Shown one piece after another: positions 1-26,353 of a DNA stretch of 26,353 bases. The translations under genes and the position numbers were made by a program. This DNA is from a virus, in IMG/VR virus record IMGVR_UViG_3300027973_000195, positions 1-26,353 of that record, one strand, 5' to 3'. The notes under the pieces were generated by a model. It was given only the letters and a program-made list of their open reading frames with translations, had not been told where the DNA came from and did no database searches. Every line of letters begins with the position of its first letter. The first letter of the stretch is position 1.

Positions 1-58
1 CTATTCCGCAGCTGTCCGGATAGACTTTTTTGGGTGGAAATATGACCCGCGGCGCCCT

Positions 59-80
59 GATAGTTGTCTATGCAACTATC
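59..80 (-). other. Hairpin across the large-terminase stop codon
   Basis: Perfect inverted repeat GATAGTTG / CAACTATC with a 6-nt loop. The terminase UAG stop (76-78) lies in the first arm as transcribed. No T-run follows on the minus strand, so it is not a standard rho-independent terminator. The frame stays open past the UAG for 24 codons to a second UAG at 1-3. The repeat is seen directly; any role in 3'-end formation or readthrough is inference. Confidence 0.5.
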
Positions 81-1671
81 TAAAGGCAACCCCTACCCCA
101 GTGCCTGGCATGGTGATAGCCTTACCTGTCCCAAACCAATACCACAACAGCTGATCAACCACATCACTGAAGTGTGTAGTCTCTGTTTGGTCAATGCTCT
201 TGAACCTATTGGTCTGTTCATACTTCTTATCCTTCTTGGTCTTACCATTGACAACGATAGCACCAGCTCCCTGCATGCTGATCTCAGTCTTTGGGCATTT
301 GGCTTTGTTGAACCTCACCAAGTACGCCTGGTCTTCAGGGCCCTCCATCCATCGCTTGATGCTCTGGTACTTCAGGAAGTGATCGGGAGGATCCCCGATG
401 TAACACTCCACTACATGCCATCCATTGCGTCTCAGCTCATCAACCACAATGTCCTTGAATCTCTTAGCACTCTGCCTTGCACCAGTAGCCGTTGCATCAT
501 ACACATAGTAGGCCACCTTATTGGCATGGGCTGTATAGTATCGGCAGAACTGTTTGATACATTCACTGATCCCTTCAGGTGGTGTGGTGTAGAACTCCTT
601 TACAAAGTTCACTGAGGGTTTTGCTTGACCAATGAGCTGTTGGGCCTGTGTAACCAGTAAAGGGGTAACACTGTGCTGATAGTCGAGGGCAATAACAAAT
701 GGCTGTGTTGGCAGCACATCGATCACAACTTCAGGTCCGTAAAAACTTTCTTCAGTGAGTGATGGGTAGAATGAATCTTCTGCCTTAATGGGATCCTCAT
801 TCTCAATAGCCACAGCGTATTCATATTTGGCCATGGTTCGCCTCTTATCGGTTAGCCAACGCTTACCAAGGTTTTCGATATTGGTGCGTGCGCTGGCCTC
901 AGAAACAAACACCAAGTCTTTTCTCAGCTCACGAAGATGGCTTTCTATCTGCCTGATCGCGGCCATGGTCTTCCCTTTGTTTCTGCCTGCCTTGGGGAGC
1001 ATCAGATACAGGTCATTGAGGTGCAGCTGCAGTCTGATCACTGTCTCCACTTTCTTCTGATCATGGCGGGATCTCTTGTTCAGGATCCACTTGATCTGCA
1101 CATGGTCCGCATACTTATCCGTTGCATAGATCTTCGAGAGGTATTCAGGCAGATGACCAAACAATTTTTCGTAACCACGGAAAGTTGGATATACCTCATC
1201 TTCCAGCTGAGCAGGATCCATAAACTTTACCTCATCAAAAATACCTGATTGAAAATCGAAAGCGTTGGCAGATCCTTTGTTAAATAGCGAGATCTCCTGG
1301 AAGACGGTACCATTATGCCAGGCAATGGTACGATCCCATCGTTTGATTGAATACAGACAGTTGGGCCACCGGCTGGGTGGGCGCTTTCCCACAACGAAAT
1401 GCTGGTCACGGTAGTAACCAGCCAGCTCCATTCCCTGGATAAACTTAGGCAGGATGTTTTTCTCCAGGGTTTCAAAATCTTTACCAAATAATCCGGAAAG
1501 ATGGCCAGGCATAGCCTCAGCCACACGCGCCATCCATGGGCCAATGCCACCAACGGTTTTACCGGTACCACGTCCCCACAATATCCAGGTCTCATTCGCC
1601 TGAACCATCTGCACCATCATCTGAGGCAGATTCAGCTGAATGATCTTCTTCGTATTCAATGTAGTCTCCAT
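76..1671 (-). CDS. Phage terminase large subunit (packaging ATPase and nuclease)
   Basis: The 531-residue product is the motor that pumps phage DNA into the prohead and cuts it. An N-terminal stretch (LNLPQ, residues 13-17) precedes the Walker A loop GRGTGKT at 33-39. A Walker B-like GIFDE lies at 143-147. The C-terminal half looks like an RNase H-fold nuclease: ALDY with D330, a second acidic site near D392 (YDAT), and HFSD with D503. Length fits the family. The ATG at 1671 is kept because later in-frame ATGs (1620, 1608) would remove the segment before Walker A. This start makes the gene overlap the upstream small-subunit candidate by 80 nt in another frame, which is long. It is the last gene of the minus-strand unit that starts at 2825. 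The portal, usually a neighbour, is more than 10 kb away. Confidence 0.9.
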   Translation of the reverse strand: METTLNTKKIIQLNLPQMMVQMVQANETWILWGRGTGKTVGGIGPWMARVAEAMPGHLSGLFGKDFETLEKNILPKFIQGMELAGYYRDQHFVVGKRPPSRWPNCLYSIKRWDRTIAWHNGTVFQEISLFNKGSANAFDFQSGIFDEVKFMDPAQLEDEVYPTFRGYEKLFGHLPEYLSKIYATDKYADHVQIKWILNKRSRHDQKKVETVIRLQLHLNDLYLMLPKAGRNKGKTMAAIRQIESHLRELRKDLVFVSEASARTNIENLGKRWLTDKRRTMAKYEYAVAIENEDPIKAEDSFYPSLTEESFYGPEVVIDVLPTQPFVIALDYQHSVTPLLVTQAQQLIGQAKPSVNFVKEFYTTPPEGISECIKQFCRYYTAHANKVAYYVYDATATGARQSAKRFKDIVVDELRRNGWHVVECYIGDPPDHFLKYQSIKRWMEGPEDQAYLVRFNKAKCPKTEISMQGAGAIVVNGKTKKDKKYEQTNRFKSIDQTETTHFSDVVDQLLWYWFGTGKAITMPGTGVGVAFR

Positions 1672-2227
1672 GTACTGGGGCTTTTAGTAGTTCGTCTGTG
1701 TCTTTGAGTACTTCAGATAGCGGCTTCTGCTCTATAGGCAGCTGGCCATTGAATTGGAAGACCAGTGTGGCCGGTGGCGGCTGACCCTTGTCATTGTCTT
1801 CCGGAAGTGAATTGAGGGCATAGGTGAGCGCGTCATACAGTTTGGGTAGAAGCTTGAACTGTTTGGCATCTTCACACTTTTTGATCTGTAGTTCGATGCT
1901 CTGAATGTGATAGTGCAGCACGTATGCCTTAGATATCTTCCTGGTCTTTGAAAACACACGCTGTGCGTCATAGATATCCTGTTCAGCACGGTATTTTGAC
2001 ACGCCAAACTTTTCAGTGATATCCTGCACAACCGCATCAAAGGTTTTTTCACGTTTGCGCACCATGGTGTCTGCATACAGCAGACGTGTGCACAACAGAT
2101 CCTGAGCTGCTGTGAGCTTCTGGTTCTCATCCAACAGATGAGCGATCACTGCTTCCACATCATTTTTAGGTTTGGCTACCTGCTGCAGCTTCTTCCCAAA
2201 TACGATCTCCTCCAAGTCTTTCCGCAT
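1592..2227 (-). CDS. Probable terminase small subunit
   Basis: A 211-residue protein from the ATG at 2227. The open frame reaches back to 2272 but lacks a better start there. Residues around EKFGVSKYRAEQDIYDA look like a helix-turn-helix of the kind small terminases use to recognise the packaging site. The middle is helical and charged. The C-terminus is very acidic (EYEEDHSAESASDDGADGSGE ends the protein). The call rests mainly on position directly before the large subunit plus the HTH-like helices; I see no diagnostic family motif. It overlaps the gene upstream by about 60 nt and the large subunit downstream by 80 nt, suggesting translational coupling. Confidence 0.55.
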   Translation of the reverse strand: MRKDLEEIVFGKKLQQVAKPKNDVEAVIAHLLDENQKLTAAQDLLCTRLLYADTMVRKREKTFDAVVQDITEKFGVSKYRAEQDIYDAQRVFSKTRKISKAYVLHYHIQSIELQIKKCEDAKQFKLLPKLYDALTYALNSLPEDNDKGQPPPATLVFQFNGQLPIEQKPLSEVLKDTDELLKAPVHGDYIEYEEDHSAESASDDGADGSGE

Positions 2228-2825
2228 AAAAATTATACTCTTTGATGAATTTTTGTCTGCGCGATGCAGCACCTACGTTGCCAGGATCTTTTGCCAGGTT
2301 ATCACGTTCCCTGCGAATGTACCGGCGAAGGGTTTCCATGCGTTTTCCCATCCTGAGCGGATCTGTGACGTATGGATCTTGCTGTTCAGCTGGAAGCCTG
2401 CCATGCTCCCGGTAGTAGTCTCTTTTGGCCCATATCTCAGTGATCTCATCATCCAGCCTCAGGATAGCGTGTGCTGCTTCTCCCCTGGTGTGATCATCCG
2501 TGAAATGAAGCAGCTGAGATCTCAGGTCCTGCAACTCTTTGAACTTGCGCATAGCATCAGCCTTGAGCGCCTTCAGGATGTCATCTAGGTCATCAGGCCA
2601 ATCCTTTACCGCGGTGGAAACAACCGCAACTGGCTCACGCTTGGGCGCCGGTGCAGATCCCTTTGCCAGATCACGCAGGGCGCGTTCTAATCGCTTGGCT
2701 TTGTATTCTGTTCTGGCTTCAGAGGTAAACAGTTCGATCAGGTTCTCATCAGTGCCCAATTCAAGGTAGAGACGAACACCTTCCAGATAGTCTTTGGTTT
2801 GAAGCCACGCTTTGATTGCGTCCAT
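2166..2825 (-). CDS. Conserved-looking hypothetical protein, first gene of the terminase unit
   Basis: 219 residues, strongly helical and charged, with no catalytic motif I recognise. Residues 1-55 are helical (WLQTKDYLEGVRLYLELG). A proline/alanine linker follows (about 56-70), then long helices rich in Arg, Lys, Glu and Asp through residue 200. The N-terminal half is compatible with an adaptor or coiled-coil protein; a role in packaging or head assembly is inferred only from its place before the terminase genes. The ATG at 2825 is supported by the late-promoter-like box whose TTG ends 4 nt upstream of it. No Shine-Dalgarno is present. The 3' end overlaps the next gene. Confidence 0.75.
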   Translation of the reverse strand: MDAIKAWLQTKDYLEGVRLYLELGTDENLIELFTSEARTEYKAKRLERALRDLAKGSAPAPKREPVAVVSTAVKDWPDDLDDILKALKADAMRKFKELQDLRSQLLHFTDDHTRGEAAHAILRLDDEITEIWAKRDYYREHGRLPAEQQDPYVTDPLRMGKRMETLRRYIRRERDNLAKDPGNVGAASRRQKFIKEYNFYAERLGGDRIWEEAAAGSQT

Positions 2826-2829
2826 AAAG

Positions 2830-2864
2830 CAATTTCCGTAGTGTCCGGACAGCGGGAAAGGACA
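2830..2864 (-). promoter_or_regulatory. Late-promoter-like element P1 (terminase unit)
   Basis: Minus-strand box TGTCCTTTC at 2864-2856, then 23 nt, then TTG at 2832-2830. The ATG at 2825 follows after 4 nt (CTTT). Same layout as the elements ending at 13938, 17039, 20729 and 23767. Spacing resembles a TTTG-N19-TAnnTTTG Bacteroidota promoter with an altered upstream box and a degenerate downstream box. Promoter function is inference. Confidence 0.6.
2842..2851. promoter_or_regulatory. Palindrome TGTCCGGACA inside P1
   Basis: A perfect 10-bp palindrome between the two boxes of P1. Each half (TGTCC) equals the first five bases of the TGTCCTTTC box, so the protein that reads the box could also bind here. 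The other four box copies lack it. A near copy, TGTCCGGAT, lies at 13-21 on the plus strand past the end of the terminase gene. Operator function is inferred. Confidence 0.4.
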
Positions 2865-2894
2865 GTATGATTTTTAAAAAAAATGTTCTGAATA

Positions 2895-2926
2895 TTTGGT
2901 AGTACCATTTTTGGTACTTATCTTTG
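2895..2926 (+). promoter_or_regulatory. Bacteroidota-type promoter of the plus-strand (early) operon
   Basis: TTTG at 2895-2898, a 20-nt spacer, then TATCTTTG at 2919-2926, an exact match to the TAnnTTTG -7 element. The layout fits the known primary-sigma promoter of Bacteroidota (TTTG about 19-20 nt before TAnnTTTG). Transcription would start near 2931, giving a leader of about 45 nt before the ATG at 2978. It is back to back with P1. Confidence 0.7.
2901..2918. promoter_or_regulatory. Inverted repeat in the early-promoter spacer, likely operator
   Basis: AGTACCA at 2901-2907 and TGGTACT at 2912-2918 form a perfect 7-bp inverted repeat around TTTT. It fills the spacer between the TTTG and TATCTTTG boxes, where a bound dimer would block RNA polymerase. 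The operon's last gene encodes a Cro/CI-type HTH protein, the only repressor candidate in the window. The repeat is seen; the pairing with that protein is inference. Confidence 0.55.
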
Positions 2927-2977
2927 ATTTATCAATAACAAAAGAGGCGGCAACTCTATAACTACGGCGAAAATGTT

Positions 2978-3232
2978 ATGACAACTCTTCTTTCAATTTC
3001 CGAAGCAAAAAATCTTATTGGCAAGCAAGTTAGGTGGTCTTCTCCTGGTTATCACATGAATGGGAATTACAGTGGTGTTGCAGTTATCACAAGTGTTGTA
3101 GAGAGTCGCAATCCCATCAGGTGTGAAGTGGTAAGCGGTGATGAGCTGTTTTTTGCTTTTGTAGAATTCCCTGGCGACGATATTCTTTGCTACAGCGACG
3201 GTGGCAGGTACATCACCTATGAAATTTTATAG
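2978..3232 (+). CDS. Small hypothetical protein, first early gene
   Basis: 84 residues, no recognised family. Mostly short strand-forming segments (GKQVRWSSPG, VAVITSVVES, IRCEVVSGDELFFAFVEF), which suggests a small beta-barrel or SH3-like fold; that is structural guesswork. No signal peptide or membrane segment. It is the first gene after the host-type promoter at 2895-2926, a usual place for small phage proteins acting on host functions. It ends in TAG at 3230-3232, just before the next start at 3237. Confidence 0.6.
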   Translation: MTTLLSISEAKNLIGKQVRWSSPGYHMNGNYSGVAVITSVVESRNPIRCEVVSGDELFFAFVEFPGDDILCYSDGGRYITYEIL

Positions 3233-3236
3233 TGTT

Positions 3237-3587
3237 ATGGCCAAAACATTATGCTACTCCGTGAGGCTGGAAAGCCTCCGGAGTATTTCAGATAAGGCAT
3301 ATCTCGCCAAATGTTTCGATGGTTCAGAGGCGATAATTCCCAAGTCTCAGGTATTCGGCCCGGACCTCGATGTGCAGAAAAGTGAAGCCTACTGGATTGC
3401 AGCGTGGATATTGGAGAAGAAAGACCTTCAGTATAGCAGCAAGAAACAGGGATGGTACAATCCAGACACACATAGGATGGAAGGGTCAATCCATACAGTC
3501 ATTGAACGGCATATCCCTGACCAGATCAACCCCCAAAACATACAAGCGGATGATTCCCTTACTCGCCCCACAGACTCAAGCCATTGA
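3237..3587 (+). CDS. Hypothetical early protein (FDGSEAIIPKSQ type)
   Basis: 116 residues from the ATG at 3237; an ATG at 3219 (overlapping the gene before) or a GTG at 3201 are alternatives. The segment CFDGSEAIIPKSQV near residues 27-40, then a short helix (AYWIAAWILEKKDL), looks like a small module I associate with phage proteins encoded next to helicases, but I cannot name the family. The tail (QINPQNIQADDSLTRPTDSSH) is low-complexity and polar. Its last 38 nt overlap the helicase start at 3550, so the two are probably co-translated. Confidence 0.6.
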   Translation: MAKTLCYSVRLESLRSISDKAYLAKCFDGSEAIIPKSQVFGPDLDVQKSEAYWIAAWILEKKDLQYSSKKQGWYNPDTHRMEGSIHTVIERHIPDQINPQNIQADDSLTRPTDSSH

Positions 3588-4764
3588 CCGCCTAAAGCGT
3601 TTAAAGGTTGGCGCCTTGTTCATGCGCCCAGGTGTGGGCAAAACCCGCCCAACGGTGGAACTGGTTAACAGTGTTCCCGGAATGGAGCATGTTATTCATC
3701 TGGCTCCCTACCAGTCAGTTTACCCGCCAATACAAGGTACGGGCATACAAGATGAGGTCGCCAAGTGGGGAGGCTACAACGTCCCAGTAGATTTTTTTGG
3801 AATTGAGAGCCTTAGTAGTAGCGACCGAATCTTCCTACAATTACTGAAGTTGGTGCAGTCCAAAACCACGTTCCTCATAGTAGATGAGAGCCTGAAGATA
3901 AAAAACTGGGATGCCATTAGGACCAAACGCATTATAGAGCTGGGCAGGCATTGTGAATACAAGATGATCCTCAATGGTACGCCGATCAGTAGAAACCTTC
4001 TTGACCTGTGGGCACAGATGGAATTTCTATCCCCGATGATCCTGCATATGAGCCAATCTGAATACAAGTCCACATTCTGCGAAACAGTTAAGATCACCAA
4101 GTACAAGGGCAACAGAATTGTAAGCCAGCGGGAGTTTATCAGCAAGTACCATAACATTGACTACCTCTACAGTGTGATTAGTCCGTACATCTATGAAGCT
4201 GATCTTCACCTGGATATTGCCGAGCAGGATATAGACCTTGAGTACAAGCTGGACGATGAGATTAAGCAGGAATATGAGAGGCTGAAAGATCTGTACCTTG
4301 ACAATGAGATGTTGCAACGCATGAATAACAACATCTTCCTGGAGATGACCCAGAAAATGCAACACCTGTATTGTTGTGCAGAGGATAAGTTCACTGTGGT
4401 AAAGAAACTTCTTGGCACCATTGACCCAGAGCGGACTATTATTTTCTGCAAGTTCATTGCCAGCCAAGAGGCTTGTAAGAAAGCATTCCCAAGATGCCAG
4501 GTGCTAAGCCTTCAGGCCAATAGCTATAGCCTTAACCTTCAGCACTACCACAACACTATCTACTGGGATCACACCTGGGATTGGGCAGTAGTGGACCAGA
4601 GCAGGCACAGGACGCGCCGGACTGGGCAACAAAATGCCCTTTGCTTTTACCGACTTAATGGCCCAAAACTTGACCTATTGATGGCCGCTAATAACGAAAA
4701 AAAACAAGGAATGCTACAGTACTTGAAACATAAGACTGTAACGCAAATTAAAACAGAGGTATGA
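3550..4764 (+). CDS. SNF2-like superfamily 2 helicase / DNA-dependent ATPase
   Basis: 404 residues from the ATG at 3550; the frame is open back to 3370, but that part lies inside the preceding gene and makes no sensible protein. Helicase motifs are in order: LLAPQTQAIDRL (Q-motif-like start), Walker A PGVGKT at 27-32, DE-box VDESLKIKN at 111-119, motif III-like LNGTPIS at 141-147 followed by LLDLW, a second RecA lobe with TIIFCKF, and motif VI DQSRHRTRRTGQ at 349-360 (the Q..R.HRxGQ signature of SNF2 proteins). It is near the minimal two-lobe size, with no nuclease or zinc domain. It would remodel or translocate on phage DNA in replication, repair or modification. Its TGA overlaps the next ATG (ATGA), tying it to the ParB/PP-loop pair. 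Confidence 0.85.
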   Translation: MIPLLAPQTQAIDRLKRLKVGALFMRPGVGKTRPTVELVNSVPGMEHVIHLAPYQSVYPPIQGTGIQDEVAKWGGYNVPVDFFGIESLSSSDRIFLQLLKLVQSKTTFLIVDESLKIKNWDAIRTKRIIELGRHCEYKMILNGTPISRNLLDLWAQMEFLSPMILHMSQSEYKSTFCETVKITKYKGNRIVSQREFISKYHNIDYLYSVISPYIYEADLHLDIAEQDIDLEYKLDDEIKQEYERLKDLYLDNEMLQRMNNNIFLEMTQKMQHLYCCAEDKFTVVKKLLGTIDPERTIIFCKFIASQEACKKAFPRCQVLSLQANSYSLNLQHYHNTIYWDHTWDWAVVDQSRHRTRRTGQQNALCFYRLNGPKLDLLMAANNEKKQGMLQYLKHKTVTQIKTEV

Positions 4765-5321
4765 AAAAAGAATTCAAAAGTCCAGTGTACAATGTCATTG
4801 CTGTACCGGTGGACAAAATTGAAGCCAATGACTACAACCCCAACCATGTGGCGAAAAGGGAAATGGATCTATTGTATCAATCTATCAAGTGCGATGGATA
4901 CACCATGCCAGTGGTTTGCTTTTATGACCAAGATAGGGATAAGTACGTGATTGTGGATGGCTTTCACAGGTACACTATCATGCTTCGGTATAGCGATGTT
5001 TATGAAAGGGAGAATGGTATGCTGCCTGTATCTGTAATCGAAAAAGATATCAACGACCGGATGGCCTCCACAGTAAGGCACAACAGGGCAAGAGGTAAGC
5101 ATGAGGTCGAGCTTCAGGCTTCACTTGTTGGAATGCTTAAGGCAGGATGGGATGAGTTAAAGATCATGAAAGAGCTTGGGATGACGCTGGAAGAAGTGCA
5201 GCGGTTGATTGGCCTCAAGGGTATAGCCTCTGAAATAAAAGGTGTGCCATATTCTATTGAACGTCAAATTAAGGAGGCGGGAGAAGATATCCCGGAATCA
5301 GAATGGGAAGAACAGCAGTGA
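4761..5321 (+). CDS. ParB/Srx-fold protein (IbrB-like)
   Basis: 186 residues. The ParB N-terminal fold is clear: VPVDKIEANDYNPN at 16-29, a strand-helix region, then VDGFHRY at 65-71, matching the conserved G.HR active-site loop of the ParB/sulfiredoxin superfamily. HNRARGKH at 107-114 is typical of the IbrB-type branch. The C-terminal half is helical with a possible HTH (MKELGMTLEEVQRLIGL). This is not a partition ParB: there is no ParA and no parS-like array. The next gene is a PP-loop/PAPS-reductase-like protein, the known IbrB-IbrA pairing. Family members bind or hydrolyse nucleotides or nick DNA; which of these applies here is not known. It overlaps both neighbours. Confidence 0.8.
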   Translation: MKKEFKSPVYNVIAVPVDKIEANDYNPNHVAKREMDLLYQSIKCDGYTMPVVCFYDQDRDKYVIVDGFHRYTIMLRYSDVYERENGMLPVSVIEKDINDRMASTVRHNRARGKHEVELQASLVGMLKAGWDELKIMKELGMTLEEVQRLIGLKGIASEIKGVPYSIERQIKEAGEDIPESEWEEQQ

Positions 5322-6433
5322 GAGGGGTAGAGAGTGTATTGGATGCGGCATGTAAACGAGTTTCCTATCTGTTTGATCACTACGAGAATATCCAGCTTTC
5401 TTTTTCAGCAGGAAAGGATAGCACAGTATTATTCCACCTGATGAATGAAGAAGCCAAAAAGCGTGACCGTAAATTCATTCTATACTTTCAGGATCAGGAA
5501 GCCGAATATCAGGCTACTATTGATCTGGTAGAATGGGCTATGCAGCAGCCAAATGTGATTCCACTATGGTACCAGGTCCCCATCTTTATGACCAATGCAG
5601 CCAGTCAGCAGCAGTTGTTCTTATGGGCTTGGGGTAATGAAGAAAATTGGGTAAGAGATAAGCATCCTATAGCAATCCATGCCATTGATGGCAAGTACCC
5701 GAGGCGATTTCATAAGTTTAACCTATGGGTAGGCCAGCAGCTGCGAAATAGACCAGGATCATGCGTATCTGTAATTGGCCTGCGGGCAGAAGAAAGCCCT
5801 GATCGGAGGTTTGTGATGTTTGGGGAGGATAATGATCTTTTCTGGATGCGAAGAAAAAATGAGCCTCACCGTGCATATCCCATCATTGATTGGCAGTATA
5901 GGGATGTGTGGAAATACCTTATAGAAGGTGGTTATCTGTACAACAAGATTTATGACAAGATGTACATGTTGGGGCATGATATCCATACGATGAGGGTTTC
6001 AAACCTTGTACATGAAAAGGCATTCCGGTGTCTTGCTGACCTTCAGGAGATGGAACCAGAAACCTATGACAAGTTGGAAGCAAGGCTGAAAGGAGTGCAT
6101 ACCGCTGCCATATATGCCAAGGAAAACCTTATGTATTCTATCCGTGAGTTGCCGGAAAAGTTTAAGACGTGGAAGCAATACAAGGATTTTCTTTTAGATA
6201 GCATCCATCCTGATCTTTCAAAGCTGTTTCGTTACCAGTGGAGCCGGTTTGGTGATACGGATGATGTGGGCGCATGCAAGTATATGGTGAAGCGCATTTT
6301 ACTTTGCGATTGGGAGGGATCAATTACTTGGGCCAGAGATTATGAGTTCAACTACACCAAGGATCAGTTGCTTGAAAAAAATATTCTTAAAAGGGAAGAC
6401 GAAATTATAAAGAAATGGATGGCAAGTTTATGA
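5303..6433 (+). CDS. PAPS-reductase-like PP-loop ATP pyrophosphatase (IbrA-like)
   Basis: 376 residues. The PP-loop reads SFSAGKDS at 33-40 (usual form SGGKDS), followed by TVLFHL. A second conserved block, VIGLRAEESPDRR at 157-169, and the substrate-side AYPIIDWQYRDVWKYL at 191-206 are both typical of PAPS reductases and of DUF3440/IbrA proteins. The enzyme would adenylate a substrate using ATP; the natural substrate of IbrA-type proteins is not established. The C-terminal third adds a helical extension. Related PP-loop enzymes (DndC) work in sulfur modification of DNA, so a nucleic-acid role is possible but unproven. The ATG at 5303 lies inside the end of the ParB-like gene (19-nt overlap). 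Confidence 0.82.
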   Translation: MGRTAVRGVESVLDAACKRVSYLFDHYENIQLSFSAGKDSTVLFHLMNEEAKKRDRKFILYFQDQEAEYQATIDLVEWAMQQPNVIPLWYQVPIFMTNAASQQQLFLWAWGNEENWVRDKHPIAIHAIDGKYPRRFHKFNLWVGQQLRNRPGSCVSVIGLRAEESPDRRFVMFGEDNDLFWMRRKNEPHRAYPIIDWQYRDVWKYLIEGGYLYNKIYDKMYMLGHDIHTMRVSNLVHEKAFRCLADLQEMEPETYDKLEARLKGVHTAAIYAKENLMYSIRELPEKFKTWKQYKDFLLDSIHPDLSKLFRYQWSRFGDTDDVGACKYMVKRILLCDWEGSITWARDYEFNYTKDQLLEKNILKREDEIIKKWMASL

Positions 6434-6714
6434 ATACAGAAATATTGGAAACTTCACGTAATTTGATTGCGGGCTTTTTAGTTTCCCGACGCAAAGAACT
6501 GGGTATGACCCAGCAAGACCTAGCCGATGCTACCGGTCTGGGAATCCAGACCATCAAAAGAATGGAGGATGCCAAATTCTGGCCCAACCTCAAGCAATTC
6601 CTGATTGTCTGCCACGCCCTCAATGCCTACTTTTTTGTAGAAGAGAAGGAAGGCAAGGGAGACTACGCTAAGATGATGCGGGAGAGATGGACCAGAAAGG
6701 GTGACGCCAATTGA
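6430..6714 (+). CDS. Cro/CI-type HTH transcriptional regulator
   Basis: 94 residues from the ATG at 6430, which overlaps the stop of the PP-loop gene as ATGA; an in-frame ATG at 6415 is less likely. The XRE helix-turn-helix is clear: LVSRRKELGMTQQDLADATGLG, then the recognition helix IQTIKRMED. A short hydrophobic segment (FLIVCHALNAYFFVEE) could be the dimer interface. It is the last gene of the plus-strand operon. I infer, without direct evidence, that it binds the inverted repeat at 2901-2918 in the operon's own promoter and so autoregulates early transcription. It could equally control the late boxes. Confidence 0.85.
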   Translation: MNTEILETSRNLIAGFLVSRRKELGMTQQDLADATGLGIQTIKRMEDAKFWPNLKQFLIVCHALNAYFFVEEKEGKGDYAKMMRERWTRKGDAN

Positions 6715-6749
6715 CAAAATCCTTGACAAAACACCCCTTGATTTTGTCA
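6712..6749. terminator. Shared inverted repeat between converging operons, likely bidirectional terminator
   Basis: TGACAAAA occurs at 6712-6719 and 6724-6731, and its complement TTTTGTCA at 6742-6749, so either copy can pair with the last arm. The outer pairing is GACAAAATC (6713-6721) with GATTTTGTC (6740-6748). The plus-strand TGA stop (6712-6714) and the minus-strand TGA stop (6747-6749) both lie inside the element. The stem is AT-rich without a GC core, so termination strength is uncertain. Confidence 0.5.
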
Positions 6750-8585
6750 CTGCACGCGCTGGGCTTCAATATCAACGTACCCTTCGTAAGGCAGCACTTC
6801 AGTAATCTTCTTTACTAAATATGGTGTGTTGCGAAGCAGCAGAACACTGTTCCAGTCCCATTGCAGGTACTCATGAAACTTCAGGTATAAACGGCCCTTG
6901 ATCAGTTCATTGATCTGTAGAGAAGGCAACCACTTTGACCAAAACCGGTCAATCAATCCAAAGTTACCGGTACCTACCTTGTAAGATAATGACCAGTTGC
7001 CAACCGTGGCATGGCTGGAAGTCATTGGCCATGAACTATTGAAATTGTAGATGCTATTGGTGACAAGTGGCTTATTGCCACCAGCTGAAAACGGTTGAGA
7101 TCCGCGGTAAAAAAACATCCTGGCCGGCCATGGCTCAAAATCCCTGCTGTTGCCAGAAGCAAACCAGTTACCCAGCCGATTGGTTGCAGGGAAGTACCCG
7201 ATAAGATGATTGCCGGCTCCAAAATAGTTGATGATTATTGCACTCTCTCGAATGATGCTCACTTCAATGGAGGTTGAGTAAGTATCTGTCACATCTGGCG
7301 GCGCATATCCACCCACATTATCACCTTTCCGTTGCCATTCATAGAATGTGCTGGAGCCACCGGTCTCGGCAAAGTTGTTGCAAACATAGTATGCATTCAG
7401 GTACCGGATGTAATACATCTGCTGCTGATAGGTAGGTCCGGCAGTAGGAAGCGCAGTCAGTGAATTCACTGACCCCATAAACGTGTACTCGCTCTCTAAC
7501 ACCTCAACCGAGAATTCATCTCTGGCTCTGTCAAAACCAATGATCTTAGGTCCTATACTTGATTTTTCAAAACTGAGAGAGATCTGTGGGGAGAATTTAT
7601 CTGTACGGTCCGTAGAGCCTGAACCAGATAGTTCAGTCAACCAGATAATTCGGCAGCTCTTCGATTTGTCATTGATCAGAAATGAGATCGGCAGAAGCTT
7701 CTGCAATTCCACCAGCAGCTCTCCCACAGTCATCACCGGTGGCACATGCTCAGCCACACGGATCTTTACTGGATTCTGAGGTGTAATCGTAACCACCGGG
7801 TTAATCAATGGTCCGTTCAATTGGGGGATGGCCCAGTTCACTGAACGGTAGCTCTCAAAGCATATTTGCTTGAAATCAGGATCATCAAGGATATCACCTG
7901 ATATTGCGTACCCATGCTCAAGAAAGATCTGCTTGATGATGTACGAAACATAGACATGAGGGCATAGCGACAGGTAATTTTTCTCTCTGGCAAGCTGAAT
8001 TTGACCGCTGTGCACTTCCCATGCGTTTATCCAGGTGACTTCATTTTCACCTTTGTAATTACCAACCCATATAGGGCTGAAAACATAGTCCCCATCATCA
8101 CTGTCATTGTATGCCCATGTGTCGTGCGCATGCTTCCAAAAGCCGGGAGTGGTAAGGCTGTATCCTGCCCAGGCAAAGGATCTCTCGCCACCCAGCTGAA
8201 GGTCACTGAGCTTCTTATCCTTCACGCGCTGCCAGAACTCACTGATGTTGGAAAGGATATGGCAATCGATGTTGCCCACATTGCTTTTATTCAGATGAGC
8301 GGTCACGCTGTTGATCACCAGCTTACCCTGGCTGAGCTGCATGCCGGCATCTTCGAGGATAACATCGTGCTGTAGCTCTTTATTCACCGGCAGCTGATCC
8401 GGCCATCCCAACAGCCTGAGGTTTTTATCACTCAACGGAAGCGTGAAAGGGTAAGATACCTCTCCCGGAATCGCATCTTTGCCACTTTCAGTTTGCTCCA
8501 AAAATATTGGGGAACTGCGCTCCCTTTGTATCCTGGTACCAGGCTGCAAATCCAAATACTCTCCGCTCTTCTTGATTCCTATCAT
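6747..8585 (-). CDS. Large tail-tip / tail hub-like structural protein
   Basis: 612 residues. The N-terminus (EYLDLQPGTRIQRERSSP then GEVSYPFTLPLSDKN) is typical of a protein found at the end of tail operons in Bacteroidota phages. The whole chain is beta-rich with no signal peptide. It is the last gene of the long unit from 13897, after the tape measure, portal and connector genes, where distal-tail and hub proteins are expected. A baseplate or hub role is inferred from position and composition; I see no peptidase or lysozyme motif. The ATG overlaps the upstream stop (ATGA). Its own stop lies in the shared repeat at 6712-6749. Confidence 0.65.
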   Translation of the reverse strand: MIGIKKSGEYLDLQPGTRIQRERSSPIFLEQTESGKDAIPGEVSYPFTLPLSDKNLRLLGWPDQLPVNKELQHDVILEDAGMQLSQGKLVINSVTAHLNKSNVGNIDCHILSNISEFWQRVKDKKLSDLQLGGERSFAWAGYSLTTPGFWKHAHDTWAYNDSDDGDYVFSPIWVGNYKGENEVTWINAWEVHSGQIQLAREKNYLSLCPHVYVSYIIKQIFLEHGYAISGDILDDPDFKQICFESYRSVNWAIPQLNGPLINPVVTITPQNPVKIRVAEHVPPVMTVGELLVELQKLLPISFLINDKSKSCRIIWLTELSGSGSTDRTDKFSPQISLSFEKSSIGPKIIGFDRARDEFSVEVLESEYTFMGSVNSLTALPTAGPTYQQQMYYIRYLNAYYVCNNFAETGGSSTFYEWQRKGDNVGGYAPPDVTDTYSTSIEVSIIRESAIIINYFGAGNHLIGYFPATNRLGNWFASGNSRDFEPWPARMFFYRGSQPFSAGGNKPLVTNSIYNFNSSWPMTSSHATVGNWSLSYKVGTGNFGLIDRFWSKWLPSLQINELIKGRLYLKFHEYLQWDWNSVLLLRNTPYLVKKITEVLPYEGYVDIEAQRVQ

Positions 8586-10024
8586 ACCGCGATGTATACA
8601 AAGTCAGTGAATGGCGTTTCAGAAAATCCACAGATGGCCTTTACCCTGGCATAGCCGATCAGCCCAAAGTCTGTAAACGCATATGATGTGCTTGTGGTAA
8701 GAATGGTCCGCTGCTTCTCCGTTTGAAGTACATCCCAAAGCTCCACCACATACTGCACATGAGAAGCGCTGGACGGTGCCCAGCTGAGCGTGCCAGCAAC
8801 TGCACTGATGCTGGTGATCAACGGGCACACCGGAAGATCACCTACACGGATATCCGGTGCATAGGATTCGTTGACATACCCTGGTGTGAACTCAATTGGG
8901 AAATCCTTGATCGGGTCGCTGTTGGTACCCATGTCCACAGAGTTGTTGGTCACCAGTACCGGTGCCCACCGGTTAAACTTGATGATCTGAACTTTGGTGG
9001 AGATCATCAGATCCCGGATTCGGTCATACTGATCCTCATCATCCATCAGGCCAACGGATCCGGAATAGCTCACCTGTTCAACGTTCTTTATGTTCTCCTG
9101 CATGGCAGCGATCTCCGTAGTGGAGTAGTACTTCCCGCCAAGGGTTTTCTCAGAAAACTGACGGTCATAGGCCACCTTTTTACCCATCTCACCCAGCAGG
9201 CGCATAGAGTCCAGCCCACCCATGGAATTGATGTAGTAAAGCGTGGTCTTTGAATAGTTGCCACGGTAGTCAACGATGTACTTGAACTCAACGGTCAGGT
9301 TGGTGGTGTTTGCTGCAATACGCACCGTATAGTAGTGGATGGTCTTTGCCGGCTGAACATCTTTCAGCCCGAGCTGCGCACCCACCGGTATGCGATAAAT
9401 CCCGTACTTGGGCACTGCGGTGTCCGGTAAATTGATCGTCACCGCATTAAGTTGTACCGTACCATCAGTGAAGTATAAGTTCACTTTGGCGGCCATATTG
9501 GCCTGGTTATTTGTGCCCAAGTGCAGGTATGAGTACCATGCTTTTTCAGTGGGCCCAATGAGCCTGCCAGTTTTCTGCCAGGTAAGCACACCGTTATTGT
9601 TGATAAAGTAATTCGGACCTTGCCATTTCTCATGCGGCAGGCCTCCCTTCACCACGCGGATAGTGCTGCCGTCCGTGGTCCATGCCGGGTTAGGTGCTGC
9701 AGTAGTGATCTCCCGGTAACCGATATAGAATTCACCAACCTGGTCAAATGCCCTTTCCGGAACAGCCGTGGTGATCGCCGGCAAAGAGTAGTCAACCAGG
9801 CTGTCCAGCACCTTGCTGAAATCAATCTCGGCAATACCGGAACTATCCGGCACCAAGGATATCGCGATCTGCTGAATGAAATTATTGGCACCAAACCGGC
9901 GGAACATCAACCGCACATCAATCTTCAACCCTTGGGTTGACAGCACAGTGTTCGTTTGCAACTTGTACACGACAGGGTTGCGCGAAAAACAAACCTCATA
10001 GGGCCTCTCCAACAGTGTTATCAT
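8582..10024 (-). CDS. Tail structural protein with C-terminal fibronectin-III-like domain
   Basis: 480 residues, beta-rich throughout. The last 80 residues (PLITSISAVAGTLSWAP, then HVQYVVELWD, then YAFTDFGLIGYARVKAIC) have the strand pattern of a fibronectin type III / Ig-like domain, common on exposed tail proteins. The N-terminus (LLERPYEVCFSRNPVVYKL) is a form I associate with tail-tip proteins of Bacteroidota phages. A role in the tail tip is inferred from the neighbours. The ATG overlaps the upstream stop (ATGA), as does the downstream junction, so three consecutive genes are coupled. Confidence 0.62.
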   Translation of the reverse strand: MITLLERPYEVCFSRNPVVYKLQTNTVLSTQGLKIDVRLMFRRFGANNFIQQIAISLVPDSSGIAEIDFSKVLDSLVDYSLPAITTAVPERAFDQVGEFYIGYREITTAAPNPAWTTDGSTIRVVKGGLPHEKWQGPNYFINNNGVLTWQKTGRLIGPTEKAWYSYLHLGTNNQANMAAKVNLYFTDGTVQLNAVTINLPDTAVPKYGIYRIPVGAQLGLKDVQPAKTIHYYTVRIAANTTNLTVEFKYIVDYRGNYSKTTLYYINSMGGLDSMRLLGEMGKKVAYDRQFSEKTLGGKYYSTTEIAAMQENIKNVEQVSYSGSVGLMDDEDQYDRIRDLMISTKVQIIKFNRWAPVLVTNNSVDMGTNSDPIKDFPIEFTPGYVNESYAPDIRVGDLPVCPLITSISAVAGTLSWAPSSASHVQYVVELWDVLQTEKQRTILTTSTSYAFTDFGLIGYARVKAICGFSETPFTDFVYIAV

Positions 10025-10506
10025 ACATCATCCTCCCATGCATTTGCGTTATAATCTGGTCCCTGCGTATTGAACCGAAGAAAATACTGCCATCCCACCG
10101 CACTCTGATCGCTGAGGGCAACCGGTTCAATGTTGCCATCCAGCAGCCTGGTCATAAAGGAGCAACTCTCATCATCCTGGTTGCGGATCCTTGCAATGAA
10201 ATCATACAGGATCTCCTGCGTTTCCATGGACGCGATCTCCATGGCCTGCTCGCGGCCAACGGTGGCGTTCATGCTCACGTTCTGCATCACAGCCAGCTGG
10301 ATCACCCACACCATATCTCCTTCACGAACCGAAGACGATGCATCCAACACCTTGACATAGGTGGGCTTGATGTCTGGATAGATGGCTCCACTTTCATCTG
10401 CCACGGTCATAGGCATGAATGCGGTACCGCCTTCGCCGTGCAGAAGCTTCTTATGCTTCTGGCACAGCTCCTGGATATAGGCCTGGATATTTTCAAAATA
10501 TGTCAT
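10021..10506 (-). CDS. Hypothetical tail-region protein
   Basis: 161 residues, no family recognised. It begins with a helix (FENIQAYIQELCQKHKKLLHG) and continues as a mixed alpha/beta domain (VADESGAIYPDIKPTYVKVL, then DMVWVIQLAVMQNV). Size and position between the connector-like genes and the tail-tip genes would suit a neck or tail-terminator protein. That is positional inference only. It overlaps both neighbours by ATGA. Confidence 0.6.
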   Translation of the reverse strand: MTYFENIQAYIQELCQKHKKLLHGEGGTAFMPMTVADESGAIYPDIKPTYVKVLDASSSVREGDMVWVIQLAVMQNVSMNATVGREQAMEIASMETQEILYDFIARIRNQDDESCSFMTRLLDGNIEPVALSDQSAVGWQYFLRFNTQGPDYNANAWEDDV

Positions 10507-11294
10507 CTGCTCACGGTTACTTTATTACGATCCATTTCAATCTGCTCTGCTTCTGCCACCACCTCGTTCAGATCCATCAGGATAGTGTCCACATATTGCT
10601 CATTCACGCGGTCAAAATCACCAAAGGTTCCCTCCTTTGCTACGGATCTCATCACAGACCATAGCCCATACAAACTTTCCTGCCCGTCACTGGATCCAAA
10701 TACCTTGTCGTTGGCCTTCACCTTCGCGTCCCGGGCACCCTCGTAAAAGCGAACTATGGCCCTTTTAACGTGGTTCGGCCATTTGCGGATCTTCATTGCC
10801 AGCAGTGGAGAGATAGCGTCATTGAATTTCTTTCTCACGTCCCCATCAGGATTGCGCACGTAGTCATAGAACATATTCTTGCCTTCCCGGTAGATCACGG
10901 CAATGAAATGGTCCAGATTTTCAGGCGTGGGCTCCTTGATGTACTGCATGTACCGATATTCAGAAAAACAGAACTCAGCCATCTTCATATTGCTCAGTCC
11001 GTCTGCAGGTCCGTACAGTCCACGGTATGATGGGATCAGGTTGCGGGTCAGCGTGTTCTCGCCAAAGAGAAACTCAGTACACTCCACGGCGGCATCCATA
11101 AGTGCCGGTTCCCGCATCCGGTAAAACTGACGCCATGGGATGTCTGCCAGTGCGCGGAAGAGAGAAAGGATCCCTTTCTCGTCATCCATACCGGACTCAA
11201 TGACCTGCATCACCTGGATAAGCCTGTTGCCATCCATCTCATTCCAGCTTTCCGGAACGTCATAAGTCCATTTACCAAAGTGCAGCTGCTTCAA
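10503..11294 (-). CDS. Hypothetical protein of the portal unit, TTG start
   Basis: 263 residues, helical, with no recognised motif. The start is TTG at 11294, overlapping the upstream TGA as TTGA; the next ATG would remove the well-formed KQLHFGKWTYDVPESWNEM beginning, so TTG is preferred. The charged C-terminus (EVVAEAEQIEMDRNKVTVSR) looks like a coiled coil. A head-tail joining or tail-assembly role is suggested only by its place after the portal and the connector-like gene. Confidence 0.6.
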   Translation of the reverse strand: MKQLHFGKWTYDVPESWNEMDGNRLIQVMQVIESGMDDEKGILSLFRALADIPWRQFYRMREPALMDAAVECTEFLFGENTLTRNLIPSYRGLYGPADGLSNMKMAEFCFSEYRYMQYIKEPTPENLDHFIAVIYREGKNMFYDYVRNPDGDVRKKFNDAISPLLAMKIRKWPNHVKRAIVRFYEGARDAKVKANDKVFGSSDGQESLYGLWSVMRSVAKEGTFGDFDRVNEQYVDTILMDLNEVVAEAEQIEMDRNKVTVSR

Positions 11295-12262
11295 AATCTG
11301 AAGATTTTCCTGTTCTTATTGGGATCCACATACTCCTTTGGCGCGGAGTAGTAGGAACTGCCGAAATAGGTTGCGAAGACCGATCCGCTTGCTTTCTGAT
11401 CCAGATAGGTTTTCGCCTTCACCAGATAAGATTGACCGTCCCGTTTGGTGGCATTCAGCACAAACTGAATCTGATCAGCAGTAGGCTGCGAAGCTGTACT
11501 GTCTCCCCTGTCCGCATAACGGTCATAAATTGACACACCAGCCTCAGTGATCTTCACCAGGGATTTCTCCAGGCTATGATGAATGCAGAGCTGCGCTATT
11601 GCTTTCTTCAGGGTTGCTATCACCTGCTTTTCATCAGCCGTTGGCGCGGGGTCTGCTTTGAGTTCAGCAAAAAAAGCCTCACCAATAGTTGGCTTGATGT
11701 AGAGGTCTTCCACATCGGCCATGACACTCAGCAATGAGCTGTAAGTGCGGTGAGGCTGGTCTATTCTGTACTGGTCTGAGAAGTCCAGTGCTGTTTTGAT
11801 CAGAAATTTATTCCGGATGGCATAGGCCTCGGAACCGGTCCAGCTGGGAAAGCTGACACTATTGTCTTCCAAAAACTGAAGCAGGGATTCCATACCCTGG
11901 TGTCCCATGTTTGCCAGCGAATCTTTCACTCCATCAAATTCCCACCGGTACGCTGTTGGCATCGCATCTGTGGCAATTTTGCGTACACCGGTGTCAGTGA
12001 TCATCGCGTGCTGGATAGCCAGTCCATCAAAATAGGCGAAAGCTGCCAAAGGCTTTTGCACCTTCAGCAGCAGCGCTTTTTGGATGGTGGTGAGCGTATT
12101 TCCATTATACGCCGTTAGTAGCTCATTGTATAAAACTTTCCCGATTTTGGGAATGATGTACTTCTCTTCCGCGGATTCAATATCGGGAAGTGTGGATGTA
12201 TTGTTGAGGTTGCTGATCTTCAGCACCTGCTTTACCTGTTGAATAGTGGTGATCAGTGGCAT
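11291..12262 (-). CDS. Two-lobed head-tail connector-like protein
   Basis: 323 residues from the ATG at 12262, preceded by a strong Shine-Dalgarno (GGGAGGTTAAG directly upstream); the frame is open to 12361 but that part lies in the portal gene. Two halves look alike: KYIIPKIGKVLYNELL near residue 33 and DLYIKPTIGEAFFAELK near residue 185, each followed by helices rich in LLKVQKPLAAFAY- and LKKAIAQLCIH-type segments. I take this as an internal duplication of an adaptor-like helical domain. It is the type of uncharacterised protein (DUF6712-like) that follows the portal in Bacteroidota phages. Adaptor function is inferred. Confidence 0.65.
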   Translation of the reverse strand: MPLITTIQQVKQVLKISNLNNTSTLPDIESAEEKYIIPKIGKVLYNELLTAYNGNTLTTIQKALLLKVQKPLAAFAYFDGLAIQHAMITDTGVRKIATDAMPTAYRWEFDGVKDSLANMGHQGMESLLQFLEDNSVSFPSWTGSEAYAIRNKFLIKTALDFSDQYRIDQPHRTYSSLLSVMADVEDLYIKPTIGEAFFAELKADPAPTADEKQVIATLKKAIAQLCIHHSLEKSLVKITEAGVSIYDRYADRGDSTASQPTADQIQFVLNATKRDGQSYLVKAKTYLDQKASGSVFATYFGSSYYSAPKEYVDPNKNRKIFRF

Positions 12263-12263
12263 C

Positions 12264-13601
12264 TTAACCTCCCGTTTGTACCTCTTTGGTGGATTTACCT
12301 GTATCGAGTGTGGTAAGAACCAGTCCTGGGAACCTCCACACAATGTCAGCTGGCCAGCCATTTACCTTCTTCACGATGTTTAGTATCCGGCTGATCTGCT
12401 GACGCTCAAACTCCTGGATCATCACCTGCACCAGTGCAGCTTCACGGATGTTGGAACCAGAACCTGCACCGCCGCTATAAGGGCCGCCTGGCGTGTCGGC
12501 TCCCATCAGTGCCGGATTCATCATCAGGGCAAAGAGGATCTCACTATTTGCGGCGGCGCTGTCTGGTAAAAGTTCACCCTGCTTGGTTGTATCATCAATG
12601 GGTTTGATCTCAATGTATTGCAGGCCCTTTCCTGATACTTTGTCAAGCGTTCCAGGGATGTACACGCTCTTGTATGCATTCTGCGAACCTACCAGCCAGT
12701 CATCTATGGACTGGAAAAGCTCTTCCTGCTTCTGCTGCTTTTCTTCAGGGGTGAACGCAGCCCACTGACTACCATACACCAGGTCCCAGTATTCATCATA
12801 CACAATCACCACATACTTAAGCCTGATGTTGTTTTCGAACATGGCAGCCTTCATATCGGGAACACCCATGGCGATATCCACCCACTTCTTTGCAGCATAC
12901 CAGGTAGGCATGGAATAGTAGTGACGGTTCCACCCAGGTAGCCTGCCGGTAATGGCAAACTGCGCGGCTTTACGCTGTTCTGGTTTTATGCTGGTGAGGT
13001 ATTGGGATGGGCCGATCCAGGGCAGGAGTGGCGTTTCAATGAGTGATTTATCGGATGTGCTTGGCGTCTTTGACCAGTCCGCGCAGAGAAATGTTTTGGT
13101 AATCTTTCCGTCCTTCTCTTTTTCGTATCTGAACTCACTCACATCATCGCGAACAAACAGACCGATCTTATCCCCTGCATTGTTGAACCTGAACCGGCCA
13201 TGATAGTTACCAAAACCGATCATGTCTTTAAAGAGTGCAAAGGATTGGAAGAACATATTGCTTTCTTCCAGCCAGTCTTCCACTTCAGTATTGTACACTG
13301 GCTCCAACACTTCACTGCCATCTGGCTTTGTCTCCACGATCCGGAAAGGCTTCACACCGCGACCCAAACCAAACCTTGCCTTACCATCAATGGCAGACAT
13401 GAGCACACCGCAACCTTCAATGGTTTTGGTCATGGTGATGGGGAGCTGATTGTCTGCACCCCAGTTGGCCCAAAGGTTGGTGCTGGTCAGGTCTTCATAA
13501 ATGGGCTGCGTGGCATCCTTCTGATTAGGATTGCCAGACAAGCCAGTGATGAACGCCGTGCGTCCCTTTTTGGAATAACCAATTCCATTACTGATGATCA
13601 T
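12264..13601 (-). CDS. Phage portal protein
   Basis: 445 residues. The portal forms the ring at the capsid vertex through which DNA enters and leaves. Features that fit: the N-terminal region (LWANWGADNQLP), a central wing-like part (MIGFGNYHGRFRFN), and a C-terminal crown/stem region (SEILFALMMNPALMGADTPGG, then GGAGSGSNIREA and helical LVQVMIQEFERQQISRIL), a pattern I recognise from portals of Bacteroidota phages. Length is in the portal range. A strong Shine-Dalgarno (GGGAGGAGAG) precedes the ATG at 13601, which overlaps the upstream TGA. Its place after the tape measure and far from the terminase is unusual. Confidence 0.8.
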   Translation of the reverse strand: MIISNGIGYSKKGRTAFITGLSGNPNQKDATQPIYEDLTSTNLWANWGADNQLPITMTKTIEGCGVLMSAIDGKARFGLGRGVKPFRIVETKPDGSEVLEPVYNTEVEDWLEESNMFFQSFALFKDMIGFGNYHGRFRFNNAGDKIGLFVRDDVSEFRYEKEKDGKITKTFLCADWSKTPSTSDKSLIETPLLPWIGPSQYLTSIKPEQRKAAQFAITGRLPGWNRHYYSMPTWYAAKKWVDIAMGVPDMKAAMFENNIRLKYVVIVYDEYWDLVYGSQWAAFTPEEKQQKQEELFQSIDDWLVGSQNAYKSVYIPGTLDKVSGKGLQYIEIKPIDDTTKQGELLPDSAAANSEILFALMMNPALMGADTPGGPYSGGAGSGSNIREAALVQVMIQEFERQQISRILNIVKKVNGWPADIVWRFPGLVLTTLDTGKSTKEVQTGG

Positions 13602-13897
13602 ACTACTCTCCTCCCATTGAATTCACAGATCAACCGTATGTGAACCTTTTTGATATCCCTGGTTGCAGGGTTCATGATGTTCTTTGTTTTATGCTCCTGA
13701 TGCCTTGGCATCTTGTCAACCTTGTTACGCCTGAGAATGATTTCAGGCATGGCGGCCAGATCACAGCGAACCCAGTTTTTGACAACCTTGATCTGGCCAC
13801 CGGTACCCTTCTTTTTGTCAGCGGTGACGTAGGTCATATTGAACGGCCTGCCGCTGTCGATGTGATTGATTACTTCATATAGTTCAACTGTTTGCAC
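13598..13897 (-). CDS. Small basic hypothetical protein, first gene of the portal unit
   Basis: 99 residues from a GTG at 13897; an in-frame stop lies a few codons upstream, so no earlier start exists. Rich in Lys and Arg (KKKGTGGQIKVVKNW, IILRRNKVDKMPRHQEHKTKN), so it may bind nucleic acid or the acidic surface of another protein. No family is recognised. The start follows the TGTCCTTTC element by the standard distance and has no Shine-Dalgarno. It overlaps the portal ATG by 4 nt. Confidence 0.6.
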   Translation of the reverse strand: MQTVELYEVINHIDSGRPFNMTYVTADKKKGTGGQIKVVKNWVRCDLAAMPEIILRRNKVDKMPRHQEHKTKNIMNPATRDIKKVHIRLICEFNGRRVV

Positions 13898-13903
13898 TGG
13901 TGC

Positions 13904-13938
13904 GAATTTTCATCTTTATACTGCCCAATGAAAGGACA
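13904..13938 (-). promoter_or_regulatory. Late-promoter-like element P2 (portal unit)
   Basis: Minus-strand box TGTCCTTTC at 13938-13930, 23 nt, then TTC at 13906-13904 (TTG in the other copies). The GTG start at 13897 follows after 6 nt. No hairpin terminator lies upstream; the tape-measure stop is only about 8 nt away, so read-through from the previous unit is likely. Promoter function is inferred from the five-fold recurrence. Confidence 0.55.
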
Positions 13939-13946
13939 GGATTTTT

Positions 13947-16616
13947 TCAACTTACCCTGGACTGGCTCCTGATGTTATCGATCCGGTTGCTCACGTCTTC
14001 ATATTCTCCATACAGCATTTTGGCGATGATACCATTGGCAAGGATCTGGTTCAGGTCCTTTACGGCCGTAGTCAGTTCATTACTCGAGGCTTCGGTTGCC
14101 CTGGGGATAAATCCACCATTTTCAAACACTGTCTTCATGGAACTGGTGATCCTCGGGATATTCATTGTCATGAGGCCGGTACCGGATTGAGATCCCGCCA
14201 TGAGCATATCGATCAATGGTTTGTTTCTGGCATACGTTTTCCTGGAGAGAATGGGTTCACCACCTTCCACTTCACCTATCTTTGTGCCGGCGCGATCAAC
14301 AAGTGCGATACCGCCCTGCGCATGGCTTGGTCCATCAGGAAGAAAACCACCGTCTGCAAATTGAGGGGCTTTGGCTGAGCGGATGGCTGCAATTTGCGCG
14401 CCGGTAGTCGCAGCAACCAAACCAACCTGAACAGCTCGTAAAACTCCAAAGGTTGCAGCATCCAGTGTACCTGGTCTTGCTGCAAGCGTTGAGATAATTG
14501 CCGATGCGGCACCAATAAGCGCCTGCACCGTCTGAGCATTCTTATCGCGCTCAAACTGTCTTTTCCTAATCTCACGTTGCCGATTTTCAGATTGCTTATC
14601 TATCTGTGCAACTCTCCTTTCGTACTCCTGTTGAGAGATGACCCGTTTATCAAAAAGTTCTTGAACAGCCCTTTTCCTGAGTTCGTTGTTTTGAAGTTCT
14701 TTTTGTAAGGCTGCATCCTCCGCTGCTGCTCTTACCTGGGATAAATTTGTATACGCGTCAGTGAGTCCTGAAATAGTGTCAAGAACATATTGAGCATTGT
14801 CCTGGTTTTTCCTTGCAAAATCACCGATTGGATCTGCTTGACCGGCATCGATATTGGCCTGAACCTCCTTGCTCGGCGCAACATCGACTTTTACAGGTAT
14901 CTTGGTTGGGGCTAGTTTTGTAGCCTCCTCAAAACCTGTTTTCAACATCGTCTCAATAAGAGACTTCATTTTTGCTCTGGCCTGATCTTCATCCAAGTCA
15001 AAAAATGAAGTAAAATCAATCCTGCCTTCAGATACTTTTCTGAAGGCTAAATTGTCAAGCTCCCTTTTCAGAACTTCCTCTACACCATTGAGGGCCTCAC
15101 GTGCCTGCTCAGGAGTGATAAGCCCACGCTTCAGTGCCTCATTTATCTTCTTGATTCGGTCCTCAGCCTCTTCATTCACTTTACGATATGCAGCCAGTAT
15201 CGGTTGAACAACATCCTGCACCTTGTTCTTTACATCCTGAAAGTCTTTCAAGGCTTTTTCGTTCTCCCTTTTCAAACTGTTCAACACCTTCTGACCATCA
15301 GTTTTTTTAATCTCTTCATCTGTCAACCCGGTACCTCTCCGTATAGTCTGGTCTATTGAGGGGATAGTGGAAGAAGGCAAACCGGGAGCATTGCGCGAAA
15401 GCTCTTTAAGTCTTCGCTGTCTTTGAAAATCATCTTCCAGCTCACCAGTCACCAAGTTTTTCCCGCCTGAGGTTACTGTTTTGAAACCGAGTTTGAGCCT
15501 CTCCCAAAAACTCATATCTTTTGCCTTGTCATAGAGGAAAGATATTCGTTGGGTGACACCCGATATCGCCGAAAAAAATTCTTTGATCACTGGCAGTAGA
15601 TCCGTACTAATCGATTCCTTAAGGTTGGCAATTTCTTGTTTGGTTTTTGCAATCTGCCCAGCGGTAGTTTCTCCAAAGGCTTTAGCAGCACCATCAACCT
15701 TCGGCTTTAGTTGATCCATAATGATCCCGAAAGCTTCAGTCTCATCTTTTGCATCCGATATGTTGATGCCATATGTCTTCAAAGCCTTACCATTACCCTC
15801 CAAGGCTTTGGTGATAACATCAGTGGCCGTACCGAGATCTATCCTTTGCTTGGCAGCAAAATCCAGAATTACTGGGACAAGTTTCTTTATCTGGTCTTCA
15901 GTCAACTTACCGTATAAAAGCAATTTGTCAAACACTCCGAGAATCTCATCATTATCCAGAAACCCAAGTGACTCAGCAAGATTATCTGCCTGGCTAGATA
16001 TTCTCTCGAATGCATCTGACTTACCTAAATTATCAAGTGTGGCCTTAAGCCTGGCTGCAGCTTCTTCAGCCTGCAATGCCTCATCAACTCCTTCGGACAA
16101 GAAGTTAATTGCACTAGACAATACTGCACCACCAGCGAGAATGCCACCAGCGAAAAGCCCTCCATTTCCTAACAGACTACCCAACCCATTCTGGATCTTA
16201 CCCAGGAAGCCCTGGTTCTTTGCGATATCATTCAGGGATGTGTTGATGCCATTGGCTGCATTGCGCACACGAAGCAGCGTCTGTTCTGCCGCCCTCAGCT
16301 GTTGCAGCTTCTGCGCTGCCGCTTCACTATTGGCAGGAAGGGTTTTTAATTCCCGGTTCAGCTTCTGCACAGCAGCCTCTGCCATCCGGATCGATGGCAG
16401 CACCTTACCATCCAGCACGTCCTTGATCTGGCCAATGCGGTTCCTGGTATCACCCAGGTCATTCATCTGCTTGGTTGCATCCTTGCCAGCTTTCTTCTGC
16501 CGCTCAATGGCCGCCACCAGTTCATTCTCCTTCTTGGTCAGCCGCTCCAGGGACTGCTCAGCAGTAGCCTGATCGATATAGATATTGAGCCGCCGATTTA
16601 CAACTTCGTTTGCCAT
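13947..16616 (-). CDS. Tail tape measure protein
   Basis: 889 residues, the longest protein here. It sets tail length and leaves the tail with the DNA. Coiled-coil heptads fill residues 15-135, followed by a hydrophobic stretch at 153-173 (LFAGGILAGGAVLSSAINFL). Long helices rich in Lys, Glu and Ala follow, including QKELQNNELRKRAVQELFDK and ISQQEYERRVAQIDKQSENR. Near the end come Ala-rich hydrophobic helices (LIGAASAIISTLAA, LVAATTGAQIAAIRSA) and a Gly-rich FADGGFLPDGPSHAQGGIA segment, all usual for tape measures. By the rough rule of about 1.5 A per residue the tail would be about 130 nm. The ATG overlaps the upstream stop by one base (TAATG). Confidence 0.88.
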   Translation of the reverse strand: MANEVVNRRLNIYIDQATAEQSLERLTKKENELVAAIERQKKAGKDATKQMNDLGDTRNRIGQIKDVLDGKVLPSIRMAEAAVQKLNRELKTLPANSEAAAQKLQQLRAAEQTLLRVRNAANGINTSLNDIAKNQGFLGKIQNGLGSLLGNGGLFAGGILAGGAVLSSAINFLSEGVDEALQAEEAAARLKATLDNLGKSDAFERISSQADNLAESLGFLDNDEILGVFDKLLLYGKLTEDQIKKLVPVILDFAAKQRIDLGTATDVITKALEGNGKALKTYGINISDAKDETEAFGIIMDQLKPKVDGAAKAFGETTAGQIAKTKQEIANLKESISTDLLPVIKEFFSAISGVTQRISFLYDKAKDMSFWERLKLGFKTVTSGGKNLVTGELEDDFQRQRRLKELSRNAPGLPSSTIPSIDQTIRRGTGLTDEEIKKTDGQKVLNSLKRENEKALKDFQDVKNKVQDVVQPILAAYRKVNEEAEDRIKKINEALKRGLITPEQAREALNGVEEVLKRELDNLAFRKVSEGRIDFTSFFDLDEDQARAKMKSLIETMLKTGFEEATKLAPTKIPVKVDVAPSKEVQANIDAGQADPIGDFARKNQDNAQYVLDTISGLTDAYTNLSQVRAAAEDAALQKELQNNELRKRAVQELFDKRVISQQEYERRVAQIDKQSENRQREIRKRQFERDKNAQTVQALIGAASAIISTLAARPGTLDAATFGVLRAVQVGLVAATTGAQIAAIRSAKAPQFADGGFLPDGPSHAQGGIALVDRAGTKIGEVEGGEPILSRKTYARNKPLIDMLMAGSQSGTGLMTMNIPRITSSMKTVFENGGFIPRATEASSNELTTAVKDLNQILANGIIAKMLYGEYEDVSNRIDNIRSQSRVS

Positions 16617-16999
16617 TACCTGATCAAAAGTTTATTGATGATTTCTGAACCTATCTCTTCAGCCACGATGTCTGCCAGCTCATCGATCTTACGCTCAATG
16701 ACCGGATTGAACCAAGGCTTTGCCACACGGTTGGTGGATCCTACCTGGTCAATGGTGGTACCGCGGCCTACGCCCTTATGTACGTAGATCATGTGCCGGG
16801 GAATGGCATATGATACGCGGGATATGAGCTTGTCTTTTTTGGGAGTGCGGACGGTGAGAGATCTTTCCGCCGCCTTCGGAGATTTCGATTTATCGCTGTG
16901 CTTGATCCCCAGGGTACGGATCTCAGTCACAAGGTCACCTTTGGTACTCTGTGCCCATCCCACAATTCTTGCATTCGCCACATCGTAATTGATGTCCAT
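16616..16999 (-). CDS. Probable tail completion / neck protein (HK97 gp10-like)
   Basis: 127 residues from the ATG at 16999; the frame opens at a TTG at 17014, but the ATG has the standard distance to the upstream box. The segment IPRHMIYVHKGVGRGTT followed by KPWFNPVIERKIDELADIVAEEIG matches the general pattern of gp10/tail-completion proteins (a Y-hydrophobic-H-K-G motif, then RPWxxPxx and a C-terminal helix). Such proteins cap the tail tube or join it to the head. The call is by pattern and position just before the tape measure, not by a proven signature. Confidence 0.55.
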   Translation of the reverse strand: MDINYDVANARIVGWAQSTKGDLVTEIRTLGIKHSDKSKSPKAAERSLTVRTPKKDKLISRVSYAIPRHMIYVHKGVGRGTTIDQVGSTNRVAKPWFNPVIERKIDELADIVAEEIGSEIINKLLIR

Positions 17000-17004
17000 G
17001 ATAG

Positions 17005-17039
17005 CAAGTTGCAATGATAAAACCGTGATGGAAAGGACA
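17005..17039 (-). promoter_or_regulatory. Late-promoter-like element P3 (tape-measure unit)
   Basis: Minus-strand box TGTCCTTTC at 17039-17031, 23 nt, then TTG at 17007-17005. The ATG at 16999 follows after 5 nt. The box starts one base after the T-run of the terminator at 17041-17069, so the two form one terminator-promoter cassette. Confidence 0.62.
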
Positions 17040-17040
17040 C

Positions 17041-17069
17041 AAAAAAGCCCCGAGGGAAGGGGCTTTTTT
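17041..17069 (-). terminator. Rho-independent terminator after the head/tail-tube unit
   Basis: GCCCC at 17047-17051 pairs with GGGGC at 17059-17063 around a 7-nt loop, with six A before and six T after on the plus strand, so it can work in both directions. On the minus strand it begins inside the TAA stop of the 56-residue gene (17068-17070). The late box follows at once. Confidence 0.88.
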
Positions 17070-17238
17070 AGTTTTTCATCTCACCAATAAACAGGTACAG
17101 GCTGTAGATAGGATCAGGCGGACATGGTAGGTCTTTTGGGTGGTTCAGTATAAGGTAAAACAGGGTGCGTTGAAGCTCTTCCCTGTGTTCCCGGATATGA
17201 TCCAGGAGCTGTTGTTCCTCTAAGCTGAGTGCTCTCAT
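17068..17238 (-). CDS. Small 56-residue protein before the tape measure
   Basis: ATG at 17238, TAA at 17068-17070. The product starts MRALSLEEQQLLDHIREH and continues with helical REELQRTLFYLILNHPKD and a short tail DPIYSLYLFIGEMKN. The helical, acidic-then-hydrophobic make-up and the place one gene before the tape-measure unit suit a tail-assembly chaperone, but there is no frameshift arrangement with the gene before it as in the classical G/GT pair (78 nt separate them). Its stop is merged with the terminator. No family recognised; coding is supported by frame length, start and placement only. Confidence 0.6.
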   Translation of the reverse strand: MRALSLEEQQLLDHIREHREELQRTLFYLILNHPKDLPCPPDPIYSLYLFIGEMKN

Positions 17239-17316
17239 ATGGTATAAATTGAGCCTGCGATGTTACTCAATTACTGCGGCCTTTCATTGGGAAAAAAACG
17301 TTAAAACTGATGTGTT

Positions 17317-17526
17317 TTACTCAACGGGAGACAGACGGTTGTACTTCTCTTTAATGAGCTGATCAGCCACCTCCAGGGTGATCTCAGAAAACCATCCTTG
17401 ATCTCCATTGGCAGGCCAATTCGCTTGGGGAACCCTGATCTTGAAGTCTGCAGGAACTTCAACCGGTTGGTACTTCTTTGCTACCTCCGGATGCTTGAAC
17501 TGAAATGATGATGTTGCCTTTGCCAT
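17317..17526 (-). CDS. Small protein after the tail-tube candidate
   Basis: 69 residues from the ATG at 17526; an in-frame GTG at 17559 lies inside the hairpin and is rejected. Begins MAKATSSFQFKHPEVAKKYQ and ends in helical EITLEVADQLIKEKYNRL. Size and position suit a tail-assembly chaperone or small tail protein; nothing specific is recognised. The start shares its 5' context (ACTACTACC then ATGGCAAAAGC) with the gene starting at 18408, part of a duplicated intergenic segment. Confidence 0.65.
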   Translation of the reverse strand: MAKATSSFQFKHPEVAKKYQPVEVPADFKIRVPQANWPANGDQGWFSEITLEVADQLIKEKYNRLSPVE

Positions 17527-17541
17527 GGTAGTAGTTTTGTG

Positions 17542-17563
17542 AAGGGTGCCCGTAGGCACCCTT
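17542..17563 (-). other. Hairpin with UACG tetraloop, copy B
   Basis: Minus-strand AAGGGTGCC / GGCACCCTT, a perfect 9-bp stem closing a TACG loop; C(UACG)G belongs to the very stable UNCG tetraloops. It lies between the stop of the tail-tube candidate and the next ATG. No T-run follows, so it is more likely an mRNA 3'-end stabiliser or attenuator than a full terminator. The same hairpin occurs at 18422-18443. Confidence 0.7.
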
Positions 17564-17577
17564 ATTGATTGATTGGT

Positions 17578-18123
17578 TTATGCTTTGACGGTCACTGCAC
17601 CAGCATACCAGTACTTGTCTGCGCTCTGGATGGTGATCTCGTACTCACGGACGCCACCATCGTTCCGGCTTCCGCTCTTTGAAGTGTATGCACTCACTTG
17701 TGCAGGGTTACACTCAGAGCCCAGCTGGACGTAGTAGTTAACGCCGCATGTAGGATCATTGAAAAGCCAGATGCCATCCTCGTTCATCACTTGCTCCAGC
17801 CATTCTTCAATGACGGCAGAGTGACCTTTGATGGTGATGATGTACTGATAGTTCGGAACCAGTCCACCCTTTTCACCAACAGCTGCAGAACCTTCCTGGC
17901 GCACTGCACCAGATTTAGCCTTCAGCTGAGAAAACCCTTTAAGGGCAGGAAAGGTGTGAGCCGTATTGATCTTTTTGAAATCACCGGCAGCGGCCCAGGT
18001 GGCTGGTTTCTGGATGACGGTGAAATCTGCCAGTGGAGCGAACAGCGCAATGTCAGAATGCCCGGGCTTTACATCCGCGGCACCGACAACTGCTGTGTTG
18101 ATATTTCCAAAATTGTAAGGCAC
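17578..18123 (-). CDS. Probable major tail (tube) protein
   Basis: 181 residues, beta-rich, starting MPYNFGNINTAVVGAADVK. Segments such as DIALFAPLADFTVIQKP, KGGLVPNYQYIITIKGHSAVIEEWLEQV and REYEITIQSADKYWYAGAV look like a tail-tube fold. It lies between the capsid gene and the tape measure, where a major tail protein is expected, and is followed by a stable hairpin like the one after the capsid gene, which suits an abundant mRNA. The family is inferred from position and composition; a head decoration protein is the main alternative. Confidence 0.55.
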   Translation of the reverse strand: MPYNFGNINTAVVGAADVKPGHSDIALFAPLADFTVIQKPATWAAAGDFKKINTAHTFPALKGFSQLKAKSGAVRQEGSAAVGEKGGLVPNYQYIITIKGHSAVIEEWLEQVMNEDGIWLFNDPTCGVNYYVQLGSECNPAQVSAYTSKSGSRNDGGVREYEITIQSADKYWYAGAVTVKA

Positions 18124-18147
18124 TGTATTAAGTTTTAATGGTAAGAA

Positions 18148-18408
18148 TTATGCTTCTTCAATCACCCCTGCCTTCACCGATACCAGGAACTCATTGATGG
18201 TTTTACCACCCAGCTCTTCGTACTGTGTATCATCAGTAGCGGCTTCCAGGGAAGTCCTCTCTCCGATGCCTGGCACGTTAAACTTCGCGATGGCGTAGAC
18301 ATAGTCTTTCTCATCAACGGTGAATTTCTGGCCCGCTTTGGGCGCTTCTGCTTGCGCAGCTTCTGCAACATCTGCTGCAGGTTTTGGGGCTTTGTTTGCT
18401 TTTGCCAT
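18148..18408 (-). CDS. Small head-region protein after the major capsid gene
   Basis: 86 residues. The first 25 are a low-complexity Ala/Lys/Pro arm (AKANKAPKPAADVAEAAQAE); the rest is a small domain (KFTVDEKDYVYAIAKFNVPG, then GGKTINEFLVSVKAG). Size and the place directly after the capsid gene suggest a head-tail joining, decoration or tail-linked protein, none proven. Its 5' region is the partner of the duplicated intergenic segment in front of the gene at 17526. Confidence 0.65.
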   Translation of the reverse strand: MAKANKAPKPAADVAEAAQAEAPKAGQKFTVDEKDYVYAIAKFNVPGIGERTSLEAATDDTQYEELGGKTINEFLVSVKAGVIEEA

Positions 18409-18421
18409 GGTAGTAGTTTGA

Positions 18422-18443
18422 AAGGGTGCCCGTAGGCACCCTT
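18422..18443 (-). other. Hairpin with UACG tetraloop, copy A
   Basis: The same 9-bp stem (AAGGGTGCC / GGCACCCTT) and TACG loop as at 17542-17563, here between the capsid stop (18457) and the next ATG (18408). TTTC follows, too short for a clear T-run. The surrounding bases, including the stop-proximal part and ACTACTACCATGGCAAAAGC, are also shared with the other copy. Confidence 0.7.
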
Positions 18444-18456
18444 ATGGTTAATTGAT

Positions 18457-19347
18457 TTATGCTTGATCGTTCACCAGGATAGCCTCCAGATCTTGGATCT
18501 GTGTGCCAATGGGCATCATCAAGCGAACCTCGATGATGTTCCTGCGTTGTGAAGCGGCTACCTGTACACGCTCAGCGTCTGTACCGAACACCAGGTTGTC
18601 TGGCAAAGTCGCAATGAGACGGCTGGAGGTACCCATCCAGGATACAGGACGGATCTCAACGTTCAAGTTGTCCATCTTGTACCGGCCTTCCGCGTTCTTG
18701 TCAAACTGGAAGTTGTACGCGGTACGGTAGTGCTTACGGAAGTTGTCAAACTTCGCGTAGGAGCAATAAATGATGAATCCTCTCTCACGCATCCAGGTGG
18801 GGGCGTTGGTCACCATCAGCTCGAACTTGTCAACACCGTTGGCATCGGTGATCGCACCGGTAACAACGGGACTCAAGGTTGTTGCTGTGATCAAAGCCGC
18901 AATGGATGTTCCCCAACCATCTGCGATGGCTGCGGAGGTAGTGCCAGAAGCGTTACGTACACCCAGATACAATGAGTTCCTGAGCACCTCATCCAAGAAG
19001 GCCTTGGAGATGTGGTTCAAAGACTGCTCATAGAACGGTGCACCATCCTGGTTAGCCAGGTATGTGTTCCTGAATTCTTCGGCATCGAAATCGAAATCCC
19101 ACTTTGACTGGTATGCGGTCAGCACCCTGTCAGTGAATTTCGGGCCGGTAGTCAACGCATCAGCAGCGGTGTAAGGGCGTGGGTTGCCCACTGCGCTGAG
19201 CTTGGTCATTGCCTGAGGGGCGTTGACATTGGTACGAACCTGAACGCCCTGACCACGAAGGTTCCAGTTGAGCAGGTTCTTTTCGAAAATTGACGGACCG
19301 CGCTCAACAAACGAGCTGGTTAACGCGGAAAGATCGGGAGTTGGCAT
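18457..19347 (-). CDS. Major capsid protein
   Basis: 296 residues, directly after the protease/scaffold gene, the usual order. The sequence has the alternating helix/strand make-up of an HK97-fold capsid protein: a helical N-terminal region, FDFDAEEFRNTYLANQ (residues about 78-97), a central AFLDEVLRNSLYLGVRNASG segment, and a beta-rich C-terminal half (NLNVEIRPVSWMGTSSRLIATLPDNL, ending in MPIGTQIQDLEAIL). No long N-terminal delta domain is seen, consistent with a separate scaffold. A stable hairpin follows the gene, as expected for a highly expressed mRNA. Confidence 0.78.
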   Translation of the reverse strand: MPTPDLSALTSSFVERGPSIFEKNLLNWNLRGQGVQVRTNVNAPQAMTKLSAVGNPRPYTAADALTTGPKFTDRVLTAYQSKWDFDFDAEEFRNTYLANQDGAPFYEQSLNHISKAFLDEVLRNSLYLGVRNASGTTSAAIADGWGTSIAALITATTLSPVVTGAITDANGVDKFELMVTNAPTWMRERGFIIYCSYAKFDNFRKHYRTAYNFQFDKNAEGRYKMDNLNVEIRPVSWMGTSSRLIATLPDNLVFGTDAERVQVAASQRRNIIEVRLMMPIGTQIQDLEAILVNDQA

Positions 19348-19380
19348 GATCTGTGTTTTTTAGTTTTTAAAGTGTATGAA

Positions 19381-19785
19381 TTACTTGATTCTGGCCAGCT
19401 GAGCCTTCTTCTCAAGGTCATAGCTGGTGAGGTATTTATCCTCAGGGTTATCCGAAAAGCTATCAGCAGCTTTGTTGGTGTTTACCGGAGCAAGCGTCAG
19501 CGGGTTCATCTTCTCCACCTGCGCTTCCAGTTCTGCAATACGGCTGTTTGCAGTGGCCAGGTCAGCGGTGAGCTGAGTGTTCTGGTCATTGGCTGCTTGC
19601 AATGCCGTTTGAGCATCGGTGGCAATGGTGCCAGCTTCTGCAGCAGCAGTTTCCAGACTGCCGAGTTGAGCCTCAATGTTGTTCAGGTTCTCTTCTGTCA
19701 GAAGAAACCCGTTCTCCACAACTTCAAAAGCTTCAGCCTTTGATGCCGTGAGAGTGCGTGTAAATGCGGTCACTGATTGTTCCAT
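19381..19785 (-). CDS. Nested scaffold protein from an internal start (predicted)
   Basis: Same frame as the protease. An ATG at 19785 (protease residue 302) is preceded by the A-rich tract GTTAAAAAACAAAAAAAG, the sort of unstructured A-rich leader that helps initiation in Bacteroidota. It would give a 134-residue product, MEQSVTAFTRTLTAS onward, holding only the coiled-coil scaffold part. This is the lambda Nu3 arrangement. The internal start is an inference; the full-length product is certain to be encoded. Confidence 0.45.
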   Translation of the reverse strand: MEQSVTAFTRTLTASKAEAFEVVENGFLLTEENLNNIEAQLGSLETAAAEAGTIATDAQTALQAANDQNTQLTADLATANSRIAELEAQVEKMNPLTLAPVNTNKAADSFSDNPEDKYLTSYDLEKKAQLARIK

Positions 19786-20688
19786 CTTTTTTTGTTTTTT
19801 AACTAGGGTAAGGGATTCCTTGATTGCCATTTCGAAGGATCCTATCTTATCGATCAGGCCAAACTTCATGGCCTCTTTGGCATTGTACGTTTTCCCGCTC
19901 AGCACGTTCTCTTTTTCCAAGTTCAACTTTCCGGATCTGTTCTCTTTCACCGCGCTCAGGAAAGTTTCATTGAGTGGATCTAGGACCTCCTGAATGAGCT
20001 GCGTATAATCGCCCTGATTCATCTTGTGGAAGTCACCGTTCTTATCTGTGGAATCGGTGGCGTACACCTCATGCACCACAGCGCCTTGCCTCTCATACAT
20101 CCCTTTGCGATCAATCCAGCTGGCCATGGTACCGATGGAACCGATGGTAGCGTTGAACCCTTTGTTGGACCCATCGCTCACGATCATCTTAGCTCCTGAA
20201 CCGATCCAGTATGCAGCGCTGGCCATCATGCTGTTGACATATGCAACCACCGGCTTCTGTGATCCCTTGACAATGTTTGCCAAAGCTTCAGTGCCGTCAA
20301 CTGATCCACCAGGCGAATCCATGTAGAGCACAATGGACTGAACTGAATCATCCTGATTGGCCGCCATGATTGCCTGACCCATGGTCATGGTACCGGCAGC
20401 ACCACAGTAGTCATACTTCATCACAGGACCATCAATCATTACGATCTGTACAGGGCCCTTGGGCGAGTAGTTCCCACTCTCATCGGCACGCATGAAATTG
20501 GAATAGTCGCCTCTTCTTACATCCCACTTCACTGGCACGGCGGCCATGATCTCCTGCTTACGCTGAGTGAAGGCTTCTGGTGACAGATCCCCATTCAAAA
20601 ACTGTATGGCCACAGCGCTCCATTGCTTTGCAGCAGTGGGCTCCATGAGCCATTTAGTGTTCAACAATTGCCTGAGAATCTGAATCAT
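19381..20688 (-). CDS. Prohead protease (S49/ClpP-like) with C-terminal scaffold domain
   Basis: 435 residues. The protease core covers about 78-290: VQSIVLYMDSPGGSVDG near 116-132 (the D-S-P-G-G-S loop of ClpP/SppA folds), the nucleophile region NSMMASAAYW with Ser157, then NKGFNATIGSIGTMASW and GSFEMAIKES. The Ser/Lys mechanism is known for S49; the general-base lysine cannot be fixed by eye. From about residue 302 the chain becomes a coiled coil (LNNIEAQLGSLETAAAEAG, LATANSRIAELEAQVEK), typical of a scaffold. Protease plus scaffold in one frame, before the capsid gene, mirrors lambda C/Nu3. The ATG at 20688 follows the late box by 32 nt. Confidence 0.85.
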   Translation of the reverse strand: MIQILRQLLNTKWLMEPTAAKQWSAVAIQFLNGDLSPEAFTQRKQEIMAAVPVKWDVRRGDYSNFMRADESGNYSPKGPVQIVMIDGPVMKYDYCGAAGTMTMGQAIMAANQDDSVQSIVLYMDSPGGSVDGTEALANIVKGSQKPVVAYVNSMMASAAYWIGSGAKMIVSDGSNKGFNATIGSIGTMASWIDRKGMYERQGAVVHEVYATDSTDKNGDFHKMNQGDYTQLIQEVLDPLNETFLSAVKENRSGKLNLEKENVLSGKTYNAKEAMKFGLIDKIGSFEMAIKESLTLVKKQKKMEQSVTAFTRTLTASKAEAFEVVENGFLLTEENLNNIEAQLGSLETAAAEAGTIATDAQTALQAANDQNTQLTADLATANSRIAELEAQVEKMNPLTLAPVNTNKAADSFSDNPEDKYLTSYDLEKKAQLARIK

Positions 20689-20693
20689 CGGAT

Positions 20694-20729
20694 CAAAGAT
20701 TGCAAGGATTAAAAAAAAGGGAAAGGACA
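20694..20729 (-). promoter_or_regulatory. Late-promoter-like element P4 (head unit)
   Basis: Minus-strand box TGTCCTTTC at 20729-20721, 24 nt, then TTG at 20696-20694; the local bases AATCTTTG are one step from the TAnnTTTG consensus. The ATG at 20688 follows after 5 nt (ATCCG). The box begins 3 nt after the stop of the gene upstream, and no terminator precedes it. Confidence 0.65.
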
Positions 20730-20732
20730 GGA

Positions 20733-21173
20733 TTAATCTTCAGTGATATCAAGGTCTCCAACAGGGATGTTAACAGAAACCCCAGTGCTTACTGCGATGG
20801 ATGGCGTGAGTGCACCTTTGTACAACAGCTTGCCTGCGCCGGAAGCATCCGTACCTACTCCAAAATGCGTGACCGTCTGAGTTCCAGATGATGCAGGAGG
20901 GAACGTGATCGCAGCGGCATTGCTCACAAGGTTAGCCGCTACCGTAAACCCTGCAACGGAACGCGGGATGGCCTGCCTTGCATACGATCCGTATGTGGCT
21001 TCACTTGTTGCCTGCGTGCCCGCCTCACCAGGATCAGCCGTGTGAAGAGAGATGAAAAGGCTGCCGGCTGCGACAGAACCCCTCAGACCGGTGGCATCAC
21101 CAACCAGTGCTGCATTGGTGTTGTTGAAAAGGAGAAGAAGAAAATCGTTCTCCAGGGAATTTGACTTGCTCAT
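20733..21173 (-). CDS. Tail-fibre-associated structural protein
   Basis: 146 residues, Ala/Gly/Ser/Thr-rich. It begins MSKSNSLENDFLLLLFNNT, then VGDATGLRGSVAAGSLFISLHTADPGEAGTQA, a pattern I recognise from proteins often annotated as phage tail-fibre or virion structural proteins of unknown exact role. The second half is beta-rich (VTHFGVGTDASGAGKLLYKG). It is the last gene of the fibre unit, 2 nt after the upstream gene ends, supporting a role in the same fibre or its assembly. Confidence 0.65.
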   Translation of the reverse strand: MSKSNSLENDFLLLLFNNTNAALVGDATGLRGSVAAGSLFISLHTADPGEAGTQATSEATYGSYARQAIPRSVAGFTVAANLVSNAAAITFPPASSGTQTVTHFGVGTDASGAGKLLYKGALTPSIAVSTGVSVNIPVGDLDITED

Positions 21174-21175
21174 TG

Positions 21176-21454
21176 TTACTGATTTAAAGGTTTATCGAAA
21201 TGGATCTCTACAATTTTTCCTAGCGCTTTCTTGCTACCTACTTCCACATATGCCTGTATCTCCCATATCCCATGCTGATCTATATCTCCGTTGATCAGCT
21301 GGTACTGAAGGGCAGTGCCGGAAGGGGTGGCCGTCCAAAATCCTTTGAGACCATTGGGCTTTCTGTAAAGTATCCTTGTGACGGTAGCCCCAACGAGGGA
21401 GATACCTGTGTCAAGTCTTAGAAGCGTGTATGAATCACCTGCGTAGTAGCTCAT
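21176..21454 (-). CDS. Small Ig-like / BppU-N-like fibre-region protein
   Basis: 92 residues. The strand pattern GDSYTLLRLDTGISLVGATV, then a turn region, then DQHGIWEIQAYVEVGSKKALG and a final IVEIHF strand resembles the small beta-sandwich at the N-terminus of baseplate upper proteins (BppU family) that anchors fibres or receptor-binding proteins. Resemblance is by pattern only. It overlaps the fibre gene's stop by ATGA, so the two products are probably made together. Confidence 0.55.
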   Translation of the reverse strand: MSYYAGDSYTLLRLDTGISLVGATVTRILYRKPNGLKGFWTATPSGTALQYQLINGDIDQHGIWEIQAYVEVGSKKALGKIVEIHFDKPLNQ

Positions 21455-23703
21455 ATTTTTGAATAAGCGTTAAAGGTTGAAGAAATAATGCTGTCACCGG
21501 ACTTTGTAGATCTGATTCGGCTGGATGCGCTGATAATCTGTGGAATAATTAATAGGCCGAAGGCGTTCAAGGAAGCCGATGATACCCCATCAGCCAACCC
21601 GGAAGTGTTTACAATAGTGGCATACTGCGACAACGCAAACGCTACAGATGACCCACCAGAAGCCGCGGCTGTATTACAAATTGCTATGGCAAGTGCCTGG
21701 GATATTGTAGTGCCAGAAGCTGCGGCCAAAACATTTGCCCTGCCGATGACAGACAAAGATGTTGCAGATGTTCCAGAAGAAGCTCCTGATGTATTGATGG
21801 TTGTAATGCCAATATAAATGCTTGCCGTAGATGTACCTGATGCTGCGCCGGTGGTTGATGCTATTGACCTGGCAGCTGCAGATGCTGAGGATGTGCCGGA
21901 TGCAACAGCTGTAGTGTTGATGGTAGCCCTTACGGTAGCAGTGGCAGTAGATGTGCCGGAAGCAGATCCAGAGGTATCTGTGCCAGGCACTCTTTGGTAC
22001 TGCAGATGCCATTGAAGTTGTGTTAATCCACTGACCGGGTTGTACCATGTCCAATCATACACTGTTATGTCCACGTTGTGATACTCTCCTGGCATATCAT
22101 CGAGCACTGCCAAAGGACTGATGCCAAGAGCATTTAATCCATCTCTCCAACCAACAGACTGCTGGAAATCTGTAAGCCCTGTATCCAGCGTTCCATGGTT
22201 GAATAGGCATGGCATGTTTACAGCTTTAACCCTTGGAGCAGCCGTTGAGCTATATCCTAATGAAGTTGCTACCAGTGAGCAACTAGCCACGTCCTCCAGA
22301 TTACCTACTTCCCACCAGTTTACAACGCATGCGGCGCCATTGGAATACCCAGATAAATGCAGCTTTGTATGATCAAATGTGAAATTTGCTTTCACATAAT
22401 CAATCATGTTTTGTATGTAGTACCCTGAAATCGGTGTGCCAATGTACTGCGGGAAAATGCAAATAATGTTTTCCTGAAATGCAAGAGCGGTGTTCAATCT
22501 ATCATTGATCAACTTGGCAAATCCATGGGTGATAATCAAGTCAAGTTGCGATGAGCTTCCATCGCCTTGATCTCCTAAACCGTGCAAGCAAATCAACATG
22601 GGTGTTTCAGGACCAGCGCCTGCTGGTGTAAACATCCAATACCCGCCAATGTTTGTGGCCAATGGGCTGTTGGCATGCTTTACCCAGCTTGATCCACCAA
22701 GCGCCTGCGCCTGTGCTGAGGTGGTTGATTGACCAGCAGATGATCCACCTGTGTTGGCTGTGGCAATTGCCAAGGCCGATGCTGAAGAAGTACCAGCACT
22801 GGCGCCGGTTGTTGAACCACTCAGCACACCTATTGTACCACTACTTAAAACAACAGTAAATGTTCCATTTGCGGTAAACGTATGTATAGTGTATATACCC
22901 GATGTCGTCTTAGTACCACCTGTGGTTAACGAGGCATCTATTCCATCTGAACCGTCTGTTTTGTAGCGAATGATTACTATACCAGATGCACCACCTCCTG
23001 ATGTTTGGTTTCTGCTATGTCCTGCACAACCTCCACCACCTGAACCTGTATTTGCTAAACCAGATGTCGGAGCTGTTGGGACGTTATCTCCTCCATCACC
23101 ACCAATGCTTGAGCCACCTGTTCCTTTAGTGCCTGAATACGCTCCACCACCGCCACCAGCGGCATAGTATAGAGATGTTCCAGTTATAGAGCTTTGTGTT
23201 CCAGCACCACCATTACCACCATTTCCTTGGTTTGTTGCCGCCGCACCAACTTGAGACGCGCCGCCGCCACCGCCACCTGATCCGTTGCTTGTATTACCTT
23301 TACCTGCGCCTCCATTACTGCCTTGCGACGGTGTCGTTGCTGGAGTGTTGCCTAGCCCGCCAGCCCTGCCTACATTATCACCAGCACCACCACCACCAGA
23401 CCCACCGTTATTGCCTGCGGAACCAACGCCAGTCGAAGAGCGACCGCCGCCACCGCCACCAGTTGCTGTTATGGTGTCAAAGACTGAGTTATTGCCATTT
23501 GCCCCATTTGCAGACAAAGCTGTTCCAGCCACAGCAGCACCGACTGTAATGCTATAGTTTTGAGCGGTTACAGTATGACCAGTGGCAGTTCTTAGTCCAC
23601 CAGCTCCACCTCCAGCTGAGCCATAGGCGTCTCCTGCTCCCGAACCGCCTCCAGCACCTCCTCCAGCTACGACTAAGTATTCTACTATACCAAGATTTGC
23701 CAC
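21451..23703 (-). CDS. Glycine-rich tail fibre with embedded serine esterase domain
   Basis: 750 residues from a GTG at 23703 (no ATG is available in frame). Parts in order: a short start VEYLVVAGGGAGGG (7-20); a Gly-rich domain to about 245, of the type that tips tail fibres; a strand pair (YTIHTFTANGTFTVVL, 271-286); about two 20-residue units with SAGTSSASA and SAGQSTTSA cores; an alpha/beta-hydrolase domain at about 340-560; and seven more units with ASGTSSASA-like cores (575-715). The hydrolase has LICLHGLGD (370-378), the nucleophile GYSNG with Ser454, GTLD with Asp507 and EYHN with His542, a complete triad. It probably de-acetylates or depolymerises surface glycans at infection. The lone esterase at 23861-24601 is a relative. 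Confidence 0.8.
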   Translation of the reverse strand: MANLGIVEYLVVAGGGAGGGSGAGDAYGSAGGGAGGLRTATGHTVTAQNYSITVGAAVAGTALSANGANGNNSVFDTITATGGGGGGRSSTGVGSAGNNGGSGGGGAGDNVGRAGGLGNTPATTPSQGSNGGAGKGNTSNGSGGGGGGASQVGAAATNQGNGGNGGAGTQSSITGTSLYYAAGGGGGAYSGTKGTGGSSIGGDGGDNVPTAPTSGLANTGSGGGGCAGHSRNQTSGGGASGIVIIRYKTDGSDGIDASLTTGGTKTTSGIYTIHTFTANGTFTVVLSSGTIGVLSGSTTGASAGTSSASALAIATANTGGSSAGQSTTSAQAQALGGSSWVKHANSPLATNIGGYWMFTPAGAGPETPMLICLHGLGDQGDGSSSQLDLIITHGFAKLINDRLNTALAFQENIICIFPQYIGTPISGYYIQNMIDYVKANFTFDHTKLHLSGYSNGAACVVNWWEVGNLEDVASCSLVATSLGYSSTAAPRVKAVNMPCLFNHGTLDTGLTDFQQSVGWRDGLNALGISPLAVLDDMPGEYHNVDITVYDWTWYNPVSGLTQLQWHLQYQRVPGTDTSGSASGTSTATATVRATINTTAVASGTSSASAAARSIASTTGAASGTSTASIYIGITTINTSGASSGTSATSLSVIGRANVLAAASGTTISQALAIAICNTAAASGGSSVAFALSQYATIVNTSGLADGVSSASLNAFGLLIIPQIISASSRIRSTKSGDSIISSTFNAYSKI

Positions 23704-23732
23704 ATTTTTTATGCGTATTGTAAACCGCGCCT

Positions 23733-23767
23733 CAAATTCATCATGATTTCCCTGTATGGAAAGGACA
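23733..23767 (-). promoter_or_regulatory. Late-promoter-like element P5 (fibre unit)
   Basis: Minus-strand box TGTCCTTTC at 23767-23759, 23 nt, then TTG at 23735-23733; TGAATTTG there differs from TAnnTTTG by one base. Unlike the other four copies, the start codon (GTG at 23703) lies 29 nt further on, so this mRNA would have a short leader. The box directly follows the terminator at 23768-23794. Confidence 0.6.
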
Positions 23768-23794
23768 AAAAAGCCAGGCCTGAAAAGGCCCGGC
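23768..23794 (-). terminator. Rho-independent terminator after the lysis unit
   Basis: On the minus strand GCCGGGCC pairs with GGCCTGGC (8 bp, one G-U pair) around TTTTCA, followed by a six-T run whose last T is the first base of the late box. On the plus strand the G-U becomes an A-C mismatch, so it should act mainly on minus-strand transcripts. The 66 nt between it and the esterase stop hold no convincing gene. Confidence 0.85.
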
Positions 23795-23860
23795 CCAAAC
23801 CAACAGACTAACTACTAGGCAACAGCAGTAGCTTTATGGCCCGTTTTCACAGGAACTGTT

Positions 23861-24601
23861 TTATTGCTTGATCCAAGATTTATCCGAGTAAAGAATATAC
23901 TTTCCGCCAGGGAAGCTGAACTCAGCCTCTACAGTTTTAGGGGTTGCTTTGCTTTGAGCGAATAACCAATTCCATGCATTGATATCGTTATAAACTTTAT
24001 CCCAAATGTTATGCCTGCCGGTGGGATACAACACACGTTCTACCTTTGGATTGATGCCTAAATTGTTTAGGCCGTCCATCCAAGACTTTGAAGATGATGG
24101 ATCAACAACATCATCATCTTCCGCGTGGTAAAACCGGATCGGAATATTGTTATCGATGTATGGTTGTGAGTATCGGGTAGTGAACCACGATGCCGGGCAT
24201 ATTGGAAGCATTGCAGCAACCGATGAAATGCGGCCTTGCTCTGCCCAATCCATTATTGATCCACCTCCCATAGATAAGCCTGTCAGATATACCCTATTGC
24301 TATCAACCGGGTAATTCTTGATAGCCCAATCAATGATGTTTTGAATGGTACCACCGCCTGCCCAATCACGGTTTAGCTGCGGCATGAATACGATGCAATC
24401 AAATGGCATACCGCTTTGTTTAATCTTTAACGGGAGTGCGATGTCAGAATAAGCTTGTAAACTTTTCTTTGGGAACGTATCTCCCAAGCCGTGGAAGTAA
24501 ACCACTAATGGGAGCTTCTTTACCTTGTCCCAATCATTTGGGTAGTATTCCCAGAATCCGTTTACCCAGCTATGTACGAATGTTGTTTTAGACTGCATCA
24601 T
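23861..24601 (-). CDS. Serine esterase (alpha/beta hydrolase, PHB-depolymerase/feruloyl-esterase-like)
   Basis: 246 residues, no signal peptide, so cytoplasmic unless released by lysis or carried in the virion. Motifs: VVYFHGLGD at 33-41 (oxyanion region), the nucleophile GLSMG with Ser110, an acidic site in HAEDDDVVD (159-167), and TGRHN with His197, a full catalytic triad. It is related to the esterase domain inside the 750-residue fibre: both have HGLGD, a ..DY/W....N.....DS.... stretch before the nucleophile, and WxDGLNxLGIxP. The ATG overlaps the endolysin stop (ATGATG with TGA), so it is co-translated with the lysis genes. It might cut ester links in the cell envelope or glycans; the substrate is unknown. 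Confidence 0.8.
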   Translation of the reverse strand: MMQSKTTFVHSWVNGFWEYYPNDWDKVKKLPLVVYFHGLGDTFPKKSLQAYSDIALPLKIKQSGMPFDCIVFMPQLNRDWAGGGTIQNIIDWAIKNYPVDSNRVYLTGLSMGGGSIMDWAEQGRISSVAAMLPICPASWFTTRYSQPYIDNNIPIRFYHAEDDDVVDPSSSKSWMDGLNNLGINPKVERVLYPTGRHNIWDKVYNDINAWNWLFAQSKATPKTVEAEFSFPGGKYILYSDKSWIKQ

Positions 24602-25185
24602 TTGAAAATCGTTAAGTACTGTTGGTAAAGTTGTTGTCTGTGTGATAGCCCGTTCACGCCTCCGTTGATGATCCTGGTGATGCTAACGGTATCACCGACA
24701 TCTGCAAGCCTGTTGAGGTTGCGGCTTGTCCAGAACCAGATTGATGATTTCACGGCATGCTCAGGCTGGGAAACGATATCCGGGTTGATCACTGCCAAAG
24801 GAGAATAGGCTGCATAGTTTGACTTACCAGTGAGCTGGATGATGCCGCGCCCGCGATACTTCCACCCTTCCCCTGATGCTTCATTGCCATTGCCCATCCG
24901 GTTTGCATATACCAGGTTGGCAATCTTCTCCGGCTTCCGGGCATATTGGGCGGCATGGGCTTTGCCGGTACCAGGCATCCTGGAGAAGTACTTTGGGAAG
25001 GTATTGATCAGCCCATCTTCGGAATAGTTCAGGATTTCGGTTACCGCCGTAAAACCCATGGATTCATGATCACACTGCGCGAAGTAGGCAGCAAGCCTTA
25101 AGGGAGTATTGATCCCAGCCTTGGGAAGTTCAGTTTTCCAGTACGGTTTGAACCGGTCACCTTTTTTTACCAGATCCAGATTCAT
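24598..25185 (-). CDS. Endolysin, glycoside hydrolase family 19 (chitinase/lysozyme-like)
   Basis: 195 residues. It cuts the peptidoglycan sugar backbone at the end of infection. The GH19 pattern is clear: AAYFAQCDHESMGF with the catalytic Glu41, TEILNYSEDG with a second candidate Glu50, then NRMGNGN and GWKYRGRGIIQLTGKSNY (107-124), a hallmark of the family. No signal peptide or cell-wall binding domain is present, so it needs a holin. The small membrane peptide at 25157-25243 overlaps its first 29 nt and is the best holin candidate. The start ATG at 25185 has no Shine-Dalgarno; translation coupling from that peptide is likely. Confidence 0.9.
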   Translation of the reverse strand: MNLDLVKKGDRFKPYWKTELPKAGINTPLRLAAYFAQCDHESMGFTAVTEILNYSEDGLINTFPKYFSRMPGTGKAHAAQYARKPEKIANLVYANRMGNGNEASGEGWKYRGRGIIQLTGKSNYAAYSPLAVINPDIVSQPEHAVKSSIWFWTSRNLNRLADVGDTVSITRIINGGVNGLSHRQQLYQQYLTIFK

Positions 25186-25243
25186 CGGATAGGAATTTGA
25201 TGATGAAAAAAAGAGCAGCCAGAAGAATAATCACAAGCATCAT
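25157..25243 (-). CDS. 28-residue single-helix membrane peptide, candidate holin
   Basis: ATG at 25243 (a second ATG at 25240), TGA at 25157-25159. The product is MMLVIILLAALFFIIKF followed by LSDESGSGKKR: one hydrophobic helix of about 17 residues with a polar, basic C-tail. The start overlaps the stop of the 99-residue membrane gene (ATGATG with TGA) and the coding frame overlaps the endolysin start by 29 nt, a tightly packed arrangement. Position directly before the endolysin and the structure suit a small holin or pinholin. Family unknown; short length makes coding uncertain, but the packing at both ends supports it. Confidence 0.55.
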   Translation of the reverse strand: MMLVIILLAALFFIIKFLSDESGSGKKR

Positions 25244-25539
25244 TTCTTTAGGAATTTATAGGTGATACCAAAAACGAAATTCCAGACTGCACCCAGGATC
25301 AGCCACTGGATCACTGAATCAGCAACTGCCCATAGCAGCACCATCACCATCAATGATTTGGCAACATGCCAGCTGTCAAACTTCCACCCAAAGACCTTCT
25401 TCGCGTGCTTCCAGCTCTCCCGCTTGTACCAGAATTTCTGGTTCAGCTTTGATAGCCTGGAACTGAAGAAGTTCTCATTCTCCATGATGTCCATCAGGGC
25501 GTTGAGAATGGCAGCTGATATGATGTATATCCAGATCAT
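25240..25539 (-). CDS. Small membrane protein of the lysis unit
   Basis: 99 residues. An N-terminal hydrophobic helix (MIWIYIISAAILNALM, 1-16), a basic middle loop (KLNQKFWYKRESWKHAKKVFGWKF), then two hydrophobic stretches (SLMVMVLLWAVADSVIQWLILGAVWNFVFGI) that give two or three membrane passes. No family recognised. Place and topology suit a holin or antiholin, competing with the 28-residue peptide for that role. The ATG overlaps the stop of the upstream gene (ATGA). Confidence 0.6.
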   Translation of the reverse strand: MIWIYIISAAILNALMDIMENENFFSSRLSKLNQKFWYKRESWKHAKKVFGWKFDSWHVAKSLMVMVLLWAVADSVIQWLILGAVWNFVFGITYKFLKK

Positions 25540-25811
25540 CCCCTGTCAATGAATCCGATGACGTACAAAGCGATGGCGAGGAACAGCAGAATATACCGGC
25601 TGCCATTGCGCCTGATCACTCCATCCTGGTCAGACGGTGCACTCCAGGGCTTGGCGATATCACCCAGGCCATATGTTGCAGCTGTAAAGAGAAAAGCTGC
25701 GGGAATAGGTGTGATCCAGCTCCAGATCAGCGCCTCTCTACTGAAGTAAATGTGGAGTACCACAATTGCCAAGAAGAGCAATACCCTTCCAATGTTCTTA
25801 ACTGTATCCAT
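25536..25811 (-). CDS. Small membrane protein of the lysis unit
   Basis: 91 residues with three predicted membrane helices: VLLFLAIVVLHIYF near 10-23, WITPIPAAFLFTAATYG near 32-48, and ILLFLAIALYVIGFI near 74-88; a polar loop (DIAKPWSAPSDQDGVIRRNGSR) lies between the second and third. No family is recognised. It may be a holin-type or superinfection-exclusion protein; both are guesses from position and topology. It lies 18 nt after the spanin-like gene. Confidence 0.6.
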   Translation of the reverse strand: MDTVKNIGRVLLFLAIVVLHIYFSREALIWSWITPIPAAFLFTAATYGLGDIAKPWSAPSDQDGVIRRNGSRYILLFLAIALYVIGFIDRG

Positions 25812-25829
25812 AGTGTTGATTTTTACGTG

Positions 25830-26353
25830 TTACCATTCAATCTTTCGACCTCTCCGCTTGGCAAGTTTCTTCCAATTATCGATCTCTTCCTTCTGTTGAT
25901 CAATGCGCTCTTCCAGATTTTTGACCAGGGCTTTCAATGCATCGTTCTGGATCTTATACTCCCCGATCTGTGTGCTTTGGGCCGTCATCAGGCTGTCAGC
26001 TGCTTTGATCGTCTCCTTGGTTTGGAAAATAAACTCTTCGTATTCGGTAGCAAGAGAATCACATACCTCTATAATCCTACTGGTATCAGTTTGTAACCGG
26101 ATCGTCTTGTATTTGATTACCGTCTTTACTCCCCGGTCCTGTAAGCTGTCGTTAACCTTAGCTGTTGAATCGTACTCGTGAGCGTAATGGGTAATGATCT
26201 CGTCCAGCTTTTGGATCTCGATATCCTTTCTTTCGATTACGTCTTTCAGTGAGTCGATTACCTGCTGCGTATTGTCCTTAATCGGCTCATGTTTACAAGC
26301 TCTGATCGTCAATGCTATCACTAGAATCACCGCCGCCGCTGCGATTACTGCCC
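25830..26353 (-). CDS. Spanin-like coiled-coil membrane protein, 5' end outside the window
   Basis: At least 173 residues. The frame is open to the window edge; a GTG at 26330 is available but codons before it (AVIAAAA) continue the same hydrophobic helix, so the true start probably lies outside. After this helix comes RACKHEPIKDN, then long coiled coils (IDSLKDVIERKDIEIQKLDE, and LKALVKNLEERIDQQKEEIDN) to the basic end KKLAKRRGRKIEW. One N-terminal membrane anchor plus a periplasmic coiled coil, at the head of a lysis block, is the plan of an inner-membrane spanin (Rz). The Cys after the helix could also mark a weak lipobox, but its context is poor. Confidence 0.6.
   Translation of the reverse strand, partial: AVIAAAAVILVIALTIRACKHEPIKDNTQQVIDSLKDVIERKDIEIQKLDEIITHYAHEYDSTAKVNDSLQDRGVKTVIKYKTIRLQTDTSRIIEVCDSLATEYEEFIFQTKETIKAADSLMTAQSTQIGEYKIQNDALKALVKNLEERIDQQKEEIDNWKKLAKRRGRKIEW

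Follow-up and report, generated by a model that had tools for sequence, protein, structure and literature searches.

Ester-cutting or esterase-like domains displayed on fibres are known from gp63.1 of phage G7C, from the fibres of Klebsiella prophages and from gp53 of phage DEV. The G7C protein, an SGNH deacetylase, has been shown to act on an envelope ester at adsorption (PMC10743462), and esterase assays support an ester-cutting role for the Klebsiella prophage fibres, which are SGNH hydrolases as well (PMC13123978). Between the near-identical phages G7C and Alt63, the enzyme module has been exchanged. At the lysis stage, mycobacteriophages possess LysB, a mycolylarabinogalactan esterase of alpha/beta-hydrolase type whose gene adjoins that of the endolysin in the lysis cassette. 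In mycobacteriophage Ms6, LysB assists lysis (PMC5707550).

We analyzed a stretch of 26,353 bases, hereafter the window, corresponding to the IMG/VR virus record IMGVR_UViG_3300027973_000195. It encodes two esterases, one within a fibre-like protein and one free, next to an endolysin. As with G7C and Alt63, the fibre module is exchanged between near-identical phages, whereas the module itself is an EstA-like alpha/beta-hydrolase set between short repeats and is unrelated to the SGNH deacetylase of G7C. Because a tape-measure gene is present in its genome, the phage is probably long-tailed. On the strand opposite to that of the structural genes, a PAPS-reductase-like gene (5303–6433, plus strand) and a ParB-like gene (4761–5321, plus strand) adjoin a gene for an SNF2-type helicase.

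Anatomy of the fibre-like protein

The fibre region comprises the following features.
20733–21173, minus strand: head/fibre-base protein downstream of the fibre gene, used as synteny anchor (PF23140, GP4 fiber I gp80; phrog_240, head protein)
21451–23703, minus strand: fibre-like protein, an open reading frame of 750 residues with a GTG start
21980–22744, minus strand: 765-nt segment with the esterase, matched in the sister contig L005 by 111 nt of repeat (BLASTN break points)
22015–22698, minus strand: alpha/beta-hydrolase (esterase) domain, residues ~341–565 (homology, triad and model)
22745–22825, minus strand: first repeat, where the match to L005 resumes for 81 bases at 92.6% DNA identity, left border of the exchange (BLASTN)
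22826–23708, minus strand: Gly-rich N-terminal module, exchanged relative to L005 (BLASTN break points and L005 reading frames)

From N- to C-terminus, the protein is composed of the Gly-rich module, two repeats, the esterase domain, seven further repeats and a C-terminal end. Residues 4–248 match the Pfam family Gly_rich_2 (PF21722, E 8e-19) and residues 5–328 match phrog_2295. The repeats are about 20 residues long, with spacings of 20, 20, 21, 20, 19, and 23.

The catalytic triad of the esterase domain consists of Ser454 (GYSNG), Asp507 (GTLDTG), and His542 (EYHNV), and the domain keeps all three residues and an intact GxSxG despite its divergence. Two family motifs are altered, GLSMGG to GYSNGA and GHNIWDKVY to EYHNVDITVY, and the score against PF02230 is 15.2, below the curated cut-off of 23. 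No GDSL/SGNH match was detected in the fibre with Pfam, and the modeled fold is that of an alpha/beta-hydrolase, with the Haliangium esterase 4q82 (Z 24.5), EstA of Thermotoga maritima (3doh, 21.6) and LC-Est1C (3wyd, 19.6) as best PDB matches. The pLDDT of this model is about 70–80 in the esterase domain and 55 overall, with poor values in the repeats; as its alignment contained the free and the bacterial enzymes, the model is not independent evidence.

The fibre esterase is an exchangeable module

An empty site is seen in L005: these 16.7 kb from a second viral contig run collinear with the window at ~95% DNA identity. The BLASTN match between them (92.6–95.5%) ends at 23709, immediately ahead of the start codon of the fibre, reappears over the first repeat, and resumes again from 21979 downstream. 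Where the window has its interrupted array, with two repeats before the esterase and seven after it, L005 has ten uninterrupted repeats in an open reading frame of 251 residues that lacks the esterase, and the arrays are 94% identical over 175 C-terminal residues. The Gly-rich module is likewise absent from L005, its place being taken by a 142-residue frame and a 475-residue Kelch-type frame. The fibre esterase, which the first-pass annotation had described as spliced into the repeats, is indeed set there: it is a module exchanged within the repeat array, and it occupies the place of about one L005 repeat. The empty site and the different N-terminal frames of L005 thus reveal two exchangeable parts of the fibre, its N-terminal module and the esterase. 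A gain in the window and a loss in L005 are both compatible with the data.

At the exchange border lies a short conserved leader frame (MMNLRRGLQ...; 23704–23743 in the window, 8857–8890 in L005), which precedes two very different fibre cassettes and might be a translational leader or a recombination site.

The free esterase in the lysis cassette

Upstream of the fibre gene, the following features are found.
23771–23796, minus strand: terminator-like hairpin separating the free esterase gene from the fibre gene, kept in L005
23861–24601, minus strand: free esterase, 246 residues (PF02230, Abhydrolase_2, 32.4 against a cut-off of 23; triad; model)
24598–25185, minus strand: GH19-type endolysin (PF00182; phrog_181, endolysin, E 3e-72)
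25830–26330, minus strand: candidate spanin of Rz type, at the cassette's upstream end (phrog_739, a weak match with E 1e-3)

The esterase and endolysin genes overlap by 4 nt both in the window and in L005, where the free esterase is kept at 94% identity; its initial assignment to the lysis unit agrees with this overlap and with the terminator behind the gene. The free esterase gene follows an endolysin gene in the window, in L005 and in the related phage L003, and the endolysins differ, being of GH19 type in the first two and a Phage_lysozyme (GH24) in L003. Upstream of its lysis genes, the L003 phage also encodes a hydrolase of GDSL type that starts with a lipobox-like sequence (4202–4957), and so has at least two putative esterases.

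The triad of the free enzyme is formed by Ser110 (GLSMG), Asp162 or Asp163 depending on the alignment (within the DDD at 162–164), and His197 (GRHNI). Its model has a pLDDT of 88.8, and 4q82 (Z 26.9), 3doh (24.7), and 3wyd (22.0) are its best matches in fold as well as in sequence. These three are bacterial enzymes, whereas the phage protein has no signal peptide and the related fibre domain is lodged inside a repeat shaft; a simple hydropathy scan found an N-terminal hydrophobic, signal-peptide-like stretch in 44 of 53 bacterial relatives. The free viral esterases are prolonged at the C-terminus by a short extension, which in the window spans 23864–23947 (residues 219–246) and is predicted to form beta-strands; the protein of contig L165 (4734–5534) is also extended.

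Kinship and origin of the two esterases

The fibre domain and the free esterase are homologous: BLASTP aligns them over 208 residues at 27% identity (E 1e-19), and tblastn with the free protein as query retrieves the fibre domain at E 7.7e-19. Both have a Ser-Asp-His triad in the same order with GxSxG, and both triads align with those of the bacterial relatives. Both models adopt the alpha/beta-hydrolase fold, with EstA/LC-Est1C-like chains as best matches and the same three solved structures on top in the same order; the fold comparison of the pair rests on these shared PDB matches. The reading frames, the catalytic residues and the kinship first reported for the two proteins were thus all recovered. 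HGLGD, IQNxID, and WxDGLNxLGI are common to the pair and were seen intact in none of the sampled bacterial relatives.

These relatives were sought in about 700 genomes of three phyla, complemented by one pattern scan. They were found in 101 of 296 Bacteroidota genomes at E 1e-8 and in 48 of 199 Planctomycetota genomes at E 1e-10, and are rare in the third phylum, reached via a Clostridia genome (4 of 199). The free esterase is 30–34% identical to its nearest bacterial relatives, while the fibre domain does not exceed 24–26% identity with any sequence.

The first-pass annotation had explained the pair by gene duplication within the phage. This explanation is not supported: the pair reaches an identity of about 25%, while bacterial enzymes come nearer to the free form, with up to 34%. 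The fibre domain, moreover, occurs in one phage and is missing from another with ~95% identical flanks, so that it had diverged strongly before its transfer. A recent duplication is ruled out by the 25–27% identity of the pair against 92.6–95.5% DNA identity of the flanks.

An ancient duplication, in which the fibre domain would stem from a phage free esterase, diverge fast and move among fibres as a module, is a possible but less probable origin. The larger tree unites the pair at 99/85, the three motifs HGLGD, IQN, and WxDGLNxLGI speak for it, and the fibre domain scores slightly higher with the free enzymes (59–67 bits) than with the best bacterial enzyme found (56 bits). Against this, the pair is joined at only 72/75 in the first tree, both trees carry a long-branch warning and show a very long fibre branch (3.6–4.0 changes per site), and two alternative topologies survive the AU tests (p 0.23–0.56). 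Moreover, the 14 rare residues common to the pair are matched by the 14 and 16 that the two proteins have in common with the bacterial relative L103, and the bacterial sample is confined to the genomes and scan given above. Trees and AU tests do not discriminate between such an older duplication and the alternatives.

Distribution among viruses

Three further viral contigs carry the esterase family. L165 has a free form of 267 residues. In L166 (4071–5696), the esterase is terminal in a 542-residue protein with Ig-like stretches, whose gene cluster includes tail fibre and virion structural families; in L167 (2757–7136), it lies between Thr/Ser-rich linkers of a 1460-residue protein, and adjoins a segment resembling by eye a right-handed beta-helix. 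In both L166 and L167, the esterase is part of a large, otherwise unrelated structural-type protein beside virion-type genes. The three tail-embedded forms (fibre, L166, and L167) fall apart in the tree, which points to a recruitment of the family into tail proteins that seems to have been repeated. Scanning viral sequences for additional L166 and L167 forms returned only these two, and a single-sequence viral scan found no further fibre domain.

Among 80 loci with the head/fibre-base gene, only the L005 contig carries either esterase and the other 79, many of them short, have none, which suggests that neither esterase is essential in this phage group. No match to either esterase or to the fibre was obtained among 50,697 named phages, a search that the low-complexity filter weakens for the fibre.

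Proposed roles

We favor as probable the view that one bacterial esterase subfamily serves the phage at two stages, as a fibre module at adsorption and as a free enzyme at lysis. The esterase cassette would have entered the recombination-prone array of ~20-residue repeats via exchange between repeats, and the fibre domain, borne on the virion, would cut or bind a host envelope glycan ester during adsorption. The free esterase would be translated together with the endolysin and, lacking a signal sequence like that of the bacterial enzymes, would get to the envelope only once the holin opens; it would then cut an envelope ester and aid the burst or clear debris. Placement of the enzyme domain in the virion fits the position of the gene and the Gly-rich fibre module, and is read here from the genes; catalytic activity, substrates, and timing we infer likewise. 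Analogy with the described systems makes an envelope ester the most likely target of the fibre enzyme at adsorption, whether for catalysis or for binding, and a LysB-like aid to lysis the most likely task of the free enzyme. The likeness to LysB would be one of function only, the cutinase family PF01083 being absent among the Pfam matches at E up to 0.1; the spanin candidate of the window phage, moreover, would be in keeping with a Gram-negative host and not with mycobacteria.

Given its lost family motifs, the fibre domain may bind rather than cut. That it is an esterase remnant devoid of catalysis, which would bind carbohydrate or lipid, is nonetheless unlikely in our estimate. The W-D conserved after the catalytic His is lost, the nucleophile elbow is changed, the branch is very long, and for the fibre with an esterase-like domain of Pseudomonas phage DEV no LPS hydrolase activity was seen in virions (PMC10925440), but Ser, Asp, and His have all been retained along with GxSxG. 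We find it similarly doubtful that the free esterase is a host-takeover or nutrient gene, placed behind the endolysin by chance and not a lysis protein. Its rarity in related phages and the resemblance of its bacterial relatives to secreted esterases would suit such a gene; the 4-nt overlap and the terminator immediately behind the esterase, both found in the window and L005, and the unrelated endolysin next to it in L003 argue instead for a lysis protein.

More improbable still is the pairing suggested at first, with both homologous esterases directed at the same host envelope ester, the fibre for entry and the lysis-cassette enzyme for exit or to strip debris of receptors; an entry and an exit enzyme for one ester is a conjecture. 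Acetyl and feruloyl substrates are likewise conjectural, and nothing specific speaks for the feruloyl or xylan proposal.

A subfamily of secreted bacterial esterases is linked here both to phage fibres and to a lysis cassette. The window and L005 offer a case in which an enzyme module is present in one repeat-built fibre and lacking in its near-identical counterpart, and in which the sequence shows both borders of the exchange. The free enzyme bears on the use that phages outside mycobacteria may make of LysB-like accessory esterases.
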